From assembly GCF_014397115.1 (NCBI RefSeq), contig NZ_CP060720.1:1442001-1506000 (forward strand): a stretch of DNA of 64,000 bases, read 5' to 3'. Within the stretch, counting starts at the first letter, position 1. Every line of letters begins with the position of its first letter. The translations under genes and the position numbers were made by a program. Shown here piece after piece: positions 1-64,000 of the stretch. Below the pieces are notes generated by a model, which saw only the letters and a program-made list of their open reading frames with translations, had not been told where the DNA came from and searched no databases. The DNA is from Vagococcus carniphilus. Its GTDB lineage: Bacteria; Bacillota; Bacilli; Lactobacillales; Vagococcaceae.

Positions 1-2
1 TG

Positions 3-932
3 GTAGATACAGCTGAAGGAAGTCCTGTTTATCAAAATTTAGCTTTACAAAAAAGAGAGATAGCTAAACAGTTAAACAGTGTGTTATTTGAAAAACCAGA
101 TAAATACATAGAGTCTGGAAATGAACTAGCTAAATTAAGAGAAGAGTTACGAAAGGAAAAAGATTTTAATCATGAGATTGAAATATTGCAACCGCCTTTA
201 GCTAAAACAAAAATGGATAGTACTTATTTTACTCATGTACTAAAAACGAATGAAACAATTTATTTAAAACCTGAAACTTTTAGTACCCTTAGTTTATTCT
301 TTTTTTCAATACTTGGTATTGTATGGTTTCCAGTTTGTGCTTTTTTGACGGCTAATATGTTGGAAGATGAGTATGAACATGAATCCTTACTAAAAGGCTT
401 GCCAGAATCATTTCTTAGGAGATGTTTAAGAAGATATGGTACATTATTTAAGTTTTTCATCATAGGCTTGTTAGGGGCGTTGCTTCTTGCATTTGGCTTT
501 ACACAATTATTTGGAAATGGTATCAACGATCTTGGTAATTCACAAGTTGTTCAATTAATATCTTTTAGCATTTTAAAGAATTGGCAAGTGATGCTTCTTT
601 ATATTTTTTATTTAATCGTTTTGTTTACATTTGTTTTTACTTTATCGATTTTTTTAAATGTGTTACTTAGAAATTTTTACTTAACATTAATTCTAGAAAT
701 GATTTTTTATGCACTAACAATTTTATTACCTGAATTTATCAGTGAGTCCCCATGGTACCTAGGAGCTTATTTAATACCAACTTACCTTTTAGAAGGAAAA
801 TATTTAACAAATACATCCTCTATTTTTTTAAACCCAATTGTTGGCATGGGGTATCTATTGATGATCACGTTTCTATTGCTTCTTTTAATCTCACTTATGA
901 GTAAAAGAGGATTGAAAGGAGTGAAGGCGTAA
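3..932 (+). CDS. ABC-2 type transporter permease (5' end outside window)
   Basis: Membrane subunit of an ABC exporter. The reading frame is open from base 3 with no stop before the window edge, so the true start lies upstream; a GTG at 81 is only an internal codon. About five hydrophobic segments are encoded (near bases 285-365, 447-515, 588-668, 676-741 and 843-899), following a charged extracytoplasmic-looking stretch. No ATPase motifs are present. The stop overlaps the start of the next permease (TAATG), and an ATPase follows, so the three form one transporter operon. The substrate cannot be told; paired permeases plus a stand-alone ATPase suit bacitracin/lantibiotic-immunity or Nat-type exporters. 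Confidence 0.8.
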   Translation, partial: VDTAEGSPVYQNLALQKREIAKQLNSVLFEKPDKYIESGNELAKLREELRKEKDFNHEIEILQPPLAKTKMDSTYFTHVLKTNETIYLKPETFSTLSLFFFSILGIVWFPVCAFLTANMLEDEYEHESLLKGLPESFLRRCLRRYGTLFKFFIIGLLGALLLAFGFTQLFGNGINDLGNSQVVQLISFSILKNWQVMLLYIFYLIVLFTFVFTLSIFLNVLLRNFYLTLILEMIFYALTILLPEFISESPWYLGAYLIPTYLLEGKYLTNTSSIFLNPIVGMGYLLMITFLLLLLISLMSKRGLKGVKA

Positions 933-2110
933 TGTGGGCTTTTTTCAAACATGAATTAAAAGAATTTTTAACTAATAGAAAGAACATTGCTATTTATTTG
1001 CTTTTGATTTTTTTATCTTTATTTTATTGGTTACAAATTGAGAATAATTTCGAAATAATTGAGCGGGTTTCTAGAGAAGAACTCCAAGCAAGTATCGACA
1101 CTAAGAGTGACTTTTTAAAGAAAGTTAATCGTGAAGGAGAAATTCATCCAGATACTCAAGCAGCGATTGAAGCTTTTCCAGCTATTGTTGAAAATGAAGA
1201 GCAACAAGTTAGATTACTAGATAAAAAGGATTATAAACAATTTTCTAAAGTTAGAAGCCAGTGGTACGAAAGTTACAAATTTAAACCTAGTCCAATGTAC
1301 TTTAAGGATGGCTCACCGACTGCTAACTTAACGATTTTTTATAATTATTCAACAATGTTTAATAAATTATCTCGTTATAGTGAGATGGATGAACCAATTG
1401 ATTTAGCCGTTATCGACGAAAAAACAGCTATTCAGTCACTTGTTAGAGCAATGGATTATTTACTTCCAATCATTTTAGTTGTGACTTCTTTTATTTTTTC
1501 AATGGATTTACTTTCACGTGATCGAAAACATAAGAGTTTAGTAAAAGGGATGCCCTTAACAGATGGTAAAAAAATAGTGGTTAAAATTCTTGTTGCTTTT
1601 ATAGGAACGATGCTTGACCTCATACCACTTAGTATTGGATTTATTGGTATTGGTTTAACCAATGGATTTGGATATCTCAATTTACCAATCGGAATTAGTT
1701 ATTTCAAAGGGAAAATACCTTTATTAAGTGAAATGCACTTTGAAAATATACCTGCAAGCACTTATATTTTAAGGTTTCTTTTATTGATAAGCCTATTAAT
1801 ATTAGTGGCGATTCTTATTAATTTACTACTAGGTATGTGGATTAAAAATGCTTACTTCTTATTTATTGTGACGCTAGGTTTGCCATTTATTGAATTATTC
1901 TATAATAGACCAGGCTATGCAGATATTCATCCAGTTCATTTTCTACCTACAAGCTATCTTCATGTAGGTGATGTTATTTCAGGACAACGAAGCCTTTTTT
2001 GGTCAGGAGCACAAATAACTTTTGGTTTTGGTTTAATAGTTGTTGGGATAACTCTTTTAGTGTTGAGTATTCTTTTATTTGGAGTGAATCGGTTTAAAAG
2101 AACTGTTTAG
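932..2110 (+). CDS. ABC-2 type transporter permease
   Basis: Second membrane subunit of the exporter, 392 aa. It has an N-terminal membrane segment (about residues 20-36), a charged loop of roughly 130 residues that is probably extracytoplasmic, then about five further hydrophobic segments to the C-terminus. This is the usual plan of ABC-2 permeases with a large first loop. Its ATG overlaps the stop of the upstream permease by one base, implying translational coupling, and the ATPase gene starts 15 bases downstream. The two permeases probably form a heterodimer. The substrate is unknown. Confidence 0.8.
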   Translation: MWAFFKHELKEFLTNRKNIAIYLLLIFLSLFYWLQIENNFEIIERVSREELQASIDTKSDFLKKVNREGEIHPDTQAAIEAFPAIVENEEQQVRLLDKKDYKQFSKVRSQWYESYKFKPSPMYFKDGSPTANLTIFYNYSTMFNKLSRYSEMDEPIDLAVIDEKTAIQSLVRAMDYLLPIILVVTSFIFSMDLLSRDRKHKSLVKGMPLTDGKKIVVKILVAFIGTMLDLIPLSIGFIGIGLTNGFGYLNLPIGISYFKGKIPLLSEMHFENIPASTYILRFLLLISLLILVAILINLLLGMWIKNAYFLFIVTLGLPFIELFYNRPGYADIHPVHFLPTSYLHVGDVISGQRSLFWSGAQITFGFGLIVVGITLLVLSILLFGVNRFKRTV

Positions 2111-2125
2111 TGGAGGAGTGAAAAA

Positions 2126-3007
2126 ATGATTGAACTAAAAAATATATCGGTTAGCTTTGGCAAACATCAAGTATTAAGAAATATCAATATGGTGTTTGAA
2201 ACAGGTGAAGTAGTTGGGCTAGTTGCGCCAAACGGAACTGGAAAAAGCACCTTGTTAAATGTGATGATGAATTATTTAAAGCCAAAACAAGGTGAAGTTA
2301 TCATAGAAGAGAGAAAAAAATATAAAAGTCCAAAGGAAAATAGTAAAATTTATCAAGTGATTTCTATGATGCCAGATCAAAATGATTTGTATGATCATTT
2401 ATCAGGTTATGAACATTTGAAATTATATCAAAGCATGTGGAAAACAAAACACCTGAAAATTGATGAGCTAGTTAAACGATTAGAAATGAGTCACTATGTA
2501 AAGAAAAAAGTAGGTAGCTATTCATTGGGGATGAAACAACGTCTTTGTTTTGCAATGCAAATAATGAGTGACACCAAAATTATGTTGATGGATGAAGTGA
2601 TGAACGGATTGGATCCTAATAATGTAGAACTTATTTCAAATGTGATTATTGAAAAAAAAGAAGAAGGAAAGACAATTATTATCGCTTCACATTTGCTAGA
2701 AAATTTGGAAAAGTATTCGGATCGGATTTTCTTTATATCAGGAGGAAATTTAGAATTATTTTTAGATAAGTCGCAAGGGTATGCAGATGATTCTACTTAT
2801 ATAAAGTTAAGCCATGTTAATTTTGAAACGATTCAAGAGTTGTTTCCATCTCTGTATCAAGTTGAGCTAAATCATCACGAGATGATTATTAGAGTTCAAG
2901 ATGACGAGCACCTATCAGAAACTTTAGCAACACTTATTTCTCACGAATATAATCAATTTTCAGTAGGCCATCTTAGTTTACCAGATGCTTATCAATTGAA
3001 ATTTTAA
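2126..3007 (+). CDS. ABC transporter ATP-binding protein
   Basis: Nucleotide-binding subunit (293 aa) for the two preceding permeases. Visible motifs are Walker A (APNGTGKST, about residues 33-41), an ABC signature in the form YSLGMKQRL, Walker B followed by DEVMNGLD, and the H-loop histidine in IIIASHLLE. Two positions depart from the usual form: Ala replaces the first Gly of Walker A, and Val replaces Pro in the DEP segment. Catalytic Lys, Asp, Glu and His all remain, so it should be active. The C-terminal 80 residues form a regulatory extension typical of this subfamily. A strong GGAGG lies before the ATG. Confidence 0.88.
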   Translation: MIELKNISVSFGKHQVLRNINMVFETGEVVGLVAPNGTGKSTLLNVMMNYLKPKQGEVIIEERKKYKSPKENSKIYQVISMMPDQNDLYDHLSGYEHLKLYQSMWKTKHLKIDELVKRLEMSHYVKKKVGSYSLGMKQRLCFAMQIMSDTKIMLMDEVMNGLDPNNVELISNVIIEKKEEGKTIIIASHLLENLEKYSDRIFFISGGNLELFLDKSQGYADDSTYIKLSHVNFETIQELFPSLYQVELNHHEMIIRVQDDEHLSETLATLISHEYNQFSVGHLSLPDAYQLKF

Positions 3008-3018
3008 AGGAGAAAGAA

Positions 3019-3414
3019 ATGCATCAATATAAAACAACGCTATCTTCCATTGAAGAGTTAGAAAAGCTATATACAGCGTTAAACTGGAATCAAATTGGTT
3101 TGACAAGAGATGAATTGAATCAGATGGTGGCAGGGAGTTGGTATAGTATTTTTGTTTATAAGGAAGCTAATCTTATAGGGACTGGTCGAATTATTTCAGA
3201 TGGTATAATTACAGGACTAATTTGTGGTGTAGGGGTATTACCTTTATATCAAGGGCAAGGAGTAGGAAAGAAAATAATCGAAAAATTAGTTAATGAATGC
3301 GAGAAAAATCGCATCTTTCCGCAATTAATGTGTGATAAATCATTGATATCATTTTACGAATCAATTGGTTTTAAAGAGTTCACAGTGGGAATGAATTATT
3401 CTATTAAGAGATAA
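3019..3414 (+). CDS. GNAT family N-acetyltransferase
   Basis: Small cytoplasmic acetyltransferase of 131 aa. The acetyl-CoA site shows as the V-x-P-x-Y-Q-G-Q-G-V-G-K segment (about residues 74-85), followed by a helix and a C-terminal SFYESIGF motif characteristic of single-domain GNATs. It starts 11 bases after the ABC ATPase stop with its own AAAGGAG, so it is probably co-transcribed with the exporter, although nothing shows a functional link. The acetyl acceptor is unknown. No clear intrinsic terminator follows; the rpsP promoter begins about 60 bases downstream. Confidence 0.82.
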   Translation: MHQYKTTLSSIEELEKLYTALNWNQIGLTRDELNQMVAGSWYSIFVYKEANLIGTGRIISDGIITGLICGVGVLPLYQGQGVGKKIIEKLVNECEKNRIFPQLMCDKSLISFYESIGFKEFTVGMNYSIKR

Positions 3415-3472
3415 AAATGAATTTATAAATAAGCATAAAAAATAAAAAAATGAAGCTGTAAAGAAAAAACAC

Positions 3473-3501
3473 TTTACATCTCTTTTAAAAACTGTTATGA
3501 T
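3473..3501 (+). promoter_or_regulatory. Promoter for rpsP operon
   Basis: TTTACA (3473-3478), a 17-base spacer and TATGAT (3496-3501) form a good vegetative promoter about 40 bases upstream of rpsP. An inverted repeat TGTAAAG/CTTTACA overlaps the -35 box. Confidence 0.6.
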
Positions 3502-3541
3502 ATTTCTTGTGATTAAGAAATATATCTGGAGGTGCCTATAA

Positions 3542-3817
3542 ATGGCAGTTAAAATTCGTTTAAAACGTATGGGTTCTAAAAAGAAACCTTTTTATCGTAT
3601 GGTAGTAGCAGATTCTCGTTCACCTCGTGATGGACGTTATATCGAAGTTGTGGGAACTTACAACCCATTAGTAAACCCAGCACAAGTAACAGTTAAAGAA
3701 GAAGAAATCTTAGACTGGTTATCAAAAGGTGCTCAACCTTCTGACACAGTGCGCAACATTTTATCTCGTGAAGGAATCATGAAAAAACATCACGAAGCTA
3801 AATACACTAAAAAATAA
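3542..3817 (+). CDS. rpsP: 30S ribosomal protein S16
   Basis: Small-subunit protein S16, 91 aa, the normal length for Firmicutes. The N-terminus begins [19 protein letters not shown], followed by [11 protein letters not shown] and YNPL segments, all diagnostic of S16. It assembles early into the 30S 5' domain through 16S rRNA contacts. A strong GGAGGTG lies before the ATG and its own promoter sits just upstream. khpA follows after 13 bases, and rimM-trmD-rplS lie slightly further on, the conserved Gram-positive order. Confidence 0.98.
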
Positions 3818-3830
3818 GGTGGGACTTTGA

Positions 3831-4085
3831 ATGACTGATGTTAAAGATTTGGTATTAACCATTGTCCGTCCGTTAGTTAGTCAACCTGAAAATGTCCATT
3901 TGGAGATTACTGAAGGTGATCAATATATGGAATACAACCTAACAGTTGCCCCTGAAGATATTGGTCGTATTATTGGAAAACAAGGACGTGTGGCTAAAGC
4001 TATTCGAACTATTGTTTATAGTGTACGTACAAATGAACCAAAAAAAGTTCGTTTAAATATTTTAGATGGTAATTCTGACACTTAG
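3831..4085 (+). CDS. khpA: KH-domain RNA-binding protein KhpA
   Basis: Single KH-domain protein of 84 aa. The RNA-binding GxxG loop reads IIGKQGRVAKAIRTI in the middle of the protein. In streptococci and enterococci KhpA dimerises with KhpB (EloR/Jag) and influences cell elongation and sRNA-dependent regulation; that partner is not in this window. The gene is directly downstream of rpsP, its conserved location. Its stop codon lies inside the 5' arm of an intrinsic terminator, so rpsP-khpA is likely a closed transcription unit. Confidence 0.93.
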   Translation: MTDVKDLVLTIVRPLVSQPENVHLEITEGDQYMEYNLTVAPEDIGRIIGKQGRVAKAIRTIVYSVRTNEPKKVRLNILDGNSDT

Positions 4086-4106
4086 TCTTTTGACTAAGTG
4101 TTTTTT
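4079..4106 (+). terminator. Intrinsic terminator of rpsP-khpA
   Basis: A perfect 9-bp stem CACTTAGTC/GACTAAGTG with a TTTT loop is followed by six T. The 5' arm overlaps the khpA stop codon. Confidence 0.9.
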
Positions 4107-4200
4107 AATTATCATTAAAAGGATATTAATTTACAAAAATAACATTTAATTATATAATTTAGGTGTAGTTGACAAATAAATAGAAAGAACGGTGATTAAT

Positions 4201-4659
4201 ATGAAGAAAAGCTTTTTGGCTTTAAGTGTTTTATTGAGTATAGGTATGCTGAGTGCCTGTTCAAATTCAAAAGATAATGCATCAAACGAATCCAGTGCTT
4301 CTAGCTCTATCAGTCAACAAAAAGAACCTGAAACAAGTAGTAGTAAAAAAGAAACTCAAACAAATTCAGAATTTAAAGGTAAGATTGCAGAAAAACCAGT
4401 TATTGAGGATGAGACAGTTACGGTAACTATTAATAAAGTTGAAGCTATCAAAGATTCGGAAGGAATTAATGCTAGTTTTTCTCCAGACGGAGTCGTTTTA
4501 ATAGCAGACAAGAAGGTATTCGATGAATCAGTGAAAGTTGAAGATTTAGCTGAAGGTGATGAGCTTGATTTTATTCTAAGTTCAACTCCTGCAATGACTA
4601 AATCAATCCCACCTCAAATTTCAGGTGATTCTGTTATAAAAATCAGTTTAGCCAAATAG
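4201..4659 (+). CDS. Putative lipoprotein, function unknown
   Basis: A 152-aa secreted lipoprotein. The start is taken at ATG 4201 (MKKSFL...), rather than the in-frame GTG 4192, because the GGTG at 4191 suits a ribosome-binding role and the signal peptide then begins normally. A hydrophobic core is followed by a lipobox LSAC with the lipidated Cys near residue 20. A Ser/Asn/Lys-rich low-complexity linker (about residues 22-57) tethers a small domain of about 90 residues that I do not recognise. The gene stands alone between two terminators, an insertion into the rpsP-rimM neighbourhood. Confidence 0.75.
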   Translation: MKKSFLALSVLLSIGMLSACSNSKDNASNESSASSSISQQKEPETSSSKKETQTNSEFKGKIAEKPVIEDETVTVTINKVEAIKDSEGINASFSPDGVVLIADKKVFDESVKVEDLAEGDELDFILSSTPAMTKSIPPQISGDSVIKISLAK

Positions 4660-4666
4660 TCAAAAA

Positions 4667-4701
4667 AACTTGTTTGAATATTCATTCAAACAGGTTTTTT
4701 T
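4667..4701 (+). terminator. Intrinsic terminator after lipoprotein gene
   Basis: AACTTGTTTGAA pairs with TTCAAACAGGTT (12 bp, one G-U), followed by a T-run. Confidence 0.88.
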
Positions 4702-4741
4702 GTTATTTTTATTTTTGATTTGAAATCCTATGAAAATAAAA

Positions 4742-4771
4742 ATGACACATACTAGGTTTCAATGATACAAT
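4742..4771 (+). promoter_or_regulatory. Promoter for rimM-trmD
   Basis: ATGACA (4742-4747), an 18-base spacer and TACAAT (4766-4771), with a TG one base before the -10, form an extended -10 type promoter 35 bases upstream of rimM. Confidence 0.5.
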
Positions 4772-4806
4772 GTAAAAGATATTTTAGAAGAAGAGAGGGT
4801 TATTGA

Positions 4807-5337
4807 GTGACTGAATTTTTAAACGTAGGAAAAATTGTAAACACCCAAGGAATTAAAGGTGAAGTAAGAGTTATCTCTAAAACAGATTTTTCAGAAGAAC
4901 GCTATAAAAAGGGTAAAGAATTATTCTTATTCCAAGAAGATAAAAAACCTATAACACTAACAATAAAAAGCCACAGAAAACATAAAAATTTTGATATTCT
5001 AAGTTTTGAGGGACATCCAAATATCAATGATGTTGAGAAGTACCGAGATGGTATTTTAAAAATATCAAAAGAAGATGTCGGTAAATTAGAAGAAAACGCC
5101 TTTTACTATCATGAAATAATTGGATTAGAAGTATTTGATGAAGAAGATAAGAGTCTGGGAACGATTAAAGAAATCCTTTCACCAGGAGCAAATGATGTAT
5201 GGGTAATTGGACAAAATCAAAAAGGGAAGAAAGATATTTTGATTCCATACATTGAATCAGTTGTAAAATCAGTAGATGTTGAAAGTAAAAAAGTAACTGT
5301 AGAAATACCTGAAGGACTGATTGACGATGAGAATTGA
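4807..5337 (+). CDS. rimM: Ribosome maturation factor RimM
   Basis: 16S rRNA processing protein of 176 aa that binds S19 and helps mature the 30S head. The N-terminal RimM barrel starts with [17 protein letters not shown], and the C-terminal PRC-barrel contains [18 protein letters not shown] and DVWVIG motifs. Initiation appears to be at GTG 4807, eight bases after an AGAGGG sequence. The last codons overlap the start of trmD by about ten bases, indicating coupled translation. The rimM-trmD-rplS order is conserved in bacteria. Confidence 0.96.
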
Positions 5338-6067
5338 TGTATTGACTCTATTCCCTAGAATGTTTGAGGGACCTTTAACAGAATCTATTTTAGGAAAAGC
5401 AATTGATAAAAACTTATTAGATGTTCATGTAAGTAATTTTAGAGATTTCTCAACTAACAAGCATCAACAAGTTGATGACTATCCTTACGGTGGAGGAGCT
5501 GGGATGCTCCTCAAAGTACAGCCAATCCACGATGCTATAAAATCTCTTCAAGCTGATTCAGGAAGGACTAACCAACGAATTATTTTACTTGATCCAGCAG
5601 GAAAACCGTTTAATCAAAAGATGGCAGAGGAATTTTCCAAAGAAGAGCATCTTGTTTTTGTCTGTGGACACTACGAAGGCTATGACGAGCGTATTAGGGA
5701 TTTAGTGACAGATGAAGTCTCATTAGGAGATTACGTTTTGACAGGTGGAGAACTTGGCGCAATGACTATGATTGATGCAACTGTTCGCCTTTTACCTGAA
5801 GTTCTTGGAAATGATGAGTCAGCCAAGGGTGATTCACATTCGACAGGACTATTAGAGCATCCACAATATACTCGTCCAGCAAATTATGAAGGCATGGAAG
5901 TTCCGCATGTTTTGACAAATGGTAACCACAAGTTAATCGAAGAGTGGCAATTAAAAGAGTCTCTAAGAAGAACTCTTTTAAGAAGACCAGATATGTTAGA
6001 AAAAGTAGAGTTAACAGACGAAATGATTCGCCTATTAGATGAAGTAAAAAAAGAAGAAGATATGTAA
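5327..6067 (+). CDS. trmD: tRNA (guanine(37)-N(1))-methyltransferase
   Basis: SPOUT-family methyltransferase (246 aa) that makes m1G37 in tRNAs with G36 and so prevents +1 frameshifting. The N-terminal [13 protein letters not shown] and the knot segments [10 protein letters not shown] and GDYVLTGGE, which bind S-adenosylmethionine, are intact. ATG 5327 is chosen over the in-frame TTG 5321 because it gives the canonical N-terminus. It overlaps the end of rimM. A separate promoter precedes the following gene rplS. Confidence 0.97.
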
Positions 6068-6078
6068 AGAAAAAGAGC

Positions 6079-6107
6079 TTTACAGGGTCTTTTTAATGTG
6101 TTAAACT
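6079..6107 (+). promoter_or_regulatory. Promoter for rplS
   Basis: TTTACA (6079-6084), a 17-base spacer and TAAACT (6102-6107) preceded by TGT (extended -10). It predicts a start near 6114 and a leader of about 80 bases. Confidence 0.55.
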
Positions 6108-6112
6108 ATTTC

Positions 6113-6195
6113 AGTGAGTGAGAATCACTCAACTATTACGACATTCCGCTATGTAGAAATCGTATGAATGTTTTGGAAATAAGGAGAATGTGGAA
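6113..6195 (+). promoter_or_regulatory. rplS leader RNA, probable L19 autoregulatory leader
   Basis: The untranslated leader folds into two hairpins. One is GAGTGA/TCACTC with a GAA loop (6116-6130); the other is ACATTC/GAATGT (6141-6171), ending about ten bases before the AGGAG. A structured L19 leader at this position is known in low-GC Gram-positives. Membership of that family is inferred from position and compact structure, not from a covariance-model match. Confidence 0.4.
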
Positions 6196-6543
6196 ATGAA
6201 TCCATTAATCGAAGCAATTACAAACGAACAATTACGTTCTGACATCCCAGCGTTCAGACCTGGAGACACTGTGCGTGTACACGCTAAAGTTGTAGAGGGT
6301 ACTCGTGAACGTATCCAGTTATTTGAAGGTGTTGTTATCAAACGCCGTGGAGCTGGAGTTAGCGAAACTTATACAGTTCGTAAAATCTCAAATGGTGTTG
6401 GTGTTGAACGTACATTCCCAATCCACACACCACGTGTTGCACAAATCGAAGTAGTACGTTACGGTAAAGTACGTCGTGCTAAACTTTATTATTTACGTGC
6501 ATTACATGGTAAAGCAGCAAGAATTAAAGAAATCCGTCGTTAA
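6196..6543 (+). CDS. rplS: 50S ribosomal protein L19
   Basis: Large-subunit protein L19, 115 aa, located at the 30S-50S interface. [20 protein letters not shown] and [13 protein letters not shown] segments and the C-terminal [10 protein letters not shown] are diagnostic. ATG 6196 (MNPLIEAI...) is chosen over the in-frame GTG 6190 because it stands nine bases after AAGGAG and gives the standard length. An intrinsic terminator follows 20 bases later. Confidence 0.98.
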
Positions 6544-6564
6544 TAAGTCGTTATTAATGAATAA

Positions 6565-6594
6565 AGGACTCTACATTTGTAGGGTTCTTTTTTA
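6565..6594 (+). terminator. Intrinsic terminator of rplS
   Basis: GGACTCTACA pairs with TGTAGGGTTC (G-U pairs included) around a short TT loop, followed by six T. Confidence 0.88.
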
Positions 6595-6679
6595 TTTAAC
6601 TTAATCTCATCTTTAACTTTTCTTCATAAAAACAAAAAAAGAATGACTCATTTTCTTCACATTTAGAGGCTATTATATA

Positions 6680-6788
6680 AATATACCAACAAAACAACCC
6701 TAACAAACTTTTTCATTTTATTTACTCCTCCAAAGTAAATAAAACAACTCCTTTTAAGTCCTTAGCAAAATGCTAAGGACTTTTTTTT
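6680..6788 (+). ncRNA. Candidate small RNA with CCTCC anti-SD loop
   Basis: The 324-base gap between rplS and the next gene has no credible ORF but holds a compact RNA-like layout. AT-rich -10-like boxes (TATTAT/TATAAA, 6671-6681) come first, then a C/A-rich unstructured stretch. Next is a perfect 11-bp hairpin TTTTATTTACT/AGTAAATAAAA (6717-6745) whose 7-base loop is CCTCCAA, then a second CTCC, and finally a strong terminator. A CCTCC loop is complementary to Shine-Dalgarno cores, as in known C-rich loop sRNAs of Firmicutes. It could instead be the leader of the downstream oxidoreductase gene. The 5' end is approximate. Confidence 0.45.
6756..6788 (+). terminator. Intrinsic terminator (sRNA candidate)
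   Basis: A perfect 12-bp stem AAGTCCTTAGCA/TGCTAAGGACTT with a 3-base loop and a following T-run. No protein gene lies between the rplS terminator and this one. Confidence 0.9.
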
Positions 6789-6867
6789 ATTGAAAAATCT
6801 TAAATAGTTGCAAAACTAATATTGGTTGAGTATGGTTAATCTATAGATTTAAACAAGGAGTGATTGA

Positions 6868-7827
6868 ATGAAATCAGTTGAGATGAAAGCTTTTGGAGAT
6901 ATAGATGTTTTAGAAATTGTTGATAGAAAAGTTCCTACAGTTGGTAATCACGATGTAAGAGTAAAATTACATTTCGCGGGAGTTAATGCGGCTGAAACTT
7001 ATATTAGACAGGGAGGATATGCTTTTTTTAAACCCGAATTACCCTATACACCAGGATTTGATGGAGCAGGTGTAATAGAGGAAGTTGGTCGTGAAGTTAC
7101 TGATTTGAAGGTGGGAGATAGAGTTTTTATTGCTTCTGCTCTTTCTAAAAATGCAACAGGAACATACGCTGAGGAAATAGTTGTAAGTGCTGATGGAGTT
7201 AGAAAATTACCAGATAACAATTCATTTGAAGAGGGAGCTGCATTAGGAATTCCTGCAACTGCAGCTTATCGTGCACTTTTTCAACGAGGATTCTTAAAAT
7301 CAAATGAGCGTGTTTTAATTCATGGTGCTTCAGGTGGAGTGGGAACTTTAGCTGTTCAAATGGCGAAAGCTCATGGTGCTTATGTGATTGGAACAGCTGG
7401 CACTAAAGAAGGTATGAGAAAAGTTAAAGAAAACGGAGCAGATATAGTCTTAAATCATCGCAGTGATAATTATTTAGAAGAGATAAAATCTGTTGATTTA
7501 GTTATTGAGATGCTTGCTAATGTTAATCTAGAAAAAGATTTATTGGTTTTAAATCAACGAGGACGTATTATTATTGTGGGCAATCGAGGAGAGTTAACAT
7601 TTAATCCAAGATTAACAATGGAAAAAGAAGCAGATATTAGAGGAATTGCAGTTTGGAATGCTACAAAAGATGAAAATGAAGAAAGTTTAAATGAAATTCA
7701 AATCATGTTGGAAAAAGGAGAACTTCATCCAGAGATTGGTAGTATTTATTCGATGGAAAATGTTAGAGAAGCACAAGATGATTTAGTTAACAAACCATCT
7801 AATGGTAAGATGTTACTAAAAGTTTAG
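6868..7827 (+). CDS. Quinone oxidoreductase-like medium-chain dehydrogenase
   Basis: A 319-aa NADPH-dependent oxidoreductase of the zinc-less MDR family (Qor/zeta-crystallin type). The N-terminal GroES-like fold includes FAGVNAAETYIRQGGY and YTPGFDGAGVIEEVG. The Rossmann motif HGASGGVGTLAVQMAK binds NADPH near residues 150-165. No structural-zinc cysteine cluster is seen, consistent with the quinone-reductase branch. It likely reduces quinones or enones in the cytosol. The gene stands alone with AAGGAG before the ATG and converges on the LacI-type gene through a shared bidirectional terminator. Confidence 0.85.
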   Translation: MKSVEMKAFGDIDVLEIVDRKVPTVGNHDVRVKLHFAGVNAAETYIRQGGYAFFKPELPYTPGFDGAGVIEEVGREVTDLKVGDRVFIASALSKNATGTYAEEIVVSADGVRKLPDNNSFEEGAALGIPATAAYRALFQRGFLKSNERVLIHGASGGVGTLAVQMAKAHGAYVIGTAGTKEGMRKVKENGADIVLNHRSDNYLEEIKSVDLVIEMLANVNLEKDLLVLNQRGRIIIVGNRGELTFNPRLTMEKEADIRGIAVWNATKDENEESLNEIQIMLEKGELHPEIGSIYSMENVREAQDDLVNKPSNGKMLLKV

Positions 7828-7828
7828 A

Positions 7829-7870
7829 TAAAAGAGGGATAAACTAATTAATAGTTTATCCCTCTTTTAA
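7829..7870. terminator. Bidirectional terminator between convergent genes
   Basis: AAAGAGGGATAAACT pairs with AGTTTATCCCTCTTT, flanked by A-run and T-run. It overlaps the last codons of the minus-strand regulator. Confidence 0.85.
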
Positions 7871-8804
7871 TGAATTCAGCATCAATGATAGAATTTTCAT
7901 TTGAACTACTTAGTAATTTTTTAACGGCTGTTTTACCAACGGTTTTTAATTGAAAGTCAACAGTATCAATCGATAACATTTGGCTAAATAGTTGATTGTC
8001 TTCACCAATTAAGTAATAATCTTTTCTGTTTTTTAAACCTAATTCAGTAGCAGCTTGATAGAATCCGGCAGCTACTTCATCTCCATTTGAGTAAATGATA
8101 GGTGATTTATTAGATTTAAATAATTGTTTGCCTAATAGATAAGCATCATTGTAAGTTGAAATACCAGAAATAAAACTTTTCTCAACCTTTTTAAAAGGGA
8201 AGTATTCTTGAAAAAGATTCATTTTAATTTCAGTACTGAAACTCTGCTCTTTTGGTCGAGTAACTGTAATAAAAAGTGAGTCAAAAGAGATAAGGGTTGT
8301 GATGTATTTAAAAATAATATGATAAATTTTTACTCTATCTGGATAAACAGAAATAATATCCTCAACTTTTGTTTTTTCGGTTGTGATGATTGAACCAAAT
8401 TGATTTAATTCTTTTAAAAATTGGTCATCATGAGTTTTGGAAGAAACAATTATACCGTCAACTGTTTTATCTCTTAGTAAGGTATAGTATTCTTTTTCTA
8501 ATTTTTTATCAAAATAAGTTGGAAGCAACATAACTTTCTTATGATTTTTTGTCGCTTCTTCTAAAATACTTTCAATTAATTGGTCGTAACAAGAATTTCT
8601 GGTGTAAGGAACAACAACACCAATCACACCGCTTTGTCCGTTGCTAAGATTGATTGCATTTTTATTAGGTACATAATCAATTTCAGCCATTACAGAAAGA
8701 ACTTTCTCTCTTTTATCGTCTGTAACGTATGGATGATTATTAAGAACTCTTGAAACTGTTGTTGTTGAAACACCGGCTAATTGAGCAATCTTTCTGATAC
8801 TCAT
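7848..8804 (-). CDS. LacI family transcriptional regulator
   Basis: DNA-binding repressor of 318 aa. The N-terminal helix-turn-helix MSIRKIAQLAGVSTTTVSRVLNNH is typical of LacI/GalR proteins, followed by the hinge and a periplasmic-binding-protein-like effector domain with GVIGVVVPY at its start. ATG at base 8804 is preferred over an upstream ATG because AAAGGAG precedes it at proper spacing. Neighbours include no sugar operon, so the target and effector are unknown. It is probably co-transcribed with the 99-aa protein gene immediately upstream (16-base gap). Confidence 0.88.
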   Translation of the reverse strand: MSIRKIAQLAGVSTTTVSRVLNNHPYVTDDKREKVLSVMAEIDYVPNKNAINLSNGQSGVIGVVVPYTRNSCYDQLIESILEEATKNHKKVMLLPTYFDKKLEKEYYTLLRDKTVDGIIVSSKTHDDQFLKELNQFGSIITTEKTKVEDIISVYPDRVKIYHIIFKYITTLISFDSLFITVTRPKEQSFSTEIKMNLFQEYFPFKKVEKSFISGISTYNDAYLLGKQLFKSNKSPIIYSNGDEVAAGFYQAATELGLKNRKDYYLIGEDNQLFSQMLSIDTVDFQLKTVGKTAVKKLLSSSNENSIIDAEFIKRGINY

Positions 8805-8820
8805 CAAAGAATCTCCTTTA

Positions 8821-9120
8821 TTAAGCAAGTACTGCTAAACGATTATCTAAATACTCTCCTAAGAAACTGATAGTTCGATTACCGTACTCCACGAATTTGT
8901 AATTAACATCATTATACCAAAAAGAGATTTGATCAGTACCATAAACAGTTTGAGTATTAAATTCTTTTAAATCTTTTAAAGGAATAGTAATATTCAATGG
9001 CTTTTTACCTTGGCTTCTGTCACTAAGAATAAGATTTGATTCTGTCACATCAATTGTTACAAAATAAAATGTTAAATCAATTCCACTACTTACCTCTACT
9101 AATCCATAAATATCCATCAT
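8821..9120 (-). CDS. Conserved hypothetical protein, 99 aa
   Basis: A soluble, acidic beta-rich protein of 99 residues with no signal peptide, membrane segment or recognised motif. A GGAGA lies upstream of the tandem ATG codons (MMDIYG...). It precedes the LacI-family gene on the same strand with a 16-base gap, so the two probably share a transcript and may be functionally linked. Composition and codon use match the neighbours, so this looks like a genuine gene. I do not recognise a family and assign no function. Confidence 0.65.
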   Translation of the reverse strand: MMDIYGLVEVSSGIDLTFYFVTIDVTESNLILSDRSQGKKPLNITIPLKDLKEFNTQTVYGTDQISFWYNDVNYKFVEYGNRTISFLGEYLDNRLAVLA

Positions 9121-9220
9121 TTTAAACGTCTCCTTGTCTTTTTGTTATTTGGTATCTGAAGAATAAACTATGAAACGCGTACCATAGCAAGCGTTATGTT
9201 CAAATATTTTTTTAAATAAC

Positions 9221-9265
9221 AAAAAAAGTTTTATTTCCTGTTTGAAATAAGGAAATAAAACTTTT
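9221..9265 (-). terminator. Intrinsic terminator of RodA/FtsW gene
   Basis: A perfect 15-bp inverted repeat AAAAGTTTTATTTCC/GGAAATAAAACTTTT lies directly after the minus-strand stop, with the A-run (T-run on the minus strand) on the correct side. Confidence 0.9.
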
Positions 9266-9268
9266 AAC

Positions 9269-10447
9269 TTAAGCAAGTTGAAGAGCTAGAGAATAGAATT
9301 TTCTTCTCTTTTCATCTGCACTAATATTTAAAACAAAACCAATTAAAATGGAAAGAGTTAAAAGATTGGAACCACCATAACTCATAAATGGAAAAGGAAC
9401 ACCAGTCATTGGGATAATACCAAGTATTCCACCTAAGTTTACAAAAACTTGAATAAGAATTGCTGACCCCACACCAATACAAACAAGTGAGTTAAAGGAA
9501 GAGCGAGCTTGAATTCCAATAGCAAATATTCTTAGAATTAAGAATAAAAGCACTGCTAGAATAAGTAAAGAGCGAAGTAATCCTAATTCTTCCATCGTAA
9601 TAGAGAAAATAAAGTCAGTTTCAGCTACAGGTAAGAAGCCCTTTTTCTGAATACTTTGGCCAAGACCTAGTCCCAACCAACCGCCATTATAAATAGCATA
9701 ATAAGAATTAACTAACTGAAAGCCATTATTTAATTGGTCTTCAAAAGGATTTTTAACGACAGAGAAACGTTCGTAAACATGATGGTAACGATTGGGAATC
9801 AACCAGCCATCTTTAAAAAGAACTAAACGAGACATAATAAAGCTAAAAACTAAAGTAATACTGAATCCCCCAACCATATATAGATAAGGAATTCCACTTG
9901 CTAGTAGGAGTATTAAATAAATTAAGGTTAAGATAGCTGCTCCACCAACGTTTGGTTGTGTAAAGACGAGTAAGATTAAAATACCAATAATAATAGAAGG
10001 AGCCAATACAGTTTCTTTAAAATGAGAATTAATCCTATTTTGCCGCCTAGAAAAAATAAATGAAGCATATAGAATAATTGTTATCATAATAAATTCTGAT
10101 GGTTGAATACTGATAGGGCCAATGTTAATCCATCTCTGAGCTCCACCAATGGTATTTCCTAAGCCTAAAACAGATGTGGAAATAAGTAAAAGAGCTGAGC
10201 CTACAATAGTAAATTTATGAAAAGTTGCTTTTTGATAGATACCGATTTTGGTTCGATAAATTAGAATAATCATTAGGATAGAGACTACTAAAAATAACAA
10301 TTGTTTTGAGGCAATTGAAATTGAACTTAAACCTTTTTGATCTAAATTATATGAACTGGCACTAAAAATCATAATAATACCAGTAATATTTAAAATGATA
10401 TAGGGAATCAATATTTTAAAATCTAAAAATTTGAATTTACTTAACAT
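9269..10447 (-). CDS. FtsW/RodA/SpoVE family cell-wall polymerase
   Basis: SEDS-family peptidoglycan glycosyltransferase of 392 aa with about ten membrane segments. Family motifs include GGAQRWINIGPISIQPSE, the region around the catalytic Asp-containing loop NRYHHVYERF, a TDFIFS segment, and the C-terminal GVPFPFMSYGGSN. The length and C-terminus suit RodA (elongation) as well as FtsW (division), and I cannot decide between them without comparison. It normally acts with a class B penicillin-binding protein, which is not nearby. The gene is monocistronic with a strong terminator. Confidence 0.88.
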   Translation of the reverse strand: MLSKFKFLDFKILIPYIILNITGIIMIFSASSYNLDQKGLSSISIASKQLLFLVVSILMIILIYRTKIGIYQKATFHKFTIVGSALLLISTSVLGLGNTIGGAQRWINIGPISIQPSEFIMITIILYASFIFSRRQNRINSHFKETVLAPSIIIGILILLVFTQPNVGGAAILTLIYLILLLASGIPYLYMVGGFSITLVFSFIMSRLVLFKDGWLIPNRYHHVYERFSVVKNPFEDQLNNGFQLVNSYYAIYNGGWLGLGLGQSIQKKGFLPVAETDFIFSITMEELGLLRSLLILAVLLFLILRIFAIGIQARSSFNSLVCIGVGSAILIQVFVNLGGILGIIPMTGVPFPFMSYGGSNLLTLSILIGFVLNISADEKRRKFYSLALQLA

Positions 10448-10606
10448 GTATTAAGAAACACTCCTCTCGGTCAAAATTTAGTGTAACATATTCCCTTATT
10501 TGAGTGTAGGTATACTAAGAAAGTTTCTTTCAAAAAAAGGATATTTTAAAAAAAATTAAGAAATGAGGCTCTTTTTTTAAATCCTCATCAAAACTTAATT
10601 GAAAAG

Positions 10607-10620
10607 AGAAGGCGTTTTCT
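10607..10620 (+). promoter_or_regulatory. Weak cre-like site upstream of FolD-like gene
   Basis: AGAAGGCGTTTTCT is a near-palindrome around a central CG, resembling CcpA operators but with about three departures from the usual consensus. Position just upstream of the gene supports a regulatory role; CcpA binding is inference. Confidence 0.3.
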
Positions 10621-10656
10621 CTATGATTAAGTTATCAATCATAAGGATGTGAAAAA

Positions 10657-11505
10657 ATGGGACATGTTATTAAAGGAAAAGATGTAGCTGAATTCTTTTT
10701 AATTGATGCAACATCAAAACTTCCAAAAGAAAATGAAGTAAAACCGACTTTAGCAATTGTTCGTATTGGTAACCACCCGAGTGAGATCGCCTATGAGAAA
10801 TCTGTTATAAAAAGGCTGAATCCTCTTGGCATTGAATGTGTTTCTTATGTATTTGAGAAAGAAATTGAGGAAGCAGAATTTAATCGTTCTTTTGATGAAA
10901 TTAATCAAAATCCTCAAATTCACAGTATTTTGTTATTAAAACCTGTACCAAAGCATATTTCTTTAGATCATGTAATTCAAACAATCGATCCATTGAAAGA
11001 TGTTGATGCCATAGGGTTAGTTAATATGGCAAAAATTTATCAAGAAGGACAAAAAGGGTTTATTCCTTGTACAGCAGAAGCTGTGACCAAAATTCTTGAG
11101 TATCAAAAAATTGAATTAAAAGGAACGGCTGTAACGATGGTTGGATTTGGAATGGTTATCGGTCGACCTTTGACATTATTATTGTTAGAATCAGGAAGTA
11201 CTGTAACAGTTTGTAATGAGTTTACTAAGGATTTAAAAACAGAAACATCTCGAGCGGACGTTTTAATTGTTGCGACTGGTGTTATTCATTTAATTGAAGA
11301 AGATTTTGTTAAAGAAGGCGCAACCGTGATAGACGTTGGTATTAATGTTGATAAAAAAGGTCGTCTTGTTGGCGATGTTAATTTTGAAGATGTTAAGGAT
11401 AAAGCCAGTAGTATTACACCTGTTCCAGGAGGTGTTGGTACAGTGACGACCTATGTATTGGCTAGTCACGTGTTAGAATCATTTAGATTACAAATGAAAA
11501 ATTAG
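10657..11505 (+). CDS. FolD-like protein with altered active site
   Basis: A 282-aa member of the methylenetetrahydrofolate dehydrogenase/cyclohydrolase family. The fold is clear from KDVDAIG, GFIPCTAEAV, the nucleotide-binding VGFGMVIGRPLTLLLLE and the C-terminal TPVPGGVGTVTTYVL. Key positions differ from canonical FolD: the YxxxK catalytic Lys aligns with Val (YEKSV), the Gln of QLPLP is Leu (LKPVP), and the SRSxxVG and HSRT cofactor motifs are not conserved. Tyr and Asp of the site remain. It may be a paralogue with reduced or different chemistry. An MFS transporter gene starts 19 bases downstream, suggesting a joint role. Confidence 0.8.
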   Translation: MGHVIKGKDVAEFFLIDATSKLPKENEVKPTLAIVRIGNHPSEIAYEKSVIKRLNPLGIECVSYVFEKEIEEAEFNRSFDEINQNPQIHSILLLKPVPKHISLDHVIQTIDPLKDVDAIGLVNMAKIYQEGQKGFIPCTAEAVTKILEYQKIELKGTAVTMVGFGMVIGRPLTLLLLESGSTVTVCNEFTKDLKTETSRADVLIVATGVIHLIEEDFVKEGATVIDVGINVDKKGRLVGDVNFEDVKDKASSITPVPGGVGTVTTYVLASHVLESFRLQMKN

Positions 11506-11524
11506 ATTTGAAAAGGTTGATGTT

Positions 11525-12688
11525 ATGAATCAGAAGGTTAACAAAGTAACACCCTGGGCAGTTTTATCTGTCTCACTCATTTTGACAAGTGGAATGGCTA
11601 TAAATGGAACTTTGCCGTTAATTAAAGAACAGTTATCTTTAAGTCAAACTCAAAGTGAATTGCTTGGAACAATTCCAAGTTTAACAGTTTTTTTAGTAGT
11701 TTTATTATCTACCCTTATTGTTAAGAAAATTGGAATGAAAAAAACGGTTTTAATAGGATTATTGTTAGTTGCTATTGGTGGAACGTTACCTATTCTTACG
11801 CCAAATAGTTACCCAGCAATTTTATTGTCACGTTTGATATTAGGTGCTGGATTAGGTTGCTATAATTCATCAGCAGTAAATTATATCAATGAATTATTTG
11901 TTGGAAAACAGAGAATGAACTTACTGGGTATGAGAAACTCGATGGAGAGTATTGGTCAAATGTTTTTAACATTTATTGCGGGTCTCTTGATTAGTTTTGG
12001 TTGGCAATATTCCTATTTAATTTATTTAGGGGCTATTCCAATAGCCATTTTATTTTATTTCTTTGTTCCTGATGTCAAAAAAGAAGAATCAACTACTAAA
12101 GAAAAGAAAAGAATTGCTTTATTACCAATTTTATCAGTCATATTTGCTTCAATCATGGTAATGAATAGTATTGCTATTGCAGTCAGATTTCCAGCACTTG
12201 CAGTAGCGTTAAAAGGAGCAACTTACAACACGAGTCTTTATCTAGCTTTGATGCCAGTTTTAGGAATTATTTCAGGCTTTTTATTCCAAAAACTAACTTC
12301 CTTGATTAAGCATCGTATTTTGTATGTGGCAGTTATTGTAAATCTATTAGCAAATCTTTTAATAGCTGTTTCAGCTAATTCTTTTCTCTTACTTGTTTTA
12401 GGACTACTCATATCAAGTATTCCAGTAGCGTGGGTCCTACCTTATCTTTTTAACCATATTGAAAAGATATCGGGTGGAATGAATCCTCGATTCTTAACAT
12501 CATTGATATTTTTAGGATGTAATTTCGGAGTTTTAATCGCTCCTGTTCTGATGAGATTATTTGAAATGATGGGTGGAACTTCTGATTTGTATTTTCCTTT
12601 TTATGTTTTTACGTGTATGTTTTTATTATTACTGATTATTTTAGTTTTTGTGCATAATAAAATAAATAATAAAAATGAGAAAAATTAA
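11525..12688 (+). CDS. MFS transporter (CynX/NimT-like)
   Basis: Major facilitator of 387 aa with about twelve membrane segments and a central cytoplasmic charged loop (around residue 190, KKEESTTKEKKR). The first half shows the MFS A-like motif near KKIGMKKTVLIG. General similarity of the N-terminus and length suits the CynX/cyanate-type or nitroimidazole-like branch, but this is tentative. It lies 19 bases after the FolD-like gene and ends in a strong terminator, so the two form an operon. A folate- or pterin-related substrate would be an inference from context only. Confidence 0.78.
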   Translation: MNQKVNKVTPWAVLSVSLILTSGMAINGTLPLIKEQLSLSQTQSELLGTIPSLTVFLVVLLSTLIVKKIGMKKTVLIGLLLVAIGGTLPILTPNSYPAILLSRLILGAGLGCYNSSAVNYINELFVGKQRMNLLGMRNSMESIGQMFLTFIAGLLISFGWQYSYLIYLGAIPIAILFYFFVPDVKKEESTTKEKKRIALLPILSVIFASIMVMNSIAIAVRFPALAVALKGATYNTSLYLALMPVLGIISGFLFQKLTSLIKHRILYVAVIVNLLANLLIAVSANSFLLLVLGLLISSIPVAWVLPYLFNHIEKISGGMNPRFLTSLIFLGCNFGVLIAPVLMRLFEMMGGTSDLYFPFYVFTCMFLLLLIILVFVHNKINNKNEKN

Positions 12689-12700
12689 ATTTTGTGAATG

Positions 12701-12744
12701 GAGAGAAGTTAAGAGGTGACCCTAGTAACTTCTCTTTTTTTTTT
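12701..12744 (+). terminator. Intrinsic terminator of FolD-like/MFS operon
   Basis: AGAGAAGTT (12702-12710) pairs with AACTTCTCT (12727-12735), followed by ten T. Confidence 0.88.
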
Positions 12745-12887
12745 GACGAAAAAAGACTGTGAAACCCTTAACTTTGTTAGATTTCTTAGTTTTATAATTC
12801 ATTTCTATTAAAGTAAAATGAGAGATTCCTTACTTTCACAAAGATAGATTGAGTCCTTAATTTTTTAATGCTAGAATAAAAATATAA

Positions 12888-12901
12888 AGAAAACGCTTTC
12901 T
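12888..12901 (+). promoter_or_regulatory. cre-like operator upstream of leucine/valine dehydrogenase
   Basis: AGAAAACGCTTTCT is an almost perfect palindrome around a CG core, matching CcpA sites except at the outermost bases. It is 33 bases upstream of the ATG, so it could mediate carbon-source control. Confidence 0.45.
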
Positions 12902-12933
12902 TTTTGTACGAACAAAATTAAGGAGGAATTCCC

Positions 12934-14031
12934 ATGTATTTATTTGAAGAAATGAAGCTCCATGATTATGAACAAGTTGTCTTTTGTCAAGATAAGGCTT
13001 CTGGTCTGAAAGCAATTATTGCTATTCACGACACTACATTAGGACCAGCTTTAGGTGGATGTAGAATGTGGCCTTACGAAACAGAAGAAGAAGCTTTAAG
13101 AGACGTTTTAAGACTTTCAAAAGGAATGACTTATAAAAATGCTGCTGCCGGTTTAAATATTGGTGGTGGTAAATCAGTTATTATTGGAAATCCTAAAACT
13201 GATAAGAGTGAAGCTTTATTTAGAGCGATGGGAAGATATGTTGAAAGCTTAAATGGCCGCTACATTATCGCAGAAGATGTAGGTACAACAGAACAAGACA
13301 TGAATAACATGTATTTAGAAACTGATTTTGTTACAGGAAGTACTGCTAGAGCTGGTTCTTCAGGAAATCCAAGTCCAAAAACAGCATTAGGTGTTTATTA
13401 TTCAATGAAGCGTACAGCTAAAGAAGTTTTTGGTACTGATTCATTAGAAGGAAGAGTTGTTTCGGTTCAAGGTGTAGGAAATGTTGCTTACGAATTATGT
13501 CGCTTAATTAGAGAAGAAGGTGGCGAGCTAATCGTTACTGACATCAATGAAGAGGCAGTTCAACGTGTGGTTGATAATTTAGGTGCAACAAGTGTAGGCA
13601 TCGATGAAATTTACGGTGTAGAAGCTGATATCTTCTCACCATGTGCTTTAGGTGCTATTTTAAATGATGATACAATTCCTCAATTAAAAGTAAAAGCTAT
13701 TTGTGGTTCATCTAATAACCAATTAGCTGAAGGTAAGAAACATGCTAAAATGCTAGAAGAAAAAGGCATTCTTTATGCCCCAGACTTTATCGCTAACAGT
13801 GGTGGTGTTATTGCTGTAGCAGATGAATTAACTGGTTACGATGAAGAAAGAACAATTACGCAAGTGAAAACTGTTTATAATCAAATGGGACAAATTTTTG
13901 CGATTGCGAAAGAACAAAATATTACAACTGTAGAAGCAGCAGATCATTTAGCTGAATCAAGAATTAATCAAATGTTAAATGTTAGACGTACATTTTTACA
14001 AACTGAAAAGTCTTCTATTTGTAAGAGATAA
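12934..14031 (+). CDS. Leucine/valine (Glu/Leu/Phe/Val family) dehydrogenase
   Basis: NAD-dependent amino acid dehydrogenase of 365 aa that interconverts branched-chain amino acids and 2-oxo acids with ammonia. The substrate-binding LGGCRMWPY, the catalytic-lysine region [20 protein letters not shown] and the Rossmann motif [11 protein letters not shown] are intact, and the size fits leucine dehydrogenase rather than glutamate dehydrogenase. AAGGAGG precedes the ATG. No branched-chain oxoacid dehydrogenase genes are adjacent. It is monocistronic with a strong terminator and a cre-like site in front. Confidence 0.9.
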
Positions 14032-14039
14032 GTAATGAA

Positions 14040-14074
14040 AAGAGGTTGAGACTTTTAATTTGTCTCAACCTCTT
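14040..14074. terminator. Bidirectional terminator between convergent genes
   Basis: AAGAGGTTGAGAC pairs perfectly with GTCTCAACCTCTT (13 bp). The 3' arm encodes the last residues of the minus-strand HAD protein. Confidence 0.88.
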
Positions 14075-14801
14075 CTTTAATTGGATTAGTTAAAGAAAGG
14101 ATGGTTTCAATCACTTTTTCTTTTGGAATATTAGTTGTATTAGGTATATTTTTTACTAAATTTCCAACAATAAAGCTTTTTGAAGCCTTCTTAAACATTG
14201 GAATGTCGTTGGCATCATTACCAAACATAATAAAATCATTAGCTGTTTCTAATTGCTTAAAGCCTGTCCATTTTGAAATACCATTTGGAGAAATATCAAT
14301 TAATTGTTCATTCCCATGAAAGTGAACATTGATACCAACTTTTTTTAATTCATTAATTATATCCGGATTTGTTGTAAATAAAACAGATTTTACGATTGGA
14401 TTAATGGTTTCAATTGGAATGTTTTTAGCTGTTTTATCAGGATCTAGACCTTGATAAAGTGGATGTTCTTTATCACCATAGAAAGAATAATTCCAACTAC
14501 TATCTACTAAGTAATTTAGTTTATATTTTCTGATTACATTAAAAATAGTTTGACTTTCTTCTTTTGAAAAAGCAGAAGTTGTCAATACGTTATTTTGTTT
14601 GACAAATGCTCCGTTTCCGCCAATCAAGTCATAGTTATGAAAATCAGTTGGTAGAACAGGTAGCATATCTCTGATAGGTCTTGCTGAAGCAAAAACAATT
14701 CTTCTGTGGAAGCTTAATTGTTTGATTGCCTCCTCCATTTCAGATGTCATTTTATTCCCGTTAAAAATAGTTGTTCCATCTAAGTCGAAAACAACAGTCA
14801 T
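14055..14801 (-). CDS. HAD superfamily (Cof-type) phosphatase
   Basis: Cytoplasmic HAD-IIB hydrolase of 248 aa. Motif I is VVFDLDGTT (nucleophile Asp6 and acid/base Asp8), motif II is the SAR of VFASARP, motif III is a Lys in the FKQLETAND region, and motif IV is FGNDANDIPM. These define Cof-like phosphatases that act on sugar phosphates, phosphonucleotides or FMN-type substrates; the substrate here is unknown. AAGGAG precedes the ATG. It is transcribed divergently from the AraC-type gene. Confidence 0.87.
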   Translation of the reverse strand: MTVVFDLDGTTIFNGNKMTSEMEEAIKQLSFHRRIVFASARPIRDMLPVLPTDFHNYDLIGGNGAFVKQNNVLTTSAFSKEESQTIFNVIRKYKLNYLVDSSWNYSFYGDKEHPLYQGLDPDKTAKNIPIETINPIVKSVLFTTNPDIINELKKVGINVHFHGNEQLIDISPNGISKWTGFKQLETANDFIMFGNDANDIPMFKKASKSFIVGNLVKNIPNTTNIPKEKVIETILSLTNPIKEEVETN

Positions 14802-14875
14802 ATATACAACTCCTTAAGTCACTTTATTGTTTGACTATACCTGAAAATATATATATTTTCAAGAAAGTAAGAACC

Positions 14876-14903
14876 TTCAGTAAAGACAAATATTAAGTAT
14901 AAT
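14876..14903 (+). promoter_or_regulatory. Promoter for AraC-type regulator
   Basis: A perfect TATAAT (14898-14903) with a weak TTCAGT 16 bases upstream. The implied start near 14910 leaves no leader for the GTG at 14914, which supports initiation further inside. Confidence 0.5.
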
Positions 14904-15006
14904 TAAGACATTCGTGACTAAGGAATTAGAAACAAAAAATAACAGTGAAGTAATTCTATTAAAGCGTTATACTAAGTTTATTAAAATAAATAAAAGAGGG
15001 ATGCAG

Positions 15007-17319
15007 ATGGGGTCTTTGTCACCATTATCAGTGAAATTGTTAAAAGTGAATTCTTCCTTTACTAAAAGAAATAGTCGGCATTCTTTTAGTATTTTTTATG
15101 TGGTTAAAGGCCAATTTTTATGCCAAAAAAAATCAGAGGCCTTTAGTTTAGCAGAAAGAGAGTTCATCATTAACAATCAAGATGAAACAATTACATTCAA
15201 ACAAAAAAATCAGCAAAATGCGTTATTACATTTAGAATTTTATTTTTCTGAAATTGAAAAAATAATTGGAGAAGATTGGCGTCCGTTTTTCAATGATGAT
15301 CGCTTAATTTATATCAGCGAAGAAGAAAAACAAATTTTAACTGAAAAAATATTTCGTTTAGTTCTTGATACATCTAAGTTTGGTTCTACTGGACAACGTT
15401 TTTCTAGTTTAAATTATTTGTTTTCTTTTTTTGAACAATTAAATAAGCTTGTTTTAATGGAAGAGCAATCAGAAAAAGAAAAGCTCCTTCTAGTTAGTGA
15501 GCATCCAAAAGTTGCTGCAGTTATCGAATATGTGGAGCAATCATATAATAGAAGAATTTCATTAAAAGAAATTGCCAAGAAAGAATATCTGTCAGAAGCG
15601 TATTTATCCCGCTTATTTAAGGAAGAGACAGGTATTAATTTTTCAGATTATGTAGATACTATCCGATTGAAGCATGGGGTTAAGGAATTACGAAGTTCCA
15701 ACTTACCAATTTTGACAATTGCTTTAAATAATGGTTTTTCAACGGGTAAACGTTTTTCTAAACTATTTAAAGAAAAATATCAAATGACCCCAAATGAATA
15801 TCGGAAACAAAATCTATCTATTCAAAAAAATATTAAAAAATTAGATAATTTAAAGGAAGACTATACTATTTTTTCTGAAGATGAAATGATTCAAATTATA
15901 GCTCAATTTATGCTAAATGAAAACATTAAGAAAAAAACGAAGGAGTTACCTACTCACTATAGTTTAAAAATTAATGATAGTCAGACAAAGCTTCTTCAAA
16001 AACCGGATAAAATCATTAATATTGGAAGTGCTGAGAATGGGATCTCAGAAGATGTTAGATATCAAATTAGGTTATTACAAGAAAAAATTTCCTTTGAATA
16101 TATTAGATTTTTTGGATTATGTGAAGAAGTTGATCAGCAACATTATGTGATTACTGATAAACACGTAAATAATCATCGTTTGTTTAGTTTTATCAATGAA
16201 ATGAGATTGAAACCAATCATTGTCCTTGAAATAACCCCTGAAATGACATTTGAGCAGTGGAAAAAAGAATTGAGTTATTTAAAGAAAGTAATTCAAGGAT
16301 ATGTCCATTTTGAAGCTAGTTTTAAATCAGGTTGGTTTTTAGAAATTAAACTTCCGAAACACTATAGTTTGATTTCACATGGCGAGTATTATGAATATGC
16401 GTATCAATTTTTATTTAGTCATTTTACAACCGGCCAAATAGGAATTACCTTATCTTATAAAGAAGAGAGAGCATTTAAAGAATTGTTTTCGACAATGGAG
16501 GAAAAATCATTATTACCTAATTTTATTTCTTATAATCATTATGATCAGGCTTTTCAAAAGAGTCGTCATGAGTCAGAGCATTTTGAATTAATTGAGCAAT
16601 TAGATAGTCTTCTTAATTGGCTCAAGAAAAGAAAAATTGATGATTTGCCTACTTGTTTTGTATCAGAATGGAATGTCGTTGCCACAGATCAGCATATATT
16701 AAGTGGGACTTTTTTTAGGTCAGGAATAGTAATGAAAAGCTTAGTCCAATTATCGTCCCGTGTTGAAGGATTAGGTTTCTGGCTTAACTTAGAAAGTGAA
16801 GGAAATTTAAAAGAAGAAAATCAAGATTCTAGTTTATCAATATTTTTGCACGGGCCATTGAGAAGACCTTTATTTTTTGTGTTGACTCTGTTTGAACGAG
16901 TCGGTGACGAAATTATTGAAGAATCTGATAACTTTATTTTGACTAAACGTTTTAATTCTTATTACCTATTATTTTATAATTATTATTATCTAAATCCAGA
17001 AGACACAGCATATGAGAATCTATGGAAAACATCCAAAAGAGAAGCCGTTTTTAATTTTGATGGACTTAAAAAGGGCACTTATTTGATTAAACGCTTCTTA
17101 TTAGATAGCAATCATGGAGGTATTTATAATCAGTGGTTAAAAGCTGGAGGTACGATTGAAATGGATACTGATATTCAAGAATTTCTGTTGCAATCAGTTG
17201 TTCCAGATTTTCAAATGAAACAATTAGAAATAGTAAATGGCAAATTAGAAGAACGTGCTTTTTTTGAAATAAATGCTTGTTATTTATTAATTTTGAATAG
17301 AATTACGGAAAATGAATAA
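15007..17319 (+). CDS. AraC family regulator with C-terminal glycosidase-like domain
   Basis: A 770-aa transcription factor. An N-terminal cupin-like sensor (about residues 1-150) is followed by a two-HTH AraC domain (about 165-265; SLKEIAKKEYLSEAYLSRLFKEETG and MTPNEYRK) and a C-terminal TIM-barrel-like domain resembling family 39 glycosidases. The probable nucleophile segment SEWN is kept, but the WNE-type acid/base segment appears to read EIKLPKH, so the domain may only sense a sugar. The start at 15007 follows AGAGGG; longer starts at 15001 or GTG 14914 are possible. No glycan-utilisation genes are adjacent, so its targets are unknown. Confidence 0.78.
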   Translation: MGSLSPLSVKLLKVNSSFTKRNSRHSFSIFYVVKGQFLCQKKSEAFSLAEREFIINNQDETITFKQKNQQNALLHLEFYFSEIEKIIGEDWRPFFNDDRLIYISEEEKQILTEKIFRLVLDTSKFGSTGQRFSSLNYLFSFFEQLNKLVLMEEQSEKEKLLLVSEHPKVAAVIEYVEQSYNRRISLKEIAKKEYLSEAYLSRLFKEETGINFSDYVDTIRLKHGVKELRSSNLPILTIALNNGFSTGKRFSKLFKEKYQMTPNEYRKQNLSIQKNIKKLDNLKEDYTIFSEDEMIQIIAQFMLNENIKKKTKELPTHYSLKINDSQTKLLQKPDKIINIGSAENGISEDVRYQIRLLQEKISFEYIRFFGLCEEVDQQHYVITDKHVNNHRLFSFINEMRLKPIIVLEITPEMTFEQWKKELSYLKKVIQGYVHFEASFKSGWFLEIKLPKHYSLISHGEYYEYAYQFLFSHFTTGQIGITLSYKEERAFKELFSTMEEKSLLPNFISYNHYDQAFQKSRHESEHFELIEQLDSLLNWLKKRKIDDLPTCFVSEWNVVATDQHILSGTFFRSGIVMKSLVQLSSRVEGLGFWLNLESEGNLKEENQDSSLSIFLHGPLRRPLFFVLTLFERVGDEIIEESDNFILTKRFNSYYLLFYNYYYLNPEDTAYENLWKTSKREAVFNFDGLKKGTYLIKRFLLDSNHGGIYNQWLKAGGTIEMDTDIQEFLLQSVVPDFQMKQLEIVNGKLEERAFFEINACYLLILNRITENE

Positions 17320-17346
17320 GATGTCAATAAAAGACCTCTTATTTTT
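17315..17346 (+). terminator. Terminator after AraC-type gene
   Basis: AATAAG-AT-GTC pairs with GAC-CT-CTTATT around a short A-rich loop, followed by T. It begins in the stop codon. Confidence 0.65.
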
Positions 17347-17445
17347 GATATGCGATATAAAACAGAAAAAAAGAAGCAAATATTAACCATAAAAAAATAA
17401 AATAACTGCACGACAAGATTTAGATAAAATTCTAAAATAAAAGTG

Positions 17446-17459
17446 TGGAAACGTTAACG
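17446..17459 (+). promoter_or_regulatory. cre-like site upstream of ansA
   Basis: TGGAAACGTTAACG resembles a CcpA operator (two mismatches by eye) and lies 10 bases before the ansA ATG, a position suited to roadblock repression. Binding is inferred. Confidence 0.4.
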
Positions 17460-17469
17460 AGGTGCGCAA

Positions 17470-18435
17470 ATGAAAAAAGTATTAGTGTTACATACCGGTG
17501 GAACAATTTCAATGACTCAAGAAGAAGATGGAGCAGTCGGATTATCCACTCAACATCCACTGAATCAAACAAGAAATGTTGTCCCAAAAGACATTGATGT
17601 GACAGTAGAAGAAATCTTTAACCTACCTTCTCCTCATATCACACCAAAAGAAATGCTCGTTATTAAAAACCGTATTGAAAAAGCCCAAACAGAAGGATTT
17701 GATGGAGTAGTCATAACTCATGGGACTGATACGCTTGAAGAAACAGCTTATTTCTTAGATATTTCATTTAAGAAAAAGATATCAGTTGTTCTAACAGGTG
17801 CAATGCGTTCAAGTAATGAAATCGGAGCAGATGGTTTATATAACTATGTGCAAGCGATTATTACGGCTTCTGATGATAAATCAAAAAATCAAGGGGTGCT
17901 TGTTGTAATGAATGATGAAATTCATGCAGCAAGGTTTGTAACTAAAACACATACAACAAGTGTGGATACCTTTAGAACACCAACCTTTGGCCCGATTGGC
18001 ATTTTATCAAAACGCCAAGTAATTTATTTGAAGGAAGTTGTTGAACACCATGCTATGCCAATTCAATCAGTAGAGGGAAAAGTGATTTTAGTAAAAGCTT
18101 ACGCGGGAATGGACGCTATGCTATTTGATGTGTTAAAAGATGCTCAGGTAGATGGTGTTGTTATCGAAGCTTTAGGTGCTGGAAATTTACCACCAAAGGT
18201 TATTCCTAGTTTACAAGAATTGATTGATTCAGGTATTCCTGTTTCTTTAGTTTCAAGATGTTCAAACGGGATTGCTCAAGATATTTACGATTACGAAGGA
18301 GGCGGAATTCCGCTTCGTAAGATGGGTGTTATGTTTGTTCAAGGTTTGACAGGTTCCAAAGCACGTTTGCGCATGCTAGTAGGTTTAAATGCACGTTTAT
18401 CACATCATGAGTTTCGTCAATTTATGACAGAATAA
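17470..18435 (+). CDS. ansA: Type I L-asparaginase
   Basis: Cytoplasmic asparaginase of 321 aa, hydrolysing L-asparagine to aspartate and ammonia. The first catalytic threonine is in LHTGGTIS (Thr12), and the second catalytic motif is THGTDTLEETA. There is no signal peptide, so it belongs to the housekeeping type I class rather than secreted type II. GAGGTG precedes the ATG. It heads a four-gene set with aspA, malic enzyme and fumC, which together carry asparagine to pyruvate. Confidence 0.94.
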   Translation: MKKVLVLHTGGTISMTQEEDGAVGLSTQHPLNQTRNVVPKDIDVTVEEIFNLPSPHITPKEMLVIKNRIEKAQTEGFDGVVITHGTDTLEETAYFLDISFKKKISVVLTGAMRSSNEIGADGLYNYVQAIITASDDKSKNQGVLVVMNDEIHAARFVTKTHTTSVDTFRTPTFGPIGILSKRQVIYLKEVVEHHAMPIQSVEGKVILVKAYAGMDAMLFDVLKDAQVDGVVIEALGAGNLPPKVIPSLQELIDSGIPVSLVSRCSNGIAQDIYDYEGGGIPLRKMGVMFVQGLTGSKARLRMLVGLNARLSHHEFRQFMTE

Positions 18436-18463
18436 AAACCAAATATAGAAGGGAATTATTAAC

Positions 18464-19831
18464 ATGATGTATCGGATGGAAAAAGACAGTGTTGGAGAAT
18501 TAGAAATACCAGTGGATAGTTATTACGGAGTTCACTCTTTGAGAGCAAAAATTAACTTTCCAATTACAACGCAACAATTGGATCCTGATTTTATTGTAAG
18601 TTTAGCACAAGTGAAAAAAGCAACAGCTTTAGCTAATCATAAATTAGGTTTATTACCTGAAGAGAAAACAAAAGCAATTGTCCAAGCTTCTGATGAAATT
18701 ATAGCTGGTCAATTCCATGATTCTTTTATAGTTGATCCAATCCAAGGTGGTGCTGGAACAAGTAGTAACATGAACGTAAATGAAGTTATTACAAACCGAG
18801 CAATTGAAATTTTGGGTGGCGTAAAAGGAGACTTTTCAGTTATTCATCCCAATGACGATGTTAATAAAGGCCAATCAACAAATGATGTGTACCCAACTGC
18901 GGGAAAATTAACGATGCTTAAAAAAATACCTCTTTTAGAAGATGAGTTAGAACGCTTAATGGATATTTTTGAAGTTAAAGCAGAAGAATTTAAAGATATT
19001 TTAAAATTAGGAAGAACGCAATTGAGTGATGCTGTACCAATTACTCTAGGTCAAGAATTCCATGCTTACTATTCAGTGACTAAACGGAACTTACGTCGTC
19101 TAAAAGATGTTCGTAAAGAAATGGAAGCTATTAATCTAGGGGGAACAGCAATTGGAACGGGAATTACAGCCCACCCAGATTTATCAGCTACCGTTTTACC
19201 TTTCTTAAATATGATTACAGATGAAAACTTAGATATTACAGATGATTTAGTAGATGGCACACAAAACATTGAGCAATATGTTGTGCTATCAGATGTTCTA
19301 AAATCTATTGCTATATCATTATCAAAAATTTCAAATGATATTCGTTTATTATCATCAGGACCAAATTCAGGAATTGGAGAAATTAGAATTCCAGCTAGAC
19401 AAAATGGATCTTCTATTATGCCAGGAAAAATTAATCCGGTTATTCCAGAAGTGATGACACAATGTTCATTTGTTGTAATGGGAAATAATGCTATTATTGG
19501 CGCAGCTGCTGAAGCCGGCCAATTAGAATTAAATGCCTTTGAACCAGTTGTATTCTATAAACTAATTGAATCTTTCCAAGTGTTAACTAATGGAATTGGA
19601 ACTTTTATTGACCACTGTATTGCAGGAATCGAAGCAAATGAAGAAAAATGTTTTGATAATCTTGAAAGAAGTACTTATTTAGCAACTGTTCTTTCTGAAA
19701 CAGTTGGCTATACAAAAGCGGCTGAAATTGCCAAAATAAGCTTAGAGACAGGACGTACAATTCGAGAAATTGCTGAATCTGAAGGTATTGAAGTAAAAAG
19801 TCAAGAAAGTGTTAGAGCATCAATTAGATAA
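18464..19831 (+). CDS. aspA: Aspartate ammonia-lyase
   Basis: Aspartase of 455 aa that deaminates aspartate to fumarate. The superfamily signature GSSIMPGKINPVIPE, which holds the flexible catalytic-serine loop, and the GGAGTSSNMNVNEV and TNDVYPTA segments are intact. The residues around the signature distinguish it from the fumarase later in the same operon. It starts 28 bases after ansA with AGAAGGGA upstream of tandem ATG codons. Its product fumarate is the substrate of FumC encoded two genes downstream. Confidence 0.94.
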   Translation: MMYRMEKDSVGELEIPVDSYYGVHSLRAKINFPITTQQLDPDFIVSLAQVKKATALANHKLGLLPEEKTKAIVQASDEIIAGQFHDSFIVDPIQGGAGTSSNMNVNEVITNRAIEILGGVKGDFSVIHPNDDVNKGQSTNDVYPTAGKLTMLKKIPLLEDELERLMDIFEVKAEEFKDILKLGRTQLSDAVPITLGQEFHAYYSVTKRNLRRLKDVRKEMEAINLGGTAIGTGITAHPDLSATVLPFLNMITDENLDITDDLVDGTQNIEQYVVLSDVLKSIAISLSKISNDIRLLSSGPNSGIGEIRIPARQNGSSIMPGKINPVIPEVMTQCSFVVMGNNAIIGAAAEAGQLELNAFEPVVFYKLIESFQVLTNGIGTFIDHCIAGIEANEEKCFDNLERSTYLATVLSETVGYTKAAEIAKISLETGRTIREIAESEGIEVKSQESVRASIR

Positions 19832-19865
19832 AAATAATCCGATGAATGGAAAAGAGGCTAATAAA

Positions 19866-21053
19866 GTGAACGTAAGTGAAAAAGCGTTACAAGTTCATGA
19901 AGAAAATCATGGAAAACTTGAAGTTAATAGTAAATTATCAGTCAAAACAAGAGAAGAATTAGCACTTGCTTATACACCAGGAGTTGCTGAGCCTTGTAAA
20001 AAAATTGCTGAAAATCCAGATGATAGTTATAAATATACTTCACGTGGGAATTTAGTAGGAGTTATTTCTGATGGAACAGCTGTATTGGGGTTAGGTGATA
20101 TTGGACCACAAGCTGCTATGCCAGTAATGGAAGGTAAATCAGTCTTATTCAAAGAATTTGCTGATATCGATTCTTATCCTTTAGTCATTAATGAAACAGA
20201 TACAGATAAGTTAATCGAAATCATCTCTTCATTACAATACAGTTTTGGTGGTATTAATTTGGAAGATATTTCAGCACCAAGATGTTTTGAAATAGAGGAA
20301 AAATTAAAAGCAACATTAGATATACCTGTTTTTCATGATGATCAACATGGAACAGCAATTGTTGTGGCATCAGGGATTATCAATAGCTTAAAGATTGTTA
20401 AAAAATCAATGTCAGACATAAAAGTTGTCCTTAATGGCCCAGGTGCTGCCGGAACAGCTATTATCAAGTTACTTCAAGAGTTAGGCGTTACAAATATCAT
20501 TGCTTGTGACAGACAGGGAATTTTATATACGGAAAGACCTAATTTAACAGATCCTCATAAGATTGATTTGGCTAAAACAACTAATCCAAAACAAGAAACA
20601 GGTAACTTAGAGGATGCTATTAAAGAGGCAGATGTCTTTATTGGTGTTTCTGTTGCAGGAGCTTTAACAAAAGAAATGGTTAAAACAATGGCAAAAGATC
20701 CGATTGTCTTTGCAATGGCAAATCCAGTACCCGAAATAATGTATGATGAAGCAATCGAATCAGGTGTTAAAGTGATGGGAACAGGACGATCAGATTTTCC
20801 AAATCAAATTAACAATGTTTTAGCCTTTCCAGGAATTTTTAAAGGCGCTTTAAGTGTTAGAGCAAGTCAAATAAATGATGAGATGAAAAAGGCAGCAGCA
20901 TTTGCTATTGCTAATTTAATTACAGAAGATGAGTTGAACGTGGAATATGTAATACCTGATCCTTTTGACAAGAGAGTCGTAGAAGCAGTTAGTCAAGCAG
21001 TGGCGGAAGCTGCTATAAAGACAGGTGTTGCTAGAACAACTGGAGGTCATTAA
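19866..21053 (+). CDS. NAD-dependent malic enzyme (decarboxylating)
   Basis: Malic enzyme of 395 aa that oxidatively decarboxylates malate to pyruvate. Motifs include the catalytic-tyrosine segment YTPGVAEPC, the FHDDQHGTA metal/lysine region and the NAD-binding [11 protein letters not shown]. The start is set at GTG 19866, eight bases after AAAGAGG; a longer in-frame reading from 19809 would overlap aspA and lacks support. It belongs to the short bacterial type. It sits between aspA and fumC, an order that puts the last enzyme of the route before the third. Confidence 0.92.
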
Positions 21054-22409
21054 ATGGATTATCGTATCGAAAAGGATTCTTTGGGAGAAGTAAGAGTTCC
21101 TTCAAATCATAAATGGGGGGCACAAACTCAAAGAAGTCTTCAGAACTTTAAAATAGGACGTTCTGTTATGCCTCTTTCGGTTATGTACGGTTTAGTAGAA
21201 ATTAAAAGAGCAGCAGCTGTTGTTAATTACGATTTAGGAAAGCTTTCGAAGGAAAAAAAAGAGGTTATAGTTGAAGTATCAGATGAGATATTATCAGGAA
21301 AATGGGATCAAGAATTTCCGTTAAACATTTATCAAACAGGTAGTGGAACGCAAAGTAACATGAATAGTAATGAAGTTATCGCTCATTTATGTGCTGACAA
21401 AGGAGTTGACATTCATCCAAACGATGATGTTAACATGTCACAAAGCTCAAACGACACGTTTCCAACAGCAATGCATATTGCTGCTAGAAAAGAACTTAAT
21501 CCATTAATTGAAGAAATAAAGGAATGGATTATAGTTTTAAAAGAGTTGGAAGAGAAAAATCAAGGGATTATTAAAATAGGACGTACTCATTTACAAGATG
21601 CAACACCCTTAACTTTCGGTCAAGAGATAAGCGGTTGGACTAGTATGATGGAAAAAGCCAAAGAATTTATTGAATCAAGTGCTAAATCACTGGATTATTT
21701 AACCATTGGAGGAACAGCGGTTGGAACAGGCTTAAATGCACCAGAAGGTTTTGACGTTGCTATGGCAAAAGAAATTGCTACTCATACTGGTTTAGGATTT
21801 GAGACAGAGCCTAATAAGTTTTATGGTTTAACAAGCCATTCAGCATTGTCTTTCACACATGGTGCTTTGAGAGCTCTTGCAGGTGATTTAATGAAAATCG
21901 CGAACGATATACGTTGGTTAGCAAGTGGACCACGCGCAGGATTAGGTGAAATTGATATACCTGAAAATGAACCGGGAAGCTCAATCATGCCTGGAAAAGT
22001 TAATCCAACACAAGCAGAAGCACTAACGATGGTAAGTTGCCAAGTGATGGGAAATGACACAACGATTCAAATTGGAAGTAGTCAAGGAAACTTTGAATTG
22101 AACGTTTATAAGCCTGTCATTATCTCTAATTTTTTAGAAAGTGTCATTCTTTTGAGAGATGGGATGAATTCATTTAGAATTCACTGCTTAGAAGGAATAG
22201 AAGCTAATGAATCTGCTATGACTTTAGGTGTGGAACGATCTTTAATGTTAGTAACCGCACTTAGCCCCCATATTGGTTACGAAAAATGTGCAGAAGTGGC
22301 AAAACTTGCACATAAAGAAAGCCTTTCATTGGAAGAAGCAGTCTTACAGTTGAATTATGCGACAAAAGATGAATTTAAAGAATGGGTCGTACCTGAAAAT
22401 ATGGTCTAG
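21054..22409 (+). CDS. fumC: Class II fumarate hydratase
   Basis: Iron-independent fumarase of 451 aa that hydrates fumarate to malate. GSSIMPGKVNPTQAEA and the QTGSGTQSNMNSNEV and SQSSNDTFPTA segments are typical of FumC. Its ATG directly follows the malic enzyme stop codon, so translation is coupled. With AspA and malic enzyme it completes aspartate to pyruvate, generating NADH and ammonia. Because enterococci lack a full TCA cycle, its role here is probably amino-acid catabolism rather than respiration. Confidence 0.94.
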   Translation: MDYRIEKDSLGEVRVPSNHKWGAQTQRSLQNFKIGRSVMPLSVMYGLVEIKRAAAVVNYDLGKLSKEKKEVIVEVSDEILSGKWDQEFPLNIYQTGSGTQSNMNSNEVIAHLCADKGVDIHPNDDVNMSQSSNDTFPTAMHIAARKELNPLIEEIKEWIIVLKELEEKNQGIIKIGRTHLQDATPLTFGQEISGWTSMMEKAKEFIESSAKSLDYLTIGGTAVGTGLNAPEGFDVAMAKEIATHTGLGFETEPNKFYGLTSHSALSFTHGALRALAGDLMKIANDIRWLASGPRAGLGEIDIPENEPGSSIMPGKVNPTQAEALTMVSCQVMGNDTTIQIGSSQGNFELNVYKPVIISNFLESVILLRDGMNSFRIHCLEGIEANESAMTLGVERSLMLVTALSPHIGYEKCAEVAKLAHKESLSLEEAVLQLNYATKDEFKEWVVPENMV

Positions 22410-22517
22410 TTGCTTTAGGTTAGTCTTAGGACTGAGAAAAAAATGTAGCTGTAGTTCCTGTTCATTTCTTGTAACTTGATGCATAATGGTTATAAGAAAA
22501 AGAAATCAGGTGATTTT

Positions 22518-22700
22518 ATGAAAAAGAAGAAAGGATTAAATATCTTTCTTGTAATACTTGGAATGACGGGAATCATTTTTTCGATGCGATTCTTAATACC
22601 AGCTCATGAGATAGCTCAAGTCAAATCAGAATTAGATGAAATACAAATAGAAGCAACAAATAAAATTGAAGAAGTTCATTCTATCTTTATGAAAGATTAA
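22518..22700 (+). CDS. Small membrane-anchored protein, 60 aa
   Basis: A 60-residue protein with a KKKK-rich N-terminus, one hydrophobic segment (about residues 7-23) and a short charged tail of about 33 residues likely to form a helix (VKSELDEIQIEATNKIEEV). The start at ATG 22518 follows AGGTGA; an upstream in-frame ATG at 22476 lacks a ribosome-binding site. A strong terminator follows directly. No family is recognised. The topology suits a bitopic protein with the tail outside. Confidence 0.6.
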   Translation: MKKKKGLNIFLVILGMTGIIFSMRFLIPAHEIAQVKSELDEIQIEATNKIEEVHSIFMKD

Positions 22701-22709
22701 ATAGAGAGT

Positions 22710-22747
22710 AAACCATGACTAGTAAGCATACTAGTTGTGGTTTTTTT
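22710..22747 (+). terminator. Intrinsic terminator
   Basis: AAACCA-TG-ACTAGTA pairs with TACTAGT-TG-TGGTTT around AGCA, followed by seven T. Confidence 0.85.
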
Positions 22748-22825
22748 ATGGGTAAAATAAGTTGCCTACCAAAAAAATGTGTGTTAGTTTTTATCTAAGT
22801 AGAAAAAAGAAAGCAGTGGTATTTT

Positions 22826-23356
22826 ATGGAAAAGAGTATGTCTTTTAATTGGATGAAATTAGCTGTCAGTTTTTTACTTTTGTTGTCAGGAATAATGATT
22901 TTTTTAAAACCTACCAATCTATTAAATGGTTGGATGAACATTATTTTAATGACATTGTTTATTAATATCTTTATAAATATTATTAGTGCTAAAAAGGAGT
23001 CAAACGAAGAAAACTCTGTATGGATTCAAGTTAAAAGTGTGATGAGTCTTCTCTTTTTCTTAACTTTATTCTTGAATAAATTATTTACAGTAATAGTGGT
23101 ATCTGATATCGGATTTTTATTTGGAATTTGGTTTATATTAGAGATGTTAACTTCCATTATGCAGTTAAAAATAATTAAACCAAGAATTAAACAAAAATGG
23201 TTATTAATATCATTTTTCATGTTGATTTTAATGGGAGTGATTTTAGGTGTTGTGTTATTAGTAAGCCCATTTATTTCAACTTTATCAGTAGCAACCTTAA
23301 TTGGTATTAATTTCTTAATACTTGGAGGAAGAAACTTAATAGAGGGATTAGTTTAA
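22826..23356 (+). CDS. Integral membrane protein, HdeD/DUF308-like
   Basis: A 176-aa protein composed almost entirely of six hydrophobic segments in three hairpin pairs, with only short charged loops (KKESNEEN near residue 54, KPRIKQK near 117). The repeat-like arrangement and length resemble the HdeD/DUF308 family, a tentative assignment. It begins a run of three same-strand genes with gaps of 24 and 14 bases, continuing with a YjdF-like membrane protein and an AlkD-like protein. Function unknown. Confidence 0.6.
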   Translation: MEKSMSFNWMKLAVSFLLLLSGIMIFLKPTNLLNGWMNIILMTLFINIFINIISAKKESNEENSVWIQVKSVMSLLFFLTLFLNKLFTVIVVSDIGFLFGIWFILEMLTSIMQLKIIKPRIKQKWLLISFFMLILMGVILGVVLLVSPFISTLSVATLIGINFLILGGRNLIEGLV

Positions 23357-23380
23357 ATTTTAGATTAGGAGTTTAGTTTG

Positions 23381-24187
23381 ATGTGGTTAAATAAGAAGTT
23401 TCACCTGAGTATTTATTTTGTTTTAAGATTGTTTGTTTTATTGACTTTAATTAGGCAGATTATGCTAGATAATTGGGGAAGTGTCTTCATTTGTATTTTA
23501 ACGTTAATTCTCTTTTTTATACCAAGTATTATCGAAAAACAAATGGGAATTACATTACCTAAAACGCTAGAAGCGGTTATATTATTATTTATTTTCGCAG
23601 CAGAAATCTTAGGGGAAATTCATAATTTTTATGGTACTGTTCCTCAATGGGATACGATGTTACACACAATTAATGGTTTTCTAGCAGCTGCAATTGGTTT
23701 TTCTTTAATTGATACTTTAAATGAACATGAGCGTTTCAGTTTTAAATTATCTCCTTTTTTTGTTGTGATGGTTGCCTTTTGTTTTTCGATGACGATTGGT
23801 GTTCTTTGGGAATTTTTTGAGTTTGCTGGTGATCGATGGCTAAATTTAGATATGCAAAAAGATCGTATTGTTAGAAAAATTTCAACAGTGGAGCTAGAGC
23901 CAGAAGGTAAAAACATACCGGTCATAGTTGATAATATCCAAAAGACAGAGATTTACTCTTTAGATAACGAGGGGAAAACGATAATAACAACAATTGAGGA
24001 TGGCTATTTAGATATTGGAATTATTGATACGATGAAAGATTTGATAGTCAATTTTGTAGGTGCTGTTGTGTTCTCTATACTAGGGTTACTTTATCTTAAA
24101 AATAGACATAAATATGGTTTTGCCGGGCAATTTATTCCTGTTAAAAATGATTTAGAAGAAGTGCCAGAAAATACTCAAGATGATTAA
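23381..24187 (+). CDS. Integral membrane protein, YjdF/DUF2238-like
   Basis: A 268-aa membrane protein with about six hydrophobic segments and a soluble insert (about residues 160-215). Conserved-looking polar motifs within the membrane region, QWDTMLH and GVLWEFFEF, are typical of the DUF2238/YjdF family. ATG 23381 is preferred over TTG 23378 because AGGAG is nine bases before it. The family has no established biochemical function. It lies between the HdeD-like and AlkD-like genes in an apparent operon. Confidence 0.65.
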   Translation: MWLNKKFHLSIYFVLRLFVLLTLIRQIMLDNWGSVFICILTLILFFIPSIIEKQMGITLPKTLEAVILLFIFAAEILGEIHNFYGTVPQWDTMLHTINGFLAAAIGFSLIDTLNEHERFSFKLSPFFVVMVAFCFSMTIGVLWEFFEFAGDRWLNLDMQKDRIVRKISTVELEPEGKNIPVIVDNIQKTEIYSLDNEGKTIITTIEDGYLDIGIIDTMKDLIVNFVGAVVFSILGLLYLKNRHKYGFAGQFIPVKNDLEEVPENTQDD

Positions 24188-24201
24188 GTGAGGTGATAAA
24201 A

Positions 24202-24855
24202 ATGATAGATATAAAAAAATTTCAATTAGTTGGTGTAGAAGAAAATAAGAAACCGATGGAAAACTACATGAAAAATCGTTATCCTTTTGTAGGAGTTAAA
24301 TCTCCAGATAGAAAAAAACAAAGTAATGAATTAATTACTGAGAGTAAACTTTATTCTTTAGATCAGCTTTTTCAAACAATTAATTATTTATATCAAAAAG
24401 AAGAACGAGAATATCAAAATGTAGCAATTGATATGTGTGAGGCTAACGTAAATAGGCTATCTTTTGAGGAACTTCAAAATTATAGTCAATTTATTCAATT
24501 AAAATCTTGGTGGGATACAGTAGATGCTTGGCGCAAAATTTATGGCTTGTACATCAAACGAGTTCCTGAAGAGAAGGAAAAAATGTTTTATTATTTTTAT
24601 CAACATGAAAACATGTGGATGAGGCGTGTATCGATAACCTTACAATTGATGGAAAAAGAAAAAACAAACGTAGAACTTTTAGAAAAAGCTATTATGTATG
24701 ATAGATATACTGATGAATTTTTCATTCAAAAAGCGATTGGTTGGTCTCTTAGACAATATAGTAAAGTAAATCCTAATTGGGTGGTGGCATTTACATCCGA
24801 AAAAGATTTACTACCATTTGCAAAAAAAGAAGCATTAAAACAAATTAATAAATAG
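24202..24855 (+). CDS. AlkD-like DNA alkylation repair protein
   Basis: A 217-aa helical-repeat DNA glycosylase of the AlkD family, which removes bulky or cationic N3/N7-alkylated purines by base excision. Typical segments are PFVGVKSPDRK near residue 30, ALDMC-like AIDMCEANVNRL, and the C-terminal RYTDEFFIQKAIGWSLRQYSKVNPNWV. The start follows GAGGTG by six bases; an in-frame GTG at 24193 lies inside that site. A bidirectional terminator separates it from the convergent GNAT gene. Confidence 0.85.
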   Translation: MIDIKKFQLVGVEENKKPMENYMKNRYPFVGVKSPDRKKQSNELITESKLYSLDQLFQTINYLYQKEEREYQNVAIDMCEANVNRLSFEELQNYSQFIQLKSWWDTVDAWRKIYGLYIKRVPEEKEKMFYYFYQHENMWMRRVSITLQLMEKEKTNVELLEKAIMYDRYTDEFFIQKAIGWSLRQYSKVNPNWVVAFTSEKDLLPFAKKEALKQINK

Positions 24856-24857
24856 AT

Positions 24858-24902
24858 AAACGAAGAAGTTTGAGATATCATCAAACTCTTCGTTATTTTT
24901 TT
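24858..24902. terminator. Bidirectional terminator
   Basis: AACGAAGA-AGTTTGA pairs with TCAAACT-CTTCGTT (one bulge), followed by a T-run, between convergent genes. Confidence 0.85.
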
Positions 24903-25311
24903 AAAGCTCTTTAATAAAATAATGCTCTGTTCCAGTCATAGGAAAGTTTTTTCTAAAGTAAACTTCATTAAAACCAAATTTAGGATAATAGTCTTTGCCT
25001 TGAAAACCAAATGTTGTCAGGAAAATATATCGACAATTTTTTTCTTTTGCTAAAGCTTCAGCTTGTTCTAGTAAAGAGGAACCTAAATGCTGGTCACGAA
25101 ATTGTTCCTCAATCACTAAGTATTCAATATCCATCCATTGACCAAATATTTCACCATTAATACCACCGATTATCTCTTCATCTTCTTTTGCATAAATAGC
25201 AAACTCTTCAAATTCATCTGTTTCAAAATTGGCTTGATTATAAGTAGATAAAAGTTGTCTTAACTGTTTGATGTCCTCTTCTTTAGGTTGGAACGTTTTT
25301 TCAAATTTCAT
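24901..25311 (-). CDS. GNAT family N-acetyltransferase
   Basis: A 136-aa acetyltransferase. The acetyl-CoA binding segment is EEQFRDQHLGSSLLEQAE (about residues 72-89), with a preceding IEYLVI strand and a C-terminal FGFQGKDYYPKFGF motif typical of the family. A GAGGTG-type site precedes the ATG. It is monocistronic and divergent from rlmN. The substrate is unknown. Confidence 0.82.
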   Translation of the reverse strand: MKFEKTFQPKEEDIKQLRQLLSTYNQANFETDEFEEFAIYAKEDEEIIGGINGEIFGQWMDIEYLVIEEQFRDQHLGSSLLEQAEALAKEKNCRYIFLTTFGFQGKDYYPKFGFNEVYFRKNFPMTGTEHYFIKEL

Positions 25312-25450
25312 ATGCTCACCTCTCTTATATTATTGTTCAATCTTAACACTTTTTTTTGAAATCAATAAGTTTTTTAGAATAATCGTTGCAAAGCTTTTAT
25401 GAATGTTCTATAGTGATTGAGTGTACAAACTTGAGAAAGTAGGAGAAATA

Positions 25451-26509
25451 ATGAAACCATCAATTTATGGGTTAACTCAAGATGAATTAAACGAGTGGTT
25501 AGTAGATAACGGTGAAAAAAAATTTAGAACAAGTCAAATTTGGGATTGGTTATACATTAAACGGGTTAGAGAATTTAGTGAAATGAAAAACTTACCAAAA
25601 AGTTTACTAGAAAAACTTTCAAGTGAATTTATTATCAATCCTCTAAAAGAAATGGTTGTTCAAGAGTCAAATGATGGCACAGTCAAATATTTATTTGAAT
25701 TAGAAGACAAACATATGATCGAAACAGTTTTAATGCGTCAGAAGTACGGATTGTCTGTTTGTGTAACAACTCAAATTGGTTGTAACATCGGTTGTTCATT
25801 CTGTGCTAGTGGTTTATTAAAAAAACAAAGAAACTTAACAGCAGGGGAAATTGTAGCTCAAATTATGCAAGTTCAACATTACTTCGATGAAAGAAACGAA
25901 GAGGAACGCGTAAGTCACATCGTTGTCATGGGAATTGGAGAGCCCTTTGACAATTATGATAATGTCATGAATTTCCTTCATATTATGAATGATCCAAAGG
26001 GATTAGCAATTGGGGCAAGACATATGACTGTTTCAACAAGTGGTTTGGTTCCAAAAATTAAAAAATTTGCCACAAATGGTATGCAGGTAAATTTAGCAAT
26101 ATCTCTTCATGCGCCTAACAATGATGTTAGAACATCTATGATGGTAATTAATAAAGCTTATCCTCTAGAAAAATTAATGGATGCTGTTGATTTTTATATT
26201 GAGGAAACAAACCGTCGTGTGACTTTTGAGTATATTATGTTATCTCATGTTAATGATCGACCAGAACATGCCCAACAATTAGCGGATTTGTTAAAGGATA
26301 AGAAAAAATTAACTTATGTTAACCTTATTCCATATAATCCAGTAAGTGAGCATGATAATTATCAACGTAGTTCTAAAGAAGATATACTTGCTTTTTATGA
26401 TATTCTTAAAAAGAATAATATCAATTGTGTTGTCAGACAAGAATTTGGAACTGACATTGATGCTGCTTGTGGCCAATTAAGAAGTAAACAGATGAAAAAA
26501 CAAAAATGA
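25451..26509 (+). CDS. rlmN: 23S rRNA/tRNA adenine-C2 methyltransferase RlmN
   Basis: Radical-SAM enzyme of 352 aa that methylates C2 of A2503 in 23S rRNA and of A37 in some tRNAs. The iron-sulfur cluster motif CxxxCxxC reads CNIGCSFC (Cys111, 115, 118), and the C-terminal Cys in DAACGQL is the methyl-carrying residue. The N-terminal [16 protein letters not shown] domain is typical. ATG 25451 follows TAGGAG; the longer in-frame GTG start at 25421 is not supported. The motif context suits RlmN rather than the resistance enzyme Cfr. Confidence 0.94.
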
Positions 26510-26566
26510 TTTTTTTAATGAAGTAAGAGTCGATAGTTCTATTTATTTCTATTATAAAATAACGAA

Positions 26567-26597
26567 AGAAGCTGAAATGTATCAGCTTCTTTTTTTT
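26567..26597 (+). terminator. Intrinsic terminator of rlmN
   Basis: AGAAGCTGA pairs perfectly with TCAGCTTCT around a 6-base loop, followed by eight T. Confidence 0.9.
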
Positions 26598-26612
26598 GAG
26601 GAGATAACTTCA

Positions 26613-26641
26613 TTGACTTATTGTAAGCATTTTGTTAGTAT
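26613..26641 (+). promoter_or_regulatory. Promoter for small Cys-tailed ORF
   Basis: TTGACT (26613-26618), a 17-base spacer and TAGTAT (26636-26641). Transcription would start near 26648, giving a leader of about 70 bases. Confidence 0.6.
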
Positions 26642-26716
26642 TCTCTCAATACATTAAAAACACATGAAATGTTTCTCATGCTTTTTTAGTGATAACAACA
26701 AAAAGGGGTGGTTGAT

Positions 26717-26830
26717 ATGAAAAAGATGGCTGGTTTATTATTTATCTCATTTTTATTAAGTCGTCTGTATCTAAAATTTAATAATGATTCTTCACAAGAA
26801 TTGGAGGACCACCAGTGTTGTTGTTATTAA
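26717..26830 (+). CDS. Small peptide with Cys-Cys-Cys-Tyr C-terminus, 37 aa
   Basis: A 37-codon ORF below usual gene-finding limits. AAGGGGTGG stands five bases before the ATG, and a TTGACT-N17-TAGTAT promoter lies upstream. The peptide begins with a positively charged, hydrophobic stretch (MKKMAGLLFISFLLSRLYLKF) reminiscent of a membrane anchor or signal sequence [residues 1-21], continues with an acidic polar segment and ends HQCCCY. It precedes a GATase1 hydrolase by 37 bases without an intervening terminator. Function unknown; it could also be a leader ORF. Confidence 0.5.
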   Translation: MKKMAGLLFISFLLSRLYLKFNNDSSQELEDHQCCCY

Positions 26831-26867
26831 CGACTTTCAGATTAAAAAAAGATGAGGAATTAATAAT

Positions 26868-27593
26868 ATGACAAAAAAACCAATAATCGGTATTTCAGCA
26901 AATGAAGTTGAAGACTCAGGAGAAAAGCTTCACAATTTACCAATCAATTATTTACCAGCAGGATATGTTAGGGGAGTTCAATTAGCAGGTGGCTTACCCA
27001 TTCTTTTGCCAATTGGAACAAAAGAAGACGCTATAGAATATGTCACTCAAATTGATAAATTAGTTTTAACAGGTGGACAAAATGTTAATCCAAAATGGTA
27101 TCAAGAAGAGTTATCATTTGATGCTAGTTTGATGTCAACCAAAAGAGATGAGTTTGAGTTAGCTCTAATAAATGAAACGATGAGACAAAAAAAACCAATT
27201 TTTGCCGTGTGTCGTGGACTTCAACTTATTAATGTAGCACTTGGAGGCACACTTCATCAGGATTTAAGTCAAAGAACACCAGAGCCTGTGATTCATATGC
27301 AAGACCCCATACCAAGAGAAGAACCTACTCATAAAATTAGAACAGAAGAAGGAAGTTCTTTACGTCAAATTTACGGAGAAAATACTTCTGTCAATTCTTT
27401 CCATTTTCAAAGTATTAAAGAGTTAGCTCCGTCTTTAAAAGTCGCTGCAATTAGTGAGGATAATATAATTGAGGGAATTGAAAGTACTTCAACTATTTCT
27501 CCAATTTTAGGTGTTCAGTGGCATCCAGACTTTGCCTATGAAGCAATGGAGCAAGAACGTGAAATTTTTAAATTTGTTGTTAATGAGTTATAG
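26868..27593 (+). CDS. Gamma-glutamyl-gamma-aminobutyrate hydrolase family protein (class I GATase)
   Basis: A 241-aa peptidase C26/PuuD-like enzyme. The class I glutamine amidotransferase triad is visible: nucleophile Cys in FAVCRGLQ (about residue 116) and the His of GVQWHPDF, with the acidic partner close behind. Such enzymes cleave gamma-glutamyl amides. No polyamine-catabolism genes are near; instead an OppA-like binding protein starts 13 bases later, so the pair may handle gamma-glutamyl peptides, which is an inference. GAGG precedes the ATG. Confidence 0.87.
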   Translation: MTKKPIIGISANEVEDSGEKLHNLPINYLPAGYVRGVQLAGGLPILLPIGTKEDAIEYVTQIDKLVLTGGQNVNPKWYQEELSFDASLMSTKRDEFELALINETMRQKKPIFAVCRGLQLINVALGGTLHQDLSQRTPEPVIHMQDPIPREEPTHKIRTEEGSSLRQIYGENTSVNSFHFQSIKELAPSLKVAAISEDNIIEGIESTSTISPILGVQWHPDFAYEAMEQEREIFKFVVNEL

Positions 27594-27606
27594 AGGAGGA
27601 ATGGAT

Positions 27607-29235
27607 ATGAAGAAAAATTTAGGGATTGTCTTAATTGGAGTAGCACTTATTTTATCAGCATGTGGTCAAAATTCAAAAGTTGAATCGAAGAAAGAACATC
27701 GGAAACAAGAAATTAGTGTTGTTTCAAATGGTGAATTATCTACTTTAGATAGTGCTCTTTACTCAGATGTCAACAGCTCAGATATGATTGGTCAAACAAT
27801 GGAAGGATTATATCGTTTGGACGCTAAAGGTCAACCAGAATTCGGTATGATAAAAGAAGAGCCAACGGTAAGTGAAGATGGTTTGATTTACACGTATAAA
27901 ATTAAAGATGAAGCGAAATGGTCAAATGGCGATCCAGTAAAAGCCGAAGATTTTGTTTATTCTTTTAAAAATGTGATTGATCCAGATTATGGTTCAACAA
28001 GTAGTAATCAAATGGATATCTTTAAAAATGGTCGTAAAATTCGTGAGAAACAAGCAAACTTAGAAGAGTTTGGCGTTGTAGCAAAAGATGATAAAACATT
28101 AGAGCTAACTCTAGAATATCCTATTTCTTATCTCTCTCAAGTGTTAGTAGGAACACCATTTATGCCCAAAAATGTTAAAATGGCAAAAGAAAAAGCAAAA
28201 TCTTATGGAACAACTGCAGAAGATTTTATTGGAAATGGTCCTTTTGTTATAAAGGGGTGGACTGGAACAAATGACTCATGGCAGTTAGAAAAAAGTGAAA
28301 ACTACTGGGATGAAAAAAATGTGAAGTTAGAAAAAATAAATGTCAATGTTGTTAAAGAAGTCGCTACAAGCGTTCAAATGTTTGAAGCAGGTGAGATTGA
28401 TTATACAACTCTAGCTGACACGTATGCACAACAATATAAAGACTCCGAGCAAGCTACTTTTGTACCAAAAGCAATGGTTGGTTATTTAAGTCCTAATCAA
28501 AAACGAGAAGTAACTAGTAATAAAAATGTTAGGAAAGCAATCCTACAAGCAATTGACAAAAAACAATTTGCTTCTGAAATTCTAGGTGATGGTTCGACTG
28601 AGTTAAATGGATTTATTCCCTCTAATTTTGCGTTCAATCCAAAAACGAAAGAGGATTTTAGAAAAGAAAATGGTGATTTACTTGCCTTTGATGTTAAGGC
28701 AGCGCAAAAAAGCTGGGAAACTGCTAAAAAAGAGTTAGGTAAAGAAAAAATAGAACTTGAGTTAATTTCAGCAGATACAGGAACTGCTAAAAAAACAATT
28801 GAATTTGTTCAAGGACAATTACAACAAAATTTACCTGGTTTAACAATTAAATTAAAATCTTTACCACTTCAAAATCGTTTAGATTTACAAAATCAAGGGG
28901 AGTTTGATTTAGTCTTTGGTACATGGACTCCAGATTATGCAGATCCAATTAATTTTCTTGAATTTTATGATTCTAAAGGTGGACTAAATACAGCTAAATA
29001 TGACAATCCGAATTATGATAAAGGATTAAATGAAGTAAGATTTGATTTAGCTAATGAACCTGAGAAGCGTTGGGAAAAATTATTGGCTTTAGAAAAAACA
29101 TTAGTAGAAGAAGATGCTGGTGTTTTACCACTTTATCAAGGTTCTGTCGGCTATTTAACTTCAGAAAACTTAGAGAAAATCCAAGTTTTTCCTTTTGGAA
29201 GAACAGTATCTTATCGTTTAGCATATCTAAAATAA
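27607..29235 (+). CDS. Oligopeptide-binding lipoprotein (OppA family), orphan
   Basis: Extracellular solute-binding protein of 542 aa (SBP_bac_5). A signal peptide with lipobox LSAC (Cys near residue 18) is followed by the family hallmark beginning SVVSNGELSTLDSALYSD and the EEPTVSEDGLIYTYKIKDEAKWSNG segment. ATG 27607 lies six bases after GAGGAGG; the ATG at 27601 abuts that site. No permease or ATPase genes accompany it, so it probably feeds an Opp system encoded elsewhere, as do enterococcal pheromone-binding paralogues. Confidence 0.9.
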   Translation: MKKNLGIVLIGVALILSACGQNSKVESKKEHRKQEISVVSNGELSTLDSALYSDVNSSDMIGQTMEGLYRLDAKGQPEFGMIKEEPTVSEDGLIYTYKIKDEAKWSNGDPVKAEDFVYSFKNVIDPDYGSTSSNQMDIFKNGRKIREKQANLEEFGVVAKDDKTLELTLEYPISYLSQVLVGTPFMPKNVKMAKEKAKSYGTTAEDFIGNGPFVIKGWTGTNDSWQLEKSENYWDEKNVKLEKINVNVVKEVATSVQMFEAGEIDYTTLADTYAQQYKDSEQATFVPKAMVGYLSPNQKREVTSNKNVRKAILQAIDKKQFASEILGDGSTELNGFIPSNFAFNPKTKEDFRKENGDLLAFDVKAAQKSWETAKKELGKEKIELELISADTGTAKKTIEFVQGQLQQNLPGLTIKLKSLPLQNRLDLQNQGEFDLVFGTWTPDYADPINFLEFYDSKGGLNTAKYDNPNYDKGLNEVRFDLANEPEKRWEKLLALEKTLVEEDAGVLPLYQGSVGYLTSENLEKIQVFPFGRTVSYRLAYLK

Positions 29236-29265
29236 GAGTTTAAAGTAAAAAATACTTTTATTTGC

Positions 29266-29294
29266 TTGACTTTCTTTTCATTATTTCATAAAAT
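29266..29294 (+). promoter_or_regulatory. Promoter for multidrug MFS leader
   Basis: TTGACT (29266-29271), a 17-base spacer and TAAAAT (29289-29294). It implies a start near 29301 and a leader of about 110 bases. Confidence 0.6.
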
Positions 29295-29300
29295 AAATGA

Positions 29301-29410
29301 GAATAAATCGTACAGATAACACAAACACTTTTTAAGTTTGTGTCGAGAGAGAGGCGAAATTTATCACTAGATAAATTTTGTCTCTTTTTCTGACGTAAAG
29401 GAGAGAAAAA
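29301..29410 (+). promoter_or_regulatory. Structured leader, possible attenuator of MFS gene
   Basis: Two hairpins follow the promoter. The first is ACACAAAC/GTTTGTGT (29319-29343). The second is AGAGGCGAAATTTATC/GATAAATTTTGTCTCT with an ACTA loop (29350-29385), followed by TTTTTC. The second is terminator-like and lies between promoter and gene, so transcription attenuation is possible. It may alternatively end the upstream oppA-like transcript. Confidence 0.45.
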
Positions 29411-30775
29411 ATGGAAACGAAAAAATTTCATGTAAATTTAGCTGTCTTGGCGACAGGAATGATGGCGTTTGCAGGTGTTTTGATTGAAACAGCCATGAAC
29501 GTCACTTTTCCAACATTAATTGAACAATTTGGAATTACAACAAGTCAAGTTCAATGGGTGACAACTATTTACCTATTGATGATTTCAATTGTTGTGCCTC
29601 TTTCATCTTATTTAATGAAAAACTATAGTAAGAGACAATTATTTATTGCTTCAAGTCTATTCTTTGTTGCAGGTGTTTTAGTAGATGCTTTTGCTTTTTC
29701 ATTCACCGTTTTATTAGTAGGAAGACTTCTTCAAGGGGTTGCGACAGGGATTGCTTTACCGTTAATGTTTAACATTATTCTAACTAAAGTACCGATTAAA
29801 AAAAGAGGTATGATGATTGGTATTGGAAACTTAACAACATCTATCGCTCCGGCGATGGGTCCTACTTATGGCGGTATTTTAACAACTACTTATGATTGGA
29901 CTTATATCTATAAATTGTTAATACCTGTTTTAATTGTTTCAACTGTTATTGGTTTATATGCTATTCCAAAAGAAGAACAACAAAAAACAGATACTATTAA
30001 CATGAAAGCAGCTCTCTATCTATCAGTTATGTTTACTGGCTTATTATTCTTCTTCAGTCATTTAGAGTCTCCAATTGGTTGGATTTCACTAGCTATTGGG
30101 TTAGTAGGCGGTTTCTTATTCTACGGATCAAATAAACAAAAAGAATTATTAAATTTAAGTGTGTTCTCAAATAAAATGTTCACAGTTTACTTAATTTCAT
30201 TTTTAGTTTATCAAATTCTTTTACTAGGTGTTTCATTTGTGTTACCTAATTTTATTCAAATCGTAAGTGACGTACCTGCATCAAGAGCAGGTGTTATGAT
30301 GTTCCCTGGTGCTTTAACTGGAGCACTATTTGCACCGATATCAGGGAAAATACTAGATAAACTTGGATTTAAAAAACCAATCGGTATTGGGATTTTATTT
30401 GCAGTTGCAGGATGGTTGAGTTTAATTTTTGTTATCCAAACAGGAAACATGACTCTTATCACAATGTCACACGTTATTTTTATGATAGGTGTAGGATTGT
30501 CTTATAGTAACGTCATGACAGTTGGTTTATCAGCAATTGATAAATCATTACAAGATGATGGTAATGCGGTCTTCAGTACACTACAACAATTTATGGGAGC
30601 TGTTTCTACCTCGTTTGTTGCAATTATCGTAGGCTTATTCCAAAAATCAAGTAGTGACTATCAACAAGGAACAAGTACAGGTTCAAAAGTAGCTTTGATT
30701 TGTTTATTTGTTTTATTAGTCATAAGTGGTTTATCAGTTTTTAAAACTTTCACAAAAAAAGAAATTCAACAATAA
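29411..30775 (+). CDS. MFS multidrug transporter, DHA2 (EmrB/QacA-like)
   Basis: Drug:proton antiporter of 454 aa with about 14 membrane segments. N-terminal TM1 has the acidic residue typical of drug exporters (GVLIETAMNVTFPTL). QWVTTIYLLMISIVVPLSSYL follows [residues about 44-64], with motif A-like KNYSKRQLFI, and motif C-like GPTYGGIL in the fifth segment. Expected substrates are lipophilic compounds, but none can be named. It has its own promoter and a structured leader, and ends in a strong terminator. Confidence 0.87.
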   Translation: METKKFHVNLAVLATGMMAFAGVLIETAMNVTFPTLIEQFGITTSQVQWVTTIYLLMISIVVPLSSYLMKNYSKRQLFIASSLFFVAGVLVDAFAFSFTVLLVGRLLQGVATGIALPLMFNIILTKVPIKKRGMMIGIGNLTTSIAPAMGPTYGGILTTTYDWTYIYKLLIPVLIVSTVIGLYAIPKEEQQKTDTINMKAALYLSVMFTGLLFFFSHLESPIGWISLAIGLVGGFLFYGSNKQKELLNLSVFSNKMFTVYLISFLVYQILLLGVSFVLPNFIQIVSDVPASRAGVMMFPGALTGALFAPISGKILDKLGFKKPIGIGILFAVAGWLSLIFVIQTGNMTLITMSHVIFMIGVGLSYSNVMTVGLSAIDKSLQDDGNAVFSTLQQFMGAVSTSFVAIIVGLFQKSSSDYQQGTSTGSKVALICLFVLLVISGLSVFKTFTKKEIQQ

Positions 30776-30786
30776 ATATTAAATGA

Positions 30787-30823
30787 AATAGGGAAAACTT
30801 TTCAATAGTTTTCCCTATTTTTT
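30787..30823 (+). terminator. Intrinsic terminator of MFS gene
   Basis: AATAGGGAAAACT pairs perfectly with AGTTTTCCCTATT, followed by T. Confidence 0.9.
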
Positions 30824-30890
30824 GTTAATTTTCACAAATGAGTGAAAAGTTAAAAGGCAATTAAATTACATCCGTTACATGCTCTATTTT

Positions 30891-30930
30891 TTGTGAAAAT
30901 ATGTTATCATCAATATAGAAAGCGTTTACT
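30891..30930 (+). promoter_or_regulatory. gcv operon promoter with overlapping cre-like site
   Basis: TTGTGA (30891-30896), a 17-base spacer and TATAGA (30914-30919). The cre-like AGAAAGCGTTTACT (30917-30930) overlaps the end of the -10 box and the start region, a repressing position. No glycine riboswitch is seen in the short leader. Confidence 0.5.
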
Positions 30931-30968
30931 AATTAATTGTATTTTTATAATTGGAGAGGGCGGATATA

Positions 30969-32051
30969 ATGGATAAAAAAACACCACTTTATGAAACACA
31001 TGTTGCATTGAAAGGAAAGATGGTTCCTTTTGGAGGTTATTCATTACCAGTTCAATATGCTGATGCTGGTTTAGTAAAAGAACATATGGCTGTAAGAGAA
31101 TCAGTCGGATTATTTGATGTTTCTCATATGGGCGAAATTTTTATTCAAGGTTCAGATGCTTTAAAAAATGTACAAAATATATTTACAAACGATTTTGAGA
31201 AAATGAAAGCAGGCCAGATAAGATATACAGTGATGTGTAATGAGTCAGGTGGTATCATTGATGACTTGATTTTATATAAATACAATGATGAAAAATTCAT
31301 GGGAGTAGTGAATGCTTCTAATAAAGAAAAAGATTTTGAATGGATTAAAAATCATTTGACAGGTGATGTAGAAGCAGTGGATTCTTCAGATGATATTGGA
31401 TTAATCGCTATTCAAGGTCCAAATGCAAGAGCGACATTAGAAAAACTAGTTGAAAAAGCTGATTTTCCGGAAAAATACTATACTTTTAAAGAACAAGTTG
31501 ATTTTAAAGGAATGAAGGTTGATTTATCAGAAACTGGATATACTGGAGAAGAAGGATTTGAGGTTTATACAAAAGCAGAAGATGTTGAAAAAATATGGCA
31601 TCTATTAATAGAAGCAGGTGAAGAGTTTAATATTCAACCTTGTGGACTAGGTGCAAGGGATACGCTTCGATTAGAGGCTGGAATGCCGCTTTATGGACAT
31701 GAAATGTCAGAAACCATTAATCCCCTTCAAGTAGGATTACAATTTGCTGTTAAAATGAAAAAAGATGGATTCATTGGTAAAGAAGCTCTTGAAAAAGCAT
31801 CTATTGATCAAGTTCGAGTAGGATTAAAAATTACTGGTAAAGGTATTGTCAGAGAAGAAGTACCAATTTTTGTTGAAGATAATCAAATTGGAATGAGCAC
31901 ATCGGGTACTCATGCTCCATTTTTAGGATATGCGATTGCGATGGCTTTAATTGATAAAGACTATGCTGAAGTAGGGCAAGTTGTTGAAGCTGAAGTAAGA
32001 GGTAGAAGAGTTCAGGCAGAGGTTATACCGATGCCATTTTATAAAAAATAA
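30969..32051 (+). CDS. gcvT: Glycine cleavage system T protein (aminomethyltransferase)
   Basis: T protein of 360 aa that transfers the methylene group from the aminomethyl-lipoyl H protein to tetrahydrofolate and releases ammonia. Segments such as VPFGGYSLPVQY, GLFDVSHMGEI, ETGYTGEEGFE and CGLGARDTLRLEAGMPLYGHE are diagnostic. ATG 30969 (MDKKTP...) is chosen over a TTG at 30951 because GGAGAGGG stands between them. It leads the operon gcvT-gcvH-gcvPA-gcvPB. Confidence 0.95.
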   Translation: MDKKTPLYETHVALKGKMVPFGGYSLPVQYADAGLVKEHMAVRESVGLFDVSHMGEIFIQGSDALKNVQNIFTNDFEKMKAGQIRYTVMCNESGGIIDDLILYKYNDEKFMGVVNASNKEKDFEWIKNHLTGDVEAVDSSDDIGLIAIQGPNARATLEKLVEKADFPEKYYTFKEQVDFKGMKVDLSETGYTGEEGFEVYTKAEDVEKIWHLLIEAGEEFNIQPCGLGARDTLRLEAGMPLYGHEMSETINPLQVGLQFAVKMKKDGFIGKEALEKASIDQVRVGLKITGKGIVREEVPIFVEDNQIGMSTSGTHAPFLGYAIAMALIDKDYAEVGQVVEAEVRGRRVQAEVIPMPFYKK

Positions 32052-32073
32052 TAATCATTAGGAGGAATTTATT

Positions 32074-32454
32074 ATGTCTAGACCAAAAGAAATTAGTTAC
32101 TTAGCATCTCATGAATGGGTGAAATTTGTGGATGATGAAACAGCATTAGTTGGTATTACTGATTTTGCTCAAGAACAACTAGGTGATATTGTTTTTGTTG
32201 AATTACCAGAAGTGGGTACGGAAGTTAATAAGGGAGACCAAGTTGCAGAAGTAGAATCTGTTAAAACGGTTTCAGATATTTATACACCTTTTACTGGCGT
32301 TATTTCAAAAATTAATGAAGACTTAGATGATGCTCCTGAGAGTGTTAACGAAGCGCCATTTGAAAACTGGTTGTTTGAAGTAAAAGGAATTACAGAAAAA
32401 GAAGAATTAATTGATTTAGAGGCTTACAATAAAGTAGTTGAAGAGGAGGCATAA
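32074..32454 (+). CDS. gcvH: Glycine cleavage system H protein
   Basis: Lipoyl carrier of 126 aa. The lipoylated lysine is Lys64 in VESVKTVSDIY, with the usual upstream SHEWVK and GITDFAQEQLGDIVFVELP. It shuttles the aminomethyl group between P, T and L proteins. A TAGGAGG site precedes the ATG. In Firmicutes H proteins may also serve as the donor for lipoylation of other complexes. Confidence 0.96.
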   Translation: MSRPKEISYLASHEWVKFVDDETALVGITDFAQEQLGDIVFVELPEVGTEVNKGDQVAEVESVKTVSDIYTPFTGVISKINEDLDDAPESVNEAPFENWLFEVKGITEKEELIDLEAYNKVVEEEA

Positions 32455-32459
32455 TTTCT

Positions 32460-33782
32460 ATGGGGAACTATAACTATATTCCTTCTAGTCCTGAAGAACA
32501 GCAAGAGCTACTTGATATTTTAGGACTAAAAACGTTAGATGATTTATTCAAAGATATTCCAGAAGATTTAAAAATATCAGAGTTAAATATTCCTAATGGG
32601 AAATCAGAAGTTGAGGTTCGCCGAGAAGTAGAGAAGATGGCTAATAAAAATCAAGTGTTTCACTCGATTTTTAGAGGAGCGGGATCGTACAATCATTACA
32701 TTCCGTCTATCGTCAAACAAATAACGTTAAAAGAAGAATTTTTAACTGCCTATACACCTTATCAAGCAGAAATTAGCCAAGGAATTTTACAATCAATTTT
32801 TGAATTTCAAACAATGGTTTCTGAAATTACTGGAATGCCAGTTGCTAATGCATCTGTTTATGATGGCTCAAATGCAGCAGCAGAAGCAGTAAATATGTGT
32901 ATTGATCGAAAAAGAAAGAAAGTATTAGTTGCAGATACTTCTCATCCTATGACAATTGATACAATTAAAACATATGCTCACGCGATGGGAACAGACGTGA
33001 TAATTGTACCAAGTAAAGATGGACTAGTTAATGATTCTGCTTTAGAAGGATTACTAGACGAGGAAGTAGCTTGTTTATATGTTGAGCAGACAAATTATTT
33101 TGGTAACATTGAAGATTGCGAAAAATTAGCAGAAATGGTTCATCAAAATAAAACAAAGTTGATCATGGCTGTTAACCCTATAGCGAGTGCTCTTTTAAAA
33201 ACACCATTTGAATGCGGAGCAGATATTGCAACTGGGGAAGGTCAACCGTTAGGACTTCCAATGAATTTTGGCGGACCTTACTTAGGATTTATGGCTACAA
33301 CTCAAAAATTAACACGTAAATTACCAGGTCGTATCGTTGGTGAAACAACTGATAATAAGGGAGAAAGAGCTTTTGTTTTAACACTCCAAGCAAGAGAGCA
33401 ACATATTCGTCGTGAAAAAGCTTCATCGAATATTTGTTCAAACCAAGCACACTGTGCTCTAACTGCTAGTGTTTATTTATCAGCTATGGGACCAGATGGA
33501 CTAAGAGATGTTGCAACTCAGTGTTATAGTAAAGCTCACTATTTACAAAATGAATTAGCAAAAATCAATGGTTTTGAACCTCTATATGAAACAGAATTCT
33601 TCCATGAATTTATGACAAAATCACCAATTAATCCCGTTGAATTGAATGAACGTCTGCAAGAAAAGGGCATTCTTGGTGGCATGCCAGTTGGAGAAAATCT
33701 TCTTTGGTGTGTAACTGAATTGAATACAAGAGAAGAAATGGATGAATTACTTAATGCATTGAAGGAGGTTAGTTTAGGATGA
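32460..33782 (+). CDS. gcvPA: Glycine dehydrogenase (decarboxylating) subunit 1
   Basis: Alpha subunit of the split P protein (440 aa). It pairs with GcvPB to form the PLP-dependent glycine decarboxylase. The N-terminal NYNYIPSSPEEQQELLDILG, FRGAGSYNHYIPS and YTPYQAEISQG segments are typical. It starts five bases after gcvH behind GAGGAGG, and its last four bases overlap the gcvPB start (ATGA), implying coupled synthesis of the two subunits. Confidence 0.95.
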   Translation: MGNYNYIPSSPEEQQELLDILGLKTLDDLFKDIPEDLKISELNIPNGKSEVEVRREVEKMANKNQVFHSIFRGAGSYNHYIPSIVKQITLKEEFLTAYTPYQAEISQGILQSIFEFQTMVSEITGMPVANASVYDGSNAAAEAVNMCIDRKRKKVLVADTSHPMTIDTIKTYAHAMGTDVIIVPSKDGLVNDSALEGLLDEEVACLYVEQTNYFGNIEDCEKLAEMVHQNKTKLIMAVNPIASALLKTPFECGADIATGEGQPLGLPMNFGGPYLGFMATTQKLTRKLPGRIVGETTDNKGERAFVLTLQAREQHIRREKASSNICSNQAHCALTASVYLSAMGPDGLRDVATQCYSKAHYLQNELAKINGFEPLYETEFFHEFMTKSPINPVELNERLQEKGILGGMPVGENLLWCVTELNTREEMDELLNALKEVSLG

Positions 33783-35209
33783 AATTAGTTTTTGAACGAA
33801 GCAAACCAGGTAGAAAAAATGATTTTATTCCCGCACTTGATGTTGAAGTAGCAACAATACCAGATAAATTTAACAGACAACAAGCATTGAGATTACCAGA
33901 GATTTCTCAAGTAGATATGAGCCGTCACTATACAGATTTAGCTGACAATAGTTTTGGTGTTAATAATGGCTTCTATCCTTTAGGTTCATGTACGATGAAG
34001 TATAACCCTAAAATTAATGATGAAATGAGTGCTTTACCAAACTTTGGTCAAATTCATCCATTTCAACCAATTGATACAGTGCAAGGCTCTTTAGAAGTGT
34101 ATTACACAGCTGAAAAATTATTAGGTGAAATTACAGGAATGGATGCGATGACATTCCAACCAGCTGCTGGCGCTCAAGGAGAGCTGACTGGGGTTATGCT
34201 AATTAAAGCGTATCACGAAAATAATAATGACTTTAAGCGAAATAAGATCATTGTTCCCGATTCGGCTCATGGAACTAACCCAGCAACAGCTTCAATGGTA
34301 AACTATGAAACGATTAATATTCCGTCAAAAGAAGACGGTAGAGTCGATTTAGAAAGATTAAAAGAAGTGGTCGGAGATGATACTGCTGGTTTAATGTTGA
34401 CAAATCCAAGCACAGTCGGTCTTTTTGAACATGATATTATTGAAATTACAGAAATCATTCATCAAGCAGGTGGCTTATGTTACTATGATGGAGCTAATTT
34501 AAATGCAATTATGGGAACCGTTAGACCTGGAGATATGGGATTTGACGTAGTTCACTTGAATATCCATAAAACATTTTCGACACCTCATGGAGGTGGAGGG
34601 CCAGGAGCTGGTCCGATAGGTTGTAAGGAGTTCTTGAAACCTTTCTTACCAAATTACCATGTAGTAAAAGTAGGCGATAAATACGAATTTGAAACGCCTG
34701 AAAAATCAATTGGACAAGTGAAAACATTCTATGGTCATTTTGCCGTAGTTGTCCGAGCGTTAACTTATATTTTAACGTTAGGTAAAGAAGGTATTCCACA
34801 AGCGTCTCGCACGGCTGTTTTAAACGCTAATTACATGAGACATGAACTTAAAGATACATATGATATGGCTTATGAGGGACCTTGTATGCATGAGTTTGTT
34901 ATGACATTAGAACGCTTGAAAAAAGAGACTGGTATTACTGCTCTTGATGTGTCAAAAGCTCTGTTAGATAATGGCATGCATCCACCTACCATGTACTTCC
35001 CAGACGTGGTTAAAGAAGCATTAATGATTGAACCAACGGAAACAGAAAGTAAGGAAACTCTTGATAAAGTGATTGAAGTCTTTAAACAAATTAAAGAACA
35101 AGCTTATCAGGACGCTGAAGTTATCAAAGAAGCGCCAATTAATACCTTAATTGGTCGAGTTGATGAAACAGCAGCAGCGAGAAACCCAATTTTAAGATAT
35201 GAATTTTAA
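33779..35209 (+). CDS. gcvPB: Glycine dehydrogenase (decarboxylating) subunit 2
   Basis: Beta subunit of the split P protein (476 aa). The PLP-binding lysine is in NIHKTFSTPHGGGGPG (about residue 263), with YPLGSCTMKYNPK and FQPAAGAQGELTG upstream. With GcvPA it decarboxylates glycine onto the H-protein lipoyl arm. The dihydrolipoyl dehydrogenase (L protein) is not in this window and is presumably shared with a 2-oxoacid dehydrogenase. A strong terminator closes the operon. Confidence 0.95.
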   Translation: MKLVFERSKPGRKNDFIPALDVEVATIPDKFNRQQALRLPEISQVDMSRHYTDLADNSFGVNNGFYPLGSCTMKYNPKINDEMSALPNFGQIHPFQPIDTVQGSLEVYYTAEKLLGEITGMDAMTFQPAAGAQGELTGVMLIKAYHENNNDFKRNKIIVPDSAHGTNPATASMVNYETINIPSKEDGRVDLERLKEVVGDDTAGLMLTNPSTVGLFEHDIIEITEIIHQAGGLCYYDGANLNAIMGTVRPGDMGFDVVHLNIHKTFSTPHGGGGPGAGPIGCKEFLKPFLPNYHVVKVGDKYEFETPEKSIGQVKTFYGHFAVVVRALTYILTLGKEGIPQASRTAVLNANYMRHELKDTYDMAYEGPCMHEFVMTLERLKKETGITALDVSKALLDNGMHPPTMYFPDVVKEALMIEPTETESKETLDKVIEVFKQIKEQAYQDAEVIKEAPINTLIGRVDETAAARNPILRYEF

Positions 35210-35244
35210 TAACTGACATGAGTTTCACAAATAAATTATAATAT

Positions 35245-35291
35245 ACTCCTAGTGAATTAGAGAAAATTCTAATTTGCTAGGAGTTTTTTAT
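35245..35291 (+). terminator. Intrinsic terminator of gcv operon
   Basis: ACTCCTAG pairs with CTAGGAGT, and ATTAGA with TTCTAAT inside, followed by six T. Confidence 0.85.
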
Positions 35292-35526
35292 AAATTAATT
35301 TTAATTAATTTTTTCAGATTTTTTGCTGTTTGTTTTGTAAAAAATTATCATATTTTCATTATATTTAAAACGGTTCAGTTTAAAATGCTGAGTAAATTAT
35401 CTTTGAATTTTATTTTTTTACTGCATTCTCTTTTATTTTTGTGAAAAAGTATAGTAAAATGAGAAACGTTACTTATTTTATTAGAAATGGGTTTCAAAAA
35501 AATGAAAGTAAAGGGGAGTAAAATAA
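35292..35526. other. AT-rich intergenic region upstream of DUF969 gene
   Basis: No ORF or RNA-like structure is convincing here. A TATAGT/TAAAAT box near 35450-35460 probably provides the promoter. GAGAAACGTTACTT (about 35461) is only weakly cre-like. AAAGGGGAG precedes the downstream GTG start. Confidence 0.4.
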
Positions 35527-36213
35527 GTGGAGTGGATAAAACTTATTGGTATTGTCATTATTGTTTTAGGATTTATATTCAAGTTTGATACGATTGCAGT
35601 AGTCGTTATTGCCGGACTTGCAACAGCACTTGTTTCAGGTATGACACCTGTTGCCTTTTTAGAAGGTTTAGGACAAGCTTTTGTTGACCAACGAATTGTA
35701 ACGATTTTCTTTTTAACGTTACCTTTAATTGGTTTAGCAGAAAAAAAAGGTTTGAAAGAACAAGCTGTTAATTTAATTAAGAAAGTAAAAGGAATGACCT
35801 CGGGAACTTTCTTGTCAATTTATTTAGTGATTAGAGAGCTTGCTGGTTTATTTTCTATTCGTTTAGGAGGACATCCTCAATTTGTTCGTCCGTTAGTTCA
35901 ACCCATGGCAGAAGCAGCAGCTGAAGCAAAATACGGTAAACTAGACGAAAAAGATAAAGAAACAGTTAAAGCTAAATCAGCAGCAATGGAAAACTATGGT
36001 AATTTCTTTGGTCAAAATACTTTCTTAGGTGCAGCTGGTGTGCTATTAATTGTCGGTACATTAGATTCTCTAGGATACAAAGTATCAGGAATGGATGTTG
36101 CTAAAGCTTCTATGCCAATTGCTTTTATTATGATTGTAATTGGTGTGTTATCAAATGTTTTATTTGATAGAAAACTAGCAAGAAAATATAAAAACAAAGG
36201 AGAGAAAAAATAA
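35527..36213 (+). CDS. DUF969 family membrane protein
   Basis: A 228-aa membrane protein with about five to six hydrophobic segments. It is a member of the DUF969 family by length, by the opening KLIGIVIIVLGFIFKFDT-type helix and by constant pairing with DUF979. A conserved-looking SIRLGGHPQFVRPLVQPM loop lies mid-protein. The GTG start is preceded by AAAGGGGAG. It overlaps the DUF979 start by one base, and Pcp follows. The two proteins look like halves of one permease, perhaps for pyroglutamate or pyroglutamyl peptides; this is inferred from context. Confidence 0.82.
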   Translation: MEWIKLIGIVIIVLGFIFKFDTIAVVVIAGLATALVSGMTPVAFLEGLGQAFVDQRIVTIFFLTLPLIGLAEKKGLKEQAVNLIKKVKGMTSGTFLSIYLVIRELAGLFSIRLGGHPQFVRPLVQPMAEAAAEAKYGKLDEKDKETVKAKSAAMENYGNFFGQNTFLGAAGVLLIVGTLDSLGYKVSGMDVAKASMPIAFIMIVIGVLSNVLFDRKLARKYKNKGEKK

Positions 36214-37136
36214 TGGAAACTTTTTTTAATCAATTATTAGAATTCTTCTTCGTTTTGATTGGGTTACAATTGATGTATACTGCTTTTAAGACATTTAAGG
36301 ATAGCAATAACTCTAAGCGAATCGGCTCAGCTCTTTTTTGGTTAGATTTAGGATTGCTTTTCATGTTTGGTAAGATTTTACCGAGTTTGGTTAGCGGTAT
36401 TTTAGTTGCTCTATTAGGTGTGATTACTTTATTCAAACAATTTGAAGTTGGAAAATTTACTCCTGTCAAACAAGAGAAATTAGAAGCGCGAGCTAAGAAA
36501 TTTGGTAACTGGATTTTTGTACCAGTTTTATCTTTAGCCGTTGTGTCTGTTGCTTTGGCTATGAAAATTCCAGAGTCAAGTAAATCTGCTATTGGTGTTG
36601 CAGCTATTTGTGGTATTATTTTAGCCATGCTTATTTTTAAATCTTCACCAAAAGAAATGGTTCAAGAAAGTGACCGCATGGTTCAAGCTATGGGAACTTC
36701 AGGTGTTTTACCTCAATTATTAGCTGCTTTAGGTGCTATTTTTGCTGCAGCTGGTGTTGGAGAGGTTATCTCCAAAATGATTGGTGGATTTGTTCCAGAA
36801 GGCAATCGTTTAATTGGTGTTATCGCCTATGTTCTTGGTATGGTTATTTTCACAGCTATTATGGGTAATGGCTTTGCTGCTTTTACCGTTATTACAGCAG
36901 GAATCGGTATTCCTTTTGTTATCATGCAAGGAGCAGATCCTGCGATTGCGGGTGCTTTAGCGTTAACAGCAGGTTATTGTGGCACGTTATTAACACCAAT
37001 GGCTGCGAACTTTAACATTTTACCAGCCTCTTTATTAGAGATGAAAAACACTTATGGTGTTATTAAGGAACAGGTACCAATCACAATTATTATGATTATT
37101 GCTCATATTGCTTTGATGTATTTCTGGGCATTTTAA
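36213..37136 (+). CDS. DUF979 family membrane protein
   Basis: A 307-aa membrane protein with about nine hydrophobic segments, partner of the preceding DUF969 protein (TAATG overlap). Glycine/alanine-rich helix breaks such as AIMGNGFAAFTVITAGIGIP and GYCGTLLTPMAANFNILP resemble the re-entrant transport motifs of ion-transporter-superfamily carriers. pcp follows 22 bases later. The trio is a conserved cluster in Firmicutes, and no transport assay is known to me. Function as a secondary carrier is inferred. Confidence 0.82.
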   Translation: METFFNQLLEFFFVLIGLQLMYTAFKTFKDSNNSKRIGSALFWLDLGLLFMFGKILPSLVSGILVALLGVITLFKQFEVGKFTPVKQEKLEARAKKFGNWIFVPVLSLAVVSVALAMKIPESSKSAIGVAAICGIILAMLIFKSSPKEMVQESDRMVQAMGTSGVLPQLLAALGAIFAAAGVGEVISKMIGGFVPEGNRLIGVIAYVLGMVIFTAIMGNGFAAFTVITAGIGIPFVIMQGADPAIAGALALTAGYCGTLLTPMAANFNILPASLLEMKNTYGVIKEQVPITIIMIIAHIALMYFWAF

Positions 37137-37158
37137 TTAAGAGAGGAAATGATATACA

Positions 37159-37806
37159 ATGAAAATTTTAGTAACAGGTTTTGATCCATTTGGAACAGAT
37201 ACAATGAATCCAGCTATTGAAGCGGTGAAACGTTTACCAGATACGATTTCTGGAGCAGAGATTATCAAATTAGAAATTCCAACAGTTTTTAATAAAAGTG
37301 CTGAAGTTGTCCGTGAAGCAATGAAAAAACATGATGTAGATTATGTTTTAAATATTGGACAAGCTGGTGGACGTTTTGATATGACACCAGAAAGAGTTGC
37401 AATTAATTTAGATGATGCTCGTATTCCTGATAATGAAAAAAATCAACCTATCGATGTAGCTATAAAAGAAGATGGTGAGCCAGCTTATTTCACTCAATTA
37501 CCAGTTAAAGCAATGGTAACAGCAATGAAAGAAGCAGGAATCCCAGCTTCAGTGTCAAACACTGCTGGAACTTTTGTTTGTAACCATATTATGTATCAAG
37601 GATTATACTTAACTCATAAAGAGTTTCCAAAAGCAAAAGCTGGTTTTATGCATGTACCATTTTTACCTGAGCAAGTACTTGAGAGACCAGGTATGCCAGC
37701 TATGAGTTTAGAAGATATTACTAAAGGAATTGTGGCTTCTATTGAAGCTATTGTTGCTTTTGATGGTAAAGAAGATTTAAAAGTAATTGGCGGACAAACG
37801 CATTAA
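37159..37806 (+). CDS. pcp: Pyrrolidone-carboxylate peptidase
   Basis: Cytoplasmic cysteine peptidase (215 aa, family C15) that removes N-terminal pyroglutamate from peptides. The triad is visible: Glu78 in MTPERVAIN, Cys141 in GTFVCNH and His165 in GFMHVPF. The opening [15 protein letters not shown] is also diagnostic. It is the last gene of the DUF969-DUF979-pcp operon, so imported pyroglutamyl peptides may be its substrates. A strong terminator follows. Confidence 0.95.
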
Positions 37807-37813
37807 AAGTGAA

Positions 37814-37845
37814 AAACTGACTCTAATAATGGAGTCAGTTTTTTG
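37814..37845 (+). terminator. Intrinsic terminator of pcp operon
   Basis: AACTGACTC pairs perfectly with GAGTCAGTT around an 8-base loop, followed by T. Confidence 0.9.
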
Positions 37846-37896
37846 TTTCTTAAAAAATATGCTATATTAGAAATAACTTTAGTGAGGAGTGTCCTT

Positions 37897-38787
37897 ATGA
37901 CAGAATACTTATCAGATTTTCAAACATCTATTTTTGATACGTTAAAAAAAGCGGTGAATAATCCGACATCCTATTATAATAATTTAACTAAAACGATGAT
38001 GTTATTACTAATTTTATTTTGTTTTTATTGGCTAATTAGAAGAGGCTTATCAAAAAGCCATATAGAACCACTGAAAAAGATTAGAATTAAAAAGAAAGTA
38101 AAAAATAGTTTTTTTATTTTGCTCGTGATTGGCGTTTCAATTATCTGGATTAACGCTCTAAATTCATTAGCTATTTTATTATTTTTACTAGGTCTTTTTG
38201 GGATTGTTTTAATTCGTGGTATTTTAGATAATATTTTAGCTTGGTTTATTATCAGAAAAAGACATTATTTTAGAATTAATCAACGAATTGAAGTAAATGA
38301 TAAAATTGGTAGAGTAGTGACAATGGGGTTATTTCACTTTGAATTAGCAGAGATAAAAAATTGGTTATCTTCTGAATCTTACACAGGAAGAACAATAAAA
38401 ATTCCAAATAAAGATATTTTTGATGCTGAACTCTTTATTTACAATTACCGGGAACCTTTTGTTCGTCAAGAAGTAAGCTATTTAATTCGTCATGACAATG
38501 ACTGGCAAGGAGCAAAAGAGATTATCTCAAAGGCAATAGATAACTATTATCAAGAAGAATTATTGCCTAGTATGGATTCTCAGTTGTCTGATAAATGGAA
38601 AGAAGAGATGTTACCGACTTTTAATATGTCTTTAGATGAGAATGGCATTACGTTATTCTGCCAATTCTTAGTTGATTATTCGAAAGTAGCAAGTGTTAAA
38701 ACAAGGTTGCATGAAGAGGTTTTAGAAGGATTTAACCAACATGGTAATATTGAGTTTGCTGTTCTTGAAGTGAAACAAGTAAATTAA
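37897..38787 (+). CDS. MscS-like mechanosensitive ion channel protein
   Basis: A 296-aa membrane protein. Three to four membrane segments occupy the N-terminal 125 residues, then a beta domain begins near RINQRIEVNDKIGRVV and reaches IPNKDIFDAELFIYNYREP, the pattern of the MscS middle domain. A mixed alpha/beta C-terminal domain follows. Such channels release solutes on hypo-osmotic shock. ATG 37897 is chosen because GAGGAG precedes it; the longer in-frame ORF from 37843 begins within the terminator region. It converges on the LysR gene. Confidence 0.78.
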   Translation: MTEYLSDFQTSIFDTLKKAVNNPTSYYNNLTKTMMLLLILFCFYWLIRRGLSKSHIEPLKKIRIKKKVKNSFFILLVIGVSIIWINALNSLAILLFLLGLFGIVLIRGILDNILAWFIIRKRHYFRINQRIEVNDKIGRVVTMGLFHFELAEIKNWLSSESYTGRTIKIPNKDIFDAELFIYNYREPFVRQEVSYLIRHDNDWQGAKEIISKAIDNYYQEELLPSMDSQLSDKWKEEMLPTFNMSLDENGITLFCQFLVDYSKVASVKTRLHEEVLEGFNQHGNIEFAVLEVKQVN

Positions 38788-38826
38788 AAAGTAAAAGAGT
38801 CTGAAAAATGTTGTGACCCCTAAAAA

Positions 38827-39693
38827 TCAGGCTCTTTTGCTTTGAAAAATAGTAATCAGTTGTGTTAGAAGTTCTTTTGTCGATTTATCTAATTCTCTTT
38901 TAGAGTAATAGAGATAAAATTTTCTTTCAATTAGTGGAAAACTGTCAATTGTAACTTTTTTTAGTTTACCTTCCTTAATTAAGGTTTCAGCACTTAAATT
39001 GGAACATAAATAGATGCCATTTTGATAGATGCAAGCTAAAAGTGCATCAGAATGACTTGTCATCTGATTGGAAAATTGAGTTGTTTTAGGAGCCCAACTC
39101 TCCAATTTTTCTTGAAGGTAACTTCCTTTTTCTCTTTTGATGAATTGATAGTTTCTAAGCTGCTCTTGATTTAAAAAATCAGGGCAGTAAGTTGGACTTG
39201 CAACAAAAATTAAATGATCTGTGTATAGGTATGTTTTAACAAAAGAGTTTAATACTTCTTGTTCAGGAAGAATGGATACATCGAGAGTTTCTTTTGATAA
39301 TTTATTAATAATGCTGGTGGTGTTTTCTGTTGTTAATTCAAGGTTATTTTTACCTAATAGTGGGTCAGACAAAATGTGTTTGATTAATTCTTGGTTATTT
39401 AGTTGGGTGGTCCCAATTCTTATAGTCTTTTGATTGCTCTTCGTTGATAAAAATTGTTCAATCTTTTTTTCTTGTTGGAAAAGTTCATGGCATTCCTCGG
39501 TAAGTAGGAGTCCTAATTCAGTCAGTTGAATGTATCGACCTTTTCTTTCAAAAAGAGTTATTTGGTATTCTTTTTCTAAATTTTTTATATGCTTTGTGAG
39601 AGCAGGTTGGCTAATATGTAGGTGTTGACTTGCTTGAGTGAGCGTTCTATATTGAGACGCTTCATAGAAATACCTTAGCGCTGTGAGATTCAT
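38827..39693 (-). CDS. LysR family transcriptional regulator
   Basis: A 288-aa LTTR. The N-terminal winged HTH (MNLTALRYFYEASQYRTLTQ, then HLHISQPALTKHIKNLEKE) is classical, followed by a periplasmic-binding-like effector domain. A strong AGGAGG precedes the ATG. It is divergent from the histidine phosphatase gene, about 100 bases apart, so either that gene or itself may be a target. The effector is unknown. Confidence 0.88.
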   Translation of the reverse strand: MNLTALRYFYEASQYRTLTQASQHLHISQPALTKHIKNLEKEYQITLFERKGRYIQLTELGLLLTEECHELFQQEKKIEQFLSTKSNQKTIRIGTTQLNNQELIKHILSDPLLGKNNLELTTENTTSIINKLSKETLDVSILPEQEVLNSFVKTYLYTDHLIFVASPTYCPDFLNQEQLRNYQFIKREKGSYLQEKLESWAPKTTQFSNQMTSHSDALLACIYQNGIYLCSNLSAETLIKEGKLKKVTIDSFPLIERKFYLYYSKRELDKSTKELLTQLITIFQSKRA

Positions 39694-39792
39694 AGAAATC
39701 CTCCTATAACATTAGGTTATCAATTAAGTACTTAAAAGTATTATAAATCATTTTGAAATTGTTTTAAAATAATTTATGAGGAGATGAATCAG

Positions 39793-40410
39793 ATGCAAAC
39801 GACTTTATATTTAATTAGACATGGACAAACTCTTTGGAATCAAGAAAAAAGAATGCAAGGTTTAAAAAATTCGGAGTTAACAGAAAAAGGAATTACCCAA
39901 GCCAAATTATTGGGGGAGAAACTAAAGAAACAGGTGCCAATCGATTTAATCGTCACTAGTCCAAGTATCCGTGCACAAAAAACGACACATTATATTAATC
40001 AAAAAATGAATCTACCGATTGAAGTGAACAATGGTTTTCAAGAAATTAATATGGGAAATTGGGAAGGTAAGACCTACGAAGAGATTAAAAAAGAAGCACC
40101 TCTTGAATGGCACAATTTTTGGTTTAATCCTGCTTCATTTCAGGCATTAAACGGTGGAGAAACCTTTGATACTTTATCAAATCGTTGTGGTTCTAGTCTA
40201 GATGAATTAATCCAAATGAATGAAGGAAAGAAAATTGCTATTGTTTCACACCGAATTACAATTAAATCAATGGTATCAACCATTTTGAATGAACCCTTGG
40301 AAGAGTTGGAAGATGTTTTACCAAATAGCTTAACAATCATAAAAAAAGAAAAAAATAGAGCTAATTTAGAATTGTTTAGTGATATTTCTCATTATGAAAA
40401 TCAGTTATAA
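39793..40410 (+). CDS. Histidine phosphatase family protein
   Basis: Phosphoglycerate-mutase-like phosphatase of 205 aa. The RHG motif YLIRHGQTLWN contains phospho-accepting His10. The second catalytic His is in IVSHRITIKSM, and the acidic residue is in FQEINMGNWEGKTYEEI. ATG 39793 is chosen because GAGGAG lies nine bases upstream; ATG 39784 directly abuts that site. The substrate cannot be told (phosphosugar, alpha-ribazole phosphate or similar). It shares a bidirectional terminator with the convergent phosphodiesterase gene. Confidence 0.88.
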   Translation: MQTTLYLIRHGQTLWNQEKRMQGLKNSELTEKGITQAKLLGEKLKKQVPIDLIVTSPSIRAQKTTHYINQKMNLPIEVNNGFQEINMGNWEGKTYEEIKKEAPLEWHNFWFNPASFQALNGGETFDTLSNRCGSSLDELIQMNEGKKIAIVSHRITIKSMVSTILNEPLEELEDVLPNSLTIIKKEKNRANLELFSDISHYENQL

Positions 40411-40456
40411 AAAAAGTAATAAGAAATGGTGATTGCCACTTCTTATTACTTTTTTA
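40410..40456. terminator. Bidirectional terminator
   Basis: AAAAAGTAATAAGAA pairs with TTCTTATTACTTTTT (15 bp), with A- and T-runs on the outer sides, between convergent genes. Confidence 0.88.
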
Positions 40457-41755
40457 AATGAAAATTTCTTCAATGCATTGCCCATCTGTGTCTTTAGGGA
40501 ATGTCTTTAAATGAAGTAGTTTGGCAAAAGTAGGAGCTTCATCAACTAACTTGGCTCTATCAACTTTTTGGTTTTCTTTGATGTCAGGACCAAAGAAACA
40601 AGCTGTTGTTTCATAATTAGGTTTTTGAGGATGGAATCCATGGACACCAAAGTAACGATTTGGCTTTCCAATATCCTCTTTAGAAATTGTTTCTATTAGT
40701 TTTCCATCAGCTTCATCGTTAAAATAATAGCCAGGTTTTGCTTCTGCCATTAAAGTTGCGTTAGGATCAGCCCCCATGGAAGCAGCTTCTTTAGAAGAAT
40801 AGATAGTTTCAATTCCTTCAATTGCTGAAACTTCTTGATAAATCTCACGAGGATCAATAGAACTATTCTGTTTACAATAAATATAAGTTGAGCCATCACA
40901 ACTTTTGGCGTAGACTTGCCAATTATCTTTAATAGATCCATTTGGTTTAAGCTCTGCCCATCCTTTTTTGACAAACAATGTGTTGAGTTTAATCATTTTT
41001 TCGACATCAATTTGATAATGATCTCCTAAAATAACAAAATTAGTTGTACTAAATGTTCCGTTCTTTTTTGTGGCGTCGATTATTTTTTTTACTCGAGCAT
41101 CTTGTCTTTTAAGTGCCGCAATAGCTTCAGAGGATTGAACTCCGTAAGCATGTCGCATACTATCCATATCAACGAGATGAATTAAGGTTAAATCAGGTTG
41201 TTTATTTTGAATTGTATCAATGGCACAAGCTGTTACAAAGTCATCTAGGTAAGGCTGCATAATTCCCTTTCTAAGATGCCCATACTTTTGATTCATTTGA
41301 AGTAAAAATAAAGGAGAACTTGCTTTAAGGGAAATCATGACTTGGTTTGTCCAAATTCTGTTTGGAAAAATTTCAGCTATATTGTAATCAATTGAACTAC
41401 TAGCAGTAACAGGCCATAAAAAAGCAGCAGTTTTTTTGCCTTCTTGTTTTGCAATATCGTAAAGTGTAGGAACTTGAATTTCTTTACTGTACCAAAACCA
41501 ATCAGGTGATAATCGGGTCGCTTGCGTTTTTGTGTTGTTAACAATTCCATGTTTATTAGGATATTTACCAGTTACCAGTGTCACATGTGACGGGTAAGTT
41601 AAAGTTGGATAAATACCTTCTATTTTTTTAACATGCGTACCATGGTCAATCAGGTACGAAAGTGTAGGTAAATCATTTTTATGTAAGTCGATATCAACTG
41701 CACCGAGGGCATCAATTGAGATGACAATAAGTTTTGAATTCAATTCGAGCACCAT
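40454..41755 (-). CDS. Alkaline phosphatase superfamily phosphodiesterase
   Basis: A 433-aa protein of the type I phosphodiesterase/nucleotide pyrophosphatase group. Metal-binding and nucleophile segments are visible: VISIDALG, LTYPSHVTLVTG (Thr nucleophile), LVDMDSMRHAYG, VILGDHYQ and GVHGFHP. There is no signal peptide, so it is probably cytoplasmic. The start is uncertain: ATG 41755 overlaps the AAAGGA site, and TTG 41743 has better spacing. The natural substrate is unknown; some relatives act on phosphonates or nucleotide sugars. It diverges from the aro leader promoter. Confidence 0.82.
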   Translation of the reverse strand: MVLELNSKLIVISIDALGAVDIDLHKNDLPTLSYLIDHGTHVKKIEGIYPTLTYPSHVTLVTGKYPNKHGIVNNTKTQATRLSPDWFWYSKEIQVPTLYDIAKQEGKKTAAFLWPVTASSSIDYNIAEIFPNRIWTNQVMISLKASSPLFLLQMNQKYGHLRKGIMQPYLDDFVTACAIDTIQNKQPDLTLIHLVDMDSMRHAYGVQSSEAIAALKRQDARVKKIIDATKKNGTFSTTNFVILGDHYQIDVEKMIKLNTLFVKKGWAELKPNGSIKDNWQVYAKSCDGSTYIYCKQNSSIDPREIYQEVSAIEGIETIYSSKEAASMGADPNATLMAEAKPGYYFNDEADGKLIETISKEDIGKPNRYFGVHGFHPQKPNYETTACFFGPDIKENQKVDRAKLVDEAPTFAKLLHLKTFPKDTDGQCIEEIFI

Positions 41756-41794
41756 CCTTTAAAAATAGTATAACAAAAATCTAGAAAAAATAAA

Positions 41795-41823
41795 TTGACA
41801 AGGATTTTAAATATGGGTATAAT
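41795..41823 (+). promoter_or_regulatory. Consensus promoter of aro operon leader
   Basis: A perfect TTGACA (41795-41800), 17-base spacer and perfect TATAAT (41818-41823). Such a strong promoter about 330 bases upstream of aroE makes control by downstream attenuation sensible. Confidence 0.85.
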
Positions 41824-41860
41824 ATGTACAATTATTAAATAAAACGTTGGAGTGAACGAC

Positions 41861-41935
41861 ATGAATAAACTAAATATGCGTCAAATCTCACAACTGAATA
41901 ACTTTTACTTTAGCTATTATAGATTTAGTTTGTAA
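41861..41935 (+). CDS. Phe/Tyr-rich leader peptide of aro operon, 24 aa
   Basis: A 24-codon ORF with TTGGAG eight bases before its ATG, about 30 bases after the predicted transcription start. Residues 15-22 read FYFSYYRF: six aromatic residues in eight, with no Trp. This matches an operon that makes Tyr and Phe (tyrA, pheA). The stop TAA at 41933 lies inside the first pairing segment of the attenuator that follows. The peptide itself probably has no function; the codons would sense charged Phe/Tyr tRNA. Confidence 0.82.
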   Translation: MNKLNMRQISQLNNFYFSYYRFSL

Positions 41936-42049
41936 CCATAACAAAATGGATACAAACACAACCAAGTTTGTATCTATGAAGGCTAGAGAACTTTAATTTG
42001 ACTTTAAAGGCCGCATAGATGATTAAAATCTATAGTGGCTTTTCTTTTT
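41928..42049 (+). promoter_or_regulatory. Ribosome-mediated attenuator of the aro operon
   Basis: Four mutually exclusive pairings are read directly. 0:1 is GTTTGTA (41928-41934) with TACAAAC (41951-41957), plus CCAT/ATGG. 1:2 is GATACAAAC (41949-41957) with GTTTGTATC (41966-41974), extendable by three pairs. 2:3 is ATCTATG (41972-41978) with CATAGAT (42014-42020), plus GGC/GCC. 3:4 is the terminator. Segment 0 lies in the last codons of the leader peptide. A ribosome stalled at codons 15-20 leaves segment 0 free, giving 0:1 and 2:3 (read-through). A ribosome at the stop masks segment 0, giving 1:2 and 3:4 (termination). Confidence 0.75.
42006..42049 (+). terminator. Attenuator terminator (3:4) of aro leader
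   Basis: A 15-bp stem pairs AAAGGCCGCATAGAT (42006-42020) with ATCTAT-GTGGCTTT, with one bulged A at 42034 and G-U pairs, followed by TTTTCTTTTT. Confidence 0.82.
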
Positions 42050-42078
42050 ATACTGAATAGTAATATTTTATTCGAAAG

Positions 42079-42135
42079 AGACGATACCTGTAGATTTGAT
42101 TAATCAATCTATGCAAGGTTATCGTCTTTTATTTT
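42079..42135 (+). terminator. Second terminator-like hairpin in aro leader
   Basis: AGACGATA (42079-42086) pairs with TATCGTCT (42120-42127). CCT/AGG and TAGATT/AATCTA pair inside, followed by TTTATTTTG. It contains another ATCTATG (42107-42113), the same heptamer as segment 2, so it could interact with segment 3. Confidence 0.6.
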
Positions 42136-42155
42136 GTAATTAGGAGGGAGAAATA

Positions 42156-43043
42156 ATGGGAGACTTAATTTCGGGGAAAACAAGATTAGCTGGTGTTATA
42201 GCTAATCCAATTAAACATAGCTTATCACCAATGATTCATAATACAGCTTATAATGCTTTAAATTTTGATGCAGTTTATTTGGCATTTGAGGTAGAACAAA
42301 AAGAGTTTATACAAGCCATAAAATCAGTGAAAACATTGAATATGATGGGTGTCAATATTTCGATGCCGTATAAGAAAGAGGCTTATGAATTATGTGATGA
42401 GCTAACTGAAAGAGCGAAACTAATAGGTGTAGTAAACACTGTTGTAAATAGAAATAATAAACTTTTAGGAGACAATACCGATGGATTAGGTTTTATTGGT
42501 AGTTTAAAAGATTATGGGGTTTCTGTTAAAGAAAAGATTATAACGATTCTTGGAGCAGGAGGAGCAGCCAAAGCTGTTATTTGCCAAAGTGCTTTGGAAG
42601 GAGCAAAAGAAATTCACGTTTTTAAACGCAAAAATGAAACCTTTGAATCAGTTAAAAGAGATTTAGAAAAAATTGCTGTTAAAACCCATGTTAAAATTAT
42701 GGTTCATGAGTATCATGATAAAAAAGCAATAGAATGTGCTCTTAAAGAAAGTACACTAATCGTGAATAGTACACAATTAGGTATGGGAAATAACAATGAT
42801 TTACCTTTTGATGAGATGAACTTAATTAAAGAGAGTCATGTTGTAGTGGATTTAATTTATCATCCTTTAGAGACACCTTTTTTAAAACAAGCTAAAAAAA
42901 ATAAGGCACTAACAATTAATGGATTAGGCATGTTAGTCCATCAAGCTGCGTATGCCTTTAACTTGATGACTGGAGAAACAATGCCAGTAGATAAAGTAAT
43001 AGAAAAATTAAAAATAGAATTAGTAAGAGAGAAGGAACTATGA
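42156..43043 (+). CDS. aroE: Shikimate dehydrogenase
   Basis: NADPH-dependent enzyme of 295 aa that reduces 3-dehydroshikimate to shikimate. The substrate-binding NPIKHSLSPMIHN contains the conserved Ser residues, catalytic Lys and Asp occur in NISMPYKKEAYE and NTDGLGF, and the NADP loop is ILGAGGAAKAV. GGAGGGAG precedes the ATG. It is the first structural gene behind the Phe/Tyr leader attenuator. Its stop overlaps the aroF start. Confidence 0.95.
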   Translation: MGDLISGKTRLAGVIANPIKHSLSPMIHNTAYNALNFDAVYLAFEVEQKEFIQAIKSVKTLNMMGVNISMPYKKEAYELCDELTERAKLIGVVNTVVNRNNKLLGDNTDGLGFIGSLKDYGVSVKEKIITILGAGGAAKAVICQSALEGAKEIHVFKRKNETFESVKRDLEKIAVKTHVKIMVHEYHDKKAIECALKESTLIVNSTQLGMGNNNDLPFDEMNLIKESHVVVDLIYHPLETPFLKQAKKNKALTINGLGMLVHQAAYAFNLMTGETMPVDKVIEKLKIELVREKEL

Positions 43044-44077
43044 TGATCGTAATAATGAAACAAAATGCAACTAAGGAACAAGTTAATGCAGTTATTAAAA
43101 GAGTAAAAGAAGAAGGATTAGAAGTTCATCTAAGCGAAGGTAAAGAACAAACTATTATTGGCTTAGTTGGTGATACAGAAAAAATGATAGATGTTCCTTT
43201 TAGAGGATTTGACGGAGTGAGTGATACAGTGAGAATTACAAGTAGTTACAAATTAACAAGTCGAGAATTCCATCCAACTGATACTGTTGTTGATGTAGAC
43301 GGTTTAAAAATAGGCGGAGAAGAAAACTTTGTGACAATGGCAGGTCCTTGTTCAATCGAAGGTTTAGATCAAATTATGGAATGTGCAAGGATTGCTAAAG
43401 CTGGTGGAGCAACTGTTTTACGTGGTGGTGCTTTTAAGCCAAGAACGTCACCTTACGCTTTCCAAGGATTAGAAGAAGAAGGGTTAAAATACATTCGTCA
43501 AGCAGCAGATAAGTTTGATATGAAAGTTATTACTGAAGTGATGGATGAAGCTAATCTAGAATTAGTTGCTAAGTATACAGATATTTTACAAATCGGTGCA
43601 AGAAATATGCAAAACTTCAAATTATTAACGGCTGTTGGAAAAACTGGCCTACCGGTTGCTTTAAAAAGAGGTATCTCAGGTACGATTGACGAGTGGTTAA
43701 ATGCTGCTGAATACATCGCAGCTCAAGGAAATCAAAAAGTAATATTTGTTGAAAGAGGAATCCGTACTTACGAAACAGCAACCAGAAATACGCTTGATTT
43801 AAGTGCTGTTCCTGTGATTCAAAAATTAAGTCATTTTCCGATTATTGTTGACCCAAGCCATGGTGTTGGTGTATGGGATTATGTAACACCAATGGCTGTT
43901 GCGGGAATTGCTTCAGGGGCTTCAGGAATGATTGTTGAAATTCATCCAAACCCAAGTCAAGCCTGGTCTGACGGGCAACAAAGTTTAAATGAAAAACGCT
44001 ACATGAATATGATGGAACAAATCCATGTCATGGAAAAAGCAATGAAGGAAGTTAAGTTAATCAGAGAAAAAATTTAA
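43040..44077 (+). CDS. aroF: 3-deoxy-7-phosphoheptulonate (DAHP) synthase
   Basis: First committed enzyme of the shikimate pathway (345 aa), condensing phosphoenolpyruvate and erythrose 4-phosphate. It is of the AroA-I-beta type: an N-terminal ferredoxin-like regulatory domain (about residues 1-75) precedes a KDO8PS-like barrel with MAGPCSIE, GGAFKPRTSPYAFQG and VDPSHGVGVWDYV. The regulatory domain normally gives feedback inhibition, by Tyr in related proteins. Translation is coupled to aroE by an ATGA overlap. Confidence 0.94.
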   Translation: MMIVIMKQNATKEQVNAVIKRVKEEGLEVHLSEGKEQTIIGLVGDTEKMIDVPFRGFDGVSDTVRITSSYKLTSREFHPTDTVVDVDGLKIGGEENFVTMAGPCSIEGLDQIMECARIAKAGGATVLRGGAFKPRTSPYAFQGLEEEGLKYIRQAADKFDMKVITEVMDEANLELVAKYTDILQIGARNMQNFKLLTAVGKTGLPVALKRGISGTIDEWLNAAEYIAAQGNQKVIFVERGIRTYETATRNTLDLSAVPVIQKLSHFPIIVDPSHGVGVWDYVTPMAVAGIASGASGMIVEIHPNPSQAWSDGQQSLNEKRYMNMMEQIHVMEKAMKEVKLIREKI

Positions 44078-44088
44078 GGAGATCGTCA

Positions 44089-45153
44089 ATGAAACTAACA
44101 GTTAATCTACCAACAAAATCATATGATTTATTAATCAAAAAAGGTTCTCTAAATGATGTTGGAAAATGGGTATCAACTATTTGGGACAAGCGACAAATTG
44201 TGCTTGTCTCAGATGAAAATGTTGCCTCAATCTACGGGGACTTAGTTCAACAAAAAATTCAAGATCAGGGATTTGATGTGTCAGTGTACACTATCCCACC
44301 AGGCGAAACAAGTAAAAGTCTTGAAATGGCTGAGAAATTATATGAGTTTTTAGCTTCCAAAAATATGACTAGAAAAGACGGCATTGTTATCTTGGGTGGA
44401 GGAGTTGTTGGAGATTTAGGTGGTTTTGTTGCTTCAACTTATATGAGAGGACTTGATTTTCTTCAAATACCAACAACCCTTTTAGCTCAAGTCGATAGTA
44501 GTATTGGTGGAAAAACAGCAGTGAATACGAAGTGGGCTAAAAATTTAGTCGGCACGTTTGCTCAACCTGATGGTGTCTTGATTGATCCTAATACATTATT
44601 AACTTTAGAAGACAGAAGAATTAGAGAAGGCTTGGCAGAAGTGGTTAAATCAGCAGCTATCGCTGATTTAGAATTGTGGCACTTATTGAAGGATCTTGAA
44701 AATGAACAATCTGCTTTAAATGTTTCAGAGGAAATCATCTATGCCTGTTGTAAGGTTAAAAGAAAAGTTGTAGAAGAAGATGAAAGAGATACAGGCATTC
44801 GCTTGATTTTGAATTTCGGACATACGATAGGTCATGCGATTGAACAAACATATGGTTATGGTGTTATAACTCACGGAGAAGCTGTTGCCATTGGCATGTG
44901 TCAAATAACTAAACAGGCTGAAAAAATGGGTGAGATGCCAAAAGGAACTTTGAAAGAACTTGAAGAAATGTTAAGTAAATTCCATTTACCAACAACTTTA
45001 GATGACTGGCAAGAAGAATCTTTGTTTAAAGCTTTAAGTCATGATAAAAAAACTAGTGGTCAATCAATTCGAATTATCCTATTAAAAGAAATAGGTGAAG
45101 CTAAAATTGAAAGAATTCAACTAGATGAAATGAAGAGTTATTTAAAACGATAA
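44089..45153 (+). CDS. aroB: 3-dehydroquinate synthase
   Basis: A 354-aa NAD- and metal-dependent enzyme converting DAHP to 3-dehydroquinate. Typical segments are GGGVVGDLGGFVASTYMRG, IPTTLLAQVDSSIGGKTAVN, LIDPNTLLTLEDRRIREGLAEVVK [metal-ligand Glu within residues about 170-193], and the His ligands in NFGHTIGHAIE and THGEAVAIGM. AAGGAG precedes the ATG. It is the third gene of the operon. Confidence 0.96.
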   Translation: MKLTVNLPTKSYDLLIKKGSLNDVGKWVSTIWDKRQIVLVSDENVASIYGDLVQQKIQDQGFDVSVYTIPPGETSKSLEMAEKLYEFLASKNMTRKDGIVILGGGVVGDLGGFVASTYMRGLDFLQIPTTLLAQVDSSIGGKTAVNTKWAKNLVGTFAQPDGVLIDPNTLLTLEDRRIREGLAEVVKSAAIADLELWHLLKDLENEQSALNVSEEIIYACCKVKRKVVEEDERDTGIRLILNFGHTIGHAIEQTYGYGVITHGEAVAIGMCQITKQAEKMGEMPKGTLKELEEMLSKFHLPTTLDDWQEESLFKALSHDKKTSGQSIRIILLKEIGEAKIERIQLDEMKSYLKR

Positions 45154-45168
45154 GAAGGGAGTTATTTT

Positions 45169-46335
45169 ATGAGATTTTTTACAGCAGGAGAATCCCACGG
45201 TCCAGAATTGACGGCTATTATAGATGGCTTACCAGCAGGGATACCTTTGTCAACAGGAGATATTAACCATGAGTTAAAAAGGCGACAAGGAGGTTATGGT
45301 CGTGGAGGTCGGATGTTAATTGAAACAGATACAGTGGAAATTACTTCTGGAGTTAGACATGGTAAGACATTAGGTTCACCAGTAACACTAGTCGTTAAAA
45401 ATGATGATTTTAAGAATTGGGAAACGGTTATGGGAATCGAACCAGTTGATGATAGAGCTAAAAAAATTAGAAGATTAGCTAAACCAAGACCAGGTCATGC
45501 TGATTTGGTTGGAGGCATTAAGTATGAACATGATGATTTAAGAAATGTTCTTGAGAGATCTTCAGCAAGAGAAACAACCATGCGAGTAGCAATAGGTGCT
45601 ATTTGTAAAAAAATGCTAAAAGAATTATCAATTGATGTTGCTGGACATGTACTTGAAATTGGTGGCGTTAGAGGTGAAATTCCTCAAAGTATGACTGTTT
45701 CAGAAATTAGAGAAAAAGCAGAAAACTCAGCAGTTAGATGTGTAGATCCTTTAATTGAAGAGGCAATGAAAGAAAAAATAGATGCTACTAAAAAAGAAGG
45801 TAATACAATTGGTGGTGTTGTAGAAGTAGTCGTTGGGGGAGTTCCAGTTGGTTTGGGAAGTTACACTCAATGGGATCAAAAATTAGACGGTAAAATTGCT
45901 CAAGCGGTTGTATCTATTAACGCATTTAAAGGCGTAGAGTTTGGTGTTGGCTTTGAAGCTGCTAGACTTTATGGCAGTGAAGTAATGGATGAAATTGTCT
46001 GGAGTAAGGAGACTGGATATACAAGAACCAGTAATAATTTAGGTGGTTTTGAAGGTGGTATGACTAACGGAATGCCCGTTGTTGTTCGAGGTGTGATGAA
46101 ACCTATTCCAACTCTATATAAGCCATTACAATCTGTTAATATTGATACTAAAGAACCATATAAAGCAAGTGTTGAACGTTCTGATAGTTCTGCCGTTCCA
46201 GCTGCTTGTGTTGTAGCAGAAGCAATGGTAACTATTGAAATAGCAAAAGCAATGTTAGATAAATTTGAAAGTGATTCGTTTGAAAGAATGAAACGTGATG
46301 TAGAACGTTATCGTCAGGATACTTTGAATTTTTAG
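45169..46335 (+). CDS. aroC: Chorismate synthase
   Basis: FMN-dependent enzyme of 388 aa making chorismate from 5-enolpyruvylshikimate 3-phosphate. The family signatures [49 protein letters not shown] and [15 protein letters not shown] are intact. It needs reduced FMN supplied by another flavin reductase. GAAGGGAG precedes the ATG. Gene spacing of 15 bases or less on either side indicates operon transcription. Confidence 0.97.
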
Positions 46336-46359
46336 AAAAAAATGAGAAGAGGTCCTACT

Positions 46360-47463
46360 ATGAAAAAAAATATATTAATGATTGGAATCGGTCTGATTGG
46401 TTCCTCGATAGCGTTGTCGATTAAAGAAACGACGAAAAATGCTATAATCGTTGGTTTTAGTCATAATGAAAAGGAATTGTTTGGAGCAAAATCACATCAA
46501 ATTATCGATAAAATTAACTTGAATTTAGAAAAAGCAGCTCAAGAAGCAGATGTCATTTTTCTTTGTACTCCAGTCTCTGTTACATTGAAGTTAATACAAG
46601 AACTCTCTACTTTTTCATTGAAAGAATCAGTGATTATTACTGATGTGGGGAGTACGAAAGTAGAAATAATGAATCAGGCACAAGTTTTGTTAGATAAAGG
46701 ATACACATTTATTGGTGGGCATCCAATGGCAGGGTCACATAAGTCTGGCTTTTTGGCAGGTAATAAAGATTTATTTGAAAATGCTTATTATATACTTGTT
46801 CCAACAGGTAACGAAATGAACGAACAAATGACCTGTTTAACTGATTTATTGACTGGAACAAGGGCTAAAATAGTGATTCTTGATGCCTACGAGCATGATC
46901 AAATAACAGGGATTTTGAGTCATATGCCTCATATTATAGCAGCTCAACTAGTCCAACAAGCTGATGATTTGATGGTTCAAAATCCGATATCTAAAAAACT
47001 GGCTGCAGGAGGATTTAGAGATATTACAAGGATTGCTTCATCAGATCCTAAAATGTGGACAGATATTTCTAAAAGTAACGCAGTCATTTTAGAAAAAGAG
47101 ATTGATAACTGGTTAGTTAAATTATCTGATTTTAAAGATATATTGAAATCAGATAAGGAAGTAGAAATTTTTAATTTTTTTGAACGATCGAAGAAAGTAA
47201 GAGATGAGATTCCAGTTCATAAAGAAGGAACGATACCGGGATTTCATGATCTCTATATAAATGTGCCTGATTATCCAGGTGCGATTGCTGAAGTAACAGC
47301 AATATTGGCCAAAGTTAATATTAGCTTAATTAATATAAAAATTATGGAAACAAGAGATGATATATTCGGAATTTTACGAATCTCGTTTAAAAATGAGAAG
47401 GATTTATTTCTGGCTAAAGAAGCTGTAGCAAAACATACACCGTATGAGAGTGTTATTAATTAG
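46360..47463 (+). CDS. tyrA: Prephenate dehydrogenase with ACT domain
   Basis: A 367-aa NAD-dependent enzyme converting prephenate to 4-hydroxyphenylpyruvate on the tyrosine branch. The Rossmann motif IGIGLIGSSIAL is at the N-terminus, the GGHPMAGSHKSG active-site segment follows, and a C-terminal ACT domain (about residues 295-367, DLYINVPDYPGAIAEVTAILA) suggests Tyr feedback. ATG 46360 follows AAGAGG by seven bases and is preferred to an upstream ATG at 46342. Confidence 0.94.
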   Translation: MKKNILMIGIGLIGSSIALSIKETTKNAIIVGFSHNEKELFGAKSHQIIDKINLNLEKAAQEADVIFLCTPVSVTLKLIQELSTFSLKESVIITDVGSTKVEIMNQAQVLLDKGYTFIGGHPMAGSHKSGFLAGNKDLFENAYYILVPTGNEMNEQMTCLTDLLTGTRAKIVILDAYEHDQITGILSHMPHIIAAQLVQQADDLMVQNPISKKLAAGGFRDITRIASSDPKMWTDISKSNAVILEKEIDNWLVKLSDFKDILKSDKEVEIFNFFERSKKVRDEIPVHKEGTIPGFHDLYINVPDYPGAIAEVTAILAKVNISLINIKIMETRDDIFGILRISFKNEKDLFLAKEAVAKHTPYESVIN

Positions 47464-47472
47464 GAGGATGTT

Positions 47473-48762
47473 ATGAAATTAAAAACAAATGCTCATTCAC
47501 TTAGAGGGACAATCACAGTTCCTGGAGATAAATCAATTTCACACCGTAGTATTATGTTTGGGTCATTAGCAACAGGAACAACTGAAATCTCTCATTTTTT
47601 AAGGGCAGATGATTGTTTAGATACGTTGAAACTTTTTAAACAAATGGGAGTTCCTATAACAGATGATGGGAAAAAAATTACCATTGAAGGTGTCGGGTTA
47701 AGAGGATTAAAAAATCCAGGAAAGACTTTAGATGTTGGTAATTCTGGCACAACGATTCGTTTGCTTATGGGAATTCTAGCTGGACAATCTTTTTCTGCAA
47801 CATTAACAGGGGATAGTTCCATACAAAAACGCCCAATGAATCGTGTTATGCTACCTTTAAAAGAAATGGGAGCAAAAGTAGAAGGAAATCAGCAGTCAGA
47901 GTTTCCTCCAATACAAGTAACTGGTGTAAATGATTTACAACCCATTAATTATCATATTCCTGTTGCAAGTGCCCAAGTTAAATCTGCATTAATTTTTGCA
48001 GCTCTTCAAGCGTGTGGTGAAACAACATTAATTGAAAAAGAGAAAACTAGAAATCACACAGAAGTTATGATTAAACAGTTTGGCGGGAACATTGAAGTAG
48101 AAGAAAAAACAATTCGGGTTAAAGGAAATCAAACTTTTACAGGTCAATCTATCTCAATACCGGGAGACATCTCTTCTGCTGCATTTTTTATTGCAGCGGG
48201 ATTATTAGTTCCAGGTAGTCAAATTACGTTAAAAAATGTCGGATTAAGTGAAACCAGAACTGGTATGATTGATGTGGTTAAAGCTATGGGCGGTAATATT
48301 GAGATAACCGAAATAGACGAATTAAATGAATCTGGAAATATCATTGTTAGTTCAAGTCAGCTTGTAGCAACTGAAATTAGTGGTGAATTGATTCCTAGGT
48401 TAATTGATGAAATTCCAATTATTGCTTTACTTGCTACTCAAGCAAAAGGTGAGACTCTTATTAAAGATGCTGAAGAGTTGAGAGTAAAAGAGACGGATAG
48501 AATCCAAGCTGTTTCTGATGAATTGAATCGATTAGGTGCATCAATTACGCCAACTGCTGATGGTTTAGTCATTCAAGGTGAAACTAAATTGACTGGTGGG
48601 ACAGTAACGAGTTACGGAGATCATCGAATTGGAATGATGCTCCAAATTGCAGCTCTTATTGTGAAAGAAGGAGAAGTAGTTCTTGATAAAAGTGAGGCTG
48701 TTTCCGTTTCATACCCTACATTTTTTGATGATTTAAATGAACTGATGGAGCAAACGATATGA
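47473..48762 (+). CDS. aroA: 3-phosphoshikimate 1-carboxyvinyltransferase (EPSP synthase)
   Basis: A 429-aa enzyme that joins phosphoenolpyruvate to shikimate 3-phosphate, the glyphosate target. Signatures [37 protein letters not shown] and [13 protein letters not shown] are intact. In the glyphosate-contact loop the motif is GNSGTT rather than the GNAGT of class I, consistent with Gram-positive class II enzymes. GGAGG precedes the ATG, and the stop overlaps aroK. Confidence 0.96.
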
Positions 48763-49274
48763 AACAGTTAACTTTAATTGGTTTTATGGGATCAGGTAAA
48801 TCAACAACAGGTCAAATGCTATCAAAAGAATTGGGAATACCTTTATTAGAGTTAGATCAAATGATTGAAGAAGAAACCAAAATGAGTATACCTGATATTT
48901 TTGATTTAAAAGGTGAAGCTTATTTTAGAGAATTAGAACATATCGTTTTAATTAAGTCTTTAAATTCAAGAGGTGTTATTGCAACAGGTGGAGGAATATT
49001 AACCAATAGCAAAAATGTTGAACAGTTAAAATCCACTCGTAATGTTATCTATTTAAAAGGAAAAGACAGTACATTGATAGAAAGAATTAAGAACGATTCT
49101 GTCAATAAAAGACCACTAGCTGATACTAGCACAGAACTTGAAATTACAAAAAGATTAGAGAATAGAGTTAACCAATATGAAGAAGTAGCAGATATAATCA
49201 TAGAAATTGAAAATAAGAGTATTTCAGAAATAACTTTAGAAATTATGAATCAATTAGAGGAGATGAAAGAATGA
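48759..49274 (+). CDS. aroK: Shikimate kinase
   Basis: A 171-aa P-loop kinase phosphorylating shikimate. Walker A is GFMGSGKST (Lys14), the shikimate-binding Asp occurs in [11 protein letters not shown], the GGG motif is ATGGGIL, and the LID region contains RPLADTS. Its ATG overlaps the aroA stop (ATGA), and its own stop overlaps pheA in the same way, so three proteins are translationally coupled. Confidence 0.94.
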
Positions 49275-50119
49275 GAGTTGGTTATTTAGGTCCAAAAAGT
49301 TCATTCACCTACAAAGCAACAAGGAGTTTTTTTAAAGAAGCAGAACTGTCTCCATTACCAACAATTGTTTCAACTTTAAAAGCAATTGAAATGAATCAAT
49401 TTGATTATTGTGTGATACCTATAGAAAATTCTGTCGAGGGTACGGTTCATCCGGCCCTTGATTTTTTATACCATCAAGCAAATGTACCTGTACAGGCAGA
49501 AGTGATTCTTCCGATATCACAAAATTTGATGATTCATCCCAACTGGATAGGAAAGATAAATCAGTTAAAAGCAGTAAAATCACATCCACAAGCTTTAGCT
49601 CAAACGCAACAATTTTTAGAAGAAAATTATTCTAGTTTAAAACAAGAGATTACAGATTCGACGACTCAAGCAGCCAAATGGATTTCAGATAATAAAGACG
49701 AGCCTGTTATGGCGATTGCTTCAAAGGAAGCGGCTAAAGAATACCAATTAGAAATTATACAATCAGATATCCAAGACATGAAAACTAACCAAACGAGATT
49801 TTGGGTGATTGGAAGAAAAAAGATAAATTGGTATAAAGAAAAATCACCAATATTTAGACAGACTATTGGTGTTAAAATGGAACAAAATCAAGCGGGTAAT
49901 TTACACAAAATACTATCAGCTTTTAGTTGGCGAGGAATTGATTTAACTAAAATTGAATCGAGACCATTGAAAACAAGGTTAGGAGATTATTTTTTCTTAA
50001 TTGATATTAAAGTAGAAAATCTAATCTTAGTTGAAATGGCTCTGAAAGAAATAACCGAATTAGGTGGAGAAATAAAAGTTTTTGGTACTTACTATGCACA
50101 TCAAACCATCAATTGTTAG
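49271..50119 (+). CDS. pheA: Prephenate dehydratase
   Basis: A 282-aa enzyme of the phenylalanine branch. The N-terminal dehydratase domain starts VGYLGPKSSFTYKA and contains VIPIENSVEGTV and the catalytic TRFWVIG; a C-terminal ACT domain with ESRP (about residues 200-275) provides Phe feedback. No chorismate mutase domain is fused, so the mutase must be encoded elsewhere or be missing from this operon. It is the last gene before a gap of 94 bases. Confidence 0.95.
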   Translation: MRVGYLGPKSSFTYKATRSFFKEAELSPLPTIVSTLKAIEMNQFDYCVIPIENSVEGTVHPALDFLYHQANVPVQAEVILPISQNLMIHPNWIGKINQLKAVKSHPQALAQTQQFLEENYSSLKQEITDSTTQAAKWISDNKDEPVMAIASKEAAKEYQLEIIQSDIQDMKTNQTRFWVIGRKKINWYKEKSPIFRQTIGVKMEQNQAGNLHKILSAFSWRGIDLTKIESRPLKTRLGDYFFLIDIKVENLILVEMALKEITELGGEIKVFGTYYAHQTINC

Positions 50120-50213
50120 TGTAAAAAAATCATAAGAATCTCATTTGATAGTTTCAAAAATATTCAAAATAGGCTATCCTTATTAAAGATTAAAGTTAAT
50201 AAGAGGTGTAAAT

Positions 50214-51260
50214 ATGGCGAATATGACAAGGATGGATCGACATCGTCAAGCCGAATTAGAAAAAGAACAGAATAAAAGAAAAAATAATAAATTAAATGAG
50301 GAACCAGAATTACCGAATGGCAGTCAACCTAATCAAAAAAAGCCTAAAAAAATAAAGAAGAAAAAAAAGAAATCTAAAATCTTTTTCTTGATTTTAATTG
50401 CTTTGATAGTTTTAAGTGTTGTAGGCTACTTTAAAGGTGTGGGAAGTGCCAAACTAGATAAAAATAATAAACAAGCAGATGTGGGAAATTTTTTAGGTGA
50501 AAAAAGTCAGGATGGCTCTACTAACGTGCTTCTTTTGGGAAGTGATTCAAGAGGAGAAGACCAAGGTCGCTCAGATTCTATTATGATTGCCCATTATGAT
50601 AAAAAAAATAAACAACCTAAATTGGTTTCTATTATGCGAGACACATATGTTGCAATTCCTCAAAATGGTGGAATTGAATACAATAAGATAAATGCAGCGT
50701 ATTCTTATGGTGGACCAGAACTTGTAAGAAAAACAATCAAAGAAACATTTGGCGTTCCAATACAGTATTACGCTATTGTGAATTTTGAATCTTTTCCTAA
50801 AATAGTTGGAACTTTGGCTCCTGGAGGCTTAAAAATAGACGCTGAAAAAGAGTTAGAAGTTGAAGGGACAGTCATTAAAAAAGGTGAACAAAAGATGAGT
50901 GGAAAAGAAGCCTTGCAGTATGCTCGTTTTAGAAAAGATGAAGAAAGTGATTTTGGACGAGTTAGACGCCAACAACAAGTGATGACTGCTTTACTTAAAC
51001 AAGGATTGAATCCATTAAATGCTTGGAGATTACCAGAAACTATTGGAACAGTACGTGGTTACACGCAAACAAATATTCCTTTTAGTTTTTATCCAGGAGT
51101 CGGTACAAGTTATTTATTCAGTCAACACAAACCATTAGATATCTTAACTATCCCAGTTGAAGGATCTTGGAATGATGGTTATTATGAACATTCAGGTAGT
51201 GTTTTAGAAATTGATGAAGCTATAAATGGACAAGCGATTAAGACTTTTTTCACTAATTAA
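50214..51260 (+). CDS. LytR-CpsA-Psr (LCP) family protein
   Basis: Membrane-anchored ligase of 348 aa that transfers wall teichoic acid or polysaccharide from lipid carriers to peptidoglycan. A charged cytoplasmic N-terminus rich in Lys (about residues 1-60) precedes one membrane segment (about 61-78) and the extracellular LCP domain. That domain carries LLLGSDSRGEDQGRSDSIMIA, LVSIMRDTYV with the conserved Arg, and ALQYARFRKDEESDFGR (pyrophosphate-binding). An AAGAGGTG site precedes the ATG. It probably has its own promoter rather than being part of the aro operon. Confidence 0.88.
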   Translation: MANMTRMDRHRQAELEKEQNKRKNNKLNEEPELPNGSQPNQKKPKKIKKKKKKSKIFFLILIALIVLSVVGYFKGVGSAKLDKNNKQADVGNFLGEKSQDGSTNVLLLGSDSRGEDQGRSDSIMIAHYDKKNKQPKLVSIMRDTYVAIPQNGGIEYNKINAAYSYGGPELVRKTIKETFGVPIQYYAIVNFESFPKIVGTLAPGGLKIDAEKELEVEGTVIKKGEQKMSGKEALQYARFRKDEESDFGRVRRQQQVMTALLKQGLNPLNAWRLPETIGTVRGYTQTNIPFSFYPGVGTSYLFSQHKPLDILTIPVEGSWNDGYYEHSGSVLEIDEAINGQAIKTFFTN

Positions 51261-51262
51261 TT

Positions 51263-51302
51263 ATCTTTACATTAATATGATAGAACACTATAATGTAAAG
51301 AT
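51263..51302. repeat. Perfect 12-bp inverted repeat overlapping degV promoter
   Basis: ATCTTTACATTA (51263-51274) is inverted as TAATGTAAAGAT (51291-51302) with a 16-base gap. The arms cover the -35 and -10 boxes of the predicted promoter and no T-run follows, which suits an operator better than a terminator. Confidence 0.55.
51266..51294 (+). promoter_or_regulatory. Promoter for degV-like gene
   Basis: TTTACA (51266-51271), a 17-base spacer and a perfect TATAAT (51289-51294), about 50 bases before the ATG. Confidence 0.6.
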
Positions 51303-51344
51303 AGGTGTTAATTGCCGGAAAGAGAAAAGAATAGAGGAATTACA

Positions 51345-52182
51345 ATGAAAATTGCAATTGTCACGGATAGTACTGTTTTTTTAAGAGGGGACTATCAACA
51401 TCGTGAAGATCTATATATCGTACCCGTCCCATTAATAATAGACGATAAAATTTATTATGAGGGTGTAGATATTCATGTAGATGGTTTTTATGATTTATTA
51501 GATAGTGCTAAAAACTTTCCTAAAACATCACAACCTTCGATTGGCGAATTATTCGAGTTATATGAAAACATCGCAAATAAAGGATACGACGCAGTTATAA
51601 GTATCCACATGTCTTCTGGTATTTCTGGATTTATCAGTTCTTTAACAAGTATTTCAAAAGAAATAGATATGATTGATGTTCATCCATTTGACTCACTATT
51701 AACAAGTGGTCCGATGGGTAAATTAGTTGAGGTTGCTCTTGATATGGTTGAACAGCCAGATGCAACACCAGAAATTATTCTAGATAAACTATCAGAAATG
51801 AGAGAGAAACTAGAGGGGTATATTGTAGTAGATGATTTAAATCACTTAGTTCGTGGTGGTAGATTAAAAAATGGTGCTGCCATTATTGGAACATTACTAA
51901 AAATAAAACCTATCTTAAGTTTTCAAGAAGGCAATATTGTTTTATCAGAAAAAAGCACTTCATCGGGTAGAAGAAATTGTTTTAAATGAGATTAAAAGTA
52001 AACCCGAGGATAGTACATTTTATGTTATTCACTGTAATAATCTAGATGTCGCTAAGCAAGTAGAAGGAGAACTTTTAAAGCTATACTCTAGCTTAGAAGT
52101 AATTATCTGTGATTTCGGTCCTGTTATAGGAACACATTTAGGTGAAAAATCAGTTGCTATTGGAGTGGCACCAAAAAGATAA
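51345..52182 (+). pseudogene. DegV family fatty-acid-binding protein, frameshifted
   Basis: The sequence encodes a DegV/FakB-type protein (fatty-acid carrier for fatty-acid kinase) in two frames. The first frame runs from ATG 51345 (MKIAIVTDSTVFL) to a stop at 51989; the rest (ALHRVEEIVLNEIKSK...GVAPKR) continues in the +1 frame to 52182. The break is at a run of six A (about 51951-51956); five would restore one ORF of about 278 residues, the normal DegV length. Motifs GISGFISS and VDDLNHLVRGGRL are intact. A sequencing homopolymer error, a recent mutation or transcriptional slippage are all possible. Confidence 0.8.
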
Positions 52183-52186
52183 TGTT

Positions 52187-52224
52187 AAGAGGGTAACCCT
52201 GAAAAGTGGTTGATCCTCTTTTTT
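52187..52224 (+). terminator. Intrinsic terminator of degV-like gene
   Basis: AAGAGG..AACC pairs with GGTT..CCTCTT around a 9-base loop with a small internal mismatch, followed by T. Confidence 0.8.
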
Positions 52225-52259
52225 CTATCATTTGTAGTAAAAGGGAAGAGGGAAAATTG

Positions 52260-53366
52260 ATGGAACCAAATATTTATGGACCGAGTCAAGTTGTAGTTAA
52301 CTTGAATCATATTAGACATAACGTAAAAGAAGAACTTAAAAGGTTAGACCATGGAACAAGCCTTTACGCTGTTGTCAAAGCAAATGGTTACGGTCACGGA
52401 GCAATAGAAGTTGCTAAAGCGGCAATTGAAGCAGGAGCTACCGGACTTTGTGTTTCTAATTTAAATGAAGCGATTGAGTTAAGAAAAAATGAAATGACAG
52501 AACCTATACTTGTAATGGGCTATGTGTCGTTAAAATATCTTGATATAGTTTTAGAGAATGACATAACATTAACAGCAACTAATTTAGAGTGGCTGAAAGA
52601 GTTGGATAAGAGAGTAACAAAAGAAATTAAAATCCATTTAAAAATTGATACTGGAATGGGGCGTATTGGCTTAAATGATTCTGAAGAAATGAAACTAGCT
52701 AATGAACTTTTAAAAAGTAATCCCTTAATTAATTTTGAAGGGTTGTTTACGCATTTTTCAAAAGCAGATAGTAAGGATAATCAGCACTTTGAATTACAGC
52801 AACGACGTTTTTTAAATGCATTAGCCATTTTCGGTGAAGATATTCCTTATATTCATACATCAAATTCAGCTACAGCGCTATGGCATGATGCTTGGAAGAG
52901 TAATTTAGTTCGTTATGGTGATGCAATGTATGGAATGAATCCTTCAGGAAACGAACTAGACGAACCATTTAAATTAAAACAAGCCCTAACCTTGGAAACT
53001 GAAATTATTCATATAAAAGAAGTAGAAAAAGGCGAAAAAATAGGATACGGAGCAACTTATGAGACGAGTTCTAAAGAGTGGATAGCAACGTTACCAATCG
53101 GTTATGCAGATGGCTTAATTCGAAAATTTCAAGGGTTTAACTGTTTAGTTAACAGTAAACAAGCACCTATTGTTGGTCGTATTTGTATGGATCAGTGTAT
53201 GATTAGGGTAGATGGTTATTTGCCAATTGGAACTAAAGTTACTATTTTTGGACGTGACGGAGACTTGTTTAATTCTGTTCAAAAAGGAGCAGAGTATGTG
53301 GATACGATTAATTATGAGGTGACATGTGGTTTGACAGATAGACTACCTCGTGTTTACATTGAATAA
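52260..53366 (+). CDS. alr: Alanine racemase
   Basis: PLP enzyme of 368 aa that makes D-alanine for peptidoglycan. The PLP-binding lysine is Lys40 in YAVVKANGYGHG, and the catalytic tyrosine is Tyr263 in GYGATY. HLKIDTGMGRIG and VGRICMDQCMI complete the signature. ATG 52260 is chosen because GAAGAGGG precedes it; the longer ORF from 52206 starts within the degV terminator. acpS and ddl, frequent neighbours of alr elsewhere, are not present. Confidence 0.95.
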   Translation: MEPNIYGPSQVVVNLNHIRHNVKEELKRLDHGTSLYAVVKANGYGHGAIEVAKAAIEAGATGLCVSNLNEAIELRKNEMTEPILVMGYVSLKYLDIVLENDITLTATNLEWLKELDKRVTKEIKIHLKIDTGMGRIGLNDSEEMKLANELLKSNPLINFEGLFTHFSKADSKDNQHFELQQRRFLNALAIFGEDIPYIHTSNSATALWHDAWKSNLVRYGDAMYGMNPSGNELDEPFKLKQALTLETEIIHIKEVEKGEKIGYGATYETSSKEWIATLPIGYADGLIRKFQGFNCLVNSKQAPIVGRICMDQCMIRVDGYLPIGTKVTIFGRDGDLFNSVQKGAEYVDTINYEVTCGLTDRLPRVYIE

Positions 53367-53386
53367 AAGGAGTTGAATGTTATTTC

Positions 53387-54328
53387 ATGTTGGCATCTTA
53401 TTTAAATATTTTAGTTGTTTTTGCCATTATTTTGTTGAGTTATATTTTAACGTGGAAAAAATGGTTTGATAATCAGACAGCAGATGTTTTTTCAAAATTA
53501 ATCTTAAACATCACGTTACCCTTAAACATGTTTTTAAATATGACACAAAAATTTACACGAGCAGAGTTTTTAGAGTTATTTAAGGGAATTTTACTTCCCT
53601 TTGTTTCTATACTAATTACCTTTTCGATTAGTTTCATTTATGCTAAATTAACTAAAGTACCTATTACTAGAAGAGGAACTTTCATGACGATGTTTACGGC
53701 TGCGAATACCATTTTCATGGGACTCCCAGTTAACATGGCTATTTTTGGTGAAAAGGCAATTCCTTATGCACTGCTATACTACATTTGTAATACAACATTC
53801 TTCTTCACTGTTGGTATCATGTTGATAGCAAGTGATAATCCTGAAATTGAGATAAAGCAAGCTAGATTTAGTTTTAAGAAATTAGGTAAACAACTATTGT
53901 CTCCAGCGTTAATGGGATTTGTAGTGGGAATTCTTTGGTTATTGTCAGGTTTGAAAGTCCCAAAACCTTTGTTTGATTTTTCGACTTATGTAGGTGGAAT
54001 GACAACAGCTTTGTCATTATTTGTTATCGGAATTATCATTTATCAAACAGGTATTAAAAATTTAAAAATGAATAAAGATGTTGCGGGAGTTCTTTTAGGA
54101 AGATATATCATTTCTCCTTTAGTTGTCTACTCTCTATCTTTTATTATTCCTGTTCCCAAATTAATGTTACAAGTATTTATCTTACAGTCAGCGATGCCCG
54201 TACAAAATGCAATGCCGATTTTAGCAAGAGGTTACGGAGCAGATGAAGAGTTTGCTACAAGCAGTTTAACTTATTCGATTTTAAGTTATTTTCTATTTAT
54301 CATCATCATTTTAAAACTTATTGTTTAA
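53387..54328 (+). CDS. AEC family transporter (auxin efflux carrier type)
   Basis: A 313-aa secondary carrier with about ten membrane segments in two inverted halves. Family features include ILNITLPLNMFLNMTQ in the first half, FTAANTIFMGLPVNMAIFGE and the matching SAMPVQNAMPILARGYGAD in the second half. Bacterial members transport malate, malonate or other small organic acids, and no substrate can be assigned here. AGGAG precedes the ATG at a somewhat long spacing of about 14 bases. It follows alr after 20 bases. Confidence 0.85.
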   Translation: MLASYLNILVVFAIILLSYILTWKKWFDNQTADVFSKLILNITLPLNMFLNMTQKFTRAEFLELFKGILLPFVSILITFSISFIYAKLTKVPITRRGTFMTMFTAANTIFMGLPVNMAIFGEKAIPYALLYYICNTTFFFTVGIMLIASDNPEIEIKQARFSFKKLGKQLLSPALMGFVVGILWLLSGLKVPKPLFDFSTYVGGMTTALSLFVIGIIIYQTGIKNLKMNKDVAGVLLGRYIISPLVVYSLSFIIPVPKLMLQVFILQSAMPVQNAMPILARGYGADEEFATSSLTYSILSYFLFIIIILKLIV

Positions 54329-54376
54329 AATATGCTATAATGCCAAAGGGTAAAAAAAGAGAAGGAAGGTGAGAAA

Positions 54377-55723
54377 ATGAATTTATTCAAGCAATTTAAT
54401 TTTGAACCATTTTTAATGGAAGCTTTAGAAGAAAAACATTTCCTTAAACCAACAGAAGTACAAGAAAGATTAATACCAGTTATTATGGGTGGCAAGAATG
54501 TTGTAGGACAGTCACAAACTGGATCAGGAAAAACACATACATTTTTACTACCAATGATGAATGCTGTTGAAACAGACAAAGATGAAGTACAAGGTATTAT
54601 CACAACACCAAGTCGTGAATTAGCTGAGCAAATTTATCAAGCAGCCATTCAATTAGCAAAACACTCTCCAAATGAAATTAGAGTTTCTCAATTTGTTGGA
54701 GGAACTGATAAGAAAAGACAAATGGAAAAACTAAAATCCAGCCAACCACATATTGTTATTGGAACACCAGGTAGAATTCTAGATTTAGTTAATAGTCAAT
54801 CATTGAAAACTTTTACCGCTAAATATTTTGTTGTTGATGAAGCTGATATGACGTTAGATATGGGATTTTTAGAAGATGTTGACAAAATTGCAGCGACTCT
54901 TCCTAAAGAATTACAAATGTTAGTTTTCTCGGCAACAATTCCAGTTAAATTAAAACCATTTTTAAAAAAATACATGGATAATCCTGTTGTTGAACATATC
55001 AAACCAACATCAGTTATCTCAGATACAATTGATAACTGGGTGATTTCAACTAAAGGTCAAAATGTGAATGCGATTATTTATCAATTACTAACAGTTGGTC
55101 ATCCTTACCTTGTAATGGTATTTGCGAATACTAAACAAAGAGTGGATGAAATTTCAACTTATCTAAAAGAGCAAGGATTGAAAGTTGCTACTGTTCATGG
55201 GGATATTCCACCACGTGAAAGAAAACGTGTCATGAAAAATATCCAAAATTTAGATTACCAATATGTTGTAGCAACTGATTTAGCTGCTCGTGGTATTGAT
55301 ATTGAGGGGGTTTCGCATGTTATTAATGCTGAAATTCCAGCTGATTTAGAGTTCTTCATTCACCGTGTCGGAAGAACTGGTCGTAATGGATTAGACGGAA
55401 CAGCTATTACGTTATATCAACCTCAAGATGAGTCACAGTTAGCTGAACTTGAAAAATTAGGGATTGAATTCCATCCTAAAGCAATCCGTGGTGGTGAAAT
55501 TGTTAATTCTTATGACCGAAATCGTCGTGCTAAACGAGATAAGAGTCAACGTCAACTTGATACTGAGATGATTGGTTTAGTGAAGAAAAAGAAAAAAAAT
55601 ATTAAACCAGGATATAAGAAAAAAATCAATCGTGCTATTGACGATAAAGCTAAAAAAGAACGTAAGATTGAACGTCGTCAGACAGATCGCGCGAAACGTA
55701 AGTCAAGAAAACAAGATTATTAG
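54377..55723 (+). CDS. cshB: DEAD-box RNA helicase CshB
   Basis: ATP-dependent RNA helicase of 448 aa. Motifs in order are Q motif PTEVQERLIP, I AQTGSGKT-type QTGSGKTH, Ia TPSRELAEQ, II DEAD (VVDEADMTLD), III SAT, V ATDLAARGIDI and VI HRVGRTGR. A basic C-terminal tail rich in Lys/Arg (about residues 385-448) supports RNA binding. The N-terminus NLFKQFNFEPFLMEAL resembles CshB, which aids cold growth and ribosome assembly in Firmicutes. GAAGGTGAG precedes the ATG. Confidence 0.92.
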   Translation: MNLFKQFNFEPFLMEALEEKHFLKPTEVQERLIPVIMGGKNVVGQSQTGSGKTHTFLLPMMNAVETDKDEVQGIITTPSRELAEQIYQAAIQLAKHSPNEIRVSQFVGGTDKKRQMEKLKSSQPHIVIGTPGRILDLVNSQSLKTFTAKYFVVDEADMTLDMGFLEDVDKIAATLPKELQMLVFSATIPVKLKPFLKKYMDNPVVEHIKPTSVISDTIDNWVISTKGQNVNAIIYQLLTVGHPYLVMVFANTKQRVDEISTYLKEQGLKVATVHGDIPPRERKRVMKNIQNLDYQYVVATDLAARGIDIEGVSHVINAEIPADLEFFIHRVGRTGRNGLDGTAITLYQPQDESQLAELEKLGIEFHPKAIRGGEIVNSYDRNRRAKRDKSQRQLDTEMIGLVKKKKKNIKPGYKKKINRAIDDKAKKERKIERRQTDRAKRKSRKQDY

Positions 55724-55750
55724 ATTGAAAATAACTAGTTATAATAAAAA

Positions 55751-55783
55751 AAGAGGCTGACCCTGATGTCAGTCTCGTTTTTG
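55751..55783 (+). terminator. Intrinsic terminator of cshB
   Basis: GAGGCTGAC pairs with GTCAGTCTC around a 6-base loop, followed by GTTTTTG. Confidence 0.82.
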
Positions 55784-55811
55784 TTTATTTGAAAAATGTC
55801 TATGTTGTCTT

Positions 55812-56246
55812 TTAAAAAAGTTTTTTTTCAAGTTTGACACAAATGATGCCATCTTCAATAAATTCATCTGAAACGACTTCGTATCCCATTTTTTCATAAA
55901 AAGGAATAGCTTGCTTTTCACCGTGAACACGAGATAATGTACACTTGTTTCTTCTTCCTTGTTGTTCTAATTCAAGAAGAACACGTCTACCTAATCCTTT
56001 TTTTCGCCATTCACGTCTTACACAAACTCGATCTGGGCGAACAGTCGTTAAATCATCTTGTTGATAACGACCAGTTGCGATAGGTGTTTGGTAATGGAAA
56101 ATAACAAGATAATTAGTTTGGTCTGAATCATAAGCATCAAATTCAGCTTTTGGTGATATTTTTTGTTCTTGAACAAAAACTAAAGTTCTTAAAAAATATG
56201 AGGCAGCTTTTATCCATTGTTCGTTATCAAATACAACAGTAATCAT
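55812..56246 (-). CDS. GNAT family N-acetyltransferase
   Basis: A 144-aa acetyltransferase resembling the ElaA/YjcF group. It shows FVQEQKISPKAEFDAYD near the N-terminus, the acetyl-CoA loop REWRKKGLGRRVLLELE (about residues 78-94) and the C-terminal AIPFYEKMGYEVVSDEF. Relatives often lie beside alpha/beta hydrolases, as here. AGGAGG precedes the ATG. The acceptor is unknown. Confidence 0.84.
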   Translation of the reverse strand: MITVVFDNEQWIKAASYFLRTLVFVQEQKISPKAEFDAYDSDQTNYLVIFHYQTPIATGRYQQDDLTTVRPDRVCVRREWRKKGLGRRVLLELEQQGRRNKCTLSRVHGEKQAIPFYEKMGYEVVSDEFIEDGIICVKLEKKLF

Positions 56247-56310
56247 GGTAATGTTCTCCTCCTATCCATCAATATATATAATCATAACATTATTTTAAAG
56301 GAGAGTGTTT

Positions 56311-57234
56311 ATGAAAAAGAAGTTAATTATCATTTTTTTAAGTTTATTTGTAACTATTTTAGTAGCGCTAGGTTTTGGTGTTAACTACTTGTTTAATTAT
56401 GCGATTGTTTCAGGAAAAAAAGATTTTATTAAAGCTGAAAATCCTGAAAAGTTAAAGAAACAGTGGGATTTTAGTGATGGTTATTCAGAAGATATTTTTA
56501 TAACAAGTAATGATGGCTTAAAACTAAAGGGTCGTTACATTAAAAATAAAAAAGAGACTAACAAAGTAGCCATTGTTGCTCATGGTTATATGAGTGAAGG
56601 ACTTGCAATGGGAAATTACGCTAAAATGTTTAATGAGTTAGGATATGATGTCCTTGTTCCAGATAATCGAGGCCATGGAGATAGTGAAGGAAAGTATGTA
56701 GGTTTTGGTTGGTTGGATAGGCTTGATTATGTTAAATGGATAGACGAAGTTTTAAAGTTAAAAGGAAAATCAACTGAAATTGGTTTATTTGGCGTTAGTA
56801 TGGGAGCGTCAACTATTATGATGACAAGTGGTGAAAATCTTCCACCTCAAGTAAAATGGTTAATCGCAGATTGCGGTTTTGATTCAGTCGCTAATGAGTT
56901 AACTTACCAATTAAAAAATATGTTTCAGCTACCTGCTTTCCCACTAATTCCTTTAACTTCTACTTATACAAAAGTTAAAGCTGGTTATTCATTCTATGAA
57001 GCGAATGCAGTAAATCAATTGAAAAAAAATAATCTTCCTTTGTTACTAATTCATGGTGATAATGATGATTTCGTTCCACTTGAATCAGTTTATCCTTTAT
57101 ATAAAGCGACTAAAGGACCAAAAGAATTAGAAATTTTTGAAGGGGCCAAACATGCAACGAGTTATAACTCTGATTCTAAAAAGTACAAGGAAATAGTGAA
57201 AAAATTTCTGTTTGCTCATGAAAAAGAGAGCTAA
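56311..57234 (+). CDS. Membrane-anchored alpha/beta hydrolase
   Basis: A 307-aa serine hydrolase with an N-terminal membrane anchor or uncleaved signal (about residues 3-24). The oxyanion-region HGYMSEG, the nucleophile elbow GVSMGAS (Ser near residue 165), an Asp in GDNDDFVP and His in GAKHATSY form the catalytic set. Relatives are YqkD-like esterases facing the outside. ATG 56311 follows AAGGAG by seven bases. It is divergent from the GNAT gene. The substrate is unknown. Confidence 0.86.
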   Translation: MKKKLIIIFLSLFVTILVALGFGVNYLFNYAIVSGKKDFIKAENPEKLKKQWDFSDGYSEDIFITSNDGLKLKGRYIKNKKETNKVAIVAHGYMSEGLAMGNYAKMFNELGYDVLVPDNRGHGDSEGKYVGFGWLDRLDYVKWIDEVLKLKGKSTEIGLFGVSMGASTIMMTSGENLPPQVKWLIADCGFDSVANELTYQLKNMFQLPAFPLIPLTSTYTKVKAGYSFYEANAVNQLKKNNLPLLLIHGDNDDFVPLESVYPLYKATKGPKELEIFEGAKHATSYNSDSKKYKEIVKKFLFAHEKES

Positions 57235-57243
57235 TTTTATAAG

Positions 57244-57272
57244 TTGACAGACCAATGGAATTTCATTATACT
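57244..57272 (+). promoter_or_regulatory. Promoter for alaS T-box leader
   Basis: A perfect TTGACA (57244-57249), 17-base spacer and TATACT (57267-57272). Transcription starts near 57279. Confidence 0.8.
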
Positions 57273-57278
57273 TTTACT

Positions 57279-57497
57279 TGCTAGTAAGGAATGCATTTTG
57301 TTTATAGTTTAGAGAACTTTCTGCTTGGTGAAAAGAAAGAGTATGACAAAAGAGCAGCTACCCTTATGTAAAATGATAAGAAATTATCACGACTCACTTT
57401 GCGTTAAAAAGTGCTTAAGAGGTAATGAATGTTAAAGCATCGTTGCAATCAAGGTGGTACCGCGAAAAATCGTCCTTGACTGCAGGGTGCTTTTTTA
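57279..57497 (+). promoter_or_regulatory. T-box riboswitch, alanine type
   Basis: The conserved T-box sequence AAGGTGGTACCGCG occupies 57451-57464, and the stem I apical segment is CTTTC/GAAAG with TTGGTG. A terminator hairpin pairs AAAGCA..TGCA..CAAGG (from 57434) with CCTTG..GCA..TGCTTT, followed by T (to about 57497). Adjacent Ala codons GCA/GCT (57354-57359) are the likely specifier. Uncharged tRNA-Ala would stabilise the antiterminator and permit alaS transcription. Confidence 0.9.
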
Positions 57498-57517
57498 TAT
57501 TTTTAGGAGGAATAGGA

Positions 57518-60160
57518 ATGAAGCAATTAACAAGTGTTGAAGTAAGACAAATGTATTTAGACTTTTTTAAATCGAGAGGACATAGAATTGAGCCTAGTGC
57601 GTCACTTGTTCCGGTGGAAGATCCAACACTTCTATGGATCAATTCAGGAGTAGCTACTCTAAAGAAATATTTTGATGGAACTGTTGTACCTGAAAATCCA
57701 AGAATTACTAATGCCCAAAAAAGTATCCGTACAAATGATATTGAAAATGTAGGGAAAACAGCACGTCATCATACCATGTTTGAAATGCTAGGAAACTTTT
57801 CAATTGGTGACTATTTCAAGAAAGAAGCAATTCATTGGGCTTGGGAATTACTGACAAGTGAAGAATGGTTTGCTTTAGATAAGTCGAAACTTTATGTAAC
57901 TGTTTATCCAGAAGATAAAGAAGCACGTCGTATTTGGCATGAAGAAATCGGATTACCTCAAGAATCAATTATTGATATTGAAGATAACTTTTGGGATATT
58001 GGAGCTGGTCCATGTGGTCCTGACTCAGAAATTTTCTACGACCGTGGTCAATCTTTTAATGATGTAGCAGAAGATGATCCAGAGAATTACCCAGGTGGAG
58101 AGAATGAGCGTTATTTAGAAATCTGGAACTTAGTATTTTCAGAATTCAATCATACTGAAAATCATGAATATGAACCATTACCTCAAAAGAATATTGATAC
58201 GGGAATGGGATTAGAACGTATGGTTTCTATTTTCCAAGATGCTCCAACCAATTTTGAAACGGATTTATTTTTACCAATTATCCATGCAACAGAAGAAATG
58301 TCTCGCGATAAAAAATACGATGATGACTTAGCAACTAAAACATCATTTAAAGTAATTGCTGACCATGTCCGTGCTGTTTCATTTGCAATTGGAGATGGTG
58401 CTTTACCTTCAAATGAAGGTCGTGGCTATGTATTACGTCGTTTACTACGTCGTGCTGTTATGCATGGTAAAAAACTTGGAATTGATGAAGCATTTCTTTA
58501 TAAATTAGTTCCTGTTGTAGGTAAAATTATGGAAAGTTACTATCCAGAAGTTTTAGAAAAACAAGACTTTATTCAAAAAATTATCAAGACTGAAGAAGAA
58601 CGATTCCACGAAACAATCAATGATGGCTTACAAATCATCACAGATTTAATTGCTTCTCTTAAACAAGAAGGAAAAGACACTTTAGAAGGAAAAGATATCT
58701 TTAAACTTTATGATACTTATGGTTTCCCTGTTGAATTAACTGAGGAAATGGCTGAAGAAGAAGGATTAAAAGTTGATCATGATGGTTTTGAAGTTGAAAT
58801 GACAGCTCAAAGAGATCGTGCTAGAGCAGCTCGTTCTACTGAAAACTCAATGAATGTTCAATCAGCAGTTTTAGGAGAAATTAAAGTTGACAGTGAATTT
58901 ATTGGTTATGATGCAACTGAAGCTGAAGCTAAATTATTAGTGATTGTTGAAGAGGATGAATTAAAAGAATCAACATCACATAAAGAAGCACAGTTAGTTT
59001 TTGATCAAACTCCTTTTTACGCTGAAATGGGTGGTCAAGTTGCAGATAAAGGCGTGATTAAAGACTTAAATAACCAAGTTGTAGCTAGAGTTGTTGAAGT
59101 TAAAAAAGCACCAAATGGTCAACCTCTTCATTTTGTAGAAGTGGAAGGTAATCTTGTTTCAGGTGAAACTTATAAGCTTGAAGTTGACCAAGTGATGAGA
59201 GATAAAATTATAAAAAATCATACAGTGACACATTTATTACATCGTGCTTTAAAAGATGTTTTAGGTGAGCATGCTAATCAAGCTGGTTCATTAGTAGCAC
59301 CAGGTTACTTACGTTTTGATTTTACTCATTTTGAGCAAGTGACACCAGAACAATTAAGTCAAATGGAACAAATTGTTAATGAGAAAATTTGGGCTAGTTT
59401 ACCTGTAGAAACAGTTGAAACAGATATTGCAACTGCTAAAGAAATGGGAGCTATGGCATTGTTTGGTGAAAAATACGGCTCTGAAGTTCGAGTGGTTAAT
59501 ATTGGTGGCTATTCAATTGAACTTTGTGGCGGGGTACATGTTAGAAATACTTCTGATATTGGTATCTTTAAAATTACCTCTGAATCGGGTATAGGAGCTG
59601 GAGTTAGACGTATTGAGGCTGTTACAAGTAAAGAAGCCTTTGAAGTGTTCCATGAAGAAGAAAAGGCCTTAAAAGAAGTTGCTCAGTTAGTTAAAGCACC
59701 TCAATTAAAAGAAGTTGTTTCAAAAGTAACAACATTACAAGAACAATTGAGAGAATTACAAAAAGAAAATGAAGCACTTTCTTCAAAATTAGCTAATGCA
59801 GAAGGTGATCAAATCTTTAAAAATATTCAAGAAGTCGCTGGTGTAAAAGTTATTGCAGAGGCTGTAAATGTTAAAGATATGAATCAATTACGCCAATTAG
59901 CAGATCAGTGGAAACAAAATAATTACTCAGATATTTTGGTTTTAGGAACAGCTCAAGGAGAAAAAGTTAATCTTCTTGCAGCAATGACTAAAGAAATGAA
60001 TGATAAAGGATTTAAAGCAGGAGACTTGATCAAAGCTATTGCACCAAAAGTTGGTGGAGGCGGAGGTGGTCGCCCAGATATGGCACAAGCCGGTGGTAAA
60101 AAACCAGCAGGTATGAAAGACGCTTTAGAAGAAACATTAAAATGGGTGGAATCTAAATAA
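57518..60160 (+). CDS. alaS: Alanyl-tRNA synthetase
   Basis: Class II synthetase of 880 aa charging tRNA-Ala. The N-terminal catalytic domain starts [15 protein letters not shown] and includes TIxNAQKSIR-like [17 protein letters not shown] and [13 protein letters not shown]. The editing domain has [11 protein letters not shown] and CGGVHVRN zinc ligands, and a coiled-coil plus DHHA1 C-terminal domain ends with [20 protein letters not shown] 57518 follows TAGGAGG; the longer ORF from 57425 lies inside the T-box. A terminator follows. Confidence 0.97.
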
Positions 60161-60167
60161 AACTATT

Positions 60168-60208
60168 AACTTGGTAGATAGCTGAATAGTTATTTACCAA
60201 GTTTTTTT
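60168..60208 (+). terminator. Intrinsic terminator of alaS
   Basis: AACTTGGTA pairs perfectly with TACCAAGTT, followed by a T-run. Confidence 0.85.
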
Positions 60209-60243
60209 CTGTTATAAGATTAGTTCTTTATTTTTTTTAAATG

Positions 60244-60252
60244 TGGTATAAT
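60244..60252 (+). promoter_or_regulatory. Extended -10 promoter of sRNA candidate
   Basis: TGG-TATAAT (TATAAT at 60247-60252) is a consensus extended -10; the -35 region is T-rich and weak. The start falls at about 60259, at the first base of the RNA stem. Confidence 0.6.
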
Positions 60253-60258
60253 TAGTTA

Positions 60259-60326
60259 TCGAACTAGATCTCAATAGTGATTCCCCTTCCCTTAATTCAC
60301 GTTGAATCCCAACTAGTTCGTTTTTT
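60259..60326 (+). ncRNA. Candidate C-rich small RNA, about 68 nt
   Basis: A compact gene-like unit without an ORF. The closing stem CGAACTAG (60260-60267) pairs perfectly with CTAGTTCG (60313-60320), immediately followed by six T. Inside, GATTC/GAATC or GTGA/TCAC can pair, exposing CCCCTTCCC in the apical loop. The C-rich loop is complementary to purine-rich ribosome-binding sites such as AAGGGG, the mode used by RsaE/RoxS-type sRNAs in Firmicutes, though I do not recognise this sequence as a known family. The gene immediately downstream has an AAAGGGG site that could be a target. Confidence 0.6.
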
Positions 60327-60409
60327 CGAGTATTTCTCTGCATATCCTTTGTATTAGAGGGATGTTTATAGTTATAATAGAGTTGTCTCTAATAGAAAGG
60401 GGTTTTTAG

Positions 60410-60673
60410 ATGACAAATAAAAAGAATATCATTTTAACTATCGTGATCGGTTTACTTGCATTAACAAGCATTTTGGCAATCGGAAAAACAAAAACGATGG
60501 ATGATGAGGTTAAACGAACACATGAATTAAATGTGAAATTAAATGAGCAAAACAAAAAATTACTAGATGCTAATAATAAGGCAGATAAAAAGATTGATGA
60601 TTTATCTAGTAAATATGATGCTATCAACAAAGAACTAGAAGAAATAAAAAAAGAAAATAATCAAAGTCAATAG
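60410..60673 (+). CDS. Membrane-anchored coiled-coil protein, 87 aa
   Basis: A small protein with one N-terminal membrane segment (about residues 6-24) followed by a Lys/Glu/Asn-rich helix with a heptad pattern (about 30-82) that should form a coiled coil. AAAGGGG precedes the ATG, and a terminator starts at the stop codon. No family is recognised; similar small anchored coiled coils are common hypothetical proteins in lactic acid bacteria. It is likely a bitopic envelope protein. Confidence 0.65.
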   Translation: MTNKKNIILTIVIGLLALTSILAIGKTKTMDDEVKRTHELNVKLNEQNKKLLDANNKADKKIDDLSSKYDAINKELEEIKKENNQSQ

Positions 60674-60707
60674 AGAAACAGCCATCAAAGGTCTGTTTCT
60701 TTTTTTG
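60673..60707 (+). terminator. Intrinsic terminator
   Basis: AGAAACAG pairs perfectly with CTGTTTCT around an 11-base loop, followed by seven T. Confidence 0.88.
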
Positions 60708-60717
60708 GTTTCTTTAT

Positions 60718-60749
60718 TTGACACTAATGATTAAACGTATTATTATAAT
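60718..60749 (+). promoter_or_regulatory. Promoter for 39-aa ORF
   Basis: A perfect TTGACA (60718-60723) is followed after 17 bases by TATTAT (60741-60746), overlapping TATAAT (60744-60749). The leader to the ORF is about 90 bases. Confidence 0.6.
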
Positions 60750-60843
60750 CTGGTTGGCAATTTTTCTGAGCTTAAATGTTTAGAATCGAATCTAGTAGTT
60801 TAAATAAAAACTAGAAAAATAAATTCTAAGGGGGAAGAATTTA

Positions 60844-60963
60844 ATGGAAGCAGTGACAACAAGTACGGTATCATTTAAAAAAGGTTTATTTTCTAAAGTT
60901 GTTTCGTATTTATCTTTAGATTACAGTTTATCATTTATTATGGGTGAGCTTTCTGATTTATAG
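60844..60963 (+). CDS. Small amphipathic peptide, 39 aa
   Basis: A 39-codon ORF starting MEAVTTSTVSFKKGLF and ending MGELSDL. It has its own TTGACA promoter, a strong AAGGGGGAAG site eight bases before the ATG, and a dedicated strong terminator just after the stop, so it looks like a complete gene. The leader contains nested inverted repeats (TTAGAAT/ATTCTAA and CTAGT/ACTAG) that end next to the ribosome-binding site. The peptide has a basic centre (FKKGLFSK) and an aliphatic/aromatic C-terminal half. Possible roles include signal peptide, membrane-active peptide or leader; none can be assigned. Confidence 0.55.
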   Translation: MEAVTTSTVSFKKGLFSKVVSYLSLDYSLSFIMGELSDL

Positions 60964-60970
60964 AAATTAG

Positions 60971-61026
60971 AAAAAAGCATGGAAGAGTTACCTCTAGGTA
61001 GAGGACTCTTTCATGCTTTTTATTTT
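60971..61026. terminator. Strong bidirectional terminator
   Basis: AAAAAAGCATG pairs with CATGCTTTTT, AAGAGT with ACTCTT and CCTCTA with TAGAGG inside. It serves the 39-aa ORF and the convergent csbD-like gene. Confidence 0.9.
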
Positions 61027-61225
61027 ATTTATGTTTATCTAGTTTCTTTTCGACTTTTTCCTTAACTTCTTCAGAAGCCTCTTTAATATCAGAAGAAGCT
61101 TTCTTTACCTTCCCTTTTGCCTGGTCTACTAAACCTTCAGTCTTTAGCTCTTTGTCATTTGTAATATCACCGGTTGTCTCTTTTACTTTGCCTTTGATTT
61201 TATCCGTAAAACCTTTGTCTGTCAT
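61025..61225 (-). CDS. CsbD family stress-response protein
   Basis: A 66-aa hydrophilic protein of the CsbD family. The repeats DKIKGKVKETTGDITND and GLVDQAKGKVKKASSDIKE are the family hallmark. It is extremely rich in Lys, Glu and Asp and has no hydrophobic core. Members are induced by general stress in Firmicutes, but the biochemical role is unknown. AGGAGG precedes the ATG. Confidence 0.9.
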   Translation of the reverse strand: MTDKGFTDKIKGKVKETTGDITNDKELKTEGLVDQAKGKVKKASSDIKEASEEVKEKVEKKLDKHK

Positions 61226-61385
61226 AAAATAACCTCCTAGATATTTTTTTGAACAAACTTATAATATCATAGATGTTATTTTAATTCTAAGAATTTGATT
61301 TCTTTAATAAGAAAGAGGAAGATAATTAGTTTAAAATTATATGATTGACTACCGTCACCGTGAAATAAGCAAAAAATAGCGAAAA

Positions 61386-61430
61386 CAAAAAAATGACAAA
61401 ACCTTGATTTAAAAGGATTTGTCATTTTTT
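61386..61430 (-). terminator. Intrinsic terminator of ssrA
   Basis: AAAAATGACAAA..CCTT pairs with AAGG..TTTGTCATTTTT, just after the tmRNA 3' end on the minus strand, with the T-run on the correct side. Confidence 0.82.
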
Positions 61431-61452
61431 GAAATGGGTTAAAACATATAAA

Positions 61453-61816
61453 TGGAAGCGGCGGGAGTCGAACCCGCGTCCAAACATATTGTCACTTAAA
61501 TTTCTACACTCATAGTCATACTATTTAGAGATTCGCTTTGTTTCATGCCGCATAACAGGCCCTAAACATCGCTAGTCTGATAATCTCTTTTAAACTTTAC
61601 AGACGGAAAAGTTTAATGTATCCCACTTAGTTTGAGACCCTTACTCGAGCACATGGGCGATGCCGAGAGGATCTTTGCTCGCTGTTTTTAGGCAGCTAAA
61701 GCAAAAGTATTGTTTTCGTTTTTAGCAGTTATATTTAACTGTAACGTTTTTACGTAGACGTAACCTACGAAGTGCCATTCAAGCTCAACTATGCCTGTCG
61801 AATCCGTAACGCCCCC
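61453..61816 (-). ncRNA. ssrA: Transfer-messenger RNA (tmRNA)
   Basis: A 364-nt RNA that rescues stalled ribosomes. The minus strand begins GGGGGCGTTACGGATTCGAC and ends with the tRNA-like T-arm GGTTCGACTCCCGCC followed by an encoded CCA (61453-61455). The tag ORF (61688-61726) reads AKNENNTFALAA and then TAA, close to the enterococcal tag. The 5' and 3' acceptor strands pair as expected for an alanyl-accepting end. A promoter and terminator flank it. Confidence 0.97.
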
Positions 61817-61834
61817 TTATTTTTAACAAATAAC

Positions 61835-61862
61835 AGTATATCACATTAATTAAAAATTTCAA
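61835..61862 (-). promoter_or_regulatory. Promoter of ssrA
   Basis: On the minus strand TTGAAA, a 16-base spacer and TATACT with TG one base before it (extended -10), 19 bases upstream of the tmRNA 5' end. Confidence 0.7.
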
Positions 61863-61909
61863 ACAAAAGTTGTTCTTAAATAAACTTTATTACTTACACT
61901 AAGAAAACA

Positions 61910-61950
61910 AAAAAGGAACGATTATACATAAATCATTCCCTTTCTTTTTG
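61910..61950. terminator. Terminator-like hairpin downstream of ABC genes
   Basis: AAAGGAACGATT pairs with AATCATTCCCTTT (one bulge, one G-U), flanked by A- and T-runs. It probably ends the minus-strand ABC operon, although it lies about 160 bases after the stop; nothing else is seen in 61863-62112. Confidence 0.55.
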
Positions 61951-62112
61951 CTACTTTAAAAAAATCTGATAGTGAAATCCCCTAAATGATTCATTGACGA
62001 AATGATCCCTTAAATTCATTTAAACATTGAACCTAATAGTTTGAAATCTTAACTCTAACTCAAGTGTACACATTTTATAAGATATATTCAAGATAATATG
62101 TCTAAAAAAACG

Positions 62113-63312
62113 TTATAAATTTATTTTTTTTAAGAATGTAGGTTTTTTATCGAATAAAATGTACTCAGTCACATAGTAAATGATAACAAAAATAAAAATA
62201 ATTTTAGTATAGCTAATTATTTGACTACTCAAAGATAACTTTTCATTTGGAAAAGCAGTTATTAAAAAAGTACTAGCTGCAAAAGTTATCATTCCGTAAA
62301 TAATTACTAAAAGTTGGATTGTTCTTTTTAATGTAGGAATAATAATAAAACTTCCACGATTTTCAAGGCTTATATGTTCAAATAACCGTTGACCAAAAAA
62401 TAATACTATGCTAGCTGAAAATACAAGTATGAATAAAGGTAAATAATTAATAGGCTGAATTGAAACTTGTTGAAGTGGTAATACATTATTCAAGACGTTG
62501 GAAGACACTGTGGAAGTTTCTTCTATATGACTATTGAAAAAAGTTTGACTTATGTAATCAATGTTTGATAAAAAGCGATTAAAAGTAAAGAACATAACAA
62601 GAATTGCGCTAATTCCAAATAGCCAATTTCCGATAATTAATCCTAAAAAACTACTTAATATAAAAAAACTAACAAGAGTTAACCAACCAGAAAAAGAAGA
62701 AAATAGTTGTTGGCTAAGCGATATGTTTAAATAATCATGAGGAATAAAAAAACGATAAGCTAAAATTGAAACAGCTTTTGAAATAAATAAAGTAAGTGCC
62801 ATCGTGCCTCCAATATAATAATATTTATACCAATAAATAGAAGATCGTTTGTATTTACTAGTAAATAATAAAGTATTAAAATTGGATTTTAAATCAATTA
62901 AAAAGAGAAGAGTGCCAACTATAATAAAAATCATTAAAAGCTGTATAAAATGTTCATTGTAGTAAGGATAAGAATTGTATCTTTGTTGATTGGCATCTTC
63001 GTTAGGGTTAAAAATAGTTAAACTATAATTCCTAAAGGTATTGAAATCGTCAGTATAAATAGCATGTTCTTTTTTTAAATCATAAAAAAGGAAAATTTTT
63101 CCTTTTTCTTGATCCTCAAATTCATAAGAATCTTTAAGCTGTTTTTCAAAATTTAAATGCGCTTTTTCACTTGAAAAGTATTTGTAATCATTCTTCCAAG
63201 AAACAATATCTGTTATGGTTTGAATCAAGTAAATACCAGCTATAGTAATTATTAAAATAGTAATAATTTTTTTATAATGGTGAAAAAGTAATCGCTTAAG
63301 TGACTGATCCAT
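62113..63312 (-). CDS. ABC transporter permease protein
   Basis: A 399-aa membrane subunit of an ABC-2-like exporter. It has an N-terminal membrane segment (about residues 17-33), an extracytoplasmic loop of about 90 residues, and five or more further segments, with a second polar loop near residues 255-290. It lies 14 bases after the ATPase gene on the same strand, with GGAGG before the ATG. The plan resembles the permease at 932-2110, although the sequences are not obviously similar. The substrate is unknown. Confidence 0.78.
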   Translation of the reverse strand: MDQSLKRLLFHHYKKIITILIITIAGIYLIQTITDIVSWKNDYKYFSSEKAHLNFEKQLKDSYEFEDQEKGKIFLFYDLKKEHAIYTDDFNTFRNYSLTIFNPNEDANQQRYNSYPYYNEHFIQLLMIFIIVGTLLFLIDLKSNFNTLLFTSKYKRSSIYWYKYYYIGGTMALTLFISKAVSILAYRFFIPHDYLNISLSQQLFSSFSGWLTLVSFFILSSFLGLIIGNWLFGISAILVMFFTFNRFLSNIDYISQTFFNSHIEETSTVSSNVLNNVLPLQQVSIQPINYLPLFILVFSASIVLFFGQRLFEHISLENRGSFIIIPTLKRTIQLLVIIYGMITFAASTFLITAFPNEKLSLSSQIISYTKIIFIFVIIYYVTEYILFDKKPTFLKKINL

Positions 63313-63326
63313 AGTACGCCTCCTTT

Positions 63327-64000
63327 TTAATGAAACAGTTGATAGTCTACTTCAGATGTAAAGTGAGAAGAGAATAGATCTTCTAATGTTAAAGGAACTT
63401 CTTCAAAAAGAACTGGGTCTTTAGCAAGAATTGCTTCATATAAATCATCATCCAAATTTTCAAAAATACCAATAATCACTCGACCTTGAACTTGGATCAC
63501 TTGACAATTCTTTTTAACGATTGCAGGAATTTCTTTCTTTTTAAAAACCATTTGTACTTTTCTGGTTTGCTCTTTTATTTCTTGAAGGTTATACGTTTTA
63601 TTTATCACGCCATTTTGTAGAAATAAAATATGATCTACAATATTTTCAAGTTCTAATAGATTATGAGATGAGATTAGGATAGATGATTGATTGATACTAA
63701 CTTCATTGAGTATCAATGAGATTACTTTTTTACGAATAATTAAGTCTAATCCATCAAAAGGCTCATCTAGAATATAGTATTTGGCATGACAAGAAAAAGC
63801 TAAAATAACTTTGAATAAAGCTTGTGCTCCTTTTGAGTTTCTATCAATGGGTAAGTCCATGTTAAAATCATATTTTCTTAGTAAACTAATATATTTTTCG
63901 TGATCAAACTGCTGATACAATTCTGAATAATATGGTTCGATTGAGATAGGTGAATGGTTATTCAAAAAATTAAATTGATCATCCAAATAGAATATAGTTT
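63327..64000 (-). CDS. ABC transporter ATP-binding protein (N-terminus outside window)
   Basis: C-terminal part of an ABC ATPase. The frame stays open to the last base of the window; the TTG at 63986 is an internal codon, and Walker A must lie beyond the edge. Present are a probable Q-loop (FYLDDQFNFL), Walker B with YYILDEPFDGLD, and the H-loop His in ILISSHNLLELE. The signature motif is degenerate: NSKGAQ stands where LSGGQ is expected. A C-terminal regulatory tail of about 80 residues follows. It is coupled to the permease gene downstream. Confidence 0.83.
   Translation of the reverse strand, partial: TIFYLDDQFNFLNNHSPISIEPYYSELYQQFDHEKYISLLRKYDFNMDLPIDRNSKGAQALFKVILAFSCHAKYYILDEPFDGLDLIIRKKVISLILNEVSINQSSILISSHNLLELENIVDHILFLQNGVINKTYNLQEIKEQTRKVQMVFKKKEIPAIVKKNCQVIQVQGRVIIGIFENLDDDLYEAILAKDPVLFEEVPLTLEDLFSSHFTSEVDYQLFH

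Follow-up and report, generated by a model that had tools for sequence, protein, structure and literature searches.

A probable leader-peptide transcription attenuator with phenylalanine and tyrosine codons ahead of the aro-tyrA-pheA operon of Vagococcus carniphilus

Results

The aro operon and its leader region

All features described below lie on the forward strand of the window, i.e., the whole stretch of 64,000 nucleotides of Vagococcus carniphilus DNA that was analysed. The aro-tyrA-pheA operon starts with aroE, encoding shikimate dehydrogenase (42156-43043; PF08501, PF18317, and TIGR00507 above its cut-off), and continues with the genes for DAHP synthase (43040-44077; PF00793, and NF006421 above its cut-off), 3-dehydroquinate synthase (aroB, 44089-45153; PF01761), chorismate synthase (aroC, 45169-46335; PF01264), prephenate dehydrogenase (tyrA, 46342-47463; PF02153), EPSP synthase (aroA, 47473-48762; PF00275), shikimate kinase (aroK, 48759-49274; PF01202) and prephenate dehydratase (pheA, 49271-50119; PF00800). 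A sequence-only reading of this DNA had described a whole, complete shikimate operon. The genes from aroE to pheA are indeed present, but a 3-dehydroquinase (PF01487) is encoded outside the aro operon, elsewhere in the window's genome (G000:C1:1805221-1805904). Hence, the operon is large, but not complete.

The leader region ahead of aroE carries a sigma-70-type promoter, TTGACA-17-TATAAT (41795-41823), that matches the consensus at 12 of 12 positions. A consensus scan returned three promoter-like sites in the region against a mean of 4.3 in shuffled sequences, and therefore only the perfect match is notable. A TATA(A/C)T -10 box is common to 20 leaders of the family, in an alignment that stops short of the -35 box. 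The Shine-Dalgarno sequence GGAGTGA (41849-41855) precedes a leader peptide ORF of 24 codons, MNKLNMRQISQLNNFYFSYYRFSL followed by a stop codon (41861-41935), with six Phe/Tyr codons within its final ten codons. Promoter, Shine-Dalgarno sequence and leader are all present at the sites given by the sequence-only reading. The motif (Q/K)LNNYYFSYFR is seen again in the leaders of relatives.

The minimum free energy (MFE) of region 41840-42060 was predicted at -53.7 kcal/mol (z = -5.84), which none of 200 shuffles equalled. A simple terminator scan picked up neither of the two forward-strand terminators of the leader region described below. The T-box models of Rfam gave no match in the window at the gathering threshold, nor in region 41700-42400 at E values up to 5. 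A T-box or other known riboswitch was excluded, as the aro leader has no match over a cut-off.

Family membership and distribution

Two Rfam families resemble the window's leader. It scored 45.4 bits (E = 3.8e-6) against RF02863 (sRNA_2410; gathering score 61) and 31.2 bits (E = 0.025) against RF04312 (trpB motif; gathering cut-off 59). It is thus below both cut-offs, and with respect to RF04312 it is a sister branch, not a member. The two Rfam families are the Trp branch (RF04312) and the Phe/Tyr branch (RF02863) of one large family in the window's order, to which the window's element belongs. Two relatives with the same leader do exceed the RF02863 cut-off (L008, 70.1; L021, 65.0), and the best-scoring members of RF02863 share a leader ending in ..LNNFYFSYFR and a stop codon.

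At E <= 1e-3, RF04312 was found in 160 of the 295 genomes of the window's order (52 over cut-off) and RF02863 in 158 (72 over cut-off). For each family we examined 90 hits, consisting of the 30 best loci and 60 chosen for genus spread. The RF04312 hits comprised 85 Trp leaders identified by script, one more recognized by eye (L120; MKKAKQFSWQL, then stop), three Phe/Tyr leaders (L135, L143 and L150) and one locus without a leader; L124, counted as a Trp leader, has no ATG. The RF02863 hits comprised 89 Phe/Tyr leaders and one degenerate leader. In total, an intact leader was absent from two of the 180 hits, namely L132, a false positive, and the degenerate L194. The leader ended at least 5 nt ahead of the start of the Rfam match in each of the 88 RF04312 loci read by script, and hence the peptide was no part of the RF04312 search. 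The RF02863 match does take in the last 17-26 nt of the leader.

Of 29 genomes in the window's family, 20 carry the leader ahead of aroE. The codon core, searched for as a DNA pattern, occurred in at least 118 stretches in named genomes. The 80 matches listed are from Enterococcus, Streptococcus (S. pneumoniae and S. mitis among them), Tetragenococcus, Vagococcus, two order-level MAGs and two clostridia. Among these listed matches, the enterococcal leaders precede genes for an ABC transporter or DAHP synthase, or aroB, aroC, aroE or aroK (confirmed by Pfam for one example each of aroB, aroC, aroE and aroK), and the leaders of Clostridium moniliforme and Eubacterium multiforme precede a PF00209 symporter (Pfam scan of the Eubacterium protein). 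Elsewhere in the phylum, RF04312 was detected at E <= 1e-4 in three of 398 genomes, including the window's genome and one member of its family. The third (G651, L212) has, by inspection, the leader MNYINNFNLKIQIFFNNHFR, then stop, ahead of a PF00209 symporter.

Competing helices in the Phe/Tyr branch

Alignment A1 contains 62 of the 112 Phe/Tyr leaders, i.e., the 65 that remained after thinning at 0.80 similarity minus the divergent leaders L150, L162 and L207. The support for each helix was measured against six slid versions and 500 shuffles. In the window, the codon stretch CTTTAGCTATTATAGAT forms segment S0 (41908-41924), which pairs with part of segment 2 (41972-41988) in the MFE structure and in A1. 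Segment 1a (41928-41939) pairs with 1b (41946-41957), and 1b can alternatively pair with 2a (41966-41977), the first part of segment 2. Segment 2 as a whole (41966-41988; antiterminator part 41972-41983) pairs with S0, 1b or segment 3 (42010-42020), and segment 3 with 2 or with segment 4 (42026-42039), which is followed by the U-run of terminator 1 (42040-42049). The resulting helices span 41928-41957 (1a:1b), 41946-41977 (1b:2a), 41972-42020 (2:3) and 42010-42039 plus flanking pairs (3:4).

In the Phe/Tyr branch (62 leaders), each of the six helices counted had more paired cells and a higher covariation score than its slid controls, and exceeded nearly all shuffles. The sequence-only reading had proposed four of them at or near these coordinates, numbering 1a and 1b as segments 0 and 1, and these four recur in A1. 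Helix 1a:1b was paired in 96.0% of cells with 17 double-change cells; 1b:2a in 93.3% with five (covariation matched by 7/500 shuffles); 2:3 in 92.1% with six (covariation matched by 3/500 shuffles); and 3:4 in 92.1% with 23 (pairs with a double change matched by 93/500 shuffles). On weaker measures, 2:3 was reached by 91/500 shuffles for further pair types and by 25/500 for pairs with a double change. Over the two alignments, 2:3 is the helix with the least clear support.

Two elements had been missed by the sequence-only reading: the pairing of the codons with segment 2, and a second hairpin at 42078-42127, together with the pairing of its 5' arm with segment 4. The MFE structure of the window's leader is dominated by the first of these, S0:2. 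In A1, S0:2 was paired in 91.0% of 987 cells, and on four of five measures no shuffle reached it; further pair types were matched by 23/500 shuffles, and one of its 16 pairs was unpaired in 58 of the 62 rows. Of the 109 leaders with a Ser codon inside S0, 108 use AGC (three of the 112 lack this Ser), against six AGC among the 157 Ser codons of the aro operon. This difference implies that the constraint acts on the RNA.

Scored without regard to the peptide motif, the best ATG preceded by a Shine-Dalgarno sequence is in frame with the leader stop and open in 61 of the 62 Phe/Tyr leaders, where one third would be expected by chance. Aligning the leaders of relatives, which had been suggested as a check, thus revealed a conserved aromatic-codon ORF and helices with compensatory changes. 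The ORF and the pairings, as well as their conservation and covariation, are direct observations. The conserved bases of A1 and of the Trp alignment A2 sit, by eye, in the codons and the competing helices, without a large conserved unpaired core.

A second stage in the Phe/Tyr branch

The second terminator hairpin, 5:6 (42078-42127; fold in the window -18.7 kcal/mol), ends in the U-rich tail TTTTATTTT (42127-42135). Its 5' arm contains segment 5 (42088-42097), which is complementary to segment 4. Helix 4:5 was paired in 86.1% of 569 cells of A1, with double changes in nine of its ten pairs and no shuffle (0/500) matching it; its 43 double-change cells are the highest number among the six helices. 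In view of this covariation of the 5' arm with segment 4, we rejected the readings of the hairpin as an unrelated insertion or an independent terminator.

By local folding, 56 of the 62 Phe/Tyr leaders have a hairpin 2 that includes segment 5 in its 5' arm and precedes a U-run. Global folding scored it in only 23 of 62, distorted by spurious outer pairs. A U-run directly after 3:4 was present in 19 of 62 leaders (21 with another window setting), and 18 leaders had both U-runs. Neither was found in L062, L081, L174, L175 and L176, of which L062 has a segment 5 that is misaligned by eye. The counts of 56 against 19 imply that in most relatives it is the second terminator that works. Column-by-column pairing of 5:6 on A1 was just 56.5%, because that part of A1 is badly aligned.

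The Trp sister branch

Alignment A2 contains 63 of the 85 Trp leaders; thinning left 70, from which chance hits (L010, L016, L025, L029, L031 and L194) and the wrongly framed L120 were removed. Cells were paired in 94.3% for 1b:2 (27 double-change cells), 87.6% for 1a:1b (24) and 94.3% for 3:4 (88), with a U-run after it in every one of the 63 leaders. For 2:3, 82.0% of cells were paired, with 19 double-change cells, and further pair types were matched by 35/500 shuffles. Slides of -3 to -1 gave more double-change cells than the true register (29, 27 and 26 versus 19), and slide -2 gave a higher covariation score (0.188 versus 0.162), perhaps because segment 2 is also shared with 1b and S0. 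The S0:2 helix was paired in 74.3% of cells, with 48 double-change cells, but its number of pairs with a double change was no better than in shuffles (171/500) or slides +1 to +3, and was exceeded at +2 and +3. An ATG preceded by a Shine-Dalgarno sequence was in frame and open in all 61 testable Trp leaders (two of the 63 lack such an ATG).

Ribosome position and predicted folding

The median distance from the stop codon to 1a was 0 nt in Phe/Tyr leaders (n = 112; exactly 0 in 42) and -2 nt in Trp leaders (n = 85; exactly -2 in 36). As the search for 1a was confined to positions -9 to +13 nt relative to the start of the stop codon, this closeness is partly built in. The last aromatic codon lies 6 nt (Phe/Tyr) and 8 nt (Trp) from 1a, and the first 21 and 16 nt. 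With this spacing, which was observed directly, a ribosome at the stop codon masks 1a and a ribosome on the earlier aromatic codons does not.

For 61 of the 62 leaders of A1 and 62 of the 63 of A2, we predicted the folding of transcripts that end with segment 3, assuming that the ribosome occupies 10 nt beyond its A-site codon. In the Phe/Tyr branch, the mean probability of 2:3 was 0.16 without a ribosome, 0.77 with a ribosome on the first aromatic codon, 0.40 on the last and 0.08 at the stop codon. The corresponding values in the Trp branch were 0.33, 0.85, 0.75 and 0.17. For 48 of 61 Phe/Tyr and 52 of 62 Trp leaders, the probability exceeded 0.5 in the stalled state and was below 0.5 with the ribosome at the stop codon; footprints of 8 and 12 nt changed these numbers to 39 and 47 (of 61) for Phe/Tyr leaders and to 34 and 51 (of 62) for Trp leaders. 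The window's leader gave 0.00, 0.98, 0.04 and 0.06 for the same four states. Measured as pairing of segment 3 with upstream sequence, E. coli trpL gave 0.15, 0.62 and 0.00, versus 0.16, 0.77 and 0.08 (no ribosome, first aromatic codon, stop) for the Phe/Tyr branch. The predicted switching up to segment 3 is, like the spacing, a direct result of the analysis.

When segment 4 was included at equilibrium, for the Phe/Tyr branch only, 3:4 prevailed in all states (0.81-0.90), and E. coli trp behaved likewise. Hence, switching must rest on the order of folding, i.e., on kinetic commitment. This outcome and the low 2:3 probability with a ribosome on the last Phe/Tyr codon are points against the switch proposed below.

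Leader codons and downstream genes

At 173 of the 180 loci the first downstream ORF belongs to one of four groups: ABC binding proteins (145), aroE (21), trpB-like (5) and DAHP synthase (2). Of the remaining seven loci, four have another ORF and three have no ORF within reach. Downstream families were verified on examples only; PF04392 was found in all three ABC substrate-binding proteins scanned.

In a tree of 144 of these transporter proteins, a single branch (SH-aLRT 100) separates 77 proteins with Trp leaders from 67 with Phe/Tyr leaders. The leader type changed once on this tree, versus a shuffled mean of 48 changes. It is a quick tree from which L120 was left out and in which several end branches are long, e.g., L150 and L176. 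L135, L143 and L150, found by the Trp-type model, group on the Phe/Tyr side. Scanned examples of both transporter clades all match one TrpX model. At the cut-off of 390 of the NCBI TrpX model, a protein with a Trp leader passes (478.5) and two with Phe/Tyr leaders fail (338.9 and 324.4). The window's genome encodes one ABC binding protein of this kind, preceded by a Trp leader (L144). As far as sequence alone can tell, the leader codons agree with the roles of the downstream genes in both branches; the substrate of the Phe/Tyr clade is itself a prediction.

Discussion

The proposed switch

We conclude that the element is very probably a leader-peptide, i.e., ribosome-controlled, transcription attenuator. 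Its response in vivo is inferred, and there are no expression data for this organism. We propose that the leader peptide would sense charged tRNA-Phe and tRNA-Tyr, where the sensing of both amino acids is again inferred. If these tRNAs are short, the ribosome would stall on the aromatic codons and cover S0. Helices 1a:1b, 2:3 and then 4:5 would form, neither terminator would fold, and the polymerase would enter aroE-pheA. In this course of events, it is inferred that the RNA commits to 2:3 co-transcriptionally and that 4:5 forms while the switch is at work. If the tRNAs are ample, the ribosome would reach the stop codon and mask 1a, leaving 1b to capture segment 2; with 1b:2 formed, 3:4 (terminator 1) and 5:6 (terminator 2) would fold and transcription would end. 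Without a ribosome, or after its release, S0 would capture segment 2 instead, and S0:2, 1a:1b, 3:4 and 5:6 would again lead to termination. In the folding model, S0:2 is a lock that would favour termination when nothing translates. The stall and stop logic already outlined by the sequence-only reading is backed by the in-frame ORF, the conserved helices, the spacing of 1a and the fold test that resembles E. coli trp.

The Trp-codon version of the same architecture stands before TrpX-type transporters and trpB. Hence, attenuation by a Trp leader peptide, and not a riboswitch, is the most likely explanation of the trpB motif RF04312. The window's element is one of a Lactobacillales superfamily with a Phe/Tyr and a Trp branch, both of which Rfam lists under different names. 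A wider picture remains speculative, and we would not expect all of it to hold: RF04312 and RF02863 could form one aromatic attenuator superfamily that may be among the principal regulators of how Lactobacillales import and make aromatic amino acids, with the codons as antiterminator lock, a Phe/Tyr relay to a second terminator and, given QLN, a nascent peptide that may add a free-amino-acid signal.

We found no starvation experiment on the element in the literature. Searches for the leader-peptide strings yielded nothing relevant, and the accessible parts of the cited papers name neither leader peptide. It was already known that these RNAs exist, which genes they accompany, that they have alternative terminator and antiterminator folds and that they terminate prematurely. 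Relative to the searchable literature, the analysis adds the leader peptides, a different reading of RF04312 and RF02863, the lock formed by the codons, the relay through 4:5 and 5:6, and the assignment of the transporters by codon.

Alternative explanations

Elements of this kind have been interpreted as metabolite-binding riboswitches for aromatic amino acids or their precursors, in 2015 for gbs1262 and gbs2033 and in 2024 for the trpB motif. Such a riboswitch would account for a conserved RNA with alternative terminator and antiterminator folds ahead of aromatic genes, as described in the accessible parts of both papers (PMC4448216, PMC11109978). However, it would not predict that 61 of 62 Phe/Tyr leaders and all 61 testable Trp leaders have a Shine-Dalgarno sequence with an open ORF in frame, that the stop codon is near the edge of 1a, or that aromatic-codon identity splits exactly with the transporter clade. 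By eye, A1 and A2 lack a large conserved unpaired core, and the available text of the 2024 paper leaves a classic attenuator open (PMC11109978). We therefore consider a riboswitch very unlikely. Still harder to sustain is a trans-acting small RNA, the role under which Rfam files RF02863. A discrete RNA with two transcripts on Northern blots was indeed reported for E. faecium (PMC5593968, seen in part), but 173 of the 180 loci have an ORF of the ABC binding-protein, aroE, trpB-like or DAHP-synthase group first downstream, and the leader ORF and terminators fit what an attenuator needs, with the short RNA as its leftover. A role in trans as a by-product is not excluded.

In a third reading, the leader is a nascent-peptide sensor, with the ribosome arrested at the stop codon by free Phe/Tyr (or Trp) and not stalled on the codons by uncharged tRNA. 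As a ribosome at the stop means termination, the same sign of control is predicted. Such an arrest would resemble that of TnaC. The conserved QLN upstream of the aromatic codons is not accounted for by attenuation and counts against it: (Q/K/E)LN is present in 43 of the 62 Phe/Tyr leaders and LN in 34 of the 85 Trp leaders, and the Leu codons vary (CTG, TTG, TTA, CTA). In contrast, the S and R of FSYFR are accounted for by RNA pairing of S0 (the AGC codon noted above, 108/109), divergent leaders lack QLN, and the predicted S0:2 lock would make an arrest at the stop unnecessary. Hence, arrest by free amino acids seems improbable, and we retain attenuation by a ribosome that responds to charged tRNA.

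Comparison with known systems

The Rfam family RF02863 represents the same kind of element as that in the window, but it is typed there as an Enterococcus sRNA gene, with neither a leader peptide nor a function in cis. Attenuation would explain this 'sRNA', and its two Northern transcripts might stem from the two terminators or from processing. RF04312 (SRC-39-1; PMC11109978) shares the segment order and competing pairings of the window's element, but differs in its Trp codons (..SWQNWRR, then stop) and in a U-run after 3:4 throughout A2. In the accessible text the trpB motif, known from more than 900 representatives, is rated a strong riboswitch candidate (PMC11109978); a Trp leader-peptide attenuator is our proposed answer for this orphan candidate.

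According to the available part of a 2015 RNA-seq study, two elements of 195 and 270 nt precede gbs1262 and gbs2033, two paralogous ABC operons of S. agalactiae, and both show premature termination, with a short RNA and a long transcript sharing one start (PMC4448216). They were described there as conserved in Lactobacillales and termed new riboswitches that respond to aromatic amino acids or to their precursors, and such elements were also placed ahead of aroFBC-tyrA of E. faecium (gbs2033 type) and trpB of F. nucleatum (PMC4448216). By this description, without sequence alignment, the gbs1262 and gbs2033 elements correspond to the Trp and Phe/Tyr branches, respectively. Attenuation offers a mechanism for the termination reported in the accessible part of that study (PMC4448216). 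Moreover, leader codons alone predict the substrates of two ABC-transporter clades and of a clostridial symporter.

With E. coli trpL and pheL, the element shares cognate codons and alternative pairings, and trpL acts alike in the fold test. Unlike in these leaders, the antiterminator segment here pairs with the codons themselves, and a further stage, 4:5/5:6, is present in most members of the Phe/Tyr branch. The his attenuator of Salmonella and E. coli consists of a relay of several alternating helices with the terminator last. Such a relay of helices to a terminator resembles that of the window's element.

In Firmicutes, His leader peptides have been described from bacilli, Peptostreptococcaceae and Erysipelotrichales, as far as the consulted portions of the sources show (PMC2965389, PMC9413887). 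These are also leader-peptide attenuators, but of histidine genes and in other lineages. T-boxes are covered in PMC2494555, likewise available in part, and the 2022 histidine survey among the two sources above places T-boxes mostly in Lactobacillales in its accessible text. To the few leader-peptide attenuators of Firmicutes in the accessible parts of the cited literature, the element described here would add an aromatic, order-wide example.

Conserved residues of the leader peptides

The residues (Q/K/E)LN were kept in 43 of the 62 Phe/Tyr leaders, approximately 8-10 codons ahead of the final Arg codon. Similarly, LN was kept in 34 of the 85 Trp leaders, 3-5 codons ahead of the first Trp codon. 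The Leu codons of these conserved residues varied among the leaders, as if the peptide itself could matter.

Leaders upstream of transporter genes and at atypical loci

A Na+ symporter gene (PF00209) followed a related leader at two clostridial loci, L236 and L265, and at locus L212 from another family of the phylum. Both clostridial loci carried a tandem pair of similar terminator hairpins. Furthermore, Phe/Tyr leaders were located upstream of genes encoding a family 3 solute-binding protein (PF00497; locus L199) and an ABC permease (PF02653; locus L207), which suggests an aromatic specificity for both proteins.

Several loci were atypical. At locus L194, a Phe/Tyr-type element preceded a DAHP synthase-like gene, and its leader was degenerate, with an in-frame stop ahead of the motif; this element is perhaps decaying. 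At locus L032, the Trp-type leader was followed first by an ORF for a reverse transcriptase (PF00078) rather than for a transporter; a group II intron may have inserted there. Locus L132, which matched RF04312 (the Rfam trpB motif, on the Trp-leader branch) below the family cut-off, lacked a leader and resembled ordinary back-to-back hairpins; it was rejected as a false positive. Elsewhere in the window, a tmRNA gene was located on the minus strand at positions 61450-61816 (RF00023, 213.7 bits).

Upstream regions of aroE without a Phe/Tyr leader

Eight relatives (L016, L019, L025-L030) had no Phe/Tyr leader upstream of aroE. An Rfam search with E-values up to 0.1 gave no matches in seven of these upstream loci (L016, L019, L025, L027-L030), and L026 had none at the gathering threshold. 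By eye, all eight showed a promoter, a short leader and, immediately 5' of aroE, a terminator-like hairpin, whose arms often resembled GACGTTTA..TAAACGTC. These elements possibly represent another attenuator.
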